Under the pieces are notes generated by a model. That model made no database searches, was not told the DNA's origin, and was given only the letters and a program-made list of their open reading frames with translations. 64,000 nucleotides of DNA from positions 62,001-126,000 of the forward strand of contig JAEINP010000004.1 of the NCBI GenBank assembly GCA_016342355.1, in the 5' to 3' direction. A program made the position numbers and the translations under genes. Of this stretch, positions 1 through 64,000 are shown one piece after another. Source of the DNA: Desulfatibacillum sp. (GTDB taxonomy: Bacteria > Desulfobacterota > Desulfobacteria > Desulfobacterales > Desulfatibacillaceae). Within the stretch, counting starts at the first letter, position 1. Each line of letters starts with the position of its first letter.

Positions 1-372
1 ATGGCCCGAAACGACGCTGGCCTTACAAAGGCGCTGAACACCATCCCCAAACTTCGGGACGAGTTCTGGCAGAACATCACGGTCCCGGGCGACCAGGGAG
101 ACTTCAACCAATCTCTTGAAAAGGCCGGAAGAGTGGCTGACTTCCTGGAATTTTCCGAACTGCTGGCCAAGGATGCCCTGGACCGCCGGGAGTCCTGCGG
201 AGGCCATTTTAACGAGGCTTTCCAGACAGAAGAAAACGAAGCCCTCCGCGATGACGAAAATTGCTGTTACGCGGCAGCCTGGGAATTTACAGGCGTGGGC
301 AAGGAGCCGGTTCTCCACAAGGAGCCTTTGACCTTTGAGAACGTCCATCTGACGCAAAGGAGCTACAAGTGA
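1..372 (+). CDS. sdhA: Succinate dehydrogenase/fumarate reductase flavoprotein subunit, C-terminal part (cut by window edge)
   Basis: The reading frame is open from the first base and ends at TGA 370-372. It carries the helical C-terminal region of the SdhA/FrdA family, including the RRESCGGHF segment (about residue 62) and the downstream acidic stretch. The FAD-binding N-terminus lies outside the window, so the ATG at base 1 is probably an internal Met. The subunit oxidises succinate or reduces fumarate through covalently bound FAD and passes electrons to the iron-sulfur subunit. The next gene starts inside its stop codon with a 4-base overlap, which indicates translational coupling. In sulfate reducers that oxidise substrates completely, this enzyme can serve the TCA cycle or a methylmalonyl-CoA route; which one applies is not visible here. 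Confidence 0.85.
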
Positions 373-1133
373 CCAAGAAAATTAATCTCACCCTCAAGGT
401 TTGGCGCCAAAAAGGCGCTGCCCACAAGGGGGCTCTGGAAACCTATTCCGCGCAGCAAATTTCCACGGACATGTCCTTTCTGGAAATGCTGGATTTAGTG
501 AACGAAGACCTGACCCTTTCGGGCAAGGAACCCATTGCCTTTGACCACGATTGCCGCGAAGGCATCTGCGGCATGTGCGGCGCCATGGTCAATGGCCGGG
601 CCCATGGCCCTGAAAAGGGAACCACCCTGTGCCAGCTTCATATGCGCCATTTTTCCGACGGCGACACCATCATGATCGAGCCATGGCGCGCCATGGCCTT
701 CAAGGTGGTCAAGGATCTGGTGGTGGACAGGAGCGCCTTTGACAAGATTATCGCCGCAGGCGGCTATGTGTCCGTTAACACCGGCGGAGCGCCAGACGCC
801 AACAACATCCCGGTGTACGCCGAGGATGCGGAACTGGCCATGGACGCGGCCCAGTGCATCGGTTGCGGGGCCTGCGTGGCTTCCTGCCCCAATGCTTCGG
901 CCATGCTGTTCACTTCCGCCAAGGTTTCCCAACTGGCTCTCCTTCCCCAGGGCAAGGTGGAGGCGGACAAACGGGTGCTTTCCATGCTCCGTTGCATGGA
1001 CGAGCTGGGCTTTGGCAATTGTTCCAATGAAAGGGAGTGCGAGGCCGAATGCCCCAAGGAAATCAACATCACCAACATCGCCCGCATGAACCGGGGCTTT
1101 TTGAAAGCCGCCCTGTTCTCACGACATAAATAA
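369..1133 (+). CDS. sdhB: Succinate dehydrogenase/fumarate reductase iron-sulfur subunit
   Basis: A 254-residue protein starting with GTG that overlaps the sdhA stop. Residues 62-88 hold the plant-type 2Fe-2S ligands (C62, C67, C70, C88, in [11 protein letters not shown]). [14 protein letters not shown] cluster lies near residues 163-175 and a further CSN..CEAECPK cluster near 218-230, giving the usual 2Fe-2S, 4Fe-4S and 3Fe-4S or 4Fe-4S set. The subunit carries electrons between the flavoprotein and the membrane anchor (SdhC/FrdC, expected upstream of the window). Length and motif order fit the FrdB/SdhB family. It is the last gene of its operon and is followed after 7 bases by a strong hairpin. 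Confidence 0.95.
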
Positions 1134-1140
1134 ACGCAAA

Positions 1141-1173
1141 GGGGGAACTTTTCGATTTATGAAAAGTTCCCCC
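1141..1173. terminator. Hairpin terminator between convergent sdhB and rseP
   Basis: A perfect 13-bp stem, GGGGGAACTTTTC at 1141-1153 and its complement at 1161-1173, encloses a 7-base loop. It lies between two converging operons and could stop transcription from both sides. There is no long T run on the plus strand beyond CCTGTTATC, so efficiency is uncertain. Confidence 0.7.
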
Positions 1174-1205
1174 TGTTATCATTTCAAAATAGTTGTCCCT
1201 GCCTC

Positions 1206-2285
1206 TTATCCTGTCAATCCCGGAGCTTTTCCGGCCACCGTGCGGGCGATATCAAAATAAAAGACAATGATCATGAGGAAGATGAGCGCCGCCATGCCCA
1301 CCTGCATGGAGATCTCCCGCACCCGCAGGCTAAGGGGTTTGCGGAGAATTCCTTCAATGAGAAAAAACAGCAGGTGGCCTCCGTCCAGGATCGGGATGGG
1401 AAACAGGTTGATGATTCCCAGGTTCACCGATAACAGGGCCATGATGAAAATAAATGTTGTCGCTCCCGCCTTGGCCGCCACTGCGCTCACCTGGGAAATC
1501 AGGATAACACCGCCAAGATTATCGATGGGAATACTACGATCCACAAATTTGAACAAAGCCTGAAAAGTAAATTTTGTAAAATACCATGTTTGATCCATGG
1601 CATATATGGCCGAAGCAATGGGCCGGTGGGGAATGAACTCCACCTTATTTGCGATGCCTACCTTATAGGCCTTCACGTCTTCTCCGAAAGAGTTTTTCCC
1701 CTCGGTTTCTTCCGGCTGAACCGTAATAGAAAACTCAACCCCGTTCCTTTTGACCAAAAACTCAACAGGCGCGCCTTTGCCCTCGTTTATGGTGCGGGAA
1801 ACCACCCTGAAATCCTCAATGGTTTGGCCGTTGATGGCAAGGATTTCATCCCCTTTTAAGAAACCGGCCTGTTCTGCGGGAGACCCTTCCATCACCATTT
1901 CAAGATGATTGGTCCTGTGGTCCACTCCTGAAAAAAAGCCGATCAGAAAAAAAAGCAGCACAGCAAGCACAAAATTAAAAGTCGGTCCGGCAGCCACAAT
2001 GACCATGCGTTTCCACACGGGCTTGTGGGAGAAGGATATGGAGGTATCCTCGGGCTCCTCGTCGCTGTCCGGGTCTTCGCCCACCATCTTAACGTATCCG
2101 CCAAGAGGGACGGCTGACAGCCGGTAATCGGTCATGCCGGATTTCTTGCCGAACAGCCTGGGGCCAAAGCCCAGGGAAAAGGTTTCCACCCCAACCCCAA
2201 GAAGCCTGGCAGCCAAAAAATGGCCCAATTCGTGAAAAAATATCAAGGCGCCCAAAAGGGGAATCACTGTCAAATAATAAAGCAT
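1206..2285 (-). CDS. rseP: RIP site-2 protease RseP
   Basis: Inner-membrane zinc metalloprotease that performs intramembrane cleavage, classically of anti-sigma factors. The HELGH zinc motif is at residues 18-22 in the first membrane helix. A PDZ domain with the PAEQAGFLKGD segment sits mid-protein, and the C-terminus has the third zinc ligand motif in NLFPIPILDGGH. I start at the ATG at 2285, preceded by a GAGG sequence, because it puts the first helix at the N-terminus. The longer frame to 2336 would add 17 unrelated residues inside dxr. It is the last gene of the rpsB-to-rseP series and begins one base after the dxr stop. Confidence 0.93.
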   Translation of the reverse strand: MLYYLTVIPLLGALIFFHELGHFLAARLLGVGVETFSLGFGPRLFGKKSGMTDYRLSAVPLGGYVKMVGEDPDSDEEPEDTSISFSHKPVWKRMVIVAAGPTFNFVLAVLLFFLIGFFSGVDHRTNHLEMVMEGSPAEQAGFLKGDEILAINGQTIEDFRVVSRTINEGKGAPVEFLVKRNGVEFSITVQPEETEGKNSFGEDVKAYKVGIANKVEFIPHRPIASAIYAMDQTWYFTKFTFQALFKFVDRSIPIDNLGGVILISQVSAVAAKAGATTFIFIMALLSVNLGIINLFPIPILDGGHLLFFLIEGILRKPLSLRVREISMQVGMAALIFLMIIVFYFDIARTVAGKAPGLTG

Positions 2286-2286
2286 C

Positions 2287-3483
2287 TTATTGCCTCGCTG
2301 CCTGTGCGGCGAATTTCCTGGCCCATTGATCGGCATCCAGGATTTGCTCCAGCACTGGCTTGGAAACCGGTTTGTGGGCGTTCAGACATTTTTCGATCAA
2401 TTGGGGTATATGCGTGAATCGAATCTGGCTGTCCAGAAAAGCCTGCACCGCGATTTCGTTGGCGGCGTTTAAAACCGCCGGATAGGTTTTACCGTCCCTG
2501 CATGCCTGTTGGGCAAGGGCCAGGCAGGGGAATTTTTCCATGTTCGGTTCGAAGAACTCCAGGGCGCCCAGGGCGAAAAAATCCGGAATGGGCTGGCCCA
2601 GGGGCAGCCTTTCCGGGTAGGACATGGCATAGGCAATGGCTCCGGCCATGTCGGGCACACCCAGTTGGGCGATTACCGAGCCATCCTTGTAAGCAACCAT
2701 GGAGTGGACAATGCTCTGGGGATGGACCACCACCTGGATAGCCTGTTGGGGCACGTCAAAAAGCCACTTGGCTTCAATGACCTCCAGGCCCTTGTTCATG
2801 AGGGTGGAGGAATCAATGGAAATCTTGGCGCCCATGTCCCATGTGGGATGACTCAGGGCGTCCCGGGGTGTCAAACTTTCGAAATTTTCTTTGGGGACAT
2901 TGCGGAACGGCCCGCCTGAGGCGGTGAGGAGGATCTTTTCCAGGTCTTTGCGGTCGTTGCCCTGGAGGCACTGGAAAATGGCGCTGTGCTCGCTGTCAAT
3001 AGGCATGAGGGCCACGTTGTTTGCCGCAGCTTCGGCCATGACCAAAGCGCCAGCCATGACCAGGGTTTCCTTGTTGGCCAGAGCGACTTCCTTTTTTGCG
3101 CGAATAGCCGCCAGGGTGGGCAACAGGCCCGCAGCACCCACCATGGAGGATATGACCATGTCCGTGGACTCCAGAATGGCGGCTTCCTCGTATCCCTGGT
3201 CCCCCCAGGCGATACGCGGCATGGTGATGGCCGCGCCTTCCAGCGAACTTTCCAGTTTTTGAGCCAAATCCTGATTTTTCACCACAGCCAGTATGGGTTG
3301 AAACTCCACAATCTGCCGGGCGAGAATTTCAATATTTGTATATGCGGCCAGGGCGTTGACTTTGAAATGGTCGGGGAACTTGCGGACCACTCCTAATGTG
3401 CTGGTCCCTATAGAGCCGGTACAACCCAGTATGGATAATTTTTTTACACAATTTGTTTGCGAGGTGGACAAAGCAATCCTCAA
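2287..3483 (-). CDS. dxr: 1-deoxy-D-xylulose 5-phosphate reductoisomerase
   Basis: Converts DXP to 2-C-methyl-D-erythritol 4-phosphate with NADPH, the committed step of the non-mevalonate isoprenoid pathway. The NADPH-binding ILGCTGSIG is at residues 18-26, NKET at 138-141, and the metal-binding D163/E165 lie in IDSEHSAIFQ. At 398 residues it is slightly longer than usual because of about 13 N-terminal residues before KKLSILG. No start codon lies closer to that motif (the Val there is GTA), and the chosen ATG overlaps the cdsA stop as ATGA, which supports it. It provides the isoprenoid precursors used by the neighbouring UppS. Confidence 0.94.
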   Translation of the reverse strand: MRIALSTSQTNCVKKLSILGCTGSIGTSTLGVVRKFPDHFKVNALAAYTNIEILARQIVEFQPILAVVKNQDLAQKLESSLEGAAITMPRIAWGDQGYEEAAILESTDMVISSMVGAAGLLPTLAAIRAKKEVALANKETLVMAGALVMAEAAANNVALMPIDSEHSAIFQCLQGNDRKDLEKILLTASGGPFRNVPKENFESLTPRDALSHPTWDMGAKISIDSSTLMNKGLEVIEAKWLFDVPQQAIQVVVHPQSIVHSMVAYKDGSVIAQLGVPDMAGAIAYAMSYPERLPLGQPIPDFFALGALEFFEPNMEKFPCLALAQQACRDGKTYPAVLNAANEIAVQAFLDSQIRFTHIPQLIEKCLNAHKPVSKPVLEQILDADQWARKFAAQAARQ

Positions 3484-4292
3484 AATGAAATCAGAAAAAG
3501 ATAGGCGACAGGTCCTGTAAACAGAAGGCCGTCGATCCTATCCAACATCCCCCCATGTCCTGGAAAGATAGTCCCGGAATCCTTAACGTCAAGGGAGCGT
3601 TTGAGCATGGACTCGAAAAGGTCCCCCAATTGGGTGGCTATGGCGGCCGAAGCGGCCAGTATGGGGACAATAACCCATGGAAGGTTGGGAAGCAGGGTGA
3701 ATTTAAAAATGGTGACCACCACGATATCCGCCACAATGCTGCCCACCGCGCCTTCGACGGTTTTGTTGGGGCTCAGGTTGGGGATGAGTTTGTGTTTTCC
3801 AAAGGTCTTGCCTGCGTAAAAGGCGCCCGTATCGGAAATAAAGGCCAGAAACAAAATAAAAAACAGCCAGGTGACCCCGTTTTCGCTGGAGCGGGCCAGG
3901 ACAAGGGATGACAAAAGACAAGGAATATACAAAACGGACAAGGCTTCCTTAGCCAAAAGATCGAAGCCTGCCTTACCCTGATTGAAGCGGATCATGGCCC
4001 TGCTGGCATAAATGAAAAAGCTGAGCCACATGACCAGAAACAGCAGTTTGAAGGACCCAATGGCGGCTGCCCAAAAAATCAAACTGGAATTGCCCACGGC
4101 GAAAAGAAAACCCAGGTCCCAGGGCGGATTGGTTTTACAGAAGTTCTTGAAATACTCGAAAAGGGCAAACGCGCTAATAAAGGCCCCGAAAATGGCAAAG
4201 ACCCACGCCGGGGCCTTGAGAAAAAAGACAACCAGGATCGGAACCACAACCAAAACTGTCATCCAGCGTTTGGCGTGGGAAGAATATGCCAT
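3480..4292 (-). CDS. cdsA: Phosphatidate cytidylyltransferase
   Basis: Makes CDP-diacylglycerol from CTP and phosphatidic acid in the inner membrane, feeding all phospholipid synthesis. The protein has 270 residues with about seven or eight hydrophobic segments. The family signature near the C-terminus is intact: LKRSLDVKDSG followed by PGHGGMLDRIDG, with the catalytic Asp residues. The ATG is 33 bases downstream of uppS. It overlaps dxr by four bases. Confidence 0.93.
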   Translation of the reverse strand: MAYSSHAKRWMTVLVVVPILVVFFLKAPAWVFAIFGAFISAFALFEYFKNFCKTNPPWDLGFLFAVGNSSLIFWAAAIGSFKLLFLVMWLSFFIYASRAMIRFNQGKAGFDLLAKEALSVLYIPCLLSSLVLARSSENGVTWLFFILFLAFISDTGAFYAGKTFGKHKLIPNLSPNKTVEGAVGSIVADIVVVTIFKFTLLPNLPWVIVPILAASAAIATQLGDLFESMLKRSLDVKDSGTIFPGHGGMLDRIDGLLFTGPVAYLFLISF

Positions 4293-4325
4293 GGTATCGT
4301 GTCCGTTCTTTAAGATTTTTCAGGG

Positions 4326-5078
4326 CTATCCCGGGTCCAACTGGTCCCCGGTCTTGCCAAAGCGCCTTTCCCTGTTTCCGAAGTCCCTGAGGATATTCAA
4401 ATAATCCTCCTTCGTGAAATCCGGCCAAAGGGTGGGCGTAAAAGCCATTTCGGCATAAGCAAGCTGCCATAAAAGAAAATTGCTGATACGCATTTCCCCG
4501 GAGGTGCGGATCATTAGATCGGGATCGGGCATGGCGGCGGTGTAGAGATGCTGGCTGATGACAGCCTCGTCCACCATTTCCGGGTCCAGTGTGCCTTCTG
4601 CGATTCGATTGCCCATTGCCCTGACCGCCCGTACCAGTTCCTCCCTGCCCCCGTAGGAGAGGGCCAGGGTAAGAGTCATCCTGCGACCGTGGGCTGTGGC
4701 TTCCATGGTTTTCCGCATGGCGTCCTGCACATCGTCGGGGAGACGCTCTGTCTGGCCAATGACGCTAAGGCGAATGCCGTTTTCCAGCATCTCGTCCTTT
4801 TCCCGAACCAAAAAGCGTTTCAGGAGGGCCATGAGAGCCATGACTTCAGTTTTGGGGCGTTGCCAGTTTTCCGTGGAAAAGGCGTAAAGGGTAAGAAAGG
4901 GTATACCCAGTTCACGGGTGGCGCGAACTATCATGCGAACCGTGTCCGCGCCCTGTTCGTGGCCCTTTACGCGATTGAGGAGCTTTTTTTTTGCCCATCT
5001 TCCGTTGCCATCCATAATGATGGCCACGTGCCGTGGAAGACGTTCAAGGTCAGGAAGTAAAGAATTTGGATTTTCCAA
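4326..5078 (-). CDS. uppS: Undecaprenyl diphosphate synthase (cis-prenyltransferase)
   Basis: Condenses isopentenyl units onto farnesyl diphosphate to make the C55 lipid carrier for peptidoglycan and O-antigen. The catalytic MDGNGRWA motif is at residues 22-29, with Asp23 as metal ligand, and the C-terminal RTSGEMRISNFLLWQ segment is present. The frame runs open to an ATG at 5204, but that start would overlap frr by 125 bases with low-complexity residues. I chose TTG at 5078, one base past the frr stop, giving 250 residues, the normal family length. A second TTG at 5090 is an alternative. TTG as start codon is an inference. Confidence 0.85.
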   Translation of the reverse strand: MENPNSLLPDLERLPRHVAIIMDGNGRWAKKKLLNRVKGHEQGADTVRMIVRATRELGIPFLTLYAFSTENWQRPKTEVMALMALLKRFLVREKDEMLENGIRLSVIGQTERLPDDVQDAMRKTMEATAHGRRMTLTLALSYGGREELVRAVRAMGNRIAEGTLDPEMVDEAVISQHLYTAAMPDPDLMIRTSGEMRISNFLLWQLAYAEMAFTPTLWPDFTKEDYLNILRDFGNRERRFGKTGDQLDPG

Positions 5079-5079
5079 T

Positions 5080-5637
5080 TTAGAACTCAAGGATTTCCTT
5101 TTCCTTTTGGGCGCATATGTCGTCGATGGCCTTGATGAATTCGTCGGTGATCTTCTGGACCGCGTCCTGGCCCTTGAAGGCCACATCCTCGGCCACTTCC
5201 CCATCCTTTTTCAAGGTCTTGATGGATTCGTTGGAGTCCCTGCGGATATTCCGAACGGTAATCTTCCCTTCCTCCGCCATTTTATTGACCACTTTGACCA
5301 GTTGCTTGCGCCTGTCTTCTGTCAGGGGCGGAATGGATATGCGGATGATCTTGCCGTCGTTGGAAGGGTTGAGGCCAAGGTCTGATTTCATAATGGCCTT
5401 TTCAATTTCCTTGATGATGGTAGCGTCCCAGGGCTGAATGGTGATCTGCCGACTTTCCGGGACTGCCACGGTGGCTGCCTGGGCGATGGGGGTGGGGGTG
5501 CCGTAATAGTCCACCCTTATCCCATCGAGCAATGACAGGGATGCCCGGCCTGTGCGAACGCGCGTCAGCCCTTTTTCAAGGGTTGCAATGGCCTTTTCCA
5601 TCTTATCACGGGTTTCTTCGTAGACCAATTCCAGCAT
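5080..5637 (-). CDS. frr: Ribosome recycling factor
   Basis: Splits post-termination ribosomes together with EF-G. The length of 185 residues is exactly that of the family. The three-helix-bundle segments are recognisable: [10 protein letters not shown] near residue 28, [10 protein letters not shown] near 48, and the C-terminal [18 protein letters not shown] helix. The gene lies three bases downstream of pyrH and one base upstream of the proposed uppS start, so it is almost certainly cotranscribed. Confidence 0.96.
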
Positions 5638-5640
5638 TTG

Positions 5641-6357
5641 TCAATCTCCTATGTAGGTGCCAATGGTTTCGCCACATACGGCCTTGCGGATATTGCCTTT
5701 GGTGCGCAGGTTGACTATGCCAATGGGGAGCTTGTTATCCATGGCAAGGGAAATGGCTGTGGTGTCCATGGCCTTAAGCTGCCGCTCCAGAACCTGCATA
5801 TGGGTGGTGCGGATAATAGGTTGGGCGTCCGCATTGCACTCCGGGTCCTTGTCGAAAAGGCAGTCAACCTTGGTGGCTTTGAACAGAATTTCCGCGTGGA
5901 TTTCCTGTGCCCGCAGAACGGCTGCAGTGTCGGTGGTGAAATAAGGGTTGCCGGTGCCTGCGGCAAAAATCACGACCCTGCCTTTATCCAGGTGCCGCAG
6001 GGCCCTGCGCAGGATATAGGGTTCGGCGATCTCATGCATGGCAATGGCGGTCTGAACCCGGGTTTCCATGCCTTTTTTTTCCAGGGCGTCGCACAGGGCA
6101 ATGCTGTTGATGACCGTAGCCAGCATGCCCATGTGGTCCGCGGAAGTGCGGTCCATGCCAAAGCTGCTGCCCTTGATGCCCCGAAAAATATTCCCGCCGC
6201 CAATGACCAGAGCCAACTGGACGCCCATATCATGGACAGAACGGATTTCCGAAGCCACATAGCTGATCACATCCGGGGAAATCCCAAATCCCTGATCCCC
6301 CATGAGGGCTTCGCCCGAGAGCTTAACCATTACCCTTTTATACTTTGCTGTTGGCAT
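5641..6357 (-). CDS. pyrH: UMP kinase
   Basis: Phosphorylates UMP to UDP for pyrimidine nucleotide supply. The bacterial hexameric amino-acid-kinase-type enzyme is recognisable by [15 protein letters not shown] (residues 12-26), the GGGNIFRG loop near 53 and the [13 protein letters not shown] segment near 130. It has 238 residues, the normal length. It follows tsf, separated by 156 bases that contain a strong hairpin, so its expression may be partly uncoupled from the ribosomal genes. Confidence 0.96.
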
Positions 6358-6411
6358 ATAATTTTCCCGGGGCCGGTGTGTACGCAGAGAGCTGCGTTTT
6401 GTATGATTAAG

Positions 6412-6444
6412 AGCCTTCCCGCACAGTGTGTGTGCGGGAAGGCT
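6412..6444 (-). terminator. Hairpin between tsf and pyrH, likely attenuator
   Basis: Stem AGCCTTCCCGCAC at 6412-6424 pairs with 6432-6444 around a 7-base loop, a perfect 13-bp GC-rich stem. On the minus strand it is followed only by CTTAATC, so it lacks a proper T run. A partial terminator that lowers pyrH, frr and distal transcription is the simplest reading. Confidence 0.55.
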
Positions 6445-6513
6445 TGTATTGATCCAGCCGGAGCAGGCGTTGGCGCCCTTAGAGGGTCCGGCCTGAACTC
6501 AGGCATGGGCCTT

Positions 6514-7110
6514 CTACTCTTCACCCAACTGATACCGGGTGAAACGGCGGATGGCGACATTCTCACCGGTCTTGCCTATGGTTTCCGTAAGCAGATCGGC
6601 AATGGTCAATTCAGGATTTTTTACATAGGGCTGGTTGAGCAGGCAGTTGTCCTTGAGAAACTTGGACAATTTGCCTTCCACAATCTTTGATGCCATGGCT
6701 TCAGGTTTGCCCATTTCAAGAACCTGGCCCATGTAGATTTCTCTTTCCTTTGCCACGATTTCCGCAGGAACCTCGTCTTCGGTCACGGCCAGGGGATTGG
6801 TAGCCGTAATGTGCATGGCCACATTCTTGGCGAAATCCAGAAAATCGTCGTTCTTGGCCACAAAGTCGGTTTCGCAGTTTATCTCCAGCAGCACGCCGAT
6901 TTTGTCCATGTGGATGTAGGAAAACACCACGCCGTTCTTTGTTTCGCGTCCTGCACGCTTTTTCGCGGTCGCAAGGCCCTTCTTGCGCAGGAAGTCCAAT
7001 GCCTTGTCCACATCACCGTCAGACTCGGCCAGGGCCTTTTTGCAGTCCATCATGCCTGCGCCTGTGGTAGAACGCAGGTTTTTTACCATCTCTGCTGTTA
7101 TGGTTGCCAT
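6514..7110 (-). CDS. tsf: Translation elongation factor Ts
   Basis: Nucleotide exchange factor for EF-Tu. The N-terminal UBA-like domain with LRSTTGAGMMDCKKAL (residues 10-25) and the core ETDFVAKN motif (about 80-87) are present. It has 198 residues, the short form lacking the long second core subdomain of E. coli EF-Ts, as in many delta-proteobacteria and Gram-positives. The ATG follows a GGAG site, 18 bases downstream of rpsB, the standard partner. Confidence 0.96.
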   Translation of the reverse strand: MATITAEMVKNLRSTTGAGMMDCKKALAESDGDVDKALDFLRKKGLATAKKRAGRETKNGVVFSYIHMDKIGVLLEINCETDFVAKNDDFLDFAKNVAMHITATNPLAVTEDEVPAEIVAKEREIYMGQVLEMGKPEAMASKIVEGKLSKFLKDNCLLNQPYVKNPELTIADLLTETIGKTGENVAIRRFTRYQLGEE

Positions 7111-7128
7111 GTCAATCTCCTCTATAAA

Positions 7129-8019
7129 CTAGTTCGCGGCCTCAGTTTCGGTTTCCCCGTCCGGGCCGGATTTTTTAATAACTTCAATGATGGGGCCTTC
7201 CTCTGCCGGGGCTTCCTCGGTAGGAGCCTGTGCGGCTTTGGCGGCGGCTTTGGCTGCTTTGGCGGCTTCAGCAGCAGCCTGGGCCTGGGCCTTATCGTCA
7301 GAGGCCTTATCCTGTTCGGCGGCGCGCCTTTCAGCATTTACCTGACGGCCCTGAATAATGGCTTCGGCTATCCGTGAGGTGAGAAGACGGATGGACCGAA
7401 TAGCATCGTCGTTGCCAGGGATTACGTAATCAATGTCATCGGGGTCGCAGTTGGTATCCACCACGGCCACTATGGGAATATTGAGCCTTTTGGCTTCCCG
7501 CACGGCAATGGTTTCGTTTTTGGGATCCACGATGAAAATCACGTCAGGCAGCTTGGTCATGGTGCGGATTCCGCCCAGGTTGGCGTCCAGCTTCATCCGC
7601 TCTTTTTCCAGCTTCGTGCGTTCCTTTTTGGGAAACAGGTTGATGGTCTCGTCGAGTTTGATCTCGTTGAGATAGTTAAGCCTGTCAATGCCCTTTTTAA
7701 TGGTCTGAAAATTGGTAAGCATGCCGCCCAACCAACGATTATGAATGTAGTAGGCCTCTGCCCTGTTGGCTTCTTCGTAAATGGCTTCTCTGGCCTGCTT
7801 TTTGGTGCCTACAAACAGGACGCTTCCGCCGTTGGCAGCTGCGTCGCTGACAAATTCACAGGCTGCGCGGAACATACGGACGGTTTTTTGCAAGTCCACA
7901 ATGTAAATGCCGTTCCTGGCGCCGAAGATGTATGGTTTCATTTTGGGGTTCCAGCGTTTGGTCTGGTGACCAAAGTGGACTCCGGCTTCCAGGAGTTCCT
8001 TCATCGTAATCTTTACCAT
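7129..8019 (-). CDS. rpsB: 30S ribosomal protein S2
   Basis: Small-subunit protein S2. The N-terminus [19 protein letters not shown] is diagnostic, and the start at 8019 follows a GGGAG site. The frame continues upstream to 8073, but that extension has no family support. With 296 residues it is longer than typical S2 (about 240-250) because of an Ala/Lys/Glu-rich tail over roughly the last 60 residues, probably a disordered extension. It heads the cluster that includes tsf and pyrH. Confidence 0.95.
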
Positions 8020-8336
8020 TAATTTTCTCCCTTGGTTGTGTTTTCCTTCGCCTCTTTCACCCCCGCTTCCCACCGCGGTCCACCCGCAGCACCAGGAATC
8101 GGGTCCGGAGACGTGTGAAATAAAATGACAAAAAACACGCGAAAAAAATATCCCGCGCTATTCCAACAACTTGCCAATACTTCCAATACTCGTGGCTAAA
8201 CAAGCAAACATGTACTCTTTCGCCAAAAGCGATATTGCATAACATATCGGTGGTGGGCTGGCAAGATTTTTTCCTGACCGGAGGGACGGCATTGTTCCAA
8301 AGAGGTGTTCAATTCGGGAAGGTCCGCTTCATAACC
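8020..8336. other. Intergenic leader upstream of rpsB
   Basis: A stretch of 317 bases without a convincing gene, between plsY and rpsB, both on the minus strand. It should hold the rpsB promoter and leader. I could not assign -35 and -10 boxes with acceptable spacing. The 60 bases next to rpsB are purine-rich on the minus strand and might form the autoregulatory S2 leader structure known in other bacteria, but I do not recognise a specific fold. Confidence 0.4.
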
Positions 8337-8942
8337 TTAAAAAATACGGGGTTCCTCTCCGGCCAACAAACGCTTGATGTTGGCCTCGTGCTTAAACCAC
8401 ACCAGCACGGCAACGGCAAAGGCGGCAGCGGTGTAAGCCACGGAATGGGTCCGCCAATAGACCAGGGGGGCCAGGGAAGCAGCGGCGGTGAGGGAGCCCA
8501 CGGAAGCACGCCTGGAAATTCCCACAGCCGTAGCAAAGGCCAAAAGCGCCCCCGCCAAAGCCAGGGGAGAAAGGATCAAAAAACATCCTGCAGCCGTGGC
8601 AACGCCTTTGCCTCCCTGCTTGAACAGAGAATACAGGGGGAACAAATGCCCCAAAAAAGCCGCCAGCGCCACCAAAGCGATCCCTGTCTGGGCTAAAAAG
8701 GATTCTTCTCCCAGGACCAGCATCATCCCCAGGACCGGCAAAGCCCCCTTGGCCATGTCGCAGGCCAGGGTGGCTATGCCCAGGGCAGGACCAGCCTGAC
8801 GCATGACATTGGTAGCGCCAATGTTGCCGCTGCCTACCTTGGTGATATCCATGCGGGCGCGCCAGCGGGTGAGCACCACGCCAAAGGGAATGGAACCCAG
8901 CACATAGGCCAGGGCCAAAAAGAACAAGAAGTACATACGCAC
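8337..8942 (-). CDS. plsY: Acyl-phosphate glycerol-3-phosphate acyltransferase
   Basis: Integral membrane enzyme making 1-acyl-glycerol-3-phosphate from acyl-phosphate and glycerol-3-phosphate, the first step of phospholipid synthesis. It has 201 residues and about five hydrophobic helices. The family motifs are visible: GSIPFG near residue 16, GSGNIGATNVMR at 37-48, and the GHLFPLY-type loop followed by GGKGVAT near residue 110. It sits upstream of the rpsB cluster on the same strand, 317 bases away, so it is probably a separate transcription unit. Confidence 0.94.
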   Translation of the reverse strand: MRMYFLFFLALAYVLGSIPFGVVLTRWRARMDITKVGSGNIGATNVMRQAGPALGIATLACDMAKGALPVLGMMLVLGEESFLAQTGIALVALAAFLGHLFPLYSLFKQGGKGVATAAGCFLILSPLALAGALLAFATAVGISRRASVGSLTAAASLAPLVYWRTHSVAYTAAAFAVAVLVWFKHEANIKRLLAGEEPRIF

Positions 8943-9093
8943 CTGAAAGGGTCAGGCTATCAAAGGCCGGACCGGTTGATTCTCAAAGCCACAATACCGC
9001 CCGATCACGGCCATTAACCCCTGGTCTCCGGTTTTTGTCAAGTCCCGGCTTGTTCATTTTTTCCTGCTCCGCCCATGGGAGATGGTCCGGCTG

Positions 9094-9873
9094 CTATCTG
9101 AATGTGCCTGGCTTGGGACCCGTGGCCGGAGGACCGGCAAAGATCTGGGCGTGGGTCATCCAATCCGTGGCAGCCTTACCGGTCACTTTCAGGGAGGTGT
9201 CCAGATAATGCCTGCGTTGGGCTACCACCAGACAGAAATCCTCGGCAGGGCCTGTAATCGTGTCTGCACCATCCTCAGCCCCCCAGGCCCACAAGACACC
9301 GGACGGGCTTTGGAGTTCCACTCGCACAGGATTTTCAGGCGCTTCCATGCCCCGGCATTTGAAAGACCAGCCAAAGGTGGCCACGCCCAGATGGGCGATG
9401 TGCTTAAGGCGATCCGAGGCAGGGCGGCTGGCCCCCAGGACGTCCACGATATCCTGGCCGTGTGCCCAGGTTTCCATGAGCCGGGCTGTGGCCGAGGACC
9501 GGGCGCTCATGGGCAGGTGCCATGGCAGGCGGGCCTTGGGGTCGAGCACCTCGTAGGCGGCTATCATGCCTTTCCGCTCTGCTCTCCACCACTCCAGCAA
9601 GTCCTTGTTGCTTTTGGCCCGGCCCGGTTCCAGGGTGTACTCGAACAGGGTCTCGAATTTTTCGATGAGCTTGGCCATTTCCTTGTCAAAGCCCTCCTTG
9701 TCCGAAGCGGAAAGCCTGGCAAGCATGTCAAAATAAACCAAATGGGCGATTTCGTCCTTGACGGTCCAGCCGTCAAAAGGGGTTACGGCGGCCCATGCAG
9801 CGTCGTCAATATGGGCTACCACATCGTCCAAAGCCTGGCATTCGGCGGCAAGGTCCTTGCAAATATCTTTCAT
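9094..9873 (-). CDS. TIGR03084-type protein, DinB/maleylpyruvate-isomerase-like fold
   Basis: A 259-residue protein with an N-terminal DinB/MDMPI-like four-helix domain. Its opening, with the GWTVKDEIAHL segment near residue 39 and METWAHGQDI near 133, is typical of the mycothiol-dependent isomerase-like superfamily, where His residues of such motifs bind a metal. I assign it to the group called TIGR03084 from memory of these motifs. The substrate is unknown. It is the last gene of the six-gene operon that starts at 16655 and lies 17 bases from the crotonase gene, so a role in the same acyl-CoA pathway is likely. Confidence 0.7.
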   Translation of the reverse strand: MKDICKDLAAECQALDDVVAHIDDAAWAAVTPFDGWTVKDEIAHLVYFDMLARLSASDKEGFDKEMAKLIEKFETLFEYTLEPGRAKSNKDLLEWWRAERKGMIAAYEVLDPKARLPWHLPMSARSSATARLMETWAHGQDIVDVLGASRPASDRLKHIAHLGVATFGWSFKCRGMEAPENPVRVELQSPSGVLWAWGAEDGADTITGPAEDFCLVVAQRRHYLDTSLKVTGKAATDWMTHAQIFAGPPATGPKPGTFR

Positions 9874-9890
9874 CCTGATTTTCCCTTTTC

Positions 9891-10661
9891 CTATTTTTTC
9901 AGTTTGGAAAAGTCGGGCTTCCTCTTTTCGATGAAAGCCATGATGGCTTCCACATTTTCAGGACTGCCCGCCTGTTTCGTCATGGCCTCGTGTTCCTGCT
10001 CCAGAGTGGCCTGAATATGAGCCTGACGCCAAACCATGAAGCACTTTTTTGTTTCCCGCAGCCCGTTCACCGGCCACTGGGCGATTTCCCCCGCCTTTTC
10101 CAGGGCTTTGGCAAGCAATTCTTCATCCGAAAACTTTGCACGGGCGATTCCGGTTTCCAATGCCTTGTCCGCGTTGATCCATTCGGCGGTCAGGAGCAGT
10201 TCGGCAGCCTTTTGGGCGCCAATATTCTGCTGCAGCATAAAGCTGCTGGCGAATTCCGGGGCCATGCCCAGGCTGACAAAAGGCAGGCGCATACGCAGGC
10301 TTTCCCCCACGTACAGGATATCGCTAAAAAAGAGGACGGTTGCCCCGCCTCCCACGGCAATGCCCTTGGCCGCCCCTATCAGGGGTTTGTCGAATGCGAT
10401 CAAGGACCGCTCCAGAACCCGATACGGAGATTCGCCTTCCGGCCGCCCGGCTGCCAGTTCTCCCAGGTCCTGGCCTGAGGAAAAATCGTTCCCCGCTCCG
10501 GTAAGCACCACCACACGCACGTCGTCATTTTCCCTGGCCTTGTCCAGGGCTTCGGCGCAGGCAAGCCATTGTTCCGTATTAAAGGCATTCTTTTTGGGAG
10601 GCCGGTTAAGGGTCAGCACCAAAACACCTTCGTTCAATTCCTGGAGAACTGTATCGCTCAT
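9891..10661 (-). CDS. Enoyl-CoA hydratase/isomerase (crotonase) family protein
   Basis: Crotonase-fold enzyme of 256 residues acting on acyl-CoA thioesters. The oxyanion-hole segments SSGQDL (near residue 61) and KGIAVGGGA (near 99) are intact. In the second half the motif is LGMAPEFASS, with a single Glu. This pattern is common in delta3-delta2-enoyl-CoA isomerases and related hydratases, so double-bond isomerisation is as likely as hydration. It belongs to the operon with the AtuA-like protein and two acyl-CoA ligases; the 155-base gap before it has no gene. Confidence 0.85.
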   Translation of the reverse strand: MSDTVLQELNEGVLVLTLNRPPKKNAFNTEQWLACAEALDKARENDDVRVVVLTGAGNDFSSGQDLGELAAGRPEGESPYRVLERSLIAFDKPLIGAAKGIAVGGGATVLFFSDILYVGESLRMRLPFVSLGMAPEFASSFMLQQNIGAQKAAELLLTAEWINADKALETGIARAKFSDEELLAKALEKAGEIAQWPVNGLRETKKCFMVWRQAHIQATLEQEHEAMTKQAGSPENVEAIMAFIEKRKPDFSKLKK

Positions 10662-10816
10662 AACAAAAGCTCCTTGAGTATGCCCGGCCCGCTATTCACG
10701 AGCCTGAAAAGTAAGAAATCCGGCGATTGTCAGTGACAAAGCGCATCAACGGAAAAGTATCCATCGACTGCAAGGTTGGTATATATCCCCAAAATGCGCT
10801 TTTGCCAAATTTCCCG

Positions 10817-11290
10817 TTAATTTTTCGGGGCGGGCGGTTCAAAGAGCACTTTTTCCGTAAACACCACCACCAGCTCATCCCGCTGGTTTGTGACCATGTG
10901 CTTGACATCCACCAGAATCTGGCCGCGGCTGGTTACGCGGTCCACGCAGGCTTCCAGGTCCGCCCTGAGGGTGTCCCCGGGGAAGGCCGGATTTTTCACA
11001 AAGGCCTCCACGCCAACCATGCCGTGGAAGGCCCCCAGGTTTTCTTCTTTGGAGATTGTTTCCACCACCTGCATGATGATGGGCGCGGCCAGGCCCATGC
11101 CAATGGAAATGAGTAGGGGCGCGGGCGCAAACCGGGTTTGATGGGAGCCGGGCAGGAACTCCTTGACGTATTCCATGTCAATGAACGGGGGCTCGTGCAG
11201 CCCAACCAGGTTCACAAAATTCACGATGTCTGTTTCCGTAATGGTCCTGCGATGGGTCCTGAAGCGGTAGATCTTCCGTTCGTTTTCCAT
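10817..11290 (-). CDS. MaoC-like (hot-dog fold) dehydratase domain protein
   Basis: A single-hot-dog-domain protein of 157 residues. It has the RTITETDIVNFVNLVG start, PFIDMEYVKEF, the APAPLLISIGMGLA helix and the PGDTLRADLEACVDRVTSRGQ strand pair seen in MaoC/FAS1-like dehydratases. Such proteins hydrate or dehydrate enoyl-/3-hydroxyacyl-CoA, usually R-specific. The strict D-x-N-P-x-H catalytic string of R-hydratases is not obvious, so it may need a partner subunit. It lies 11 bases from the upstream acyl-CoA ligase gene. Confidence 0.78.
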   Translation of the reverse strand: MENERKIYRFRTHRRTITETDIVNFVNLVGLHEPPFIDMEYVKEFLPGSHQTRFAPAPLLISIGMGLAAPIIMQVVETISKEENLGAFHGMVGVEAFVKNPAFPGDTLRADLEACVDRVTSRGQILVDVKHMVTNQRDELVVVFTEKVLFEPPAPKN

Positions 11291-11301
11291 ATCCCCTCCG
11301 T

Positions 11302-13167
11302 TTATTCCACCTGGATTGCGTACCGAACCGTGTAACGGGCCAAGGCGTCATTGACGGCCTTCCAAGCCTGATCCTCTGTCACGTCTTTTGCCAGTTTGAC
11401 AATAATTGTGGCTTTGGTTCCATGGACCTTGTCCTCCTTTACCTGGATATCCAGAGAATCAAAGAGGTTGTCCAATTTGTTCAATTCGTCCAGATAGGCA
11501 AGCCGGACAGCCTCATGCCTCAAGGTGGGTTTGAAAATTTTCCCGATCGGAGTCAGGGGTATCTCATCCACGATGTAAACTTCCTTGGGAATGGCTGCCC
11601 TTTCGCCGATTTCCTTTTGCAAATGCTGAACAATGTCTTCCCTGGTTAATCGGGAACCCGTTTGAAGCTGGACAAAGGCCACAGGCACCTCGCCGGCATG
11701 GGCGTCCGGTCTTCCCACAGCAGCGGCAACCTGGACTCCGTCCAGCCGGTACAAGGGTTCTTCGATGGCTGCCGGATCGATGTTGTGCCCCCCGCGGATG
11801 ATGAGGTCCTTTTGACGGCCGGTGAGCCAGAAATACCCGTCAGCGTCCTGCCTGCCCAGGTCTCCCGTATTGAACCAGCCTTCCTTCATCCAAATATCCT
11901 TGTTTTTGGACTCGTCCAGGTATCCGGCGAACACATTGGGACCCTTGATGCAGACTGCTCCAATTTCATCCACTTTGGCTTCCCGGGCTCCGTTTGAATC
12001 AGGAATCATAATTTTCATTTCCTGGTAAGGCAGACGGATGCCTATGGAACCTATCCGCTGTTCCCCATGGGCAGGGTTGCAGCAGGAGGCCGTGGTGCCT
12101 TCCGTCAGGCCATAACCTTCCAGGACCTTCATTTTCGTGTGGGCTTCAAAGCGCTGGATCAATTCCACGGAAAGAGGGGCGGCCCCGCACAAGGCAAACT
12201 GGAGGGACGAAATGTCGGCCCCTTCGGTGGGAACATCCAGCAGGACGGAGAGCACGGTGGGCACGCAGGAAAAAAACGCGGCTTTGTAAAAGTCCACAAT
12301 TTTAAAGAAATTTTTCAGGACTCCGGGGTCCCTGTATCCCTGGGGAGACAACAACACCACATGGGCGCCAATGGAAAAAGGCGCCCCGCCGGTTACCATG
12401 ACCCCGTTCACATGGAACAGGGGCAGGCCGCACAACAGGGTATCTTTGGTGGTCATGATTCCGTTCAGGGTCATCATGGCGGCCATAACCACTTCATTAT
12501 AATGCGTGTGGGGGGCCAGTTTGGGTGTGCCAGTGGTGCCGCCCGTGTGGAACAGGGAGGCGATGTCCTGGGGATCAATAACCCGGCCCGAATCCAGGGA
12601 TTCGGCGTTGTATTTGCCTATGACTTCGTCAAACCCGTAAATTCCGTTAGCCTCGTCGCTGGGTCCGAAAACCCTTACTACGGCCGTGATGCTTGGCACT
12701 TCTTTGCGGACAGCCTCGGCCTTTTGCCAGATGTCCGAGCCGGGAACCTCGCCCAACGCCACCAGCACCTTGGTATTGGCTGCCTTGCAGATATCCGCTA
12801 TCGTGGCGGCTTCCAGCATGGGATTGATGGGATTGATGATACCTGCGGCTTCTCCGCCCCACAGGACATAATGAGTATGGGGAGCATTGGGAAGGAGATA
12901 GGAAATGACGTCCGTGGGACCAACCCCCAGGTGGTGGAATAAATTGGCGGTGCGGTTGATCTGGCCCCAAAAATCCCGGTAGGTGACCTGCATGGGGCTT
13001 TCGTAGGTTTCGCCTGAGAACATGAAGCTCAGGGCGGTTGCATCCGGGTTGATTGCAGCCCCGTTTTTAAGCATGTCGTAGGTATTTGATACCGTTAGCC
13101 TTTGTGCAAAAGGAACCTTTTCAATCTCTTCCACATCCGCCACTGTCGCTATTTTGATTGCCTGCAT
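11302..13167 (-). CDS. Acyl-CoA synthetase (AMP-forming), long variant
   Basis: An ANL-superfamily ligase of 621 residues that activates a carboxylic acid as the acyl-AMP and then the CoA thioester. The P-loop is FHTGGTTGTPKLAPHTH, followed by the YGLTEGTT motif and the hinge/C-terminal TGRQKDLIIRGGHNIDPAAIE segment. I start at the ATG at 13167, preceded by AGGGGGGAAGT; an in-frame Met at 13206 is possible. The adenylation lid lacks a standard final PxTxxGK-Lys spacing but retains LTPIGKIFK, so Lys is present. The substrate is probably a branched or unusual acid, judged from the AtuA-like neighbour. Confidence 0.9.
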   Translation of the reverse strand: MQAIKIATVADVEEIEKVPFAQRLTVSNTYDMLKNGAAINPDATALSFMFSGETYESPMQVTYRDFWGQINRTANLFHHLGVGPTDVISYLLPNAPHTHYVLWGGEAAGIINPINPMLEAATIADICKAANTKVLVALGEVPGSDIWQKAEAVRKEVPSITAVVRVFGPSDEANGIYGFDEVIGKYNAESLDSGRVIDPQDIASLFHTGGTTGTPKLAPHTHYNEVVMAAMMTLNGIMTTKDTLLCGLPLFHVNGVMVTGGAPFSIGAHVVLLSPQGYRDPGVLKNFFKIVDFYKAAFFSCVPTVLSVLLDVPTEGADISSLQFALCGAAPLSVELIQRFEAHTKMKVLEGYGLTEGTTASCCNPAHGEQRIGSIGIRLPYQEMKIMIPDSNGAREAKVDEIGAVCIKGPNVFAGYLDESKNKDIWMKEGWFNTGDLGRQDADGYFWLTGRQKDLIIRGGHNIDPAAIEEPLYRLDGVQVAAAVGRPDAHAGEVPVAFVQLQTGSRLTREDIVQHLQKEIGERAAIPKEVYIVDEIPLTPIGKIFKPTLRHEAVRLAYLDELNKLDNLFDSLDIQVKEDKVHGTKATIIVKLAKDVTEDQAWKAVNDALARYTVRYAIQVE

Positions 13168-13242
13168 ACTTCCCCCCTGAGTGTTTGTTGCAATGTAGGA
13201 GGGCATGATTTGGGCACACCGTCAGGACACCTATCCCCCCGG

Positions 13243-13261
13243 AAAAAAGCCCTGCGGCTTT
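13243..13261 (-). terminator. Weak hairpin between the two acyl-CoA ligase genes
   Basis: On the minus strand, AAAGCC pairs with GGCTTT around a GCAG loop, followed by TTT. The 6-bp stem is short, so partial termination or mRNA processing inside the operon is more likely than a full stop. Confidence 0.4.
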
Positions 13262-13295
13262 CACCCTAATCATGCCCCCTATCCGTATAATTCTC

Positions 13296-14864
13296 TTATG
13301 ATATTTCTTCCACCAGCTTGGATTTCATGATCTTGCCCGCAGGCGTCATGGGCAATTCAGGGCGAAAAACAACCTCCCTGGGCACCTTATAGTCCGCCAG
13401 GTGTTCCTTGCAAAAGGCTTTGATTTCATCTTCCGTTGGATTGGTATCAGGATAGGGAACAATGTAATAACGTCCCACTTCCCCCAGGACTTTGTCCGGT
13501 ATGCCTATGCCCGCCACCATGGCCACTTTGGGATGCCTGGCGATGAGGTTTTCCACTTCCACGGGATAGACATTGAATCCGCCCTGGATGTACATTTCCT
13601 TTTGACGGCCCCGGAGGTATATGTACCCCGCTTCGTCCAGGTAGCCCATATCGCCGGTATGCACCCATCCGTCTTTGAAGGTTTCGGCGGTTTTGTCGGG
13701 CATGCCATAATAGCCCTTCACAACTGCGTCGCCCTTAAAGCAAAGCTCGCCGGTTTCGCCCCGGGCGACTTCTTTGCCATGGGCGTCCACCACCTTCACC
13801 TGGAAATCCGCAATGGGCTTGCCAATAGACTTGAGGGTGGTTTCGAAATCGCAATCCAGGGGGCTTAAAACCACGGCGCCTGAGGTTTCGCTCAACCCAT
13901 AGAGGTTCAGGACCTTGGCGTTGGGATAGGAATCGAACATGTTTTTCAGGAGCGTATCATCGGCATTGGAGCCGCCCACGATGGCCAAACGGCACTGGGA
14001 AAGATCCAGGGCCTGGTAATGTTCGTTCATAAGCATCATGCCGTGCATGGCCGGAACGCCGCTGGCTGTGGTGAAGCCGTAATTTTTCAACTGGGCGACT
14101 ATGTAGTCCGGGCTGAACATGGGGATGAGAACATATTTGCCCATGCCCAGCAGGCTTGTGATCACGCCGCAGGTAATGCCGCCCACATGGTTAAAAGGCA
14201 GGGCCAGGGCCACGTTGTCTTCCGGGCCTGTTTGGGTGTGTTCAGCCTGGCCTCGGGCCGAGGCCAACTGGCTTTTGTGGCTGAGGACAGCACCTTTGGG
14301 AACACCAGTGGTCCCCGAGGTGTAGATGATCATAATGTCGTCGTCCGGCTGAACACTGGCCTTGGCCTGATCCAGTTTGGCCGGGTCCACCTTGGTTTCC
14401 AAAAGGTCCTGGAAGGAATAGCTGCCGTCAAAGCCCGGCCCGCCCATGAATATGAATTCCTTCACTGACGGAATGCGGGATTTGAATCCTTCAAAAAATG
14501 AGACGTAGTTCATCTCTCCGAGGGAGGAGAGCGTGAGCACGGCCCGGGTCTGGCTCTGGTTCAGGATGTACTCCAGTTCGGTATCCCGGTACCGGACGCT
14601 GAGCCCGGTAATGGCAAGGCCGATTTTAACCGCTCCAAAATACATGAACAGCCACTCAGGCTGGTTAAGGCCAATGATTCCAATTTTGTCGCCTCTGGCA
14701 AAACCCATGTTCAAAAGGCCCATGGCCACCTTGTCCGAAATCTCGTGGACTGCGGCAAAGGAGTATTCCTTGCCCTCATAGTAAAACATGGGGCTGTCCG
14801 GCCTTTTTTCCGCAGCCGTAGCCAGGGCTTGGCCCACGGTACTTGCTTTAATGATTTCGCTCAT
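13296..14864 (-). CDS. Long-chain fatty-acid-CoA ligase type acyl-CoA synthetase
   Basis: A 522-residue ANL ligase. The AMP-binding P-loop IIYTSGTTGVPKGAVLSH (about 177-194), NLYGLSETSG, the HTGDMGYLDE hinge and the C-terminal catalytic Lys in PMTPAGKIMK are all in place, so it should be a complete, active enzyme. It starts 15 bases after the AtuA-like gene with a GGAGGGAGC site. Together with the longer ligase downstream it gives the operon two acid-activating enzymes, which suggests two different acid substrates (for example substrate and intermediate). Confidence 0.92.
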   Translation of the reverse strand: MSEIIKASTVGQALATAAEKRPDSPMFYYEGKEYSFAAVHEISDKVAMGLLNMGFARGDKIGIIGLNQPEWLFMYFGAVKIGLAITGLSVRYRDTELEYILNQSQTRAVLTLSSLGEMNYVSFFEGFKSRIPSVKEFIFMGGPGFDGSYSFQDLLETKVDPAKLDQAKASVQPDDDIMIIYTSGTTGVPKGAVLSHKSQLASARGQAEHTQTGPEDNVALALPFNHVGGITCGVITSLLGMGKYVLIPMFSPDYIVAQLKNYGFTTASGVPAMHGMMLMNEHYQALDLSQCRLAIVGGSNADDTLLKNMFDSYPNAKVLNLYGLSETSGAVVLSPLDCDFETTLKSIGKPIADFQVKVVDAHGKEVARGETGELCFKGDAVVKGYYGMPDKTAETFKDGWVHTGDMGYLDEAGYIYLRGRQKEMYIQGGFNVYPVEVENLIARHPKVAMVAGIGIPDKVLGEVGRYYIVPYPDTNPTEDEIKAFCKEHLADYKVPREVVFRPELPMTPAGKIMKSKLVEEIS

Positions 14865-14879
14865 GCTCCCTCCTTAAAA

Positions 14880-16655
14880 TCACGTTAACAATGATTGGGG
14901 AATTTCCGCGTTTTTCGCCCGAAGGTATTCCCCCAGGGTTTTGGCTTGCGGGTCCATGCGCAGGGATGCGGAAACTCCATCCCCCAGCACTCCTATGATG
15001 TAAAAATTTAGGGCAAGCAGGTTTGGCAGTGCGTAACGTTCAATTTTAAAACCAGCCATGTCAGGCAGAAGTTCCTTGAGCTTGTCAACGGTTAGAAAAT
15101 CCTGAAGAAATGCGTAGGATTCGGGAGTTTTTCCCCAAACGCCCAGGTTGGCGTTCCCGCCCTTGTCTCCGGATCGAGTGGCGTAAACACGGCCTAAGGG
15201 GGCTGTTACCCTGGGGCCTTCGGGCACAGGAGGAATGGCGACTTCCAGGGATTTGACCGGGGGAATATCCTGGCCTGCGGGCACAGGATCAATAAGTATT
15301 TCCTGGCCGTCCATATACAGTTTTTGGGTAACCCGGGATCTTGTCACCAGAGTGGGCCAGTGCTGGATGACCGGGCGTCCCTTGGTCGGGGGCGAGGTTC
15401 CTCCAAACCCTGGGATGTTGCACAGTGCCAGTTCAATCAGCTTGGCCGAGAACAGGGCCACCTTTTTCGGGTCCGGATCCAGCACGGACATGCGCAGATA
15501 AGCGAAGGCCTCTTCATTGGAGGCGGGGTTTTCCTTGTCCGACCGGATGAGCTGCACCTCGGCCACCCGGAACGTGTCCTTGCCGCCCAAGCTGTTAAAC
15601 AGGGCGTTTTCCAGGATTTTGGCCTTTTTCTCGATGTCCAGGCCAGTCAGGAGGATGGTGCCGGAATTGGTATGGCCGTCCAGGTTATTGATGCAAACCT
15701 TGGTGGTGTCCGGGGGAGGCTCGCCGCATACTCCGGAAACTTCCACACGGTCCGGCCCCTGCTGGGTGAGTTTGATGGTGTCGAAACGTGCGCCCGCGTC
15801 CGGGGTAAGGTATCGGGGCTCCCGGACTTCGTACATCAACTGGGCTGTGACGGTGCCCACGGAAACCAGGCCGCCTGTATTAGGATGCTTGGTGATGACA
15901 AAGGACCCGTCCTCGTGCATTTCGGCGATGGGAAAGCCCACGTTGTCGTAGGAGGGCACCTCGTCGATAAAAGAATAATTGCCTCCTGTGGCCTGACCGC
16001 TGCACTCAATGATATGGCCCGCCACGGCCGCCCCGGCCAGACGGTCCCAGTCGTTTTGTTTCCAGCCGAATTTCCATGCTGCGGGTCCCATAACCACGGC
16101 GGCGTCGGCCAGACGGCCTCCCACCACAATGTCGGCGCCTTCGGCCAGGGCTCTGGCGACACCCCATCCGCCGAAATAGGCATTTGCGGTTATGGACGTG
16201 GCTTGGGCGTCCTTGAGTGTCATGCCCTTGTCCATGTGGGCGAATGTTTCTCCCATTTCCTGGAGTTCGGCCATGCGGGGAAGGATGTTGTCTCCTTCGA
16301 TGTAGGCAATTTTGGGATGCAGGCCCAGTTCGCTGGCTTTTTTCTCCAGTTCATCAGCCAGGGCCTTGGGGTTGAGACCACCGGCATTGGCGACCACCCG
16401 GATATTTTTATCCAGGCATTGGCCCATGATTTGTTCCATTTGCTTAAGAAAGGTATGGGCGTATCCCCTGGAGGGGTCTTTCATGGTCTGGCGGAACAGG
16501 ATGGCCATGGTGAGTTCTGCCAGATAATCGCCGCTCAGGATATCTATGGGTCCGCCTTCCACCATTTCCCTGGCTGCGGTGAATCGGTCTCCGAAAAAAC
16601 CGCTGCAATTGGCAATGATGAGTTTATCGTCAAAAAGAGTTTTGGGATTTGCCAT
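14880..16655 (-). CDS. AtuA-like (DUF1446) acyclic terpene utilisation family protein
   Basis: A 591-residue protein with the DUF1446 core, recognisable by GDYLAELTMAIL (residues 42-53), the NAGGLNP segment near 110 and GRLADAAVVMGPA near 180. It ends with the small C-terminal AtuA-like domain (residues about 490-591, YATRSGDKGGNANLGVWG). Family members occur in acyclic terpene (citronellol/geraniol) degradation and in many acyl-CoA gene clusters; the biochemical reaction is not established. It is the first gene behind the sigma-54 promoter and so the first product of the inducible operon. Confidence 0.85.
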   Translation of the reverse strand: MANPKTLFDDKLIIANCSGFFGDRFTAAREMVEGGPIDILSGDYLAELTMAILFRQTMKDPSRGYAHTFLKQMEQIMGQCLDKNIRVVANAGGLNPKALADELEKKASELGLHPKIAYIEGDNILPRMAELQEMGETFAHMDKGMTLKDAQATSITANAYFGGWGVARALAEGADIVVGGRLADAAVVMGPAAWKFGWKQNDWDRLAGAAVAGHIIECSGQATGGNYSFIDEVPSYDNVGFPIAEMHEDGSFVITKHPNTGGLVSVGTVTAQLMYEVREPRYLTPDAGARFDTIKLTQQGPDRVEVSGVCGEPPPDTTKVCINNLDGHTNSGTILLTGLDIEKKAKILENALFNSLGGKDTFRVAEVQLIRSDKENPASNEEAFAYLRMSVLDPDPKKVALFSAKLIELALCNIPGFGGTSPPTKGRPVIQHWPTLVTRSRVTQKLYMDGQEILIDPVPAGQDIPPVKSLEVAIPPVPEGPRVTAPLGRVYATRSGDKGGNANLGVWGKTPESYAFLQDFLTVDKLKELLPDMAGFKIERYALPNLLALNFYIIGVLGDGVSASLRMDPQAKTLGEYLRAKNAEIPQSLLT

Positions 16656-16775
16656 GATGAATACCTCTATTGATTGTGTTCATTAAAAGGAATAGGCCCT
16701 GGTGAATATCCCGGTATTGGGAAAGATCGGGATTCCCAATATTGCCGGAGGGGCAGGTCCGGTGTTTATTTAGAG

Positions 16776-16791
16776 AGCAATTAATGTGCCA
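16776..16791 (-). promoter_or_regulatory. Sigma-54 (RpoN) -24/-12 promoter for the 16655-9094 operon
   Basis: Read on the minus strand from 16791 the sequence is TGGCACA-TTAA-TTGCT. It matches the sigma-54 consensus TGGCAC-N5-TTGCW at every conserved base, and the GG and GC doublets are exactly 12 bases apart. It lies about 120 bases upstream of the AtuA-like start codon, giving a leader of roughly 110 bases. A sigma-54 activator gene is divergent and adjacent, and paired palindromes sit 75-125 bases upstream. Confidence 0.88.
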
Positions 16792-16864
16792 TAGAATTTG
16801 CTAATTTTAGCACACTGATTTTATTAAGAAAAGAAAAATACTGGACCGTTTGCGTCCCGGTTTT

Positions 16865-16900
16865 TGCCGATATAAAGGCATTCCTGCCGATATATAGGCA
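16865..16900. promoter_or_regulatory. Two tandem palindromes, probable enhancer sites of the sigma-54 activator
   Basis: Two 16-base boxes, TGCCGATATAAAGGCA at 16865-16880 and TGCCGATATATAGGCA at 16885-16900, differ at one base. Each has TGCC and GGCA arms, and their centres are 20 bases apart, about two helical turns. They lie roughly 100-135 bases upstream of the predicted sigma-54 start, where enhancer-binding proteins normally bind. They also end 8 bases before the predicted -35 box of the activator gene itself, which would allow autoregulation. Confidence 0.75.
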
Positions 16901-16907
16901 TTTCCCC

Positions 16908-16936
16908 TTGACCCCCTCTCCCCTTTCCCCCATAAT
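16908..16936 (+). promoter_or_regulatory. Sigma-70-type promoter of the activator gene
   Basis: TTGACC at 16908-16913 and CATAAT at 16931-16936 are separated by exactly 17 bases. The start point would be near 16943, leaving a leader of about 25 bases that contains the AAAGGAG ribosome site before the ATG at 16968. Confidence 0.65.
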
Positions 16937-16967
16937 CCCCCCATAAATAATCAAAGGAGATTCTCCC

Positions 16968-19900
16968 ATGCCCCCTGCCCTGCCCCCCTTTACGGAAAAC
17001 CAATGGACCTTCCTCACCACCCTGGAAGCCTGCGGCAGCCCCATCAGCCCGTCCATTGCCCAAAAACTTTCCCCCTTGGACTCCCGATCCCTCCAGGAAC
17101 TCCTGGGCCTATGCCAGGAAAATGGGTGGATTGCGTACACCCGGGAAGGCCTTATAAGCAGAGGAAAAGACCTGCCGGAAAAAATCCGTCTGGACCTGGA
17201 AATCCGCAATACCGCCAGGCACAATGCTTTGCTTGCAGACAGGATTGGAGACAAAGGCTTGGCAGATACCTTGGGGGCGGGAATAATGGCCCGGGTGCTG
17301 GCCCGTGCGGGGAGGATGGACAAGGCCGGAGAGATGGAGGTGGAACGGGCCCATGAATCCCTTGCAAAGAAGGACCTTGAGGAAGCCTATCGCCGTCTAA
17401 GTCGAGGCGTTGCCATGCTCCATGGGCATATAACAACCGGTAGAAGCGGGGTGGACCGATTATATACCGAATCCACCCTGGAACTTTCCAACCTGTCCTA
17501 TGCCGTGGGAAAGGGAATGCGGGTTTTGTCCGCCTATTTGAAGACCGCCATCGGGGTGGCCAAGAACTCGGGTGACGACCGGTCCCATGCCTTGACCTGT
17601 TTGCATTTGGGCAGGCTAATGGCCTATTTTGGGAGGCCGGACGAGGCCATGGCCCTTCTTATCCGGGGCAAAGAGGAAGTGGAACGCCTGGGTGATTCGG
17701 ACATTCTGAAGGCCGCTGCGGAGTTCCTGGGGCTGTGCAGCCTTCACCAGGGCAATTTCCTGGAAGCCATTGTGTTCTTTGAAAAGGCCGAGCAGTCCTT
17801 TGCGCAAAACCAGGATCGCCTGCTTTTTTACCCCATGATTCTATGGAACCTGGGCATCACCCTGTTTTTCAATGGGCAGGTACCCCGGGCGCTGGGTTTT
17901 TTCCACAGTTACTGGGTCCTTGCCAGGGACATGGGATGGGCCGGGGTGGCTTCCATCGCCAGGGCGCTCCTGGGCTTGGCCTTGGCGGTGGCCCGCAAAA
18001 AATCCCAGGCCTTGTATCATCTGCGGGCCACCCTGCAAGAGGCCGCGGAAAGCAACAACGCATACACCCTGTTTATCGCCCGGGCTGGCATGGCCATCCA
18101 TGCCTATTATGAAGGCCGTGAAGAGGAAGCCTTTGAGACCCTGCGCACGGCCTTGGAGGAAGGGCAACGGGCCGCCACCGCCCCCATGCTTTCCAGCCTG
18201 TTTATCATGGATATGCTACCGGAATTCAACCGCCAGGAAATGGGCGCGGTCTCGGGCAAGTGGGATTACCAAAGACAATTGGAAAATGCCATGAGCCAGG
18301 AAGGGTTTCTTTCCAATGGGGTTGGCCTGCGCCTGAAAGGCGAACAAAGGCTTCGGGACGGGGAAAGCCCCCTTTTGGCTATGGAGGATTTTGAATCCAG
18401 CATCCGCCATTTTCAAAAGGTGGGCGCAGGTTTCGCCCAAAATAAAACCCTCATTGCAGTGGCCTTGCTTCATCTGTCCGAAGGCAACACGGGCCAGGCT
18501 GCCGATGTGACTCTGAAGGTATGGCGACGCATACGGACCATGGGCCTGGACAAGGAGCTTCTGCCCTGGGAACTCAGGAACTTGCTGGATCAAAAGGGCC
18601 TTTGGAAAAAGGCTGCCGACAGCCTGGAGCATTTCATAGCAAGGTACATGAGCACCCTGGAAATCCTGGATCAGCCTCAGGACGAGGATGAACTTCTGTA
18701 TGAAGTTCTTAACCGAATGCTCCAACTCCTCATAGCGGAACGGGGCGCATTGTTCGTGCCCGATCCCCTGGAAGATCCCTCCCTGACATTCCGGGCAGGA
18801 TGCAACGTGACCCGTCAGGAAGTGGAATCCCCATCTTTCAGGCCCAGCCTCGCCCTGCTCGCCCGGTCTTTCCGGGAAAACCGTGTGATTGTAGAGAGCC
18901 TTCCCCAGAACCCCGATGAATCCCTTGGGTCGAGAAAACGGGAGGTGCTGATCCTGCCTGTTCAAGCCAAAGGCCATCTGAAGGGCGTGTTTTACCTGGA
19001 GAACATGTATGTGAATGACGCCTTTGACCTGATTCCCCATGCCCTCCTAAAAATGGGGGCCGAACACATGGCCAGGTATGTGCATCATCTGGTGGAATGC
19101 ATTCGCCTGCGGGAGGAAACCCGCCGTCTGGCTTCTTACAAGGACATCCGGTTCGGGCACAGGGAGGATGATTCCATCCTCACCCGCTCCAGGGCCATGT
19201 TCCGGATTCTGGAGCAGGCGGAAAAAGCAGCCCGGTCTGAAGCCACCCTTCTTGTAAGCGGGGAGACAGGCACCGGCAAGGAATTACTAGTCAAACGCAT
19301 ACACCAATTCAGCAGCCGGTCCCAAGGCTCCATGGTGACGGTGGACTCCACCACAATCCCGGAAAACCTGGTGGAGAGCGAACTTTTCGGCCATGAGAAG
19401 GGGGCTTTTACCGGGGCGGACGCTCGAAAAATGGGGCTTATTGAAATGGCTCACGAAGGCACCCTTTTTATTGACGAAATTGGGGAACTGCCGCCCCAGA
19501 CCCAGGTAAAGCTGCTAAGGGCGTTGGAATCCAGGGCATTCCACAGGGTGGGAGGAACCCAGGCTGTAAAATCGGACTTTCGCTTGGTTGCCGCCACCAA
19601 CCGGAGCCTTGCCGTGGAAGTGGAACAGGGCCGTTTTCGCCAGGATCTTTATTATCGCCTTAATGTGATCCACCTTGTCCTCCCCCCCCTGAGGGACCGG
19701 GGCGACGACGTAATTTTGCTGGCCCGCCATTTTATAGAGCACTATTGCGGCAAATACGGGTTTAAAAAACTGTCCTTCAGCCGCCAGGACGAGGACAGAC
19801 TGACGGCTTACGCCTGGCCAGGCAATGTGCGGGAATTGAAAAACGTCATCGAAAGGGCAGTGATCCTCTCCAGGGGAGACAAGCCTGCCCTGGACATCCA

Positions 19901-20114
19901 GGGAGGGGCTCAGGCGTCCAGACAGGATTTTTTTGGCGGCAATCCCTCCCTGGAAGAAGTGCAACGCCGATACATTGAAAAGGTTCTGGAAAGGACCAAA
20001 GGCCGCATTGACGGCCCGGGCGGCGCAGCGGCAATCCTGGGCATGAAACGCTCCACCCTGTATTCCCGGATGTATAAGCTGGGCATGCGGGACGTAGGCA
20101 AAAAACCGGTTTAA
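16968..20114 (+). CDS. Sigma-54-dependent transcriptional activator with TPR and GAF domains
   Basis: A 1048-residue regulator. Residues 1-70 look like a winged-helix or death-like adaptor domain, about 90-560 are alpha-helical TPR-type repeats, and about 565-720 form a GAF-like domain. The AAA+ sigma-54 interaction domain has Walker A GETGTGKE (about 764-771), GAFTGA (about 812) and Walker B LFIDEIGEL (about 834). A Fis-type helix-turn-helix ends it (about 1000-1040, GGAAAILGMKRSTLYSRMYKLGM). There is no receiver domain, so the signal is probably a ligand or a protein bound by the GAF or TPR part. An AAAGGAG site precedes the ATG. Its gene is divergent from a sigma-54 promoter, so it is the likely activator of the acyl-CoA operon. 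Confidence 0.9.
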   Translation: MPPALPPFTENQWTFLTTLEACGSPISPSIAQKLSPLDSRSLQELLGLCQENGWIAYTREGLISRGKDLPEKIRLDLEIRNTARHNALLADRIGDKGLADTLGAGIMARVLARAGRMDKAGEMEVERAHESLAKKDLEEAYRRLSRGVAMLHGHITTGRSGVDRLYTESTLELSNLSYAVGKGMRVLSAYLKTAIGVAKNSGDDRSHALTCLHLGRLMAYFGRPDEAMALLIRGKEEVERLGDSDILKAAAEFLGLCSLHQGNFLEAIVFFEKAEQSFAQNQDRLLFYPMILWNLGITLFFNGQVPRALGFFHSYWVLARDMGWAGVASIARALLGLALAVARKKSQALYHLRATLQEAAESNNAYTLFIARAGMAIHAYYEGREEEAFETLRTALEEGQRAATAPMLSSLFIMDMLPEFNRQEMGAVSGKWDYQRQLENAMSQEGFLSNGVGLRLKGEQRLRDGESPLLAMEDFESSIRHFQKVGAGFAQNKTLIAVALLHLSEGNTGQAADVTLKVWRRIRTMGLDKELLPWELRNLLDQKGLWKKAADSLEHFIARYMSTLEILDQPQDEDELLYEVLNRMLQLLIAERGALFVPDPLEDPSLTFRAGCNVTRQEVESPSFRPSLALLARSFRENRVIVESLPQNPDESLGSRKREVLILPVQAKGHLKGVFYLENMYVNDAFDLIPHALLKMGAEHMARYVHHLVECIRLREETRRLASYKDIRFGHREDDSILTRSRAMFRILEQAEKAARSEATLLVSGETGTGKELLVKRIHQFSSRSQGSMVTVDSTTIPENLVESELFGHEKGAFTGADARKMGLIEMAHEGTLFIDEIGELPPQTQVKLLRALESRAFHRVGGTQAVKSDFRLVAATNRSLAVEVEQGRFRQDLYYRLNVIHLVLPPLRDRGDDVILLARHFIEHYCGKYGFKKLSFSRQDEDRLTAYAWPGNVRELKNVIERAVILSRGDKPALDIQGGAQASRQDFFGGNPSLEEVQRRYIEKVLERTKGRIDGPGGAAAILGMKRSTLYSRMYKLGMRDVGKKPV

Positions 20115-20152
20115 CTGCAACGCCTTATAGTCAGGATTATGAAAAAAGCTGG

Positions 20153-22150
20153 TTAGTTGCCACGCTCGGGACGGGTGATCAGGGTTTGGGCGTATTCCAG
20201 GTTCTTTTGGGCCTTGGAGTAGTTGGGGTCCAGTTCCAGAGCCTTTAAAAAATTTTCAATAGCCCCCTGCACCTGGCCCCGCATGAGCAGGGCCGCCCCC
20301 AGGCTGTTGTGGGCCGATACAAACCCTGGTCTGGCTGCAATGGACTTACGAAAGCAGGAAGCAGCTTTGGAATAGTCGCCCATTTGTAAATGGATGTCGC
20401 CCAGAGAAAAGTTTGTATTGGCGTCATCAAACCCTGCTTCCAGATTTTTCTCCAAACATTCCATTGCCTCTCCAAACCGACCCCTTTGCACCAAGACATC
20501 TGCGAGGCCCGCATTGGCTTCCCCAAAGGAGGGCCGGAGTTCCAAAGCAGCCCGATATTGTTCTTCCGCCAGATCAAGCCTGCCCAATACCACCAGAACA
20601 TTGGCAAGATTCAGGCGGGGTACTTCCAGGGCGGGATCATTCCGCACAGATGCCTCCAAATACCGGAGCGCTTCCCGGGGCCTGCCTGTCCTGACCAAAA
20701 GATTGCCCAATTGGTTCAATGCCTGGACATAGCTTGGCCGAATAAGAATGGCATGACGATAGTGGGCTTCCGCCTCTGCTATTTTTTTTTCGTCCGCCAG
20801 GGCGTTCGCCAAATGATAATGGGCAGGGGCATAATTTGGATCAGCAACCAGGGCTTGGCTGTACCTCACCATAGCAAGATCATAAAAAGTGTTCACATAC
20901 AACCAGTTCGCCAAACCTGTAAGAGCTACTGGATTTTCCGGATAGACGTGCAGGTTTCTTCGAAATAGTTCCCGGTCATTCTTCCACGTTCCCAAATAGT
21001 CTCTTGCCCCCACGCCGCATAGCAACAGACCCGCAATCAAGGCCAGGATTATAATTCTGTCCTTTCCAGGCATTTTCCTATGGATGGGGGGAGCCATCCA
21101 CGCCACGGCCCAGGCTAAGCCCATGGATGGAATATACACATGCCAGTCAGCCAGGTTGAATTGCGTGGGGCTGTGGAGCCAAAAGGGAATCCCGGCAAGG
21201 TTCAATAAAAACCAAAGCCATCCGCTAAACAGTGCCGGTTGCATTTTTAAAATTTTATGTGCAAACCAAGTGGCTCCAAGCAGGAACATTATGATGAAAT
21301 CATATAAGATCCATTCCTTATGTAAAAAATATGGATACAAAACCGTAAGATCATCGGGCCAGAACACCTTGCGCAGGCACGCGAAGGTGTACAACAAGCT
21401 GTTCCCGATGGCATTTCCAATATCGAAAGACACCTGTTCCCCGGAATAGGGAATGGCCGCCATCAGGGTTCCCATGAGGGAAAGGAGGACCAAAGGCCAT
21501 TTTTCGGCCAGGAGTTGTTTCAAGCCGGTTTGCGCCGCCAATCTTGACAGAGACCAATAATCCAGCAGGATCAGCATGACAGGAAAAATAATGGCTTCCG
21601 GCCCGCACAGGAGAGCAAGAAAATGGCACAAAAAAACGGGGAGAAAACACTTTGCCCCCTGCCCTCCCCTGCCCCGCACATAAAAAAACATGCCGCCCAG
21701 GCAAAACATGGCGCATAAAAGGGTCCTGAGCTGGGCAATCCAGGCCACAGTCCCCACGTTGACCGGAAGCACCGCAAAAAGCATTGCCGCCAGGGCGCTT
21801 TTCCACCTATCGCCCGTGGTCCGGAACAGGATTAAAAACAGGAGACAGGCATTGACCAAGTGAACCCCGAGGCTGAGAAGATGGTGGGCTCCGGCATGGC
21901 TGCCGAAAAAATTGAGCGCCATTGCGTGGGCAAACAGGGGCAAGGGCTGCCAGGGTTGTCCTTTTCCCACGGCAAACACCTGGGGCAAGCCCTGAAAGGA
22001 AAAACCGCATCGAACCAGGGGGTTTTCAAACAATGCTGCGGGATCGTCCAGGGATACGAAATCGAAATCGCGGACCGGCAAATAGACCAGCAGGACAGCC
22101 AGGGCCACCATTCCCACCCCAAACAATATATCCCTGTCCAGCCTGACCAT
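20153..22150 (-). CDS. Multi-pass membrane protein with C-terminal TPRs, GT-C glycosyltransferase-like
   Basis: A 665-residue protein. Residues about 10-400 hold ten or more hydrophobic helices. The first extracytoplasmic loop carries SLDDPAALFENPLV, the acidic pair typical of GT-C/TMTC-like transferases that use lipid-linked sugars. Residues about 420-655 form six or so tetratricopeptide repeats (NPVALTGLANWLY, PNYAPAHYHLANALADE, PSYVQALNQLGNLL and so on). The sugar and acceptor are unknown. It is a tandem paralogue of the upstream gene, from which it is separated by 18 bases. Confidence 0.75.
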   Translation of the reverse strand: MVRLDRDILFGVGMVALAVLLVYLPVRDFDFVSLDDPAALFENPLVRCGFSFQGLPQVFAVGKGQPWQPLPLFAHAMALNFFGSHAGAHHLLSLGVHLVNACLLFLILFRTTGDRWKSALAAMLFAVLPVNVGTVAWIAQLRTLLCAMFCLGGMFFYVRGRGGQGAKCFLPVFLCHFLALLCGPEAIIFPVMLILLDYWSLSRLAAQTGLKQLLAEKWPLVLLSLMGTLMAAIPYSGEQVSFDIGNAIGNSLLYTFACLRKVFWPDDLTVLYPYFLHKEWILYDFIIMFLLGATWFAHKILKMQPALFSGWLWFLLNLAGIPFWLHSPTQFNLADWHVYIPSMGLAWAVAWMAPPIHRKMPGKDRIIILALIAGLLLCGVGARDYLGTWKNDRELFRRNLHVYPENPVALTGLANWLYVNTFYDLAMVRYSQALVADPNYAPAHYHLANALADEKKIAEAEAHYRHAILIRPSYVQALNQLGNLLVRTGRPREALRYLEASVRNDPALEVPRLNLANVLVVLGRLDLAEEQYRAALELRPSFGEANAGLADVLVQRGRFGEAMECLEKNLEAGFDDANTNFSLGDIHLQMGDYSKAASCFRKSIAARPGFVSAHNSLGAALLMRGQVQGAIENFLKALELDPNYSKAQKNLEYAQTLITRPERGN

Positions 22151-22168
22151 CCCCCCTCCTATAGTTGA

Positions 22169-23827
22169 TTAATCGATTGCCGCCTGGCTTGGCGCTCCCA
22201 GATTTTGCGCCATGTCTTCCAGATTATTTTTGGCATCCGGGAAACCCGGATCAATTTCCAAAGATTTTTCAAAGCAAGCCCGGGCTTGCCAGTCCAGCCC
22301 CTGCCCTTTTAGCACAAGGCCTAAATTATTGTATGCCTGGACCAAGCGAGGGTTCGACTGAATAGCCATTTTATATTCCATTTCAGCCTGTTGCATATCA
22401 TCCAGTTTTAAGTAGGCATTTCCCAGGTTGAAATGGATGTCTGCAATGAAACCGGAGTCCATTCTTTCCAGCGCCAGGGACAGAGCCTTTCTGTAATGAA
22501 AAATGGCTTTATCGTACAAGCCGTCGTCGATTAGGGCAACGGCGTAATTATTCTGCACAATCATGCTTTCAGGCACATGGCATATGGCTCTGGAAAAAAG
22601 CAGCCGGTCATTGGCCCAATACCGGGATTGTCCCCAGGCAGACAAGCCCAGTATCACCACCCATGCCATGGTCATAGCCCCTATCCATTTCTTGAAACGG
22701 GGTGCGGCCATTATCCATGAATGAACGGTCCAGGCCACGGCCATATATAGGCCCATGAAGGGCAAATAGGCGTACCGGTCTGCCCATGCGGGAAAAAATC
22801 CAACCTGAATCACTCCGATTACAGGGCTCATGCACAGCAAAAACCAAAGCAGCCCCACGGCCTGATGGGGGGACTTTTTAATATTTCTGGCAACCCAGGC
22901 TGTAACAAGAAACAGAACAAGCAAGGCCCCAGCCACATTCCTTATGGAAAGGCTGGATGGAAAAGGCACATACACAGTGGGACCAGCAGAGTAAAAAAAC
23001 TTCCCAAGATAGGTGACCAGGGCCAAAAGGGCATTCTCCAACCTTAGAAGCAAGGGAATACCTTCAAGCAAATTAAGCCCGCCATAGGGAATCCCCGTAA
23101 CAAAAGTCATGATGGTTGTCCCCAAGCTCAGAAAAAGCAGGGGAACTTTTTCCAAAATCAACCAGGACAGGGAAGCCCGGCCAAAATCGGGTTGAACGCC
23201 GCAATTTTGTCCCAAATCCAAACGGCATAAAGGCCAGAAATCAAGGAGCAAAAGGGCCAGGGGCAAAGGGGTGGCCGAGGGTTTGGACATGACGCACAGA
23301 GCAAACAAAAAGAAAACCCCCAGGTAGCGGCCCACTCCTGGTTTTGCCGCATAATAAGCGTAAGTCAATAAGGTTCCCGCCCCAAAAAAACCCGTGAGGA
23401 TGGTTTTCCGTTGGGTCAACCAGCAAAAGGCCTCCAAATTGACAGGATGAACGGCAAACAGAAGAGCTGCAAGGGTGCTGGGCCATAGGGCGCCGGTCAT
23501 TTTTTTTAGGGCCAAAAAAAATAAAATCACGGCCATGGCATGAAAAAACAAACTTGAAAGATGATGTGGCCCGGGATAAGGGCCAAACAAAGTAAAATCC
23601 GCCATGGCGGACAAGGTGGCCATGGGGTGCCAGTAAGTAACCTGGGAAGAGCCAAAGGCATCAAGCGCCCCCTGCCAGCTAAGCCCCTGGTTTACCTGTT
23701 GATTGGAAACAAGGTACCAGGGGTCATCCAGGTTGATGGTTTTGAAAAAGGCCACATGCCAGAACAGCCCAAGGGATAATAGTCCAAGGCACAGGGCGCA
23801 GAGTATGGTGGCAGACCTTTCTCGCAT
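22169..23827 (-). CDS. Multi-pass membrane protein with C-terminal TPRs, paralogue of the next gene
   Basis: A 552-residue protein with the same plan as its neighbour: a signal-anchor-like first helix, INLDDPWYLVSNQQV in the first loop (the paired Asp of GT-C-type enzymes), about ten membrane helices to residue 390, then three or four TPRs (about 410-535). Its TPR block is shorter than that of the downstream paralogue. Protein O-glycosylation or another lipid-linked transfer is a family-based guess. I see no nearby glycan-synthesis genes that would fix the substrate. Confidence 0.74.
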   Translation of the reverse strand: MRERSATILCALCLGLLSLGLFWHVAFFKTINLDDPWYLVSNQQVNQGLSWQGALDAFGSSQVTYWHPMATLSAMADFTLFGPYPGPHHLSSLFFHAMAVILFFLALKKMTGALWPSTLAALLFAVHPVNLEAFCWLTQRKTILTGFFGAGTLLTYAYYAAKPGVGRYLGVFFLFALCVMSKPSATPLPLALLLLDFWPLCRLDLGQNCGVQPDFGRASLSWLILEKVPLLFLSLGTTIMTFVTGIPYGGLNLLEGIPLLLRLENALLALVTYLGKFFYSAGPTVYVPFPSSLSIRNVAGALLVLFLVTAWVARNIKKSPHQAVGLLWFLLCMSPVIGVIQVGFFPAWADRYAYLPFMGLYMAVAWTVHSWIMAAPRFKKWIGAMTMAWVVILGLSAWGQSRYWANDRLLFSRAICHVPESMIVQNNYAVALIDDGLYDKAIFHYRKALSLALERMDSGFIADIHFNLGNAYLKLDDMQQAEMEYKMAIQSNPRLVQAYNNLGLVLKGQGLDWQARACFEKSLEIDPGFPDAKNNLEDMAQNLGAPSQAAID

Positions 23828-23903
23828 AACCTGCTTATACTACAAGGTGAAATTTGCTTCAATCCATTTGCCGTCCCATTGGAGAATTTGCCGCTTTTTC
23901 CGC

Positions 23904-25463
23904 CTATGCCGGATACCCTGTTATATCCCGAATGCTTTTGTAAATGGGCCCCAAACGTTTATACATTTTAAGAAATACTTCCTTGTACAGGCGGTTATAT
24001 AGTTGGCGATTTTCTTCAATGGGCTGGAACACGGTATCTGAACGGGTCATAGCGGAAACGGCTGAGGGAAAGTCCTTGTGCAAGCCCAAACCCACCGCAG
24101 CAATCATCGCAGCCCCCAGGCCCGAGGTTTCGTAAAGATGGGGCCGTGCGACCGGCAGGCCAAAAATATCTGCCGTAATCTGCATGGCGCTGTCGCTCTG
24201 GGAGCCCCCCCCTGAAACACACAACCTTTTAATGGGAGTACCCGTGCGTTTCTCCACCCTTTCCTTGCCCTCGCGCAGGGCATAGGCCAGGCCTTCCAGG
24301 ATGGACCGATAAATATGAGCGCGGGTATGCACGTCCCCGAATCCTATAATGGCGCCCTTGCCTTCTGGCCCGGGATGTTTGAGGCCCGGGCTCCAGTACG
24401 GTTGAAGCATAAGCCCCATGGAGCCGGGAGGCACATCCTCCACCAGTTTTTCAAAAAGTATTTCAGCCTCTGTGCCTTTTTCCATGGCCTCCATGCGTTC
24501 TTCATACCCAAATTCCTCCTTGAACCAGCTTACCATCCAATAGCCCCGGAAAATTTCCACCTCTATGTTGAAGGCGCCGGGTATGGCGGCAGGATAGGGG
24601 GGAACCAGCCAAAACGGAGAAACAGGCTTTTTACTGGCAACGTTGATGGTGGCCGTGGTGCCGTAACTGAGACAACCTACATCCGGTTCGATGCCGCCGG
24701 AGCCCAATACTTCGCAGGCTTTGTCCGCAGCTCCGGAAATCATGGGAAGCCCTTTGGGTATACCTGTGGCTTCCCATGCTTTGGAAGTTATCTCTCCCAA
24801 AACCCGGGTGGAGTCCACCAATTCAGGCATTTGTTTTTGGGTCAGGCCCTGGACCTTCCACCGAAAATCCAGAGGATGGGCCCAGGTTAATTTTTTGTAG
24901 GAAAAGGGGATATAGCCTACTTGGCAGGAGGTCGAGTCTACAAATTTATCCAACAGCTTATAGGTAAGATATCCTGATAAAAGCAAAAACTTGTGGGTCT
25001 TTTGCCAGAGCTCCGGCTGATGGGTCATGATCCACGAGGACTCGGCCTCGGCGACAAAATGCCGGACTGTGGCCTTTGCCCCGACAACGGAAAACAAGCT
25101 GTTCCACAAGGGGCCTGCGCCCGGGTGGTTGTATGTTTTACGCTGGTCCAGCCACAGAATGGCTGGCCGGAGGGGCCTGCCCTGCTTGTCCACATTGATC
25201 ACCGTGGCCCGTTGGGTGGTGAGGGAAACCGCCGCCACCCGGGATTTATCAACGCCCGGGTGCTTCCACAGCCTTTGGCATGCCTCGCACAGAGATTCCC
25301 AATACACAAGGGGGTCTTGTTCCGCCCAACCGGGATTGGTTGAGTAATAGGGTTCAAAAAGCACCTGCTCCCTGGCCAGGAGGTTTCCTTCCAGGTCAAA
25401 CAGCAGGGCCTTTATGCTCTGGGTTCCATTATCTATGGCCAGCAAAAGATCTTTTTCGCTCAA
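23904..25463 (-). CDS. FGGY-family carbohydrate kinase
   Basis: A 519-residue ATP-dependent sugar or polyol kinase. The first ATP motif is [15 protein letters not shown] (residues 9-23), and the C-terminal adenosine motif is [24 protein letters not shown] (about 413-436). It resembles the xylulokinase-like branch rather than classical glycerol kinase, so its substrate is open: glycerol, an alkylglycerol or a sugar alcohol. The neighbours, a GlpD-like dehydrogenase and an alkyl-DHAP-synthase-like protein, favour a glycerol-backbone compound. It is the last gene of the fadR operon. Confidence 0.85.
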
Positions 25464-25504
25464 AACGCACCCCCTTCACCATAAGCGCAATCCTCCTCGC
25501 CGAC

Positions 25505-27064
25505 TCATGAGGCTGGAATGGAATAGGCTTCCCGAATGAGTTTCAGGTAGGCTTCCCTTTCCTCTTCCCAGCGTTCGTCATCCCAACCCAGGTAAGGCTT
25601 GCATAAGTCGATAATTTGATCCAGGAACTCCTCGCCCCCCTTGGGGGTGAGAAGGCCCAGACGGGTCCGCCGCAACATGAGGTCGGACAAATGCCTGATA
25701 GTCTCGTTTTTTGCAGCAAAGGGCAATTCGGCAAACAGGGTTTCGGTGTCCCCCACCTGCTCCAGCGCCCCCCGAGGCGCATCTTCCACCAGCCCGGGAG
25801 CTTTGAGGCCGTATCTGCCAAACAGTCTGCGCCATGCCTGGGCCGAAAGGCCCTTGGCATCAGGAGGAGGCGTTTTGGGAACCGGAGCAAACACCGGCTC
25901 GTTGGGTTTGTGATGGGGTATTCTCTCCATAAAAGGCTCGGCGGCATCCAGGGCATCCAGGGCCAGGAGCCTGAAGGTGGTCAATTTGCCGCCGGTGATG
26001 GTCACCAGGCCTTTGTCCACCCACACCACATGCTCGCGGGATTCCTGGGAGGGATCTTTTTTGCCCCGGCTGACCACAGGGCGAACCCCGGCAAAGCTGG
26101 AGATGATATCAGATTCCTCCACGGATAACGAAGGATAGACTCCATGGATGCCATCCATGAGATAGTCCAGTTCACGCCTGCTCATGGCAGGTTCGGCCCA
26201 GGGGTCGCCTTTATGGTCCAAGTCGGTGGTGCCCACCATGGTAGCGCCTTCCCAGGGCAGGACAAAGATAGGCCTGCGATCAACGGGATGGGCAAACGCA
26301 ACAGCCTGGGCTGCGGGCAGCACATGGGAGGGAAACAGGATGTGGCTTCCCCTCAAGGGACGCAGGTGCAGGCCTTCCACCGGAGAGGGATGGAGGGATT
26401 CGGCCCACCACCCGGTGGCATTGATGACAGCCCGGGTTCCTATGGTGCGGGACTCCCCGGTTTCCGCGTCCTCAATAACCACTCCCGCCACGCAATTCTG
26501 TTCATCCCGCAATATTTCCTTCGCAGCCACATAGTTTAGCGCTTTGCCGCCCAAGTCACGGGATTCGTTTATCAAACGCTGGACCAGCCTGGCGTCGTCC
26601 ACCTGGGCGTCAAAAAATTTGAAGCCGCCCAGGAGATTCTCCTGACGCACATGGGGAGTCAGCAAAAGGAATTTTCCGGAATGAAAATACTCGTGCTGTT
26701 TTTCCCTGGCCATGAAATCGTAGAGGGTCAGGCCTATTTCCAGGGAATGCTTGCCAGGAGATTCCCCCTTGTATATGGGCCACAAAAAACCCATTTTCTC
26801 TACTAAACCCGGAGCCTCATTCAGCAGGCGGCACCGTTCCTCCACAGCCGCCTTGGTGAGGAAAATCTTGCCCTCCTTGAGGTATCTCAAACCGCCGTGC
26901 ACCATCTTGGAACTGCGGCTGGAGGTGCCCTGGGCAAAGTCCTGTTTTTCCACCAGCAAGGTCCACAGGCCCGCCCGCACTGCTTCCCGCAGGATTCCCG
27001 CACCGGTAATTCCCCCACCTATCACCACAAGGTCAAATTCTTTGGGCAAACCGTCCATACTCAT
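25505..27064 (-). CDS. FAD-dependent glycerol-3-phosphate dehydrogenase (GlpD-like)
   Basis: A 519-residue flavoprotein. The FAD-binding VVIGGGITGAGILREA is near residues 13-28, followed by the GlpD signature SSRSSKMVHGGLRYL (about 49-63). The C-terminal GlpD cap domain is present to residue 519. It should oxidise glycerol-3-phosphate to DHAP and pass electrons to quinone. Start at the ATG at 27064 after AAAGGAG; the longer frame to 27091 is less likely. DHAP is the backbone used by alkyl-DHAP synthase, encoded by the preceding gene. Confidence 0.87.
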   Translation of the reverse strand: MSMDGLPKEFDLVVIGGGITGAGILREAVRAGLWTLLVEKQDFAQGTSSRSSKMVHGGLRYLKEGKIFLTKAAVEERCRLLNEAPGLVEKMGFLWPIYKGESPGKHSLEIGLTLYDFMAREKQHEYFHSGKFLLLTPHVRQENLLGGFKFFDAQVDDARLVQRLINESRDLGGKALNYVAAKEILRDEQNCVAGVVIEDAETGESRTIGTRAVINATGWWAESLHPSPVEGLHLRPLRGSHILFPSHVLPAAQAVAFAHPVDRRPIFVLPWEGATMVGTTDLDHKGDPWAEPAMSRRELDYLMDGIHGVYPSLSVEESDIISSFAGVRPVVSRGKKDPSQESREHVVWVDKGLVTITGGKLTTFRLLALDALDAAEPFMERIPHHKPNEPVFAPVPKTPPPDAKGLSAQAWRRLFGRYGLKAPGLVEDAPRGALEQVGDTETLFAELPFAAKNETIRHLSDLMLRRTRLGLLTPKGGEEFLDQIIDLCKPYLGWDDERWEEEREAYLKLIREAYSIPAS

Positions 27065-27138
27065 TGTTTTCACTCCTTTATCCCGCAACAAAACCCATGG
27101 TCCGTATTTGGTTATGCAAAAAGTCGCAAAAAAGCGGT

Positions 27139-28740
27139 TTAGTCCAGGAGTTTACCCGGGTTCATCCGCTGATCCGGATCGCATCGTTTCACAATGTCCC
27201 GCAACATGTCCATACCCAATTGGGTTTTTTCCGCAGGCAGGTAAGGCTTGTGGTCCGTCCCTACACCGTGCTGGTGGGTGATTGTGCCGCCAGCTTTTAC
27301 AATTTCCCGGCTGGCCGCTGTTTTCAGGGCCAGGCAACGCCGATGGGTTTCTTCCGGGCTTTCTCCGGGGCGGAACGCAAAGCTGGTGTATATGCTTGAT
27401 CCTGTAGGATACACATGGGACAGATGGGTGAACACATGAATTTTTTCGTCAAAACCGGCCATAGCTTCCGTAAGTGCACTGTCAATAGCCTGCAGGAGGT
27501 TGGTGACCTTGTCCCAGGTGATTGCGGTTTCCAGGGTGTCCACCACATAGCCCTTGTCCCAAAGGGAATTACGGAGGTAGGGGATGATAAAACGCTTTTT
27601 CTCCCAGGATTCGCCCATGGTTTTACCAATGACTACTCCTTTGTGATTTTTCACGATGCGCCATGCTACGGATTTCCCCGCATTGGCCACTTTTTTCCTG
27701 CCGATGATGCCCACCAGGGCCATGCAGGCTTTGTCGGGATCAATCCCCCTGACCGAAAGGTACTTATTAAGCATTCCGGTTTGGGTTTCATGCCCCGAAA
27801 GAACCAGGTTGGTTTTGGTTTCCTTGGGATTGGAAAGGCGAATCATGGACAAGGGCAGACTGGCGGATGCCAGGGTGCGCACCGCATCCACCCCGTGGTT
27901 CCACGAGGGAAAAACCATGCCGTACACCTGGTCAACCTCAGGGAGAGGCTGGACCTTTACCGTAGCGTTAGTGAGTACGCCCATACGGCCTTCCGAGCCC
28001 AGAACAATCTGACGAATATCCGGCCCCGCCCCGGATGCCGGGTGGGGGAGAAGCTTCATAGACCCCTGGGGAGTGATCATATCCCCGCCCATAAAAAGCT
28101 GGTCGATCCTGCCAAAATGCATGGACTGCTGGCCGCTGGACCGGGTGACCACCCAACCGCCCAGAGTAGAGTATTCAAAAGACTGGGGGTAATGCCCCAA
28201 AGTGTACCCCAAGGCCCGAAGCTGGGCCTCCAGGTCCACGCCGCGCACGCCTGCCTCAAAGGTCGCCAGGCTGCTGTACCGGTCCAGATTTACAAGACGG
28301 CTCATGCGTTCCAATGATAGAGACAGCACAGGCCTGTCACTTTTAGGCACAGTGAGATGTCCCACCACGCTGGTCCCGCCCCCGTAGGGGATGACCAGGC
28401 AATCGTTTTCCCGGGCAAATTCCAGAGCATCCTCCACTTCCCGGGAATTGGTGGGGTAAGCTACGGCGTCGGGAAAATTTTCCAGTGCGCCACCGCGCAT
28501 GTCTATCCAGTCGGGCAGGCTTTGTCCGTGGGCGTGGGTGTAGCGATCTTCCGGGCTTTGGCTCAGCAGGCGGTGTTCAGGAAGGCGGGAAGGCCCCACT
28601 TTCTTCAGGATCTTTTCCAGGGGATAGTCCTCAGTGGGTAATCCTGGCCCCAATAGTTCAGCCAGCATTTCCTGCCCTTTTCGCGCCACGTCCATTGTTA
28701 CGGAGGTATCCCCCCAACCATTGTGTCTCAACATGTTCAT
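27139..28740 (-). CDS. Alkyldihydroxyacetonephosphate synthase-like FAD enzyme
   Basis: A 533-residue vanillyl-alcohol-oxidase-fold flavoprotein. The N-terminal NGWGD (residues 7-11) matches the NGWG start of eukaryotic AGPS. The FAD-binding region has VIPYGGGTSVVGHL (about 118), and the stretch EYSTLGGWVVTRSSG to GPDIRQIVLGSEGRMGV follows AGPS closely. AGPS swaps the acyl chain of acyl-DHAP for a fatty alcohol to make the ether bond. Its HHH active-site motif is HQH here (489-491), a conservative change. It overlaps the fadR stop by four bases. The alternative is a related FAD-linked oxidase with another substrate. Confidence 0.78.
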   Translation of the reverse strand: MNMLRHNGWGDTSVTMDVARKGQEMLAELLGPGLPTEDYPLEKILKKVGPSRLPEHRLLSQSPEDRYTHAHGQSLPDWIDMRGGALENFPDAVAYPTNSREVEDALEFARENDCLVIPYGGGTSVVGHLTVPKSDRPVLSLSLERMSRLVNLDRYSSLATFEAGVRGVDLEAQLRALGYTLGHYPQSFEYSTLGGWVVTRSSGQQSMHFGRIDQLFMGGDMITPQGSMKLLPHPASGAGPDIRQIVLGSEGRMGVLTNATVKVQPLPEVDQVYGMVFPSWNHGVDAVRTLASASLPLSMIRLSNPKETKTNLVLSGHETQTGMLNKYLSVRGIDPDKACMALVGIIGRKKVANAGKSVAWRIVKNHKGVVIGKTMGESWEKKRFIIPYLRNSLWDKGYVVDTLETAITWDKVTNLLQAIDSALTEAMAGFDEKIHVFTHLSHVYPTGSSIYTSFAFRPGESPEETHRRCLALKTAASREIVKAGGTITHQHGVGTDHKPYLPAEKTQLGMDMLRDIVKRCDPDQRMNPGKLLD

Positions 28741-29435
28741 CCCCCTTCCTGTTGGTGCAAATCCTTCCAGATTGCAATGCTTTCTTCCATGGCCCCGCGG
28801 GCAACATCCTGTACCGCCTTTGGCCCTTGTTCCATGGCTTGATTAAGTTTTCCGTAATATTTCCTGGAGGCCTTCCTGCTCCGGGCCAGGGAAAAATAAG
28901 TCCTGGCGAGGCTGCGGAACAACGGGCCAAAATCATTAAGAATCATTGGAAACGTGCAATTATCGGAGGCCCGGGCCATCAACTCCTGGAGTTGCCAGTC
29001 ATACCGGGAAAAGGCTTCGGGGTCGTCTTCCAGTTTTTGGGCCTGGGCCAGATGATCGGCCAGGGCTTTGGGATTGCGTTCACACGCAATGGCGGCCACA
29101 CTGGGTATGAGCACCACGCGCAATTCCAATAAATGGCTGATAAAATCTTTTGGGAGATACTGGCCGTATTTCGCCATGGTGGAAAGGAGACCCAGGCCGC
29201 CCTGCTTCCAATAGTCATTGACTATGGTCGCTTTGCCGTGATGGATGGTGATCCATCCTTCGGCTGCCAGACGATGGAGGGTTTCCCGGAGCGTGGGACG
29301 GGTGACCCCCAATTCCCGGGCCAGAGCTCTTTCGCCCGGAAGTGTGGCGCCGGGAGGGTATTTTCCCTCCAGAATAGCCGTAAGCAGGCTATGTTCCGCG
29401 AATTGTGTGGGTTTGAGCAGTTTAGTTGCTTCCAT
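28737..29435 (-). CDS. fadR: FadR-type GntR family acyl-CoA-responsive regulator
   Basis: A 232-residue regulator that aligns along its length with E. coli FadR (239 residues). The winged helix contains GERALARELGVTRPTLRETL (34-53) and GWITIHHGKAT (60-70). The DNA-contacting Arg, Thr and His-Gly residues of E. coli FadR are kept, with one Thr to Pro change in the recognition helix. A FadR-C-like helical domain follows. Start at the ATG at 29435 after AGGAGG; the frame extends to 29477, beyond the predicted transcription start. A FadR-type operator overlaps its own promoter. Long-chain acyl-CoA is the expected ligand. Confidence 0.85.
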   Translation of the reverse strand: MEATKLLKPTQFAEHSLLTAILEGKYPPGATLPGERALARELGVTRPTLRETLHRLAAEGWITIHHGKATIVNDYWKQGGLGLLSTMAKYGQYLPKDFISHLLELRVVLIPSVAAIACERNPKALADHLAQAQKLEDDPEAFSRYDWQLQELMARASDNCTFPMILNDFGPLFRSLARTYFSLARSRKASRKYYGKLNQAMEQGPKAVQDVARGAMEESIAIWKDLHQQEGG

Positions 29436-29451
29436 GGCGCCTCCTCCTGGT

Positions 29452-29484
29452 AAGAGGTCATACCAGTTTCGACCCACAAGTCAA
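29452..29484 (-). promoter_or_regulatory. fadR promoter with overlapping FadR operator
   Basis: On the minus strand, TTGACT (29484-29479) and TATGAC (29462-29457) are 16 bases apart, a sigma-70-type promoter. The 17-mer AACTGGTATGACCTCTT at 29468-29452 covers the -10 box and matches the enterobacterial FadR site AACTGGTCNGACCNGTT at most positions. It lies 16 bases before the fadR ATG. Bound FadR should repress its own operon until acyl-CoA releases it. Confidence 0.72.
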
Positions 29485-29517
29485 TACCTTTTTTACCAGC
29501 CGTGGCATTTTTTTTAG

Positions 29518-30090
29518 TCAGGGGGAAGGTTCCGCCAAGGCCTCCAGGGCTTGGGCGATACGGCTCTCAGGGGCGGAGTCCGAGGTTAGGATGTGCTGCA
29601 CTCGGTCCAGACGTGTTTGCAGTTCGCTCAGCCGGGAGTCCAGTTCCCGGATGGTTTCCGCAGCAGTGGATTCGGTGACGTCCATGGCTTCCTGGAGGTC
29701 CTGGGAGTCCCGGACCAGCATGTTCAAGTCCCGGACCCTGCCGATTTTGATGGCCAGTTCATCCAAATGGATAGGTTTTTGGAGGTAATCATCAGCGCCC
29801 TTTTTCATGGCTTCCACGGCGGTTTCCACAGAGGCATGGCCGGTGATGAGCACCACTGAGGTGCGCAGGGATTTTTCCTTGGCGGCTTCCAGCACCCCTA
29901 CCCCGTCCACTTCTCCGGGCATCATGAGATCCGTGACAACCAAATCATAATATTTTTCAGATATCATTTGGGCTGCCTGGGCGCCGTCCTGGGCGGAATC
30001 CACCGTAAACCCGGCATTGGCAACTCCCCGTTCCAGAAGCATGCGGGCGCTGCTTTCATCATCCACAACCAAGGCATGTAAGGCGCACAT
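29518..30090 (-). CDS. Response regulator, receiver domain with C-terminal coiled coil
   Basis: A 190-residue protein. Residues 5-125 form a CheY-like receiver with acidic DDE at 10-12, phosphorylated Asp54 in VVTDLMMPG and Lys in YLQKPIH near 110. The remaining 65 residues are helical and rich in Glu, Leu and Arg, probably a coiled coil; there is no DNA-binding or enzymatic output domain. Start at 30090 after AAGGAG, its ATG overlapping the cheR stop by one base. It therefore likely acts with the CheR-like methyltransferase. Confidence 0.85.
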   Translation of the reverse strand: MCALHALVVDDESSARMLLERGVANAGFTVDSAQDGAQAAQMISEKYYDLVVTDLMMPGEVDGVGVLEAAKEKSLRTSVVLITGHASVETAVEAMKKGADDYLQKPIHLDELAIKIGRVRDLNMLVRDSQDLQEAMDVTESTAAETIRELDSRLSELQTRLDRVQHILTSDSAPESRIAQALEALAEPSP

Positions 30091-30965
30091 CAGAATCTCC
30101 TTTGATAATAGGTGCAACTGGAAAACATTTTAGGAATAAACCGGGAGCACATGGCGGCCAGGGACTCTGAGGCGCCGGCCACTAAAAAACCGTCCGGTTC
30201 CAGGGCATTGGCCAACTGGTCAAATAGCCATTTTCGATGGTCCTGGCGAAAGTATATAGCCACATTCCTACAGAAGATGACATCCCATTCTTTGAAGCCA
30301 TTTACCGGGTCCAACAGGTTGACCGCACGAAAACTTACCATATCGCGGATTTCCTGGCGAATCTTATAGCTGTTCCCCTGAGGGGTAAAGAATTTTCTCA
30401 GCTTGGTTTGGTTAAGCCCGCGGGCGATCTCGAATTTTGAGTAAACCCCCTCCCTTGCACGGTCAAGTGCCTGGAGCGAAATATCCGAACCCACCAGAGT
30501 AATTCTATAGGGCTTCAGGTTCAGGAGGCTTTCCTTGATGCACATGGCCAGGCTGTATATTTCCTGGCCTGTGGAGCAGGCAGCGCTCCAAATACGTATG
30601 GGAATCCTGCCTGAGGAATCGGGCTGACGCGTGGATGCCAGATAAGGGAGAATTTTGTGTTGAAGCAGGTCAAAGGGGCCAATATCCCGAAAGAACCGTG
30701 TTTCGTTGGTGGAAATCGCGTCAATAATGGCCTGAGCCGTGTTGCCTGAAGAATCGGCCCTGGCTGTGGTAAGCAGGGTCCAATAGTCGGAAGCGCCAAA
30801 TCGTTCCAAAAGAGGGCCGAGCCTGGCTTCCAGAAATCGGTTTTTTTCAGGAATCACGGAGATCCCGCTGGTTTGAAGCACAAACCGGCATATTCGTTTG
30901 GCTTCATCCGGGGAGATTTCCCGCAATTGCGGTCTACTTGTTTTTGGGTCTTGTCTTACGTCCAT
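30090..30965 (-). CDS. CheR-type protein-glutamate methyltransferase
   Basis: SAM-dependent methyltransferase that methylates chemoreceptor glutamates. The N-terminal helical domain is followed by STNETRFFRD, the SAM-binding WSAACSTGQEIYSLAM segment and DVIFCRNVAIYF near the C-terminus, all diagnostic of CheR. I start at the ATG at 30965 (291 residues, normal length); the frame continues to a TTG at 31079 with unrelated residues. There are no other chemotaxis genes next to it except the receiver protein, so it may serve a chemosensory array elsewhere or a non-motility pathway. Confidence 0.86.
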   Translation of the reverse strand: MDVRQDPKTSRPQLREISPDEAKRICRFVLQTSGISVIPEKNRFLEARLGPLLERFGASDYWTLLTTARADSSGNTAQAIIDAISTNETRFFRDIGPFDLLQHKILPYLASTRQPDSSGRIPIRIWSAACSTGQEIYSLAMCIKESLLNLKPYRITLVGSDISLQALDRAREGVYSKFEIARGLNQTKLRKFFTPQGNSYKIRQEIRDMVSFRAVNLLDPVNGFKEWDVIFCRNVAIYFRQDHRKWLFDQLANALEPDGFLVAGASESLAAMCSRFIPKMFSSCTYYQRRF

Positions 30966-31071
30966 AATACCATCCCAGGAAAGTTCGGTACTACAAATAC
31001 TCCTTGCCGCCGGATTCGGGTGGCAAGGCCGCACTATGCGGCTCAAGCAATTTGTTGGCTGCAGGTGGGAA

Positions 31072-31701
31072 TCAGCCAATGGAGAGACATTGTATGGTGC
31101 AGGCGCCGGGATCCCAAAGGGTTATATAACCCCGGGTAAGAGCCCCGCATGTGATGACGCAGGGCAGGCGTTCCTCCAAAAGGAGGAGTCTCCCGGGCTC
31201 CAGGGACTGGATAGTCAGGCTCCCTCTGACCAAAGAGGCCAGGGCGGGGTCGTGGCTGTGTCCCCGGAAAAACAAACCCCGGGATTTTTGAGAAAAATAT
31301 TTAAAAATTTGGACTTCGCTCATGGGCCCTACCATGGCTGAAAGCCCCATTTCCTTCGTAAAAGGCATGGAATGGGCAAAATCTGCTCCATGCCATTCCA
31401 GGCTTTTGGGAAGGTCCTTCAGGTATTGAAGGGTGTCATCCCGCACCAAGCCTGTATTCATGCCCCACTGGTTGGCTACGACGGCATGGTCGTTGTTGCC
31501 TTTCACGCCACGAACTCCGGCTTCAATCAGCAAGTCTACACATTCGTCCGCGGTCTGGGGAATCATGGAATCGCAAATATCCCCCAAGTGGTATATGTGT
31601 TGGCATCCCAGGGACAGGAGTTTTTCCAAGGCCCTTCTGATGGGTTCGGGTTGACCATGGCTGTCCGCCATGATGCCGATCAATGATTCCCCCTCTTTCA
31701 T
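31072..31701 (-). CDS. YfcE/MJ0936-type metallophosphoesterase
   Basis: A calcineurin-like phosphoesterase of 209 residues. Metal-binding motifs are ADSHGQ (about 12-17), HLGDICD (37-43), GNND (68-71), HS near 111 and FRGHSHDP (about 145-152). The family hydrolyses phosphodiesters such as cyclic nucleotides or bis-pNPP in vitro. The ATG follows GGAGG by six bases. The physiological substrate is unknown, and it is probably not tied to the cheR gene 100 bases downstream. Confidence 0.85.
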   Translation of the reverse strand: MKEGESLIGIMADSHGQPEPIRRALEKLLSLGCQHIYHLGDICDSMIPQTADECVDLLIEAGVRGVKGNNDHAVVANQWGMNTGLVRDDTLQYLKDLPKSLEWHGADFAHSMPFTKEMGLSAMVGPMSEVQIFKYFSQKSRGLFFRGHSHDPALASLVRGSLTIQSLEPGRLLLLEERLPCVITCGALTRGYITLWDPGACTIQCLSIG

Positions 31702-31794
31702 TCTTTCCTCCAGCGCACAGACTGGCCGTGGAAAGATAAGGGGTCTGTTTCTGAAAAGCCGGACAATGCTTCAAACACACTGGAGCGCATACGG

Positions 31795-32190
31795 TTATTT
31801 TTTCACTGTCACAACGGGACAGGGGGCGTTCAGTATCACGTATTGGGCATTAGAGCCAAAAAGGAGCTTGCCGACCTTGGACTTGCTCTTGACGCCAATG
31901 ATGATTTCATCCGCATCCTTTTCCTTGGCAAAATGGACCAGATCTTCACCGGGCTCAAAACCCCTCACCAGCACATGGGTTTCACAAGGAATGCCTTCTG
32001 CATCCAGGATTTCCTTGGCTTCTTTAAGGACGCCTTCGGCCTTGTCCAGTTCTTCCTTATCCATTTCCACGCCCCCGAAAAGGGAGGTGGCCAGAAAAAT
32101 TTTTCCATCCCAGGCCTTGGCGTGTTTGATAGCCATTTCCAGGGCCTTTTTTCCTTCTTTCGTTCTTTCGTAACCGACCAAAATCTTCAT
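31795..32190 (-). CDS. Universal stress protein UspA family
   Basis: A 131-residue single Usp domain. It has the N-terminal ILVGYERT strand, the C-terminal ATP-binding-type GVKSKSKVGKLLFGSNAQYVI segment (G-2x-G-9x-G-S/T style) and NAPCPVVTVKK. ATP binding is thus likely. Start at the ATG at 32190, after GGAGG at a spacing of about eight; the frame extends to 32229 without support. It probably stands alone as a stress-response gene. Confidence 0.88.
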   Translation of the reverse strand: MKILVGYERTKEGKKALEMAIKHAKAWDGKIFLATSLFGGVEMDKEELDKAEGVLKEAKEILDAEGIPCETHVLVRGFEPGEDLVHFAKEKDADEIIIGVKSKSKVGKLLFGSNAQYVILNAPCPVVTVKK

Positions 32191-32290
32191 TATGGGTCCT
32201 CCAAAGGGTGAAAGAGACATAACATCCAAGTCATAAGCGCATTACATATACCATGAAATCATCCACATTGGGATAGCCAAAGTCAAGAAG

Positions 32291-32370
32291 GGTTTTTATT
32301 CAGGCGTTTTTTTTACTTTTCCAAAAGAAACAGGGCTACGGCCCCCTTGAAATTACAGGGAGAACTGTGT
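32291..32370. repeat. Degenerate copy of the terminator-like repeat (left copy)
   Basis: The run GGTTTTTATTC, then TTTTTTTTACTTTTCC, then AAAAGAAACAGGGCT and CGGCCCCCTT corresponds base by base, with gaps, to 35374-35457. The right half has decayed and no longer forms the full hairpin. The two copies lie in the same orientation about 3.1 kb apart and bracket the RAYT remnant, IS200-like element and lipoprotein gene. Confidence 0.6.
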
Positions 32371-32955
32371 GGAGATATGGGCTTATTGTCTCATGCCTAA
32401 CCATGTGCATCTAATCGCGGTTCCCCGGGAATAGGAAAGTCTTGCCAAGGCCATTGGCCTATCATATAGACGCTACACTCGCTACGTCAATTTATAGGAA
32501 GGTTGGCGAGAGTATCTATGGCCCGGTATAACGGCCTGATTGTGGCAACACCCGGAGAGTACAAAGGAGCAGCGCCCAGAGCCCATATGGCCGGAGCGTA
32601 CGATAATCTGGCGGCACCGGAGCCTTTATTGAAAATGGTCCCGGACTAGACTGGACTCCTGGCGTCCGGAATGCCTGAGGGTGAGGAAGTCCTTATAAAA
32701 ATGCACAGCCGAACCGACCGCCCTCTGAAAGATGCCAGTTTTTGGAAAGCATAGAAAACGTGCTTGGCCCCTATTAAGCTGGGGTTTGGCTTGACCTAAG
32801 GAAAGATCATCGAATACCATGTCCATAAGTGGATGAAAATTCAGATTTGCAGCGGAGAAGTCGGAAAATCGCCAATTGAGGATGAAAGGCCTTTTGTCGA
32901 TGTTGACTGCCCGCTCAGAAGAATAAAAATCCGACCCCAGAGGGGCCGGTCTTGG
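32366..32955 (+). pseudogene. REP-associated tyrosine transposase (RAYT), decayed and N-terminally truncated
   Basis: Reading from 32366, the plus strand gives CVEIWAYCLMPNHVHLIAVP, the diagnostic RAYT/Y1-transposase HUH region, then a TAG at 32432, AKAIGLSYRRYTRYVN and a second TAG at 32495. A frameshift near 32520 leads into NGLIVATPGEYKGAAPRAHM, APEPLLKMVPD, a TAG at 32647, SGMPEGEE..LIKMHSRTDRPLKDA and a TAG at 32752. At least three stops and one frameshift make it non-functional. The roughly 100 N-terminal residues are missing, replaced by the repeat copy at 32291-32370. Confidence 0.8.
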
Positions 32956-32983
32956 GATTAACCCCTGGAAGGGGATAAAATTG

Positions 32984-33006
32984 CTTTGCCCTCTGAGAGG
33001 GCAAAG
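32984..33006. repeat. Hairpin at the 3-prime side of tnpA
   Basis: CTTTGCCCTCTGAGAGGGCAAAG is a perfect palindrome: eleven bases pair on each side of a single central base. It lies 28 bases beyond the tnpA stop, the place expected for the IS200 right-end structure, and could also act as a transcription stop. Confidence 0.6.
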
Positions 33007-33033
33007 TTGAGTTGCCCCCATTTTACAATGTTA

Positions 33034-33462
33034 TCAGTAACGGGGATTCTCGGATTCCCGTTCCTTCTTCTCCTGATGTTTGACGTACTTTCGAATCATT
33101 TCCGAATCGAGTCCTACTGTGTCAACGCAATATCCTCTCGACCAGAAATGATTGCCCCAATAGGGCTTTTGCTTCAACTCGCGAAATCGGTTCAAAACAC
33201 GGATAGCCGTTCGCCCTTTGACCGTGCCCACAAAACCAGAAACAGACACCTTGGGCGGAATCATCACCAGAAGGTGAACATGGTCTATCTGCACGTTCAA
33301 TTCTATAACCTCCGCTCCTTGTTGAGCGGAAAAGGCTCGGACGCAGTTTTCAACCTCATCGGCAATCTTGCCCTTGAGTATTTTGTATCGATACTTGGGC
33401 GTCCAAACTATGTGATACTGGCAATGCCAAATTGTTTGTGATAACTTCTTGAATCGACTCAT
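33034..33462 (-). CDS. tnpA: IS200-like Y1 transposase
   Basis: A 142-residue single-stranded-DNA transposase. It opens with the WHCQYHIVWTPKYRY strand, has the HUH motif H61-V-H63 in QIDHVHLLVMIPP, and the catalytic Tyr126 lies in the helix SEMIRKYVKHQE. Length and motifs are complete, so it is probably active. The ATG has an AAGGAG site. The element lies next to the RAYT pseudogene, itself a related HUH-type transposase. Confidence 0.93.
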   Translation of the reverse strand: MSRFKKLSQTIWHCQYHIVWTPKYRYKILKGKIADEVENCVRAFSAQQGAEVIELNVQIDHVHLLVMIPPKVSVSGFVGTVKGRTAIRVLNRFRELKQKPYWGNHFWSRGYCVDTVGLDSEMIRKYVKHQEKKERESENPRY

Positions 33463-33550
33463 TTGTTACTCCTTAGCTACGGTTGTGGGGACAACTCGGC
33501 TTCGGTTGTAGCAAATGAGTCGTTCAGATGGCAAAGCCACTGAACTCTGA

Positions 33551-33569
33551 CCTTGCTCAGAGAGCAAGG
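33551..33569. repeat. Hairpin at the 5-prime side of tnpA
   Basis: CCTTGCTCAGAGAGCAAGG forms a perfect 8-bp stem with an AGA loop, about 90 bases upstream of the tnpA start, where an IS200 left-end hairpin is expected. Confidence 0.55.
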
Positions 33570-33655
33570 ATTTCTATGTTGGATTAAATATGGGTCATAG
33601 GGCTTAAAACCCAGAAATCGTGCCACGGGCCTCATAATTTGGGCAAAGGAAAATT

Positions 33656-35089
33656 GTGGATATGACGAAAATTTCCCTCATTCGATCGCTGCTCTTAATT
33701 CTGACACTGATACTGTTCACGGGATGCGACGACGATTCCGAGACAGCCACTCCACTGGGCGTCGATGCTATCAACCTGATTTTCGTGGTAAGCCCGGATT
33801 TGGCTAACGACCCGCTGGGTGACATCAATTTGACCACAGCCAACCTTAACAAGCAGGGCTTGCAGCGCTCGCTCCTCATGGGCTCGTATCTGAAAGAGCA
33901 TGTGCTGGGGACCACCAACCCAACCAGCATTTCCGTGCTTGAACCCATGACCCACTTGCAAACCGTAAATAATTACCCTGACATGGCGGCAATCGGGTTT
34001 ATTCAGCAGTATGCCCTTCTCAACCAGATCACACTGTTAGGCACTACGGCCAACAGCTTTTCGCTCAATACGGCGTATGCGCCAGGGTCGACGCCCATCG
34101 GAGTTGTTGAGCCAGATCCATATATCCCCGGTTGCCAGGGGCTGGATTTCGATGACGCGAACGGCAATAACCTTGCCCTGGTGACAGGCATCATCCAGGC
34201 AAACGCCCCGGGCTTTTATGTCTTCTCCGCGCCGTGGGAGACCACCAGCGCCCTCCTGGCAAATATCAATAGGATCCATGGGTATAACCTGGATCTGCCA
34301 AAGACCTATAAGGGCCCAAACCATGTCTATATGATCTCCATCTTGCCATCGGGAGACGCCATCCTGCTTACCTTCGACAGCAAACTGACGCCGCCCGCCA
34401 CCTACCCCGTTCTTCCCTCGCCGGTGAACGCTTGTCCGTGCGACCAGCAGGACCCTTTCAACATCACTCGAATCGGAGGGGTTAACGGCGTCGTAATACC
34501 GGCGAACAGCAACGTCAACCAAACGGTTTACCTGATCAGGCACGCAGAGGCGCATCCCGTGGACACTTTTGAAAACGGCAATTATGTGGGTGCGGGCCAA
34601 TGGCGCGCTCTGGCCCTTCCCGACGCTCTGGACGGCAAAATCGATCCCGACCAGGTTTATTCCATCGATCCCGCGCAGTCGTTCTCATATGCCAATTACA
34701 GTTTTTCGTACGTCAGGCCTTCATTAACAGTACTGCCCTATGTCATCGCCAATAATTTGCCTTATAAGCTGGTCGCGGACTTCTATATAGGGTCGGCGAC
34801 CGATACGGTCGAGGCCAAGGCCGCCAGCGACTTTTTCTTTACCGGCGGCAATTTTACCAATCAAACCCTGCTGGTGGCGTGGGAGCATGAACACTATCCA
34901 ACGCTGATAACCGAGCTCCTTAAAAGCTATGCCGGTAACGATCCACCCCCAACGTTAACTTGGGACCAGACCGACTACGATACCATCTGGACCGTGACGC
35001 TCGACGCCCAGGGAAACCTGACCGTGGACAACGCATTGTGTGAAGGCATTGATTCGGCCAGCCTGCCGGCTACAGCGCCTCAATTCTGA
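33656..35089 (+). CDS. Lipoprotein with two histidine-phosphatase-like halves
   Basis: A 477-residue protein with a lipobox LFTGC (Cys24 from the GTG start; an ATG six bases later is an alternative). The C-terminal half has the histidine phosphatase signature YLIRHAEAHP (Arg295, His296) and a second catalytic-type His in WEHEHYP near 410. The N-terminal half repeats the same layout: NLIFVVSPDLAND in place of the RHAE strand, LNKQGLQRSLLM, a PMTHLQT segment, and SAPWETTSALLANI in place of WEHEHYP, but without Arg and His. It is thus probably a tandem duplicate with a catalytically dead first domain. Export to the periplasm or outer surface is expected. The substrate is unknown. It lies in an accessory island. 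Confidence 0.75.
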   Translation: MDMTKISLIRSLLLILTLILFTGCDDDSETATPLGVDAINLIFVVSPDLANDPLGDINLTTANLNKQGLQRSLLMGSYLKEHVLGTTNPTSISVLEPMTHLQTVNNYPDMAAIGFIQQYALLNQITLLGTTANSFSLNTAYAPGSTPIGVVEPDPYIPGCQGLDFDDANGNNLALVTGIIQANAPGFYVFSAPWETTSALLANINRIHGYNLDLPKTYKGPNHVYMISILPSGDAILLTFDSKLTPPATYPVLPSPVNACPCDQQDPFNITRIGGVNGVVIPANSNVNQTVYLIRHAEAHPVDTFENGNYVGAGQWRALALPDALDGKIDPDQVYSIDPAQSFSYANYSFSYVRPSLTVLPYVIANNLPYKLVADFYIGSATDTVEAKAASDFFFTGGNFTNQTLLVAWEHEHYPTLITELLKSYAGNDPPPTLTWDQTDYDTIWTVTLDAQGNLTVDNALCEGIDSASLPATAPQF

Positions 35090-35210
35090 CCCCTCAATCC
35101 GAGCAAAAAAAGTTCACCTTGGACGAAATTTTGGATGCACAGCGTCCAGATCTGCCGTGTCACCATTTTGCTTAAACGTGGGCATGAGGCATAAGGCATG
35201 GGAAAGAAAA

Positions 35211-35243
35211 ACGCCCGCCTTCCTGAATGGGGAAAAACGGGCG
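35211..35243 (-). terminator. Terminator-like hairpin on the minus strand
   Basis: On the minus strand CGCCCG (35243-35238 region) pairs with CGGGCG near 35212-35217, and TTTTT follows. It lies just downstream of a decayed coding fragment on that strand (35281-35370), so it is probably the original stop of the lost gene. Confidence 0.5.
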
Positions 35244-35280
35244 GCTTGATTTTGGGGGGAGGGTTGGAAAACCTGCCCGA

Positions 35281-35370
35281 CTAGTGCCCCCGGCCCGTGA
35301 ATTCATCCATGGAGCTGCTGATGCCCATGTAATCGCCCAGGCCATCCATCCAGGAAGTGGGGGAAGATCC
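35281..35370 (-). pseudogene. 3-prime fragment of a lost gene
   Basis: On the minus strand the frame reads SPTSWMDGLGDYMGISSSMD then EFTGRGH and a TAG at 35283-35281. The composition looks like a real protein C-terminus and a terminator-like hairpin follows. No start or longer frame exists upstream, where the terminator-like repeat begins. I do not recognise the family. It may be a remnant cut off by the rearrangement that placed the repeat here. Confidence 0.35.
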
Positions 35371-35373
35371 TAT

Positions 35374-35457
35374 GGTATTTATTCTTGCCTTTTTTTACTA
35401 TCCCAAAAAAGAAACAGGGCCGCAGCCCCCTTTTCAGGGGGCCCGGCCCTGTGTTTC
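35374..35457 (-). terminator. Intrinsic terminator of the 43286-35561 operon, right copy of the repeat
   Basis: GAAACAGGGCCG-CAG-CCCCC at 35411-35430 pairs with GGGGG-CCC-GGCCCTGTGTTTC at 35437-35457 around TTTTCA. Minus-strand transcription then enters TTTTTTGGG. This is a strong rho-independent terminator about 100 bases after the acyl-CoA dehydrogenase stop. A degenerate second copy lies at 32291-32370. Confidence 0.8.
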
Positions 35458-35560
35458 TAATTCTTGCTGCGTAGCGAAAGACGGTTTATTTTCCCCCCGG
35501 GAATTGGATGGCTTCGGAGCAGGGATGGCGAACGCGGGTGCGCTCCGAACGCCGGGACTG

Positions 35561-36703
35561 TTACAGTCCCATAAATCTTGCCGCCACGATTTTCATAATT
35601 TCGTTTGTGCCTGCGAAAATGGGCAGAATACGGATGTCCCGCATGGCCCGCGCCAGTCCCATTTCCTCCAGCATGGCGGGTTCCCCCACGATGCTGATGG
35701 CCCTGTCAATGGTGCGTTTGGCCAAATCAGTGGTCCAGTATTTCGCCATGGAGACTTCCACCACAACATTTTCATGGGCCATGTGCTCGGCAATGAGTTT
35801 ATCCAGGAAAGTGCGGCCAAGTTTCGCTTCCGTGGCCATTTCCACCAACTCGAACTGGATGGCCTGGAACTTGCTCAGGGGCTTGCCGTTGCGGGTGGTT
35901 TCCTTGCAATACTGGATAATTTTTTCCACCGTCTGTTCCGCGGCAATAACGGCGCCGACGGCGCAAATCAGGCGTTCCTGCTGCAATTTTTGCATCAGGA
36001 TGATAAAACCGCCGCCTTTTTGCCCCAGGAGGTTTTCCTTGGGAATGCGACATTTGGAAAAAAAGAGTTCCGCCGTATCCTGACTGTTGAAGCCCATTTT
36101 GTCCAGATGGCGTCCCCGCTCAAAGCCGGGACGGTCCCCCTCTACTATATATAGAGAGATAGCTTCGTAGGGATTATCCACGGCCGGATCTTTGGCGGCC
36201 ACCACACAGAGTTCTGTGTTGAGACCGTTGGATATAAAGGTTTTGGTCCCGTTGATGATGATGTCGTCCCCATCTTCCACGGCGGTGGTTTGCATGGAAG
36301 AGAGGTCGCTGCCTGTGTCAGGCTCGGTCATCGCAACAGAGGAAATGATATCGCCGGTCACGCAGCCGGGGAGAAATTTCTTCTTCTGCTCTTCGGTTCC
36401 GAAAGTTTCGATATACGGCACCACGATGTCGCTGTGCAGTCCTGTGGTGAGGCCGGAGAATCCTGTCCTGCCGATTTCCTCGGTCATGATGACCGAGTAC
36501 AGGAAATCCAGGCCATGTCCGCCGTATTCTTTAGGTGTGGCGGTGCACAAAAAACCATTCTTGCCCAGGCCTTGCCATGCGCTTTTGGGCACCAGGTGAT
36601 CTTTTTCCCATTGTTCGATATTGGGAATCACATTTTCAGCCAAATAGGCTCGCACCCTTTCGCGAAAAGCGTGGTGTTCCGGGGTGTATTGCAAGATTTC
36701 CAT
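35561..36703 (-). CDS. Acyl-CoA dehydrogenase
   Basis: A 380-residue FAD enzyme that introduces the alpha-beta double bond into acyl-CoA. The VAMTEPDTGSDLSS (about 123-136) and TKTFISNG segments bind FAD and substrate. The C-terminal motif is FAGTNEIMK, with Ala where medium-chain enzymes have the catalytic Glu. Long-chain and isovaleryl types also lack Glu there and use one in the preceding helix (here AAEQTVEK). This suggests long- or branched-chain substrates. It is the last gene of the operon and electrons would go to ETF. Confidence 0.92.
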   Translation of the reverse strand: MEILQYTPEHHAFRERVRAYLAENVIPNIEQWEKDHLVPKSAWQGLGKNGFLCTATPKEYGGHGLDFLYSVIMTEEIGRTGFSGLTTGLHSDIVVPYIETFGTEEQKKKFLPGCVTGDIISSVAMTEPDTGSDLSSMQTTAVEDGDDIIINGTKTFISNGLNTELCVVAAKDPAVDNPYEAISLYIVEGDRPGFERGRHLDKMGFNSQDTAELFFSKCRIPKENLLGQKGGGFIILMQKLQQERLICAVGAVIAAEQTVEKIIQYCKETTRNGKPLSKFQAIQFELVEMATEAKLGRTFLDKLIAEHMAHENVVVEVSMAKYWTTDLAKRTIDRAISIVGEPAMLEEMGLARAMRDIRILPIFAGTNEIMKIVAARFMGL

Positions 36704-36752
36704 TATATTTTCTCCAGAAAAAACTCGATAGGCAGGGCATGATCAGACCGGT

Positions 36753-37070
36753 TTACAAGGAAGCCTTGTAAGGATTTCCTTGGGCGTCAAAGGCGGTGAT
36801 GGAGGAATAGCTTTTCCACTCTTCCTCGTCCATGGTGCAATAAAAGGCCGCTGCCTCATGGGGTTGGACAAGCTGGCCGCCCGGCGGATACACCGTGAGC
36901 AGTTCCACATTCTCCCCGTCCTTTTCCAGAACAAAGCGGCTCGGCGCCCTGACCGGCTCCGCGCCATTATTTATCACATGGATTTCCAGGTTCTGGTCGG
37001 GCAGGTTGCAGCACTTGAACCCGATTACATCTTCCACGCTGGAATTCATGAACACCCTGACTTCAAGCAT
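36753..37070 (-). CDS. Small protein of unknown function in the beta-oxidation operon
   Basis: A protein of 105 residues from the ATG at 37070 (after AAGGGG), or 117 from 37106. I do not recognise the family. It is predicted mainly beta: alternating short strands such as EIHVINNGAEPVRAPSRFVL and VELLTVYPPGGQLVQP suggest a small Ig-like or immunoglobulin-type sandwich of the kind that trims or caps larger enzymes. It is soluble with no signal peptide. It sits between the thiolase and the acyl-CoA dehydrogenase genes on the same strand, so it is probably a component or chaperone of that pathway. Confidence 0.7.
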   Translation of the reverse strand: MLEVRVFMNSSVEDVIGFKCCNLPDQNLEIHVINNGAEPVRAPSRFVLEKDGENVELLTVYPPGGQLVQPHEAAAFYCTMDEEEWKSYSSITAFDAQGNPYKASL

Positions 37071-37131
37071 GCCCCTTGCCTTTTGGTGAAAGGTTCCGGA
37101 CAGCATGGCGCTGCCCGGAACCCCGGATTAA

Positions 37132-38343
37132 CTATCCTTCGTATTTTCCGACTATGGAGATAGCACACACGTTCTGGAACGGGAAGCCGCCCAGATTGTG
37201 GGTGAGGCCAATCTTGGGATCTTCGATCTGGCGGTCCCCGGCCTTGCCGTGGAGTTGCAGATACATTTCATAAAGCATGCGAAGCCCGGAAGCGCCGATG
37301 GGATGGCCAAAACACTTGAGGCCGCCGTCCACCTGACAGGGAACTCCGCCGCCATTGAGGTCATAGAAGCCGTCCAGGACATCCTTGACCGCCTGGCCCC
37401 TTTCGGAGATGTGGAGATCTTCCATGGTCACCAACTCGGTGATGGAAAAACAGTCATGCACTTCCATCATGGAAATTTCTTCCCGGGGGTTGGTGATTCC
37501 GGCTTCCTCGTAAGCCTTGACACTGGCGCGGCTTGTGGTCATGAAATGATCGCCGTCCCAGTCATTGTATCCCACTTCCTCGCCGGAGGACAAGGCCAGT
37601 TGGATGGCCTTGACCGACACGAAATCCTTTTTCCCCAACTTTTTGGCGATTTCAGGCGTGGTGACGATAGCGCAGGCCGATCCGTCAGACACGCCGCAGC
37701 AGTCGAACAATCCCAAGGGGTGGGCGATAATGGGCGAAGCCATAATCTGGTCCACGCTCACTTTCTTGCGAAGGTGGGCTTTGGGGTTCAGAAAGCCGTT
37801 GTCGTGGCTCTTGGCGGAAATATGAGCCATGGCGCGTTTGATGTCCTTGTCCGAAATCTTGTACTTTGCGCCGTAGGCGCTGGCAAGCTGGGCAAAGGAG
37901 CCTGGAGCGGTGAGCATAGGCCACCACTGCCACATCAGGGAGCCGGCATTGGAACCGCCGCCGGGCAGTCCGCCGTAACCGGTGTCCTTAAGTTTTTCCA
38001 CGCCCTGAGCCAAACAGATGTCATAAGCCCCGGAGGCAACGGCGTAAACCGCTCCCCGGAAGGCTTCCGTACCTGTGGCGCAGTAGTTTTCCACCCGGGT
38101 TACCGGGATAAAGGGCAGGCGGAGGGTGGTGGACAGGGGCACTGCCGACTTGCCCACGTTGACCTCGTCCAGGCATGTGCCAAACCAGGCAGCCTGGATT
38201 TCCTTTTTCTCGATTCCCGCGTCTTGTATACATTCCTCAAAAGCTTCCACCATCAGCTCTTCGGCGCCCATGTCCCAACGCTCGCCGAAACGGCTGCAGC
38301 CCATGCCGATGATAGCGACTTTATCTTTAATTCCAGTGGCCAT
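37132..38343 (-). CDS. SCPx-type thiolase
   Basis: A 403-residue thiolase-fold enzyme. The nucleophilic Cys88 lies in ENYCATGTEAFRG. EVHDCFSITELVTME (about 297-311) and CFGHPIGASG near 340 are typical of SCPx/lipid-transfer-protein thiolases, including the aldolase-like Ltp group of steroid side-chain degradation. Either thiolytic or retro-aldol cleavage of a 3-oxo- or 3-hydroxyacyl-CoA is possible. It follows the HMGS-like/DUF35 fusion by 15 bases. Archaeal thiolase, HMG-CoA synthase and DUF35 proteins form one complex, which suggests a physical association here as well. Confidence 0.9.
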   Translation of the reverse strand: MATGIKDKVAIIGMGCSRFGERWDMGAEELMVEAFEECIQDAGIEKKEIQAAWFGTCLDEVNVGKSAVPLSTTLRLPFIPVTRVENYCATGTEAFRGAVYAVASGAYDICLAQGVEKLKDTGYGGLPGGGSNAGSLMWQWWPMLTAPGSFAQLASAYGAKYKISDKDIKRAMAHISAKSHDNGFLNPKAHLRKKVSVDQIMASPIIAHPLGLFDCCGVSDGSACAIVTTPEIAKKLGKKDFVSVKAIQLALSSGEEVGYNDWDGDHFMTTSRASVKAYEEAGITNPREEISMMEVHDCFSITELVTMEDLHISERGQAVKDVLDGFYDLNGGGVPCQVDGGLKCFGHPIGASGLRMLYEMYLQLHGKAGDRQIEDPKIGLTHNLGGFPFQNVCAISIVGKYEG

Positions 38344-38358
38344 GATATGTCCCTCCTG

Positions 38359-41091
38359 TTATTTGACGGTGAACAGTTTATCGATGAGCTGGGATTTCAT
38401 GATGTCGCCCTCGATCTTGAGCTTGCCGGAGTTGAAAGCCGTCATGGGATTCAACTGACCGGTGATCATGGCTACAAAATCAGCGTCTTCCATGATAATC
38501 GTGCAGGTAGCCTTGGCGGCTTTGCCGTCCGCAACCGCGCAAGCCTTATCCTTAACCGTCACGTTCCATTCTCCACCATTGCCGCCGGAAATGCTGAACT
38601 GGAACACCACGTCCACGCCGTCGGCCTTGTCTGCATTGAAGGAGTCGCCCATGCCTGCAAAAATGTCAGCAGGTTTGATTGCGCCGCCCGCCGCCGGAGC
38701 AGCTTCCGCTGCCGGAGCCGCGGGAGGGGAGAGCATGTCAAACATGGCTGTATTGAGGTCGCTGAGTTCCTTGGCACCTTCCATGCTGTTGATGGCGTCC
38801 CAATTGTCGGCGATGTCTTCCAGGGAGGGAGGAGTGTCCCCTTCCCCCAGTTGCACGGCAGGCCCGGTGAAAACGGCTGCCCTGTTAAAGTAACCCATGC
38901 CTGCGTTGAAGATCTGGCCCGATTCCTTGCATTCTTCGCTGCAAAGATACAGCACCATGGGAGAGACGAACTCAGGCTTCATCTTGGCGAAAATCTCGGG
39001 AGGCATGATGTCTTCGGTAAGACGGGATGCCGCCAAAGGCGCCACGGTGTTCACCTTGATATTGTATTTGGCGCCTTCCAATTTCAAGGTGTTCATGAAG
39101 CCCACCAGAGCCATTTTGGCGCTGGAGTAGTTGGTCTGGCCAAAGTTGCCGTAAAGGCCTGCGGCCGAGGTGGTCATGATAATGCGTCCGAAGCCCTGCT
39201 GCTTCATCAGGGTGAATGCGGGCTTGGTCACATTGTATGCCCCATGGAGATGCACAGCCAACACGGCGTTCCAGTTGTCGGGCTCCATCTTGAGGAAGGA
39301 TTTGTCCCGGAGGATACCCGCGTTGTTGATGACAATGTCTATCCTGCCAAAGGCGTCAATAGCGCTTTGAATGATGCCAGCGCCGCCTTCGGGAGTAGCC
39401 ACGTTATCGTAATTGGCGACAGCTTCGCCGCCCATTTCCTTGATTTCGTTGACCACGTTGTCCGCCGGGCTGGCATCACCGGTTCCGGAACCGTCACGGG
39501 AGCCGCCCAGGTCATTGACCACCACTTTGCAGCCGCGTGCGGCCAGTTCCAGGGCATAGGTTCTGCCCAGGCCGCCGCCAGCGCCGGTGATCACGGCAAC
39601 ACGGTCTTTGAAGTTGATCTTATCCATTTCCGCAGCTGCGCCCGGAACCGGAGCGGCTTTCCAAAAATAGTTCTTGAAGCCGCGGTCCTTGTCCCAGGAG
39701 CGAAGGCGGAAGATCATTTTCATGGGCAGGCCCACGCGGAGTTCGTCCTGGTCGCAGTCTGTGAAATCAGCCATCATGCGGCCGCCGCCTTCAAACTGGA
39801 TAAGGCCGTATTTGTTGGGTGGTTCAAAGGACACGGACAGCATGTCAGCAGTGAACGTCTTGATGGTCGCAGGGGTGTCAATAAACTCCTGCTCATCCTG
39901 GCTGTGATGGGCGCCGCATGAGGGATTCACGCAGATATCCATCTTGGGGAACTGCTTGGTTCCGCACTCGCGGCACTTGCCGCCCACCAGACCCAGAAGC
40001 ATTTTGCGTTTGCGCCACAGCACGGTCATGGCGGTCTGGGTTTCCGCTTCAGCGCGGATGCCCATTTCGTTTTCGACCAGGCCGCGGAAAACCAGGTACT
40101 TGGAGTAGTTGTCCACGATCTTTTTGTTGCCGATGGTTCCGGCGAATCCGTCCCGGGGCGCCAGTTCGGCGATTTTGTCCGTGACCTTGAAGACCAGGGC
40201 GTCCACGCCATGGCCGTAGCCAGCTACGACAATGATGTCTCCGGCTTTGGCATTGTCCAGGGCGGAAGCCAACATCACAAAGGGATGGGCCACGCCGCAT
40301 TCCCCGCATTCCTTGTGGAAATTGCTCACCACCTGCTCCGGGGTTGCGCCCAGAGTTTTGGCGATTTTCTTGTGCTCTGCGCCAAAGAAGCAGGGATAGA
40401 CCAGTTTGCTCACGTCGCCGATGGCAACGCCTGCCTTTTCCATGGCGCCCTTAATCGCTTTTGGCAGGAACTGGCTATAGCCCATGTCTCTGGCCCAGCG
40501 TTCTTCCCACACATAGTCAAAACGGTTGTTTGCGCCACGGTAGTGGTCGTTGAAATCATGGGACGCCGAATAGGATCCCAGAAATTCCGCAATGACATTG
40601 TCCCCGTTGCCAACGGCAACCGAGGCGGCGCCATCGCCGAACCACATTTCGTAAAAATACGCGCCCTTGGTTTCCCGCTTATCCGTAGCAGTGACCAGGA
40701 TGTTTTTCTTGTTGCCGCCAGCCACGGCATCCAGGGCCGTGATAAGGGCGGTGGTTCCAGCTTTTTGGGAGCCGGTCACGTCCGTTGCCAGGAGGTCGTC
40801 CTGGAGGTTGAGGGCTTCCTTGATGACGCCTGCGTTTTGCCGATCAGCAAAAGGCAGGGTGGTGGAGGCCAGATACACGGCGTCCAATTTGTTTTTATCC
40901 ATGCCCTTGAGGCAGTCCTGGGAAGCGGAAACAGCCATGGTAAGGGCGTCTTCATCCCAGTTACACATAGACCTTTCGCCCTGAGCCACCACCATGATGG
41001 CTGGTGCGAACCAGCCCATGCTTTGGACGATGGCCATACGGTCCAACCTCAAGCGAGGAATGTATGCTCCATATGAGGTAATGCCTATCAT
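38359..41091 (-). CDS. Four-domain fusion: HMG-CoA-synthase-like, DUF35, short-chain dehydrogenase, SCP2
   Basis: A 910-residue protein. Residues 1-345 are a thiolase-fold HMG-CoA-synthase-like domain. At the nucleophile position of the archaeal ACKAGT motif the sequence is SQKAGT, with Gln109 (codon CAA at 40767-40765) in place of Cys. The usual catalytic Glu in the SES motif is Thr (STTLPF). About 365-480 form a DUF35 zinc ribbon (CRECG and CVNPSCG) plus OB fold. About 495-755 are an SDR with TGAGGGLG and Tyr-x3-Lys in NYSSAK. About 800-910 form an SCP2 sterol-carrier domain after an Ala/Pro linker. Condensation is not expected with Gln109; decarboxylation or a structural role is possible. 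The SDR-SCP2 part is a duplicate of that in the next gene. Confidence 0.88.
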   Translation of the reverse strand: MIGITSYGAYIPRLRLDRMAIVQSMGWFAPAIMVVAQGERSMCNWDEDALTMAVSASQDCLKGMDKNKLDAVYLASTTLPFADRQNAGVIKEALNLQDDLLATDVTGSQKAGTTALITALDAVAGGNKKNILVTATDKRETKGAYFYEMWFGDGAASVAVGNGDNVIAEFLGSYSASHDFNDHYRGANNRFDYVWEERWARDMGYSQFLPKAIKGAMEKAGVAIGDVSKLVYPCFFGAEHKKIAKTLGATPEQVVSNFHKECGECGVAHPFVMLASALDNAKAGDIIVVAGYGHGVDALVFKVTDKIAELAPRDGFAGTIGNKKIVDNYSKYLVFRGLVENEMGIRAEAETQTAMTVLWRKRKMLLGLVGGKCRECGTKQFPKMDICVNPSCGAHHSQDEQEFIDTPATIKTFTADMLSVSFEPPNKYGLIQFEGGGRMMADFTDCDQDELRVGLPMKMIFRLRSWDKDRGFKNYFWKAAPVPGAAAEMDKINFKDRVAVITGAGGGLGRTYALELAARGCKVVVNDLGGSRDGSGTGDASPADNVVNEIKEMGGEAVANYDNVATPEGGAGIIQSAIDAFGRIDIVINNAGILRDKSFLKMEPDNWNAVLAVHLHGAYNVTKPAFTLMKQQGFGRIIMTTSAAGLYGNFGQTNYSSAKMALVGFMNTLKLEGAKYNIKVNTVAPLAASRLTEDIMPPEIFAKMKPEFVSPMVLYLCSEECKESGQIFNAGMGYFNRAAVFTGPAVQLGEGDTPPSLEDIADNWDAINSMEGAKELSDLNTAMFDMLSPPAAPAAEAAPAAGGAIKPADIFAGMGDSFNADKADGVDVVFQFSISGGNGGEWNVTVKDKACAVADGKAAKATCTIIMEDADFVAMITGQLNPMTAFNSGKLKIEGDIMKSQLIDKLFTVK

Positions 41092-41174
41092 AGGTCCTCT
41101 CCTTATATCTATGGTTTAGCGTATTCTTGGTTTCCAGCCCTGTTTAAGGGGGCCTTGTTCTGATTCGGAAGCCG

Positions 41175-43286
41175 TTATGCCTTGAACAGTTTTTCAAGAA
41201 TCTGGGATTTCATAACGTCTCCCTCGATCTTGAGCTTGCCGGAAGTATAGGCCTGCATGGGATTCAGGGTCCCGTTTGTCATGGCCATGAAATCCTTGTC
41301 TTCCATGATGATGGTGGTCGTCGGGTTGTCGTGCTTGCCCTTGGAAACCGTACAGGTTTTGTCTTTGACCACGGCATTCCATTCCCCGCCGCCAGGGCCG
41401 GAAATGTTATACTGGAACACGACATCCACGCCGTCCGCTGCTTCGGGCACGAACTTGCTTTCCATCATGTCAAAGGCTTCCGCCGGGCTTGCCGGTCCTG
41501 CAGGAGCAGAGGCAGCGCCGGAAGGAGGCGCCTGGAAGGCCATCATGACATCGCCTACCTGGGCATTGAGTTCAAAATACTCTTTGCCGCCCTTCATGGA
41601 GCCGATCTTGGCCATATTGGCTTTGATATCGTCGCAGGTGGGGATATCATCACCCTGTCCCATGACTGCTCCAGGTCCGGTCACCACGGCGGCCCGATTG
41701 AAAAAGCCCATGCCCACATTGTAGATGCGGCCTGTGACATCGCACTGGTCGGTGCAAAGGTACAGGGTCATGGGGACCACGTATTCGGGTTTGGCCTTGT
41801 TGAAGATTTCTTCGGGCATAATGTCTTCGGTGAGGCGAGAGGCTGCCAGGGGCGCCACGGTGTTCACCTTGACATCGTATTTGTTGCCTTCCAGCTTCAG
41901 GGTATTCATGAAGCCCACCAGAGCCATCTTGGCGGCGGAATAGTTGGTCTGACCAAAGTTGCCGTAAAGGCCTGCAGCCGAAGTGGTCATGATGATACGG
42001 CCGAAACCGTTTTGCTTCATAATCGGGAAGGCGGCCTTGGTCACGTTGTATGCGCCGTTAAGGTGCACGTTCATCACGGCGTTCCAGTTTTCAGGCTCCA
42101 TTTTCAGGAAGGATTTATCCCGGAGGATGCCTGCATTGTTGATGAGAATATCCACCTTGCCAAAGGCGTCCAAAGCGGTTTGCACGACGTTTGCGCCGCC
42201 TTCCGGGGTGGCCACGTTGTCGTAGTTGGCTACTGCCTGGCCGCCTGCGGCCTTGATTTCGTCCACGACGGTGTCGGCTGCACTGGAGCTTGCGCCTGTG
42301 CCGTCCCTGGAGCCGCCCAAGTCATTGACCACCACTTTTGCGCCGCGTTTCGCCAGTTCCAGGGCATAGGCCTTCCCCAGGCCAGCGCCTGCGCCGGTGA
42401 TGATGGCCACACGGTCATCAAAGCGGATCTGCTCTTCCACCACATCGCCGTATTCAAACAGGCCCTGGTCAATGACCACATCGCCGTTCTGCTGATTGAT
42501 CACGCGCCAAACCGCCGTGCCTTCCCCGGTTTTCCAGATGTTGATCTTAAGGGGAATGCCGGGATACAGGGTCTTGGAGAAACGGCACTTGAACCTGCGG
42601 ACCTTTTCGGGCTCGCCGGGGCAAAGGCTGGCAATGAGCGCACGGCATGCATAGCCGTGGGTGCAAAGGCCGTGCATGATGGGCATTTCAAAGCCGGACA
42701 TTTTGGCGAATTCCGGATCTATGTGGAGCACGAACACGTCCCCGGACATCCTGTACAGGAGGGGAGCATTCTTGGAGGGATGCTCCTCTATCACAAAATC
42801 GGGATCCCGGTCCGGGTATTCCACGGCTTCCTTGGGAGGGGCTTCGCCGCCGAATCCGCCGTCCAGACGACCGAACAGGGTGGTTTTGGCGGTGAACAGT
42901 TTTTTGCCCTTGGCGTCTTTGGTCACGCTTTCCCCAATGATGATGGCGCCTTTTTTACCGGCTGCGGCCAAGTCGTAATATTTGGTGACCGCCCCCTCGC
43001 TCACCAGTTTTCCCGAAGTGGGAATGGGCCGGTGAAAAATCAGGTCCTGCTCGCCGTGGAGAAGACCCGCCAGGTTCACGTTGGAGTTTGCTCCGATGTG
43101 GCTTAAAAACTCAAAAACAGCCGCAATGGAAAAACTGGGAATCACCTTGAGGTCTTTCTCGTACACATAGTCGAGTTCATCAAACCCGGCGCCGACACCC
43201 AATGCGTAAAGGACCACATCCTTCCAGGTGTAATCCTTCTCTATCGGGCCGATTTTCTTGCCGATTGCATCCATGTTTAGAGCCAT
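41175..43286 (-). CDS. MFE-2-like multifunctional enzyme: MaoC hydratase, 3-hydroxyacyl-CoA dehydrogenase, SCP2
   Basis: A 703-residue protein. Residues 1-285 are a double hot-dog hydratase 2 domain with LHIDPEFAKMSGF and PIMHGLCTHGYACR as in peroxisomal MFE-2. Asp and His of the catalytic DxNPxH are kept but Asn is Phe (GDVFVLH). Residues about 288-545 are an SDR (TGAGAGLGKAYALEL, VVVNDLGGSRDG, NYSAAK). About 598-703 form an SCP2 lipid-carrier domain. The domain order differs from animal MFE-2 (SDR, hydratase, SCP2). It should perform R-specific hydration and dehydrogenation in beta-oxidation. It is the first enzyme gene behind the TetR gene, with a GGAGG site. Confidence 0.9.
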   Translation of the reverse strand: MALNMDAIGKKIGPIEKDYTWKDVVLYALGVGAGFDELDYVYEKDLKVIPSFSIAAVFEFLSHIGANSNVNLAGLLHGEQDLIFHRPIPTSGKLVSEGAVTKYYDLAAAGKKGAIIIGESVTKDAKGKKLFTAKTTLFGRLDGGFGGEAPPKEAVEYPDRDPDFVIEEHPSKNAPLLYRMSGDVFVLHIDPEFAKMSGFEMPIMHGLCTHGYACRALIASLCPGEPEKVRRFKCRFSKTLYPGIPLKINIWKTGEGTAVWRVINQQNGDVVIDQGLFEYGDVVEEQIRFDDRVAIITGAGAGLGKAYALELAKRGAKVVVNDLGGSRDGTGASSSAADTVVDEIKAAGGQAVANYDNVATPEGGANVVQTALDAFGKVDILINNAGILRDKSFLKMEPENWNAVMNVHLNGAYNVTKAAFPIMKQNGFGRIIMTTSAAGLYGNFGQTNYSAAKMALVGFMNTLKLEGNKYDVKVNTVAPLAASRLTEDIMPEEIFNKAKPEYVVPMTLYLCTDQCDVTGRIYNVGMGFFNRAAVVTGPGAVMGQGDDIPTCDDIKANMAKIGSMKGGKEYFELNAQVGDVMMAFQAPPSGAASAPAGPASPAEAFDMMESKFVPEAADGVDVVFQYNISGPGGGEWNAVVKDKTCTVSKGKHDNPTTTIIMEDKDFMAMTNGTLNPMQAYTSGKLKIEGDVMKSQILEKLFKA

Positions 43287-43376
43287 GTTACTACCTCCTT
43301 TACAGTGTAAGTCCGTATAGTGCTACACTTTGATCGACTGTCTGAACTGCTGTTCAACTTTTGCGGAACCATGGGG

Positions 43377-44066
43377 CTATTCCGAAGTTTTGATGTCTTT
43401 CATGCCTTGTCCAAAGGCAGGCACCATAATAAAAGCCAGGGTTTCCTTGACCATCTTCACGTAGTCCTCGTGGTCCACATCCAACAAAATCTTAAAAAAA
43501 CTTTCCCCCGATATGAAATTGTGGATAGAGTTCATTAACGCGAGCATTTTTATTTTTGCGTCAACGGGAACAGATTTCCGGTCTTTCACCAGCCCCATGG
43601 AATAGGCGATATTACCCATAGTTTCAGGAACTTTTACTTCCAGGACTGATTCGCTCCGGGTTTTTGCGAAGTAACGGAACAGGGTAAGATTGGAGATCTC
43701 GGGATTATCGAACAAATAATCTGTCATGATATCCAGGGCGATCTTGAGGCGATCGGACAGGGGTTTGCCATGGATGAGTTTTTCCACTTCCACCAATTTG
43801 GACCGCAAGTCCTCGAAGATATCCTGAACCACGGCTTCGTAAAGATCGCCTTTTTCACCCCAATGATAATACAGGGTGGAAATGTCAATGCCCACCTTTT
43901 GGGCGATCATACGCGTGGTAGTGCCGTGAAAACCATATTCTCCGAATATTTTTCGGGCGTCGCGAAGGATTCTGCCTTTCATGGACGAGGGGTCTTTGCG
44001 CGCCTTTTCTAGTGCTGTCAGCAGGGTTACAGCTCCTTTGTCTGGATGTAATGAAGTATTAGGCAT
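43377..44066 (-). CDS. TetR-family transcriptional regulator
   Basis: A 229-residue regulator from the ATG at 44066. The HTH is in ILRDARKIFGEYGFHGTTTR followed by MIAQKVGIDISTLYYHWGEK (about residues 33-72), and the rest is an all-helical ligand domain. A perfect 18-base palindrome ends at the base before this ATG, making autorepression likely; the frame reaches 44135 but that start would lie inside or beyond the operator. It lies 90 bases upstream of the MFE-2-like gene on the same strand, so it probably controls the 43286-35561 operon with acyl-CoA as effector. The ribosome site is weak. Confidence 0.85.
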   Translation of the reverse strand: MPNTSLHPDKGAVTLLTALEKARKDPSSMKGRILRDARKIFGEYGFHGTTTRMIAQKVGIDISTLYYHWGEKGDLYEAVVQDIFEDLRSKLVEVEKLIHGKPLSDRLKIALDIMTDYLFDNPEISNLTLFRYFAKTRSESVLEVKVPETMGNIAYSMGLVKDRKSVPVDAKIKMLALMNSIHNFISGESFFKILLDVDHEDYVKMVKETLAFIMVPAFGQGMKDIKTSE

Positions 44067-44084
44067 TTCCGTTTTAGAACGGAA
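44067..44084. promoter_or_regulatory. Palindromic operator at the TetR start
   Basis: TTCCGTTTTAGAACGGAA has perfect 7-base arms around TTAG, directly before the TetR ATG. Related half-sites recur about 60 bases upstream (minus-strand CCGTTCTGATATTCCGTTTT, about 44154-44135). It is probably the regulator's own operator. Confidence 0.6.
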
Positions 44085-44602
44085 TTTGCCAAGCGGAACG
44101 TGCCTGCCCTTCCCTCCAGGGGCCTGCTTTTCCACACAAAACGGAATATCAGAACGGCCAATTCCAATAAGGTGCTTCCATCAAGCGTTGGAGACTTTGG
44201 TATGCAGGAAAACCAACCTATGTGTCAAGCAAATAATTACGCCCTAGTCATGTGAAAAAAATAACTTTTGATCGAATGGAAGAATTCCATGGAATTACGC
44301 AATCCTAAGAATTTTGAAATATTATGTGAAGTCTTTCACATAAAACCAAACACGGAGACAACAGCTACTTGTTCTTGTTAGGTCGGCGTCAGCCGCTCGG
44401 ATAATTGATGGTCTAAGGTCTCGGGAGAGCAAATCAGACAAACTATGGAGAGTTTGAGGATCCGTATTGATAACGGGCGGAGGTGTCGTCGAAAATTGAT
44501 ATACGCCACAGGTAAAGATATGGTTAGGGGAAAATGAGAATATATGAGAGGGGCGCGCCTGAAATTTCCGCCAATGGGCAACGGGCTTGAAATTAATGTC
44601 GA
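44085..44602. other. AT-rich intergenic region
   Basis: Between the TetR gene and the GAF-domain gene, both on the minus strand. Apart from the second CCGTT half-sites near 44135-44154, I see no gene, repeat family or clear terminator; short hairpins such as GTGAAGTCTTTCAC (about 44325) are unremarkable. Confidence 0.4.
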
Positions 44603-45460
44603 TTATAGGTCGTCGTCCGAATAGATGTCCATGTCAGGGTAGTGGATCTTGGCGCATCCCGGACAAATGCTATGGCTGAACTCTGCTTTGGAGTGCTGGG
44701 AGATATAGTGATCGATTTGGTTCCAGTAGCCTTTGTCATCCCGGATTTTTTTGCAATGGCTGCAGATGGGAAGGAGGCCGGAAAGGGTTTGCACTCTTTC
44801 CAGGGCGTCCTGGAGTTGGTCTATGACTGTCTCCCTGGCCTTTTCGGCCATGTTTCTCCGATCTGTTTGCTGGCTGTTGCTCAGGGCGATGGCCGCCAGT
44901 TCCCCAAAGCCTTCGGCCATTTTGGCGTCTTGGGCGTCAAAATCCGAGGGTTTGTTGGCCAGTCCCATGACGCCGACTGTTTTCTCGTTGATGATGAGAG
45001 GGGCAAAAAGGACATTGTGGAGCACCACATGCCCGCTGGGCATGAATCCAACCCACTCGCTATGCATAAAATCATTGTGATACACGGCCTTACATTCCCG
45101 ATACGCCTCATGCCGCAGACCACGGATGGGCATGGGAAGCTCGGGATCCACCGTGCAGGGGAGCCCCCCTGATTCCAGGAACAGGACTTCATTTTCAGCC
45201 CCGTCCGGGCTCAGAAGCGCCACGTACCCCGAGGTTGCGCCGATGAGCTGCCTGCAGTGATCAAAAATCGCCCGCGCTGTTTCGGTAAAACCCAAGGGAC
45301 TGAGGACCGCCTTAGCTCCGGCCATGAGGGCTTCCAGCTCCCTGGTCCGCTGGCGAGAAAGGCTATTTGCCCGGTCCAGGAAATTTTGCAGTTCCTCGGC
45401 TGCAGACTCGTCAATTTCGCTTACCCTTTTCAGCAGGGTCTGAACTCTTTTGGGGCTCAT
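44603..45460 (-). CDS. GAF-domain protein with C-terminal Cys-rich segment
   Basis: A 285-residue soluble protein. An N-terminal coiled coil (about 5-50) is followed by a GAF domain (about 55-215) and a helix. The C-terminal segment with CSHCKKIR..GYWNQIDHYI and FSHSICPGCAKIHYP is common at the ends of sensory proteins in Desulfo- bacteria and may bind metal through CxxC pairs. It has no kinase or cyclase domain, so it is a sensor or scaffold. Start at the ATG at 45460, with AGGAGGAG somewhat distant; the frame reaches 45511. It is divergent from the secreted protein at 45858. Confidence 0.8.
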   Translation of the reverse strand: MSPKRVQTLLKRVSEIDESAAEELQNFLDRANSLSRQRTRELEALMAGAKAVLSPLGFTETARAIFDHCRQLIGATSGYVALLSPDGAENEVLFLESGGLPCTVDPELPMPIRGLRHEAYRECKAVYHNDFMHSEWVGFMPSGHVVLHNVLFAPLIINEKTVGVMGLANKPSDFDAQDAKMAEGFGELAAIALSNSQQTDRRNMAEKARETVIDQLQDALERVQTLSGLLPICSHCKKIRDDKGYWNQIDHYISQHSKAEFSHSICPGCAKIHYPDMDIYSDDDL

Positions 45461-45623
45461 AATAGTGCTGCTCCTCCTGAAATAGGGTCCAATCCTTATC
45501 CTTTGGAACATATTCTATCAAATGGAAAGTCTGCTGACCATGAAATTTTTAGTTTAGCGGCAATATGGCAGGTGATAAAAGAAGTCCCCGCCAAACTAAA
45601 CCCAACTATACATTTATTAATCA

Positions 45624-45639
45624 TTGACTATATAGTTAA
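45624..45639. promoter_or_regulatory. Palindromic box, copy 1
   Basis: TTGACTATATAGTTAA, a 16-base near-perfect dyad of the form TTGACT-W-TATAGTYAA. It is repeated at 45737-45752 and lies in the AT-rich region between divergent genes. Confidence 0.55.
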
Positions 45640-45736
45640 AGCCTACTTTATTAACAACGCAGGCTTGTATGCGTCAACATTCGGGATTAAATAACCTTTA
45701 TACAATTCAATCATAGCAGTAGTTCATAATTTTTTC

Positions 45737-45752
45737 TTGACTTTATAGTCAA
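45737..45752. promoter_or_regulatory. Palindromic box, copy 2
   Basis: TTGACTTTATAGTCAA, a perfect dyad (TTGACT, TTAT, AGTCAA) that differs from copy 1 at two bases. It is 113 bases from copy 1 and about 105 bases before the secreted-protein start. Its TTGACT half could double as a -35 element, though no good -10 follows at 17 bases. Confidence 0.55.
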
Positions 45753-45857
45753 TGCTTGATAGACGGTTCGGTCAATACTGGAAATTGTACCTGGCACGCA
45801 CTCTCCAGACACCCTGTTCACACCTTGGCCTTGGATCCCTATACCGGAGGAAAAATC

Positions 45858-47162
45858 ATGAAGAAACACCCCATCGTATTGACCTTTGCGGCCCTCATTG
45901 CGGTTCTGCTGCTCGCAGCGCCCGGCGCCTTCGCCATGGGCCCCCGCCCCACGTGGCCTGAACAACACACCATTGATTACGACCATGTCATGCGCGATGG
46001 ACTGGGCGGCTGGAATATCATGCAAGACGATTACCGGGCCTTCAATCTCCTGGACGGACTGTCCCTGGAGTGGGACTACTATTCCTTCCATGATAACGAC
46101 GGCAAGTTCACCGGCGTGGTGGGCATTGTGGTGGCTGACCCCGAAGGCAAACTGGGGGGCAGCGAAACCTTTTCCGCGTTGAATCTCATGCCTTCGGGCG
46201 TGAACTTCGCCTTTTACGGCAAATTCGCCGATGGCGAACCTTTCGCCACATATATTCCCACGGGGTTGGGTCATGAGGTGGGTGTGGATGAACGGTCCGT
46301 GTTCGCCACCGGAGACAACGGCACATTCATCCAGGAGATCCCGGTCCGCGGAACCAATGGCGAGCCCGATTCCATCATCCTCCGGGGCAACAGCGGAGAC
46401 TACTCCTGGGATCTTACCGTAAAACAGGGTTTCACCGATTATGCGCCTCTCAAACCCGAAACCTGGCTCGTGGGCAATGACACCAACACCCTGCTTGCCG
46501 ATGAACACTGGACCGTGAACATGCTGTGGCCCACCACCGAAGTGCAGGGCGCCATCACCAATCTCGCCACCGGCGAGGTGGTGACCATTGACGGACACGG
46601 ATACCGGGAAAACTCTTTTGGAAGATGGGCCTTTGTCATGGGCGGCTGGGATTTCGCCTTCATGTCCGACCCGGAAACCCATGTGCAGTGGGCCTTCCAG
46701 ACCTACCATTTTGACACCGAGGACCTGGATTATGTGGACGTGGACTTCCTGGACAACGGCAATCCCGTGGTTCAAAGATTCCACGTCAAGGACGGGGAAC
46801 TGGGATGGACCCATGGAGACTGGCAGTGGGACGAGGCTGCGCGCCAGTATACTCCCACCGATTTGACAGTGATCGGCAAAAACGACCAATACACGGTGGA
46901 AGCCTATGTGAACATCGGGACCAATTACGCCCCCATGCTTTCGGACGTGACCTTTATTGTCAACACCTATTGCATCTTCGCCCAAATGCCCTGGATTTCA
47001 GGGACCGTCAAACGCACAGCGACCGGCGAAGTGGTGGCTACCTTTGACGGCCAGGGCGGCGGTGAATTTTCGGTCATGCGGAGCTTTTGCGCCAACGAAC
47101 CAAACCTGGACCTGAAAAAACACATCTTTACTCAGACATTTTCCAACCCAATGCCTGAATAA
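45858..47162 (+). CDS. Secreted AttH/CrtC-like (lipocalin-fold) protein
   Basis: A 434-residue protein with a clear signal peptide (MKKHPIV then a hydrophobic core ending APGAFA, cut near residue 22). It is rich in Trp, Tyr and Asp. The GHGYRENSFGRWAF segment near residue 246 resembles the GHGYHDHNWG motif of AttH/CrtC hydratase-like lipocalin domains, with changed residues at the centre; the family assignment is moderate. Start at 45858 after GGAGG. It is monocistronic, with twin palindromes upstream and a strong terminator downstream, which suggests tight regulation and high expression. A role in lipid or terpenoid binding is only a guess. Confidence 0.7.
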   Translation: MKKHPIVLTFAALIAVLLLAAPGAFAMGPRPTWPEQHTIDYDHVMRDGLGGWNIMQDDYRAFNLLDGLSLEWDYYSFHDNDGKFTGVVGIVVADPEGKLGGSETFSALNLMPSGVNFAFYGKFADGEPFATYIPTGLGHEVGVDERSVFATGDNGTFIQEIPVRGTNGEPDSIILRGNSGDYSWDLTVKQGFTDYAPLKPETWLVGNDTNTLLADEHWTVNMLWPTTEVQGAITNLATGEVVTIDGHGYRENSFGRWAFVMGGWDFAFMSDPETHVQWAFQTYHFDTEDLDYVDVDFLDNGNPVVQRFHVKDGELGWTHGDWQWDEAARQYTPTDLTVIGKNDQYTVEAYVNIGTNYAPMLSDVTFIVNTYCIFAQMPWISGTVKRTATGEVVATFDGQGGGEFSVMRSFCANEPNLDLKKHIFTQTFSNPMPE

Positions 47163-47226
47163 CCAGCTTGCGGGAAAGGGTGCCAGGCCTTTCCCGCATG
47201 GGTAGAACCATGTTCTATCCCCCTCA

Positions 47227-47258
47227 GGGGCCTGCCGATTGCGGCAGGCCCCTTTTTT
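47227..47258 (+). terminator. Rho-independent terminator
   Basis: GGGGCCTGCCG (47227-47237) and CGGCAGGCCCC (47242-47252) form a perfect 11-bp stem with an ATTG loop, followed by TTTTTT. It ends the secreted-protein transcript. Confidence 0.9.
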
Positions 47259-47391
47259 ATGGGGCGCGCTGCACCGGCACAATGCCCCGGGCCGCAATGC
47301 CGACCATAAATCCCCGGGTTTATGCTGAATCATGGGTGTTATCAGGGTATTCATGGATTCTCAACAATGGGGTTTGCGTTTTATTTATGAA

Positions 47392-48606
47392 TTAAAACGC
47401 AAACATGGTTTTCACTGCCCGGGTCCTGCCCTTGTCCAGGTTGGTTTGGATCAAGTCCTTGTATTGGCCCAGGGAAAAAGTATGGGTGATCATGCTTTCC
47501 AGGAACTCGGAGTTTTCCATGGCCAGATTCATAGCCGTGGTGAAGGCGTGCTCCCGCTTTCCGTTCACCATGTTGTATCCGTAGGCGAAAACCCCTTTGA
47601 TGGTCTGGAGCTTAAGCCACAAGGGGGTAAGGTCCAGCGTCACATCATCTCCGATGCCCACCACGGACAAGATTCCCCGTGATGCAAGGCATCGCATGGC
47701 CAGATTGATGGTATCACCGGTTCCCACGCAATCAAAAATTTTGGTGAATCCCCCCATGCAGATATCCTTGCCCATGACCGGGGTGTAACGCTCGGCGTCC
47801 GTGATCCTGGCTGTGGCGGCGAACAGGTCTCCGTCCTTAATGATATGGTCAGCGCCCGCCCGCCTCACCATGTCCTGGGCGAAAGGAAAAGGCTCGGACA
47901 CCGAGATATCACACTCCATGCCCATGGCCCGCATGGCCCATACTATCATCTGTCCAATGACTCCGCCGCCAATGACCAACACCTTGTCCTTATGAGAGGG
48001 GGGGTTATCCAAAATCGCCTGGACAGCTACAGCCAGGGGCTCGGTAAGGGCGCCCAGACGAGGGCCAAGGCTATCAGGCAGCTTGAAAAGCTGGCTTTGG
48101 TGAGCCACTGCAAAGGGGGCAAAGCCTCCGGCCACATCCCTGCAAATCCCCGTGAACATGCCGGGAGCCAGAATGCCTTTGGTGAAGTTTTCGCAATTTC
48201 CAGGCCTTCCAGCGCGGCAACTGGGACAAATGGGAGTAACCTGCCGGGGTTCACACCCCAGGTGGGGCGCCACGGCCACCATGTCGCCCAGAGCGAACCC
48301 CTGGACCTCCGGCCCTGTTTCTAAAATCTCCCCGCAGAATTCGTGCCCCAGGATGCAGGGGAATGAAGAAAACGGGCTGGCCGAAGGGGAATCCCTGAGG
48401 AAAATCAGGTTCATATCGCTTCCGCAAAACCCGCAATACTTGATCTTAATTTTGACCCACGACCCGTTGGGGAGTTCGGGTTCGGGTATGTCTACCATTT
48501 TAATGGTGGATAATCGTCCCTGATAATAGGCTGTTTTCTTGACCGTCCCCAAAGATTTAAGGGCCAGAAACCGGGGAATAGTAAAAGAAAACTGAAGGGC
48601 TTCCAT
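47392..48606 (-). CDS. Zinc-dependent medium-chain alcohol dehydrogenase
   Basis: A 404-residue MDR enzyme. Catalytic-zinc ligands are in YCGFCGSD and GHEFCG. The structural zinc lobe carries a Cys cluster (CPSCRAGRPGNC, plus Cys in GCEP). The NAD(P) Rossmann motif is VLVIGGGVIGQM (about 217-228). It oxidises alcohols or polyols to aldehydes or ketones; the exact substrate is unclear. The initial 25 residues before KTAYYQG are an unusual extension. It stands alone, downstream of the convergent terminator. Confidence 0.88.
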   Translation of the reverse strand: MEALQFSFTIPRFLALKSLGTVKKTAYYQGRLSTIKMVDIPEPELPNGSWVKIKIKYCGFCGSDMNLIFLRDSPSASPFSSFPCILGHEFCGEILETGPEVQGFALGDMVAVAPHLGCEPRQVTPICPSCRAGRPGNCENFTKGILAPGMFTGICRDVAGGFAPFAVAHQSQLFKLPDSLGPRLGALTEPLAVAVQAILDNPPSHKDKVLVIGGGVIGQMIVWAMRAMGMECDISVSEPFPFAQDMVRRAGADHIIKDGDLFAATARITDAERYTPVMGKDICMGGFTKIFDCVGTGDTINLAMRCLASRGILSVVGIGDDVTLDLTPLWLKLQTIKGVFAYGYNMVNGKREHAFTTAMNLAMENSEFLESMITHTFSLGQYKDLIQTNLDKGRTRAVKTMFAF

Positions 48607-48710
48607 GATAATCCTCCCTTTGTGATTGTTTTAGGAGATGGGATAAGGCGGTGAACACCTTGCCAAGCTACACAAAATGGCAGGGAAAAATCAACTGGAA
48701 AGTGTCTTTT

Positions 48711-50342
48711 TCAAGTATCCGTAGGAGTATCATCCCAGTCCCGGGCATAGGCGCAAAGCCAGTTTAAAGCCAGATGACGTTCTGCAGCAATGGAGGCGGC
48801 CAATTGATATTCCTCGATGTTCAGACTGCCGTAGGCTTTGTTGAATACAGGGAAGTCCTTTCCAAGGGGCTGGGGAATATCGTGCTGATCAAAGGCGGCA
48901 TAAGCTGCCTGCTCAATGACTTCCTCAAAGGTAACCCCCCTGGGCGCTTCCACTCCTTGGGCCATAATGTGGGTGGTCCGGGCTCTCCAATGCCAGAGTT
49001 CCGCCACTTCCCTGGCACGGAGAATATCTTCTTCAGGCCTGCGGCAGGCCTTGTCCAGGAACCCTGAAATGGGGCTGAACATCGGGAGAGTTTGGGAAAT
49101 TTCCTCCCAGTCATAGGGGTGGTCGTAGGGAAGGATTTTTTCCTGAAAACCTATAGCCCACAATAAAATCCCCAACGCCTCGTTTCTCCAGCAAGCCAGA
49201 TTGGCCTCCTGCAAAGTCCAGGTTCCCCCGGGGCGCCGCATCAAGACTGTTTCAGTGTCAGACAAATGGATTGCCAGGCTCTGTTCCGCCATCCATTCTT
49301 CCAGCCTGTGAATTTCCTTATGAACGCTTTCATTCCCCCTGGCCTGGGACTTCTTCAGTTCGGCCTCCAACTTTCCCCGGGTGACCAAGGCGGCCAGACA
49401 CAAGGCTCTTTGCGCTGTCATTCCTGCATCCTGCAATCCCGCACTCAACCGGGGTTTGATCCTGGTCAATTTATGAACGCCTCGCAGGCGTTCCAGGGCC
49501 AGGCTAAGGAGAACCCCCAGGCTAAACAGGCATGTTATCACCCACCTGGGGTCCCAGCCCTCCTTGTTCCACAGGAACAGGCCCAGCCCTATCATCCCTG
49601 AAAAGACAGCTAACAAGCCCACTTTGATGCTTGCCAGTATGGGCGCAGAGTATTCCGTCCCCCGGATTTCCTTTTTGCTTAGCATAGACAGCAGGGCTTC
49701 CAGGGCATTAGTGTCGACAGGCCTTACAGAAGCAATGGGCAAGAAGGTGTTATGCTTCAAATAGACAAAGAAAACCCCTTGTTTTTCCTGCAGATGATCG
49801 ATTTTCCCCCATTCCAGAAAAAAAGAGGCGCCCAACCGCATTCCCTCTTCGCTCACGTAAAAAGGAGCTTTCAGCCTTATGACATTGCCAAAGAAAAAAA
49901 ACAGGCCCAGGGCCAATAGGGAAGTAAGCAGGGCGGACAGGGGGGATGTTGACCAGACACGGTCCTGGCCAGTGAACAAACTAAAAGAAAAATAAGCTGC
50001 AAAACCCGCCCCCAGGACCAGGGACGGCCAGAGCATGAGGGACATCCACCAGTCGGTTTTTAAGGAACGGAGATAGCTGGCATCCTCCACCAGGGTCTCC
50101 CCTTCCGGGGTTTCAAACTCCATGGGAACAGCGAGATTGGAGTAAACCCCAAGGGCCGGAATCGCCACCAGCAGGGCATGGGCTAAAAAATTTGTCGCGG
50201 GATTGAAAAAGGCCAGGGGTTTGCCCTTGAAAAACAGGTAGCCAAGGGCCGCCGCGCCTGCCGAGGCAAGGGCTATGAACAGACATCCTGCGTATTTGGC
50301 TTTAGGGGCTGCGATTCTTTTGACTTTGAGGGGTGGGGCCAT
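48711..50342 (-). CDS. Membrane protein with DUF4272-like C-terminal domain
   Basis: A 543-residue protein. About six hydrophobic helices occur in residues 15-290 (CLFIALASAGAAALGYLFF, LLVAIPALGVYSNLAV, LWPSLVLGAGFAAYFSFSLF and others), with a soluble PH-like insert between helices four and five. The cytoplasmic C-terminal part (about 330-540) contains WTLQEANLACWRNEALGILL then WAIGFQEKILPYD and RAREVAELWHWRARTTH, typical of DUF4272. The function of DUF4272 is not established. It is divergent from the histidine kinase gene at 50603. Confidence 0.65.
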   Translation of the reverse strand: MAPPLKVKRIAAPKAKYAGCLFIALASAGAAALGYLFFKGKPLAFFNPATNFLAHALLVAIPALGVYSNLAVPMEFETPEGETLVEDASYLRSLKTDWWMSLMLWPSLVLGAGFAAYFSFSLFTGQDRVWSTSPLSALLTSLLALGLFFFFGNVIRLKAPFYVSEEGMRLGASFFLEWGKIDHLQEKQGVFFVYLKHNTFLPIASVRPVDTNALEALLSMLSKKEIRGTEYSAPILASIKVGLLAVFSGMIGLGLFLWNKEGWDPRWVITCLFSLGVLLSLALERLRGVHKLTRIKPRLSAGLQDAGMTAQRALCLAALVTRGKLEAELKKSQARGNESVHKEIHRLEEWMAEQSLAIHLSDTETVLMRRPGGTWTLQEANLACWRNEALGILLWAIGFQEKILPYDHPYDWEEISQTLPMFSPISGFLDKACRRPEEDILRAREVAELWHWRARTTHIMAQGVEAPRGVTFEEVIEQAAYAAFDQHDIPQPLGKDFPVFNKAYGSLNIEEYQLAASIAAERHLALNWLCAYARDWDDTPTDT

Positions 50343-50602
50343 GGCTGTGGGCTCCCTGTATTGTGAGGCTCAAGATCCACGTCATTTTTTTTCAGGGTAC
50401 ACTATGGGCCTCGGGTTTTGCAAGCCCGGTTTCCCGGGCATCGCGCAGGGCTTCCGAAAATTTCGTGGTCCCGGGTCAGTACCACCATCTTCGGTATGGT
50501 TATTGCTTCCTTGAAATCAATTAATATTTGGGACTGGTTTGCCCTGTCTTGGGGGCATCCGCCATCCAATGGCGCAGCTGGTTCTGCTGACAGGGGTTAT
50601 TC

Positions 50603-53083
50603 ATGAAACTTATATACAGACTGTTTTTGGGATTTTTTTCCGTGGTCCTGCTCACGGCCTTTGTGGGTTTGACAGGCATGGATTCCACCCACAAGCTGGG
50701 ACGCTCCATCCAGGATATTGAAACCAAACACCTCCCCAGCGCCATGCTTTTGGTCAACGCGGCCACAGCCTCGCACAGGGCATGCGTCAACGCCCTGAGG
50801 TATTCCCTTCGAGGCAATGAAACCAACAGGGTGCAGGCCCTGGAAGACCTGGGAATAATCCGGAATGGCCTTGAATCATACCGCCAAATTGCAAGCGCAT
50901 CCCAGCAATGGGAAATCCTGAAGACCCGGGAGGAAATCCTTCAAAATGGTGCTGTTTCCTTTGACAAGGCATTGCGTTCCTTCCTGGCCCTGACCGGGAG
51001 TTATTATTTGGAAAGACTGCAATCCGGAGAAGAAACCGATTCCGGCCGGTTACCCAAAGCATTGCTAATCAAGGAGGAAGAACTCCATTCTGCCAAGCAG
51101 GAATTGCTGAACAGCCTGAACAGCCTGATAGATTTTGAGCAGAAACGATTGGGTAAAAACACCCGTTCCGCCATTCAGGTGGCAGACAAGACCAGGGTGG
51201 TGATTTTTGGCATAGCCATAGGAGCTCTGCTGCTGGCTGTTTTCCAGGGAGTAATGGTATCCCGATCTATTTCCAATCCCTTGGACAAATTGGTGAAGGC
51301 GGCCATAGAAATTGGGAAGGGCAAGTTGAGCACCCCCATTGAAACGGAGGGGGATGACGAGATACAACGTTTGGGCAAGGCCCTGGTGCAAATGGCTGAA
51401 AATATGGAGAAGTCCAGGAACCAACTCATTGATATCAAAGAATTGGAAAAGGCACGGGAAGCCCTGCAAAAGAGCGAGAACCTTCTACAAACACTCATAA
51501 ACACAACCCAGGACGCCATGATTGCCATTGACCAGACCGGCAGAGTCACGCTGTTCAATCCAGCCGGGGAAAAAATGTTCCAGCGCACACGGGAGGAAAT
51601 GATAGGCCAAACCCTGGATTGTCTCATGCCTTCTGAATTCCGAAAAAACCATGTCCATTATCTCAAGGCATTTTTTTCCACAGGCAAGCCTGATGCGGCC
51701 ATGGATAAGCTCCTGGAATTGCCAGCTATCCGCGGGGACGGGAGCACCTTCCCCATGGAGATTTCCCTGTCTTCGGGACAGGCGGATTCAAAAACCTTTG
51801 TGGTGGGCATTGCCAGGGACATCAGCGAAAGAAAAAAAACCGAAGAAAATATTGTCCGGGCCAAAAAGGAATGGGAGAGGACCTTTGACGCTGTACCGGA
51901 CCTTATCGCAATTATTGATCATGACCACAGGATATTGCGGGTGAATAGCGCCATGGCGGCCACCTTTGCAACCACCCCGGCCAAGATGGTCGGAGAGCTA
52001 TGCCACAGCGTAGTGCATGGTCTGGAGCACCCCCCAGACTTTTGTCCGCATATGTGCTCCCTGTCTGATGGTTCCTTCCATGAAGTGGAGATTTTTGACG
52101 AGGGTTTGGAAGCCTTTTTACATGTAACCACCTCCCCCATGAAGGATTCTGAGGGAAACATTGTGGCATCTGTGCACATTATGCGGAATATCACAGACCG
52201 CAAACACGCTGAGGCTGAATTGGAAAAAACCCATGCCAAACTCATTGAGACAGCGCGCCAAATCGGCATGGCGGAGGTGGCCACGGGAGTGCTGCACAAT
52301 GTGGGCAATGTGCTTAACAGTGTCAATGTATCCACGGAAATGATCCAACGCCATGTGAAAGAGTCACGGGTCAATGATCTGGTCGAGGTCATGCAACTGG
52401 TTAAAAAACATGAGAACACCCTGTCTCATTTTCTCTTCCAGGACTGCCAGGGGAGGGAGATCCTCCCCTTTCTTCAAGACCTTTCCAGGCACCTTTCCGA
52501 TGAAAGATCTGCGCTGCTCAAGGAAATTCAGGAGTTGTCCGGCTATACCTCCCACATTTCAGAAATCGTTAAAACCCAGCAAAAGTGGAGCAAGATCCCC
52601 GGCCTGATGGAGCCGCTGAAACTATTGGATGTCCTGGAAGAAGTTCTGATGATTAACGCCGCAGACCTGGAGCGAAAAGGCGTGCAGGTAGTCCGGGACT
52701 TCCAAACTGTTCCCGATGTGGCGGCGGACAGACACAGGCTGACCCAGATACTCATGAATCTTGTTTCCAACGCAGGCCACGCCCTCCAAGACAACCCGGC
52801 CGAAAACAGGGTGTTAACCATCGGTCTGTTTTCCCAGCCACCAGGCTTTGTGTCTGTCCGGGTTTCGGACAATGGAATGGGTATTCCCGAGCAAAACATG
52901 TCCCGGCTGTTCCGGTACGGATTCACCACCAAGGAAAAAGGGCACGGTTTTGGCCTGCATTCCTGCGCCCTGGCTGCCCAGGAAATGGGAGGGAGCCTTT
53001 CGTCCGAGAGCGAAGGGGCTGGAAAAGGCTCTTCATTTACCATGAAAATACCCAGCAATAACGGAGGAAAGGAAGATGCCTGA
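50603..53083 (+). CDS. Membrane-bound PAS histidine kinase
   Basis: An 826-residue sensor kinase. TM1 is at about 7-27, followed by a four-helix-bundle MCP-like periplasmic sensor with the [17 protein letters not shown] helix. TM2 is at about 200-222, HAMP at 223-275, PAS 1 at about 290-405 and PAS 2 at about 420-540. The helical dimerisation region has the phosphoacceptor His in [12 protein letters not shown] rather than HELR. A HATPase domain (about 690-815) has N, G1 and G2 boxes ([22 protein letters not shown]). The response-regulator hybrid gene follows with an 8-base overlap, so they form one signalling unit. Confidence 0.9.
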
Positions 53084-54377
53084 GTATGGGTTTGAAAATA
53101 ACAAACGAATCCTTATCATAGACGACAGCCCGGACATCCACCGGGACTATGACAAAATCCTGGCGACCCCCCGGGGCCACTCGGACCTGGACGCCAGAAA
53201 GGCTATGATTCTAGGGTCCCAGCCCAAAAATCCCGTGAACGATCCTGTCTACGACCTGGACCATGCCTTCCAGGGTAAAGACGGGGTGGAAAAGATACGC
53301 CAAAGACTGTCTGCAGGATGGCCCTATGCCATGGCTTTTGTGGACATGCGCATGCCGCCCGGTTGGGATGGTCTGGAGACCATCCAGGAAATCTGGAGGA
53401 TTGATCCCCAAATGGAGATTGTTATCTGCACGGCCTATTCCGACTATTCTTTGGACATCATCAGGCAGCGCCTGGGGGAGTCCCATCAACTGTTGATCCT
53501 GAAAAAGCCCTTTGAAAGCACGGAAGTGGCCCAACTGGCTGCTGCGCTCACCCAGAAATGGACGAATGCCCGGCGTGCAGAGATCAAAAGGTGCGAGCTG
53601 GAAACATTGGTGAAAAATAGAACCAAAGATCTTGCGGAAGCCATGGAACTGGCCGAAAAGGCCCACCGATGCAAATCGGAATTCCTCGCCAATGTGAGCC
53701 ACGAACTGCGTACTCCCATGAATGGCGTCAAGGGAATGCTGGAATTGCTGTTGGAAACCAACATGGACGGGGAGCAAATGGAACTGGCCCAACTGGCCCA
53801 CAGAAGCGCCATGAATGAACTGGAGGTTATTGAGGCCATTTTGGACTATGTCCTGATGCAGGATAGCGGCCTGGAAATTATCAGGGAAGAATTCAACCTG
53901 AAGCACCATATCAGGGAGGCCCTGGAAGCCTTGGAGCTGCGGGCCGTTAAAAAGGGCCTGGATTTTACCTTGAGGTTTTCAGACAATATACCCAAATCCC
54001 TTTACGGAGACCCGGTCCTTATCCGTCGCGCCCTCATCAATCTTGTCAGTAACGCCATCAAATTCACACCCAACGGCGAGGTCCTTGTCGAGGTGGAAGC
54101 CACAGACAAGGGAGAATACACTGGTTTGCATTTTACAGTAACCGACACCGGAGTGGGCATCCCCGTAAACAGGCTGGACGATATTTTTGAATCATTTACC
54201 CAGGTGGATGGTTCTTCCACCCGTTCTTATATGGGAACGGGCCTTGGCCTCACCATTTCCAGGCAGATTGCTGCGGCTATGAACGGAACAATGGGTGTGG
54301 AAAGTGCGGTGAACTACGGTTCCAAATTCTGGCTTGACATTGAATTGAAAAAAACCGACCCGGCCCCGGCAGTGTAA
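53076..54377 (+). CDS. Receiver-domain histidine kinase (response regulator hybrid)
   Basis: A 433-residue cytoplasmic protein with no membrane segment. The receiver domain (about 10-165) has acidic DDS near 17, the phosphorylated Asp in FVDMRMPPG near 90 and Lys in LKKPF near 145; a loop of about 40 residues before the Asp makes it longer than normal. A coiled coil leads into the HisKA region ([12 protein letters not shown], about 205) and a HATPase domain (to about 425) with NAIKF, DTGVGI and GTGLGL. It lacks an output domain and probably passes phosphate further. It is translationally coupled to the upstream kinase. Confidence 0.9.
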
Positions 54378-54512
54378 CCGTTTTCACACGGCAATTCTTC
54401 CAGAATTCTTGACACCAGCCCCTGCGGCTGGTACATGGTATAAGTGGAGTAGGTTATATTGCCCGGGCGGATACCCCGCCCTGGCCTAAGTCAAAAGCGT
54501 GCTTAAGGTCTT

Positions 54513-54929
54513 ATGTTTCGCAATATCCTGAGCATTGGGCTGGCCCTGTTTATTATGGCCGCCGGATATCCGGCGGTTCGTCAGGATCGGTTCGCCCACA
54601 ATCCCGGCCCGGATCTCAGGGACTCCATCCGGGCCGTGGCCAGCTTCACCCACACCGCCGAAACTCCCGACAAATTCCAGGCCGGCTTTAGCCATGCCCT
54701 TTCCACATTGAACGAAGCCGCAGGTCTGACTCAGGTCATCAGCAGCCAGGGCGATGGTGTTTTCCACAGCGCTCAGGCTTTGGATTTTGTGTTTCTTCCC
54801 GCCCTGACAGCACGCCCGAGCCAGGATGGAGGAATGACCCCATTTGCCGAGCAGGCCCTGGCATTTGAAAACCAGACGCCCGCCCCTCCCCTACGCCCCC
54901 CCAGGGCTTGGTTTATTTTCCTTTGCTGA
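54513..54929 (+). CDS. Hypothetical exported protein
   Basis: A 138-residue frame with AAGG five bases before the ATG and a hydrophobic N-terminus (LSIGLALFIMAAGYPAV) that could be a signal peptide. I do not recognise a family. The Pro-rich C-terminus and overlap with an opposite-strand frame lower confidence. If real, it lies between the kinase pair and the secreted repeat proteins and would be exported. Confidence 0.4.
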   Translation: MFRNILSIGLALFIMAAGYPAVRQDRFAHNPGPDLRDSIRAVASFTHTAETPDKFQAGFSHALSTLNEAAGLTQVISSQGDGVFHSAQALDFVFLPALTARPSQDGGMTPFAEQALAFENQTPAPPLRPPRAWFIFLC

Positions 54930-55002
54930 CCTGTTGTTCATTTTTTTATGGATTGAAATTTTCGGATTCGCTAATCGCTCAATCCGAAATTGGGGAGGAA
55001 GT

Positions 55003-56655
55003 ATGAAATCAATCAAGTTCATAATCGCCATAATAGCGGCTTGCATGCTGCTGGGCGCCGGACCGGCCCTGGCTGCCTATACCATGCAGATGGCTGTCAC
55101 CTCGGACGGCAACACCACGAAATCCGCCTTTCTTCCGGGGGAAGACGTGTACATGACCATCATGGCTTATAATGACGGAGCAGCCACGGCCATCGCCGGG
55201 GCCGCATTCAGCCTGGAGTATCCCGCCAATATTCTGGACGGACCGGCAACCGACGCAGACGGGGTGCCTGTGGGCGATTCCATCACCACCAGCTTTAATT
55301 TCCATATTACCAAAGACACGGTCACCACCGACACTTACCGCAATAACACGGTGGTTACAGGCACGTTAGGCACCGTGTACTTTGCAGGCGCGGGCATTGG
55401 CGACGACGGAGGAGCTCCCGTACAGGGTCTTCCGCCGGTGGAGCTTTTCACCGCCAAGTTTACGGTCAGGAATGACGCCCCTCTGGGTCCTTTTTCCGTC
55501 ACCCTCAAACCCACCATGCTGTATAACCCGGACGCAGGGTACGGCGACGCAGCAGACCCCACCAAGGCCCCCGAAGCCGTCACCGTCCTGGTGGGCGCAG
55601 TCGCCCCCACCGCCAGAAAGGACGCCTCGGCGGAATTCCCGGTCCTCCTGAGCACCTTTCCAGACCAGGTTTATGATGACCTGTGGGCCACGGATGGGGA
55701 CTCCTTGGATGACCAGTGGGAATGGACCAAATTCGCCAGCCTGACCACTGCCACCGATACCACAGATTCCGACAGCGACGGCTATCTTGATAAATGGGAG
55801 CAGACTTCCCAAAACAATACCGACCCCAAGGTGCAGGATGCAGCCTGGACCGGCAACCACTATGATCCACTCACTGACGATCGCGGTCCTTATCAGGTGG
55901 TTACGGGCGACCCCTCCGATCCCCGGGCGCCAGCGGGAGACACCTTTGCCGTGGCTCTGGACTACTACACCACAAATGGTGCTGATAACCTGGATGGCTT
56001 GGAACTGGTGATTCACTATAACTCCACCGAACTGACCCTGGACAACATTGACAGCCTGATCACCGCTTCCACGTCGGTTATTACGGCTACGGACGTCAGC
56101 ACCCCCGCCTCCGCCACGTACACAATCACCTGGACCGGCAGCGGCGACTGGACCGGCGCCGGCCAGCCCGCCGCACTGGGGACGGTCAACTTTACTTCCG
56201 ATGCAGATTTGGCGGAAGACTCCACCAGCGTCATCACCCTGACCGCCACGCCCAACAACGGATACCTTTTCCACACCGCGCCCATCACCTATACCGTGGG
56301 GCCGACCTTTACGCTGGATGTGGATGGGAATGGAATCTACGATGGTGGAACGGATGGTATAGTTTTAATCAGACACACCTTCGGGTTCTCGGGTGATCCT
56401 TTAATTGTTTCTGCAGTTGCAGGCGACTGTACAATATGTACTGCAACGGAAATCAAAGACTATCTTAATTCTGCTGCCGTCTATCTTGACGTGGATGGAA
56501 ATGGAGTGGTTGACGGCGGAACCGACGGCATAGTCCTTATTCGGCACGCTTTTGGCTTTTCCGGAGATGCTTTGATTAATTCTGCGGTCGCAGGTGACTG
56601 CACCAGATGCACTGCTACCGAGATAGAGAACTTTCTGAATGACTTGAAACCATAA
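55003..56655 (+). CDS. Secreted protein with cohesin-like domains and a dockerin-like C-terminus
   Basis: A 550-residue protein. The signal peptide (MKSIKFIIAIIAACMLL, cut after LAA) is followed by a beta-sandwich with cohesin-like features (about 25-215). A calcium-binding TSP3-like stretch follows (DSDSDGYLDKWEQ, about 255-268), then a second cohesin-like domain (about 300-430). Two dockerin/EF-hand repeats end it, each with DVDGNG..D..TDGIVLIRH.FGFSGD (about 440-490 and 495-545). Such TDGIVLIRH-type repeats are common in extracellular proteins of proteobacteria. Start at the ATG at 55003 after GGGGAGGAA; an in-frame upstream Met at 54844 is not supported. It is followed by the large Ig-like protein. 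Confidence 0.8.
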   Translation: MKSIKFIIAIIAACMLLGAGPALAAYTMQMAVTSDGNTTKSAFLPGEDVYMTIMAYNDGAATAIAGAAFSLEYPANILDGPATDADGVPVGDSITTSFNFHITKDTVTTDTYRNNTVVTGTLGTVYFAGAGIGDDGGAPVQGLPPVELFTAKFTVRNDAPLGPFSVTLKPTMLYNPDAGYGDAADPTKAPEAVTVLVGAVAPTARKDASAEFPVLLSTFPDQVYDDLWATDGDSLDDQWEWTKFASLTTATDTTDSDSDGYLDKWEQTSQNNTDPKVQDAAWTGNHYDPLTDDRGPYQVVTGDPSDPRAPAGDTFAVALDYYTTNGADNLDGLELVIHYNSTELTLDNIDSLITASTSVITATDVSTPASATYTITWTGSGDWTGAGQPAALGTVNFTSDADLAEDSTSVITLTATPNNGYLFHTAPITYTVGPTFTLDVDGNGIYDGGTDGIVLIRHTFGFSGDPLIVSAVAGDCTICTATEIKDYLNSAAVYLDVDGNGVVDGGTDGIVLIRHAFGFSGDALINSAVAGDCTRCTATEIENFLNDLKP

Positions 56656-56713
56656 CTTTGAAATATAAACTCGTAACCAAGCGTCTCATAACGTTTACAC
56701 AAGGAGGGAGTTA

Positions 56714-59700
56714 ATGAACTGGAAGACTTCAAATCAACCATTAAGGTTGATCATCTCATTACTGATGATTTGCGCCCTATTCATGATGGCAGTGGGGGCA
56801 GCAGGAGCAAGCCCGAACCCAACGCAAAGCGCAACCATTTTGCCAGCCACGACCACCCTGGCTCAGGGAGCACCAATAACATTTACTGTTCAGTATGACA
56901 CCAGCGACAACAACAATGCACTTACAGCTTTTGCCGTGACAGTTCACTTTAACGGCGATGTCTTGGACTACTTGGGATATGATAGCTTCTATGCAACTGG
57001 TAAGCTGGCATTTCCAGTTTTGGAAGATGACTCTACAAATAGTGATTCAAATGCGGCTACGACCAAACTGGTAAGGCTTGCTTGGTCCGATCCCTTCGGT
57101 GGTGCTTGGCCAGGAACCACGCTTCCTCTGGATCTCGTAAAATTGCGTTTCCAGGCAAAGGCTGATGCGGCGACTGGCTCAACCCCAATAACACCTATTG
57201 TTTATACGGGAGCGAATGGCTATGACCGTGTGGCCAACGGGGCTACTGTCACCATTGTCGAGCCCCCTAAGGTAACCAACGTCACCTCCAGTGTGGCGGA
57301 CGGTTCTTACAAGGCGGGCGATGTCATTCCGATTCAGGTGGTCTTTGACCAAGCCGTGAATGTCACGGGCACGCCCGTGTTCACTCTGGTGACCAGCCCA
57401 ATCGGCACCACGATGTTCGGGTATGTCAGCGGAACAGGCACTGACACGCTTGTCTTTAACTACACGGTAGCGGCAGGGGACTCCAGCGCCGACCTGGATT
57501 ACCAGAACACCACGTCCCTGAGCCTGAACAACGGAACCCCAACCATCACCGGCGCCAATGATGCGGCCCTGGATGCGGTGTTGACCCTTCCCGCTCCCAG
57601 CGCTGCGGGTTCCCTGAGCGCCAACAAGGACATTGTCATCGACACCACTGCGCCGGTTGTGGCTTTCACCGCCCCCACGGCAATTACATACCAAAACACG
57701 GCAGCCTTCACCTTTACCGGCACGGCCGACTCGGATTCCGGGTCTGTCATTGACAAGGTTCAGGTCAGCCTGAACGGCGGCGCCTTTACAGATGTGGCCG
57801 TACCCAGCCGCAAGGCTTCCGTGACCTGGAGTTACGCCGCCACCCTGGCAGCCGGGTCCAACACCCTGGTTGCAAGGGCCTTGGATGGGGCTGGAAACGT
57901 CTCCGCCGAGGTCGCCAGCGCCGCGGTGATTCAAGACCTTACAGCGCCCACAGCAGCCATCACCTTCAGTCCGGTCATTAATGCCAACGGCAAAGACTGG
58001 GCCAAGGCTGGCGTCATCACGACCACCGTGGTCTTTTCCGATAATTATGGAATTGATGCCACCAAGACCCTGACCATGGATTTCACCAGGAACACCAAGG
58101 TTGATCCTTGCAGTAGTGCATTTACCGGCGACTGGACCGATGCCACCACCTGGCAGGGAACAACCACCCTGGGCGCTTCCTGCGATGGCGAGCAAAACGG
58201 CGACATCACCGGCGCCCAGGACCTGGCAGGCAACGTGATCACCCCCACCTATACATTCTGGGTGGACTCGGTGGATCCGACGTTGGCTATCAGCACCACG
58301 CTCAACAACACGGTGGGCACAGCCTTTACCCTGACGGGCACAGCCAGCGACTCGGCTTCCGGCGTGGCTTCTGTCCAGGTCAGCCCGGACGGCGGAACCA
58401 CCTGGAACGCCGCCGCTTATAATGCAGGAGATTGGTCTTACAACGCCACCCTGGCGGCTGGCCCCAACACCCTGACCGTCCGCGTTACGGACAATGCAGG
58501 AAATTATACGGAAGACACTCATTCGGTGTTCTCCGGCAACCAACTGGCCCTGTCGGTAGGCGGAGTGGATGTGACCGGCGGAACCGTGTATGTACCCAGC
58601 GTCAATGGCGCCAACACGGTTGACGTCACGGTAACCGGCGGCACGGCAAACTATGGAACATATTCCTGGTCTATGGACCCCATCTCGCCCACCGAGGTCA
58701 TGACAACCACAGTAACCCAGACCATGACCATTACAGCCACCGTGGGAATGACCGGCACCCAGACCCTGACTGTTACGGATCCTGTGGATGGAGGGGTGGT
58801 TTTCTTCGCCAACACCACTATCGAGACCGTACAGTTTGCTCTCACAGGCCCGGAAAACGGCGTTGTGGGCAATATTGGCACTTACAACACCGTTGGCGCA
58901 GTAGGCAATGTGACCTGGGCCGTGCTCCAGGGCGGAACCCTGGTCTCGACGCCTCCGGCTTCCGGAGCCTCGGCTGATTTCACTTACCTTGGCCCGGGAA
59001 CCGTGGAAATCCAGGCCACGGACAGCGCCACAGGCGTGTCGTCCAGCGTGACCACAACCTTAATGAACCAACTGACCCTGTCTGTAGGCGGCCAGGACGT
59101 GACCGGTGGAGTGGTTTACGTGCCCAGCATCGACGGCAGCAACACGGTAGATGTTACGGTAACGGGCGGAACCTTGGCCTACGGGACCTATGGCTGGTCC
59201 CTGGACCCGATCACCCCCACCCAGATCATGACTGCTCCCATAGCCCAGATCGTGACCATTTCGGCCACTGTCGGGATGACGGGAACCCAAACACTTACGG
59301 TGCAGGATCCCCTGGAAGGCGGACTTATCCTTTCAGCGACCACCACCATAGAGACGACGCATTTCACCCTTACCGGATCTGAAATCGGCACCGTGGGCGA
59401 CACCTTTACCTACTTTACCCTGGGTGCTGTCGGAACCGTAACCTGGGATGTGCCGGTTGGCGCCGCCCTGGTATCCGCGGCTCCGGCTTCCGGCGCTTTT
59501 GCCAACTTTACACTGCTTGCAGCAGGTCCGGCGACAATTCGGGCCACGGACAGCACAACGGGCTTCCAGGCTTCCGTGAATGTGAATATCCTCAACCCCG
59601 TGACTGTAACTAACAAACCTGCCACCACCCCCACCGTGAAAGCCGGAACACCCTCCGCCATTTACACAGCGGCAGGCGGGGACGGGGTTGGTTTTACCTG

Positions 59701-61924
59701 GACCGTAACCCGTACCGGCGGCTACTCCTTTGTACGGACCGGCGCCAGCTTTGTGTTTGTGCCGCCCACCACGGGCGCCTTTGCAGGCACATACACCGTT
59801 ACGGTGACCGATGCAGGCGACAACAGCGTGGACACCTTCCAGATTTTCGTGCCCATCAAGCTGGTCATGGCTGAGTACAAGACCCTCAAGGTCCCGGGCT
59901 CAAACAATCTCAAGGCTGTGCCGCCCGTTGCTGACGTGGGCGACTCGGTCTACTTGTGGGCGCAAGGCTTGGAGGACAGTGCGGACCTGAACGTAGTCTA
60001 CGTGCAGAATCCCGTGGAAAAGGATGTCGTGGTTCTGGAAGAGGTTATAAGCTCTACCATGAGCTTCTTCCAGGTGGACGCCCTGGCGGCCGGTTCGTGC
60101 GTGGTCGGCGTCACGGATGCTACCGGCACATTTACGGACAGCCTGCGGGTTGACGTGATCGGTTTCTCGGATGTGACAGGGACCGTCACCAACAAGCAAC
60201 CGGAAGTTGCTATGACGGACCTGGAAGTCAACCTGCGCAATTACGCCACCCATGAATTTGTGGATGACTCTGCCGTGACCGACGGAGCCTTTACAATTAC
60301 CGATGTGCCCCACGGCACCTACCTTATTTCCCTGGAAGGCGCAGGAGCAGGTTACGTGCCCTTTAAAGTGCAGAAAATGATTACCGTGAACGGCGACACG
60401 GTCTGGAACCCGGTGGTTCCGGAAGTGACCCCCATCACGGGCACCTACTCTCTGGATGTGACCTTTGATGGTGACTACACAGGCAACACCATAGATTACA
60501 CCCTGACCAATGCCGAGACTGGCGCTATTGTCCAGGAAGGCATGCATCCTGCTCCAGGGAAACCCATTGATGATGACCTGCTCCTGACCGGCATTTCCGA
60601 GGGCGACTACACCTTCGCCATCCAAGGCGGCGGTTATGTGCCCCAGGTTTACACGAATCCGGGAAGCGACGTCGTTTCTATAACCGAGAACACGGCCATC
60701 ACCATGACCCTGATGAATGAAGATCCCTCCGTGGTGGTTTACCATCAGGAAACTCCCGGCGGCATCACCATCTACGCCATCACGACCGGCAACGGCTGGC
60801 CCGGAAGGACTTTTGACGCATCCTGCGACTTCACCGCTTCCACTGGCAGCACCACGGTGGATATTTCTGGCGCCATGAGCGGTTCGGGTGAGGAAGACAA
60901 TCCTTACACTTACGCCTGGACTCCGGGAGACACATTGATTCCCGCCGTTCCGGCGACGAACGCCGCTGGCGATTCCGTGTACACCCTGGATTTCGAGTTC
61001 GATGGCACACCCACAGCGACATCGTTACCTGTCATCTATCCGGTTACGTATACTGTGTACGCCAGTGAAGAAAATCGGGACGACGACCTGGACGATGACC
61101 AGAAGGAAATGGAAGCAGTCAATGGCAAGGCTCTGTATGTGACCCTGGGTGAAAAGGAATTCCTGCCCGCTACGGGAACCACGTTCTTGGTCAATCTGCC
61201 CGATGCGGACGGAACCATTTACCCGACACCGGTCACCATTCCGCCTATTCCGGTCTCCATGCTGTTTGTGGATGATTTTGACACTGCCGGAGCAGGCGCA
61301 GACACGTTGCTTTACGGCGACACCATCGCCAATAAAGGAAATGACTATTACGGCGAAGACAAGGCCACGGCCACCCCGCTGGCCGCTGACGAAATCATCA
61401 AGGCCAAAGTCATATTCTACACTTTTGGCGAAGATGCTTTGGGTACAGGGGTGAGCATGAAGTTTGTGCTGGCGTCCGACGGCGTCACTCCCGTGCGTTA
61501 TAACCCCATCCTGCTGGATGGTAACAAGCGGCAACGGGTTGTGGGGGCGCCCGCCATTATTCTGCCCATCCTCCTGAACAAGGATTCCAGCTTCTACACA
61601 GCCTTCAAAAAGCTGTCCGACGCCGGAAAGAAACTGGGGATCATGGTTAGCGAGAGGGGCGATGGCAAGGCAACCTTCCATTACGAAACCCTGGACTTCA
61701 CGGTCACCGATGCAGGCCTCATGCTTTTGGACCTGCCTCACCTGACCCTGGTCACCCCGGCCAAGGCTGCGGCCGCTGGCAATGGTGATACTGTTGATGA
61801 CGGCGACGAGAGTGATTGTTTTGTGGACTCCGTGTCCCGGAGCAATGGTTTCGCCGGTCTGGCAGTTGTTCTTGCAGCCCTGTTGGCCGCCCTGGCCGTC
61901 AGGACCCGTAAGAACGCCGCCTAA
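56714..61924 (+). CDS. Very large secreted Ig-like repeat protein with cohesin-like N-terminus and C-terminal membrane anchor
   Basis: A 1736-residue protein with an N-terminal signal segment (LRLIISLLMICALFMMA). Residues about 40-170 form a cohesin-like domain (LTAFAVTVHFNGDVLDYLGY). Next come bacterial Ig-like domains, including a DNA-level repeat of 176 residues in tandem (58538-59593), then more beta-sandwich and carboxypeptidase-regulatory-like modules (GTYLISLEGAGAGYVPFKVQ). The C-terminus has Cys in DCFVDSVSRSNGFAGL, a hydrophobic helix and RTRKNAA, in the style of CTERM sorting signals. Surface display or S-layer-like adhesion is probable. An AAGGAGGGAG site precedes the ATG. A terminator follows. 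It pairs with the dockerin-like protein upstream. Confidence 0.82.
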   Translation: MNWKTSNQPLRLIISLLMICALFMMAVGAAGASPNPTQSATILPATTTLAQGAPITFTVQYDTSDNNNALTAFAVTVHFNGDVLDYLGYDSFYATGKLAFPVLEDDSTNSDSNAATTKLVRLAWSDPFGGAWPGTTLPLDLVKLRFQAKADAATGSTPITPIVYTGANGYDRVANGATVTIVEPPKVTNVTSSVADGSYKAGDVIPIQVVFDQAVNVTGTPVFTLVTSPIGTTMFGYVSGTGTDTLVFNYTVAAGDSSADLDYQNTTSLSLNNGTPTITGANDAALDAVLTLPAPSAAGSLSANKDIVIDTTAPVVAFTAPTAITYQNTAAFTFTGTADSDSGSVIDKVQVSLNGGAFTDVAVPSRKASVTWSYAATLAAGSNTLVARALDGAGNVSAEVASAAVIQDLTAPTAAITFSPVINANGKDWAKAGVITTTVVFSDNYGIDATKTLTMDFTRNTKVDPCSSAFTGDWTDATTWQGTTTLGASCDGEQNGDITGAQDLAGNVITPTYTFWVDSVDPTLAISTTLNNTVGTAFTLTGTASDSASGVASVQVSPDGGTTWNAAAYNAGDWSYNATLAAGPNTLTVRVTDNAGNYTEDTHSVFSGNQLALSVGGVDVTGGTVYVPSVNGANTVDVTVTGGTANYGTYSWSMDPISPTEVMTTTVTQTMTITATVGMTGTQTLTVTDPVDGGVVFFANTTIETVQFALTGPENGVVGNIGTYNTVGAVGNVTWAVLQGGTLVSTPPASGASADFTYLGPGTVEIQATDSATGVSSSVTTTLMNQLTLSVGGQDVTGGVVYVPSIDGSNTVDVTVTGGTLAYGTYGWSLDPITPTQIMTAPIAQIVTISATVGMTGTQTLTVQDPLEGGLILSATTTIETTHFTLTGSEIGTVGDTFTYFTLGAVGTVTWDVPVGAALVSAAPASGAFANFTLLAAGPATIRATDSTTGFQASVNVNILNPVTVTNKPATTPTVKAGTPSAIYTAAGGDGVGFTWTVTRTGGYSFVRTGASFVFVPPTTGAFAGTYTVTVTDAGDNSVDTFQIFVPIKLVMAEYKTLKVPGSNNLKAVPPVADVGDSVYLWAQGLEDSADLNVVYVQNPVEKDVVVLEEVISSTMSFFQVDALAAGSCVVGVTDATGTFTDSLRVDVIGFSDVTGTVTNKQPEVAMTDLEVNLRNYATHEFVDDSAVTDGAFTITDVPHGTYLISLEGAGAGYVPFKVQKMITVNGDTVWNPVVPEVTPITGTYSLDVTFDGDYTGNTIDYTLTNAETGAIVQEGMHPAPGKPIDDDLLLTGISEGDYTFAIQGGGYVPQVYTNPGSDVVSITENTAITMTLMNEDPSVVVYHQETPGGITIYAITTGNGWPGRTFDASCDFTASTGSTTVDISGAMSGSGEEDNPYTYAWTPGDTLIPAVPATNAAGDSVYTLDFEFDGTPTATSLPVIYPVTYTVYASEENRDDDLDDDQKEMEAVNGKALYVTLGEKEFLPATGTTFLVNLPDADGTIYPTPVTIPPIPVSMLFVDDFDTAGAGADTLLYGDTIANKGNDYYGEDKATATPLAADEIIKAKVIFYTFGEDALGTGVSMKFVLASDGVTPVRYNPILLDGNKRQRVVGAPAIILPILLNKDSSFYTAFKKLSDAGKKLGIMVSERGDGKATFHYETLDFTVTDAGLMLLDLPHLTLVTPAKAAAAGNGDTVDDGDESDCFVDSVSRSNGFAGLAVVLAALLAALAVRTRKNAA
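58538..59593 (+). repeat. Tandem 528-base repeat in the large Ig-like gene
   Basis: Two 176-codon units start with NQLALSVGGVDVTGG (58538) and NQLTLSVGGQDVTGG (59066). They share VDVTVTGGT..YGTY, TATVGMTGTQTLTV and ATDS..G blocks. The copies have diverged moderately, so the duplication is not recent. Confidence 0.85.
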
Positions 61925-61949
61925 GCAGCATAACCTTTTAATACAACAG

Positions 61950-61979
61950 GGGGAGGCCGAAAGGCCTCCCCTTTTTTTT
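61950..61979 (+). terminator. Rho-independent terminator
   Basis: GGGGAGGCC pairs with GGCCTCCCC around a GAAA tetraloop, followed by eight T. It ends the large secreted-protein transcript. Confidence 0.93.
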
Positions 61980-62513
61980 ATGCTCCTGGCGCCCTATCCT
62001 CTTCCAGCCATCGCTCCGTAGTTGGGACAACCTTCGCCATGGCAGCCTTACAGCTTGGGGCAAGGGCATCAATTCCCCTATTCCTGAAAATCACGTACCA
62101 GACCGCTTTGGGATTGCTTACCATATATATAATGGAACACACTGATGAGTGATACGGGTAGGGGCGATAAACGGCCCCCTCACGAAGGCGTACGGCCCCA
62201 CCCGGAACCTGCCGGTCCCTGAAACACACCGGAAGTTTGCAAGGAGCGGTTCAAGGCCATGGCCAAAAAAAGGGGGATCAGACCGTTGATTTTCTATCGG
62301 CAACCCTGCCCCATGGATCGGGATTATTGACGTTAATAACCATCTGATTTTTATTAATATAAAAATTTGCGGGAACATATTGCCAAGCAGCGCCCCTATT
62401 TTACCCACAGCTAAGAAGCTACACAGCAAATACCTGCCCAAAATTTTATGACTAGTACGATTTTCTCCTTGACAGAACGCCCCCTGATCGTTTAACCATA
62501 ATTCTTATTGGGC

Positions 62514-62543
62514 CGCTTTATTTTTGACCCCAAAAATAAAGCG
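62514..62543. repeat. Perfect 13-bp inverted repeat
   Basis: CGCTTTATTTTTG (62514-62526) and its complement (62531-62543) enclose ACCC. AT-rich, with no adjacent gene end, so its role as terminator or transposon end is undecided. Confidence 0.55.
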
Positions 62544-62798
62544 CCACAACATTTCAACAATTGGCCCCTTTCTGAGGCCACAACATTCAATTGGGAAGAA
62601 TGGTTCGCCGTGATGTCTCACTACAATGGTCCGCGCTGGAATAAAGCTGCATGCCGGAATGCACTTGTTGGATACCATGCCTCCATGTTTTTAGAGAGTG
62701 GATTCCAGTTCCCCCCAGGAACCCCCCCAGGCGGTTTTGCCCCCGAAGGCTGCCCGCCGCCATGACGTGCTTGCCTCATTTCAGCGCAGGACTTTTGA

Positions 62799-62837
62799 CC
62801 CATGTCCGGAAAGACCAAACGTCTTTCCGGACATGGG
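62799..62837. repeat. Perfect 17-bp inverted repeat upstream of the TetR gene
   Basis: CCCATGTCCGGAAAGAC (62799-62815) pairs fully with 62821-62837 around CAAAC. It ends 66 bases before the TetR start codon. It may be an operator or a leader hairpin; no T run follows. Confidence 0.6.
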
Positions 62838-62903
62838 ATTGGCACTGGATTTTAAGGTCCTCACACACTGTCTTCTCTGCGACCAGGGAGAAAGGAAATA
62901 AGC

Positions 62904-63578
62904 ATGAGCGGCCCCACCAAAGCGGAACTTCGTAAGGAAAAAATCATTGATACCGCGAGGCGGATATTTGCGGAAAAGGGAGTGCATGCGGCCACGGTTT
63001 CGGAAATCGCTCAGGAAGCCAAAGTGTCTGAGGGCACCATTTACGAGCATTTTTCCAACAAGGAAAATCTGCTGTTTCATATTCCCGAGGATTTTACCAA
63101 AAGGCGTCAGAAAACAGGCCATTACCATTTGAATCTTATTCAGGGCGCCGCCAATAAATTGCGGGCATTTGCTTATATTTATACGGAATTGTTTTACGAA
63201 AACCCCGATTATGCAACGATTTCATTATTATATCTGAAAGGTAATCCGAATTTCCGGCAGACGCCCGGGTATCAATCCATTCAAGACTGGTTCAGGCATC
63301 TCACTGAAATTATAGAAGAAGGCATTGAAAGCGGTGAGTTTCGCACAACCATACAGCCCTACATTATTCGGGCGTTGATTATGGGGGCTATTGACCAGGT
63401 GACAGTCAACTGGCTCATGGCCGGAAAAAAGACCAACCTCATGGAGACCGTGGACCCTATTATTGACGCTGTGATGGAGGGGATTTTAAACCCGGAAGTG
63501 GGCGAAGACGCCCACTGGAGCAATTGGCATCGCACCAAGGCCCGTTTAAGGAATAAACCCACTCAAGACAATGAGTGA
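62904..63578 (+). CDS. TetR-family regulator, FadR/AcrR-like
   Basis: A 224-residue regulator. The HTH lies in ARRIFAEKGVHAATVSEIAQ then EAKVSEGTIYEHFSNKENLL (about 18-57), followed by helical ligand-binding regions with a Tyr-rich dimer helix. A GGAAATAAGC site precedes the ATG. It lies about 120 bases before an acyl-CoA ligase gene on the same strand, so it is probably a local fatty-acid-responsive repressor. Confidence 0.88.
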   Translation: MSGPTKAELRKEKIIDTARRIFAEKGVHAATVSEIAQEAKVSEGTIYEHFSNKENLLFHIPEDFTKRRQKTGHYHLNLIQGAANKLRAFAYIYTELFYENPDYATISLLYLKGNPNFRQTPGYQSIQDWFRHLTEIIEEGIESGEFRTTIQPYIIRALIMGAIDQVTVNWLMAGKKTNLMETVDPIIDAVMEGILNPEVGEDAHWSNWHRTKARLRNKPTQDNE

Positions 63579-63655
63579 CTCGTGTTGTGATTTTTAGCCC
63601 GGCAAAGGTTTCAATATCTGCCCCTGGTTTTTGAATGAACCTTTTCTAACGCAAA

Positions 63656-63671
63656 GCCCGCTTTTGCGGGC
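63656..63671. terminator. Short hairpin between TetR and ligase genes
   Basis: GCCCGC-TTTT-GCGGGC, a perfect 6-bp GC stem without a T run, 28 bases before the ligase ATG. Attenuation or RNA protection is possible. Confidence 0.4.
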
Positions 63672-63699
63672 GCCAGGATTTGAGGAAGGAATATCAGCA

Positions 63700-64000
63700 A
63701 TGCCCGTCAGAATGATTCAACAAAGTCCGTCAGCTTATGGTTACCCCCTTTTGATCAAGCAGCTTATCGCCAACATTTATGAACCGGACCAGGAAATTGT
63801 TTACCGTGACAAAATGACCTACACGTACAAGGACATGGTCAAAAGGATTCAAAAGCTGGCCAACTCCCTGGAAGGATTGGGAATAGAGCAGGGCAGCACG
63901 GTGGCGGTTATGGATTGGGACAGCCACCGGTATCTGGAATGTTTTTTTGCAGTGCCCATGATGGGGGCTGTGCTCCACACGATCAACATTCGCTTGTCCC
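63700..64000 (+). CDS. AMP-dependent acyl-CoA synthetase, N-terminal part (cut by window edge)
   Basis: The reading frame starts at the ATG at 63700, with a GAGGAAGGA site, and runs off the window after 100 codons. The visible part has YRDKMTYTYKDMVKRIQKLAN (about 36-56), LGIEQGSTVAVMDWDSHRYLE and GAVLHTINIRLS, typical of medium/long-chain fatty-acid-CoA ligases that activate fatty acids for beta-oxidation. The AMP-binding P-loop lies beyond the edge. A TetR regulator precedes it. Confidence 0.88.
   Translation, partial: MPVRMIQQSPSAYGYPLLIKQLIANIYEPDQEIVYRDKMTYTYKDMVKRIQKLANSLEGLGIEQGSTVAVMDWDSHRYLECFFAVPMMGAVLHTINIRLS

Follow-up and report, generated by a model that had tools for sequence, protein, structure and literature searches.

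The window (64,000 nucleotides of a Desulfatibacillum sp. contig, JAEINP010000004.1) carries on its minus strand a conserved, beta-oxidation-type gene cluster, centred here on a gene for a four-domain fusion protein with an N-terminal domain resembling HMG-CoA synthase (HMGS). The features discussed below are as follows.

35561..36703, minus: acyl-CoA dehydrogenase, 380 aa
36753..37106, minus: small protein P0005, between the thiolase and acyl-CoA dehydrogenase genes; no family match
37132..38343, minus: SCP2-type thiolase, 403 aa, presumed catalytic partner; Cys88, His296, Cys344 and His347 present
38359..41091, minus: four-domain fusion protein (pseudo-HMGS, DUF35, SDR, SCP2), 910 aa; ORF with ATG start
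38371..38676, minus: SCP2 lipid-carrier domain, residues about 806-907
38872..39618, minus: SDR domain, residues about 492-740
39637..40056, minus: DUF35 domain (zinc ribbon plus OB fold), residues about 346-485
40057..41091, minus: HMG-CoA-synthase-like domain, residues 1-345; catalytic Glu, Cys, His and Asn positions all replaced
40765..40767, minus: codon CAA of Gln109, where the nucleophilic Cys would be by alignment to archaeal HMGS
41175..43286, minus: MaoC-type hydratase/SDR/SCP2 protein (MFE-2-like), 703 aa
43377..44135, minus: TetR-family regulator, upstream of the MaoC/SDR/SCP2 gene

Domain organization and distribution of the fusion

A preliminary description of this DNA had read 38359..41091 as a fusion of HMGS-like, DUF35, SDR and SCP2 domains, and this is borne out by a single ORF of 910 aa in which Pfam and NCBIfam models detect the domains. 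Residues 1-339 match the archaeal HMG-CoA synthase model PRK04262 (E 1.5e-54, under the curated cut-off), the ChsH2/DUF35 OB fold spans residues 408-462, and the SDR and SCP2 matches cover residues 497-685 and 820-907, respectively. A four-Cys zinc ribbon lies immediately N-terminal to the OB fold, and its cysteines (Cys373, 376, 387 and 392) are present in 85/85 fusion-clade rows and 10/10 unfused rows of the alignment. The SDR residues Ser642, Tyr655 and Lys659 are kept in all 79 rows that cover these positions. Among solved structures, the best sequence matches of this part are 2et6, 1gz6, 1zbq and 3oml, and it is closest to the (3R)-hydroxyacyl-CoA dehydrogenase of MFE-2.

The AlphaFold model of the HMGS-like domain predicts an archaeal-type HMG-CoA synthase fold. 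Its best matches are the HMGS-like chains of the thiolase/DUF35 complexes, namely archaeal thiolase/HMGS (6esq_I; Z 47.1, 338 residues, 1.8 A), PhlA (Z 44.9 and 43.8) and MucABC (42.4), followed by the next HMGS at 37.9; a FabH C112Q structure is also among the listed matches.

Homologue rows were gathered with the pseudo-HMGS/DUF35 part as the query. From 109 alignment rows, 7 contig-cut or split pieces with fewer than 400 aligned residues were removed (two of these are readable at site 109, as Ile and Gln), and a further 7 duplicates were taken out of the remaining 102. The combination of domains had been thought new; no paper describing an HMGS-like/DUF35/SDR/SCP2 fusion, only ones on related complexes, was found in the open-licence literature, but the fusion itself is common, recurring in many genomes. 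Three complete orthologues lack both SDR and SCP2, and seven lack SCP2. The putative pseudo-HMGS/DUF35 scaffold is frequent among Desulfobacterota.

Residue 109 and the HMG-CoA-synthase-like active site

The motif TGSQKAGT of the fusion protein aligns with archaeal FACKAGT, and the Glu of the archaeal SES motif aligns with Thr77, in STT. Both replacements had been noticed earlier, and the CAA codon of Gln109 and the alignment of the domain with archaeal HMGS agree with them. A sequencing slip at Gln109 is unlikely, since SQKAGT is found as well in a second genome of the same genus, 93% identical across that part, and many genomes carry the fusion. Among the 85 distinct fusion-clade rows, site 109 is occupied by Gln (56), Leu (19), Ile (4), Glu (2), Met, Ala and Val (1 each), with one row unread, so that at least seven different residues occur in the family and Cys occurs in none of the readable rows. 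The non-Gln rows include some that group with Desulfatibacillum, the source genus (four Ile and one Ala). Elsewhere in the alignment the site is Cys in archaeal HMGS, Gly in PhlA and Glu in the HMGS-like chain of MucABC. Within the domain, 254 of the 345 positions are more conserved than site 109, which must have changed 13 times or more on a tree computed with column 109 left out (a quick tree with a simple model and no bootstrap, in which two long unfused branches meet, as the tool warned). Since Gln is not conserved, Gln109 is unlikely to do chemistry.

The replacements extend to the other catalytic positions. Position 77 is Thr in 84/85 fusion-clade rows. Positions 233 and 264, which we take to be those of the catalytic His and Asn, are Pro in 84/85 rows (Ala in the other) and Glu in 81/85, with Glu, Asp or Gln at the latter across the clade.

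The preliminary description had raised KSQ-like decarboxylation. On such a reading, Gln109 would stabilise an enolate and malonyl- or acyl-CoA-type substrates would be decarboxylated. Gln is indeed the commonest fusion-clade residue at the nucleophile position (56/85, and 1/31 in the unfused relatives described below), and the FabH C112Q structure among the fold matches points the same way. Against this, 29 of the 85 rows lack Gln (28 with another residue, one unread), those grouped with the source genus included, many Leu109 rows share the same thiolase neighbour, and the His and Asn positions have become Pro and Glu. With site 109 variable and His and Asn replaced, the proposal was rejected; it is very improbable.

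Could the domain be a genuine HMG-CoA synthase, or another condensing enzyme, whose alignment has been misread? The closest NCBIfam models are those of HMG-CoA synthases, yet both scores fall under their cut-offs (185.3 bits against 244 for NF003274, and 128.4 against 353.35 for TIGR00748), and Glu, His and Asn are replaced along with the Cys. The alignment puts no other Cys at the nucleophile site, and Cys at position 108, the candidate offered by a shift of the alignment, is too rare to be a general answer (2/85 fusion-clade rows, 1/10 unfused rows and 2/31 of a wider unfused set). A search of the whole genome for a true archaeal-type HMG-CoA synthase gave four TIGR00748 matches, none above the cut-off. 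We regard this explanation as improbable in the extreme.

The loss of all four catalytic residues would also be consistent with decay, the HMGS-like domain being neutral baggage attached to a working dehydrogenase. This is contradicted by the conservation of the domain, 65 of its 345 positions being near-invariant across the fusion clade, and on that ground neutral decay was discarded. Moreover, the three orthologues without SDR and SCP2 retain pseudo-HMGS and DUF35 beside a thiolase; the opposite loss, with SDR retained, is not detectable because pseudo-HMGS/DUF35 served as the query. There is hardly any likelihood left for this reading.

A more serious alternative is that the pocket has been repurposed, with Cys234, His259, Cys262, Glu264 and His269 forming a new catalytic set for some other acyl-CoA reaction. 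These residues are near-invariant in the fusion clade (85, 83, 82, 81 and 85 of 85 rows, respectively), and the conservation of Cys234, His269 and Cys262 therefore leaves room for such a reaction. There is also a precedent in steroid aldolases, which reuse the thiolase fold; Sal is reported to perform a retroaldol reaction via Tyr302 and Cys304 (PMC12329534). However, in unfused relatives with a thiolase neighbour Cys234 is found in only 12/31 and His269 in 11/31, and the published relative PhlA, which has Gly115 for the Cys and Cys83 for the Glu, is reported to have no direct function in the transfer of acyl groups, in which only PhlC residues act (PMC6392133). A role shared by the whole family thus needs neither Cys234 nor His269, and Cys234 as a general new nucleophile was set aside, surviving only within this rival reading, which we consider unlikely.

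A proposed frame for the neighbouring thiolase

The HMGS-like domain is instead probably a pseudoenzyme with a lost active site, and pseudo-HMGS and DUF35 together probably form a scaffold by which a (3R)-hydroxyacyl-CoA dehydrogenase and SCP2 are linked to the thiolase. A thiolase gene lies directly downstream of the fusion gene at 62 of 64 testable loci, the exceptions being L089 and L096. The neighbour is kept where site 109 is not Gln, as at 14/14 testable Leu loci, 1/1 Glu locus and the Ile and Val loci L042, L065, L070 and L046. The thiolase of the window passes the NF004810 cut-off (704.7 against 403 bits), and its Cys88 is present in all 84 thiolase matches that cover the position at 45% identity or more. 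From what is known of thiolases, we presume Cys88, His296, Cys344 and His347 to have the corresponding catalytic roles. The wider neighbourhood is less uniform: the acyl-CoA dehydrogenase lies within 5 kb at only 27/40 testable loci, and the TetR gene, counted at any place in the locus and on either strand, is found at 37/47. The MaoC gene was missed at 5 of 74 loci, of which L096 is a real miss; at L075 and L094 the contig starts within the gene, L100 shows the SDR part only, and at L104 a split fusion frame disturbed the distance measure. No Pfam or NCBIfam family was found for P0005.

The 31 unfused HMGS-DUF35 relatives likewise lack Cys109 (0/31), Glu77 (0/31) and His233 (0/31), and all 31 have a thiolase gene downstream on the same strand, within 200 bases in 30 cases; the other one is weak and lies 760 bases off. 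Eight of the 31 keep Asn at position 264, which fits a dead site less well. Distances between frames correlate with those between thiolases (r 0.79 for 33 unfused pairs; none of 2000 permutations reached this value), although in only 17/33 unfused pairs do the closest other frame and the closest other thiolase come from one locus, and the co-variation of these neighbouring genes is partly due to shared descent. Six loci were omitted from the co-variation and SDR comparisons as copies. Three are true copies (of L043, L044 and L045), but L059, L065 and L070 duplicate none of the rows included; restoring them changes the SDR comparison from 8/62 to 8/65, and leaves the 33 unfused pairs unaffected because all three are fusion-type.

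In the proposed mechanism, pseudo-HMGS and DUF35 would serve as the frame of a thiolase complex similar in type to archaeal thiolase/HMGS and PhlACB. DUF35 would connect pseudo-HMGS with the thiolase, the product of the next gene, whose CoA-binding cavity would be built in part by the frame. C-C chemistry would be left to the thiolase alone, by way of its Cys88. Since the frame also carries a (3R)-hydroxyacyl-CoA dehydrogenase (SDR), probably active judging by its conserved residues, and an SCP2 domain, one assembly would hold the last two steps of beta-oxidation, 3-hydroxyacyl-CoA oxidation followed by thiolytic cleavage. The MaoC/SDR/SCP2 protein and the acyl-CoA dehydrogenase would provide the earlier steps. 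The task may be the beta-oxidation of acyl-CoAs, perhaps methyl-branched ones, with the substrate handed over within a physical complex.

The second suggestion of the preliminary description was that the domain could serve the adjacent thiolase as a scaffold without catalysing anything itself. The fold, the synteny, the co-variation and the reported division of labour between PhlA and PhlC are in its favour; contact with the thiolase is what we infer from them. Against the proposed assembly, not every orthologue retains SDR and SCP2, and domains of these kinds are also present in the product of the adjacent MaoC/SDR/SCP2 gene. As a tentative extension, sulfate-reducing and syntrophic Desulfobacterota may possess a distinct (3R) beta-oxidation machine, in which a dead HMGS/DUF35 part docks the thiolase and bears the dehydrogenase and lipid-carrier domains on one chain, so that 3-hydroxyacyl-CoA would not be released between its oxidation and its cleavage.

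The name HMG-CoA synthase is very probably wrong for such proteins in many anaerobes, and Gln109 is misleading to anyone reading a KSQ enzyme from it. If the complex exists, a condensing enzyme has been converted into a frame that connects the dehydrogenase of the previous step with a thiolase, and substrate hand-over during the anaerobic breakdown of fatty acids or hydrocarbons gains a model that can be tested. The family supplies many natural variants for this purpose: the dead site can hold Gln, Leu, Ile, Glu or another residue, and SDR and SCP2 may be present or absent. Should the (3R) machine be real, its architecture would stand apart from FadAB, the mitochondrial trifunctional protein and MFE-2/SCPx, and an enzyme of the mevalonate pathway would have become a frame.

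Comparison with known systems

KSQ loading domains of polyketide synthases resemble the fusion in having Gln for the nucleophilic Cys. In KSQ, the Gln is conserved and the His residues are kept, whereas neither Gln nor the active-site His is conserved in the fusion clade. Peroxisomal MFE-2 and SCPx share with the fusion locus a related SDR, an SCP2 domain and an SCP2-type thiolase. A hydratase is part of MFE-2, HMGS and DUF35 are not; its layout belongs to the neighbouring gene (41175-43286) rather than to the fusion gene.

The archaeal acetoacetyl-CoA thiolase/DUF35/HMG-CoA synthase complex (PDB 6ESQ, 6ET9) is similar in that DUF35 is present and a thiolase is encoded alongside, but its HMGS is active, with Cys and Glu kept, and it consists of separate chains without SDR or SCP2. 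In PhlACB (PDB 5M3K, 5MG5, 9SKH) and MucABC (9VBO, 9VBT), the HMGS-like chain is without the aligned Cys and Glu, as in the fusion. PhlACB also pairs a DUF35 subunit with a catalytic thiolase-like subunit, and a functional enzyme is reported to require co-expression of all three genes (PMC6392133). Both systems differ in having separate subunits, and the Phl complexes transfer acyl groups to phenols, whereas the fusion carries DUF35 on the same chain with SDR and SCP2 added, and its thiolase partner is of a different, beta-oxidation-like kind.

Benzoylsuccinyl-CoA thiolase BbsAB (PDB 7PXP) is a DUF35-associated thiolase and in this resembles the fusion locus, although the available text (PMC12329534) mentions no HMGS-like part; the match of the 37132..38343 thiolase to the BbsB equivalog NF053628 is weak (141.7 bits, cut-off 750). 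The same portion of text mentions no HMGS-like part for ChsH1-ChsH2-Ltp2 and CtShy-CtSal either, and in these the linked enzyme is a hydratase (here a dehydrogenase) and the thiolase fold performs retroaldol cleavage. In both of them, nevertheless, DUF35 links an enzyme of the thiolase fold to the one that acts just before it (PMC12329534), the arrangement that is proposed here for the fusion protein and its neighbouring thiolase.

Domain Composition and Gene Cluster

The gene at 38359–41091 (minus strand) is a single uninterrupted ORF of 910 residues, and domain models bear out the four domains first assigned to it. Residues 1–339 match the archaeal HMG-CoA synthase (HMGS) model PRK04262, residues from about 346 to 485 form a DUF35 domain (zinc ribbon plus OB fold), residues 497–685 an SDR and residues 820–907 an SCP2 domain. 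The AlphaFold2 model, based on a 60-row family alignment, has a mean pLDDT of 84.6 and a pTM of 0.65. All genes of the surrounding cluster lie on the same strand:

43377–44135, minus strand, TetR regulator
41175–43286, minus strand, MaoC/SDR/SCP2 protein (MFE-2-like)
38359–41091, minus strand, four-domain fusion
37132–38343, minus strand, thiolase
36753–37106, minus strand, small protein, 117 residues
35561–36703, minus strand, acyl-CoA dehydrogenase

Searches of Pfam and NCBIfam gave no match for the small protein between thiolase and acyl-CoA dehydrogenase; its relatives are found 3' of the thiolase in loci L041, L042, L065, L070, L108, L114, L120, L134 and L136. An IS200-like transposase (Y1_Tnp) is encoded at 33034–33462, and the proteins of 33656–35089 (477 residues) and 45756–47162 (468 residues), which have no match in Pfam, seem to be exported, judging their N-terminal parts by eye.

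Relatives were collected from near genomes (59 scanned, 29 with a match, some weak) and from GTDB representatives, where 210 of 216 candidate stretches were confirmed and the best 80 of these taken. Rows of 400 or more aligned residues numbered 102 and represent 95 distinct sequences: 85 in the fusion clade, including the window's protein, and 10 unfused HMGS-DUF35 proteins. A wider unfused set of 31 proteins, with identities as low as about 29% and without an in-frame SDR in any of them, partly overlaps with these 10. Among the 85 fusion-clade rows, 64 are complete with all four domains, 7 are complete but without SCP2 and 3 complete with neither SDR nor SCP2. One stops inside the SDR, and contig ends truncate the remaining 10. 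Since the three short rows nest within the fusion clade on the tree and occur in the same gene cluster, the tail can evidently disappear where the frame (pseudo-HMGS plus DUF35) and thiolase persist, and this identifies pseudo-HMGS, DUF35 and thiolase as the core.

The nearest relative of the SDR is the peroxisomal (3R)-hydroxyacyl-CoA dehydrogenase of MFE-2, and the domain is probably active, because Ser642, Tyr655 and Lys659 are kept in all 79 covered rows. In the window, the fusion's SDR is 78% identical to the SDR of the adjacent gene (41175–43286). Of 65 loci, 8 (L098, L127, L129 and L061 among them) have a fusion SDR that is nearest to that of its own neighbor, at up to 93%, which suggests repeated gene conversion between the two domains.

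Replaced Catalytic Positions

Alignment to archaeal HMGS places Gln109 (codon CAA, 40765–40767) at the site of the nucleophilic Cys, and the catalytic Glu is replaced by Thr77, both as had been proposed. The catalytic His and Asn of HMGS align with Pro233 and Glu264, so that all four HMGS catalytic positions (Glu, Cys, His, Asn) are replaced in the fusion.

Position 109 is itself variable. In the fusion clade (n = 85, from near genomes and the best 80 of 210) it is Gln in 56, Leu in 19, Ile in 4, Glu in 2, Met, Ala and Val in one each, and unread in one. The 10 unfused rows have Leu (5), Met (2), Ile (2) or Ala (1), and the 31 unfused relatives Leu (23), Val (3), Met (2), Ile, Gln or Ala (1 each); Cys was found in no readable row of the fusion clade or the unfused relatives. 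As many as 254 of the 345 positions of the HMGS-like domain are more conserved. On a tree computed from the 95 rows with this column left out, position 109 must have changed 13 times or more. The five rows grouping with the window and a same-genus relative carry Ile (four) or Ala (one). One unfused protein, L049 (genome G035, contig C95), has Gln at the dead site, and the residue is thus not tied to fusion.

The preliminary description had likened Gln109 to that of KSQ domains, the polyketide-synthase loading domains that have Gln for Cys and decarboxylate. A catalytic residue would not vary as position 109 does, so the comparison fails on its first feature. KSQ domains also keep His residues, and here the His position is Pro233. 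A KSQ-like decarboxylase is accordingly not supported.

The Presumed Thiolase Partner

Cluster counts refer to 80 loci (best of 210), using only those whose DNA extends far enough. A thiolase lies directly 3' of the fusion gene in 62 of 64 testable loci and a MaoC gene 5' of it in 69 of 74. Of 47 testable loci, 37 contain a TetR gene, and 27 of 40 have an acyl-CoA dehydrogenase no more than 5 kb downstream. The partner is present with Leu (14/14), Glu (1/1) or Gln (42/44 testable loci) at position 109, and in the Ile and Val loci too. Loci L089 and L096 have a fusion without an adjoining thiolase, and the L089 frame stops within the SDR. Thiolase residues Cys88 (84/84), His296 (78/78), Cys344 (77/78) and His347 (78/78) are kept among covered matches of at least 45% identity (L039–L138).

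All 31 unfused relatives have a same-strand downstream thiolase, within 200 bases in 30. For 33 unfused pairs, HMGS and thiolase distance matrices are correlated (r 0.79; 0 of 2000 permutations that high), and the nearest neighbor is identical for both proteins in 17. This supports a lasting pair and is not proof of contact, since shared descent of adjacent genes explains part of it. When pairs from a single genome were compared, the thiolases resembled each other more than the frames did in 11 of 12 cases, as would be expected for an enzyme and its frame; the one exception includes L153, whose thiolase is weak and distant.

The window's genome (G000) encodes a second, unfused HMGS-DUF35 protein (contig C114, about 22350–23798; L003, L039), 49% identical and with Ile at the dead site. 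Its gene has an SDR gene on one side and a thiolase gene on the other, and acyl-CoA dehydrogenase genes adjoin.

Proposed Role and Related Complexes

Judging from protein families, the acyl-CoA dehydrogenase would probably dehydrogenate an acyl-CoA, the MaoC part would hydrate the product to (3R)-hydroxyacyl-CoA, and an SDR would then oxidize this for cleavage by the thiolase. The frame would hold an SDR and the thiolase close to each other and to an SCP2 domain able to bind the acyl chain. Hydrocarbon-degrading relatives produce methyl-branched acyl-CoAs, for which such a peroxisome-like set may be useful. Relatives are widespread, however, which favors a general function: in the class, 98 of 241 genomes give some match at E 0.001, although several of these matches are weak and cover DUF35 or HMGS parts alone.

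The folds most similar to that of residues 1 to about 341 belong to HMGS-like chains from thiolase complexes, namely archaeal HMGS (6esq_I, Z 47.1, 338 residues, 1.8 Å), Phl acyltransferases of Chromobacterium (9skh_C, Z 44.9) and Pseudomonas (5mg5_A, Z 43.8), and MucABC (9vbo_B, Z 42.4). Ordinary HMG-CoA synthases (Z 37.9) and FabH enzymes (about 37) follow, and sequence searches likewise put the PhlA, archaeal and MucABC chains at the top. In excerpts of the Phl literature, PhlA has Gly115 at the Cys position and Cys83 at the Glu position, acyl transfer involves PhlC residues only, and a working enzyme requires co-expression of all three genes (PMC6392133); activity is attributed mainly to PhlC (PMC12955522). 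DUF35 is described, again in excerpt, as a scaffold joining thiolase with HMGS or PhlA, with a common CoA site in the archaeal thiolase/HMGS complex, and as also able to link a hydratase with a thiolase-fold aldolase (PMC12329534).

The suggested non-catalytic scaffold for the thiolase is thus supported by fold, gene order, co-variation and these excerpts on PhlA, and would involve a presumed physical contact between the two proteins. The supposedly new domain combination is frequent in genomes, and no description of it was found in the open-licence literature. The fusion is a frequent variant of the thiolase/DUF35/HMGS complex type and, as far as that literature was searched, an undescribed one. 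The window's protein follows the pattern of thiolase/DUF35/HMGS-or-PhlA complexes, with its DUF35 fused to the HMGS-like part.
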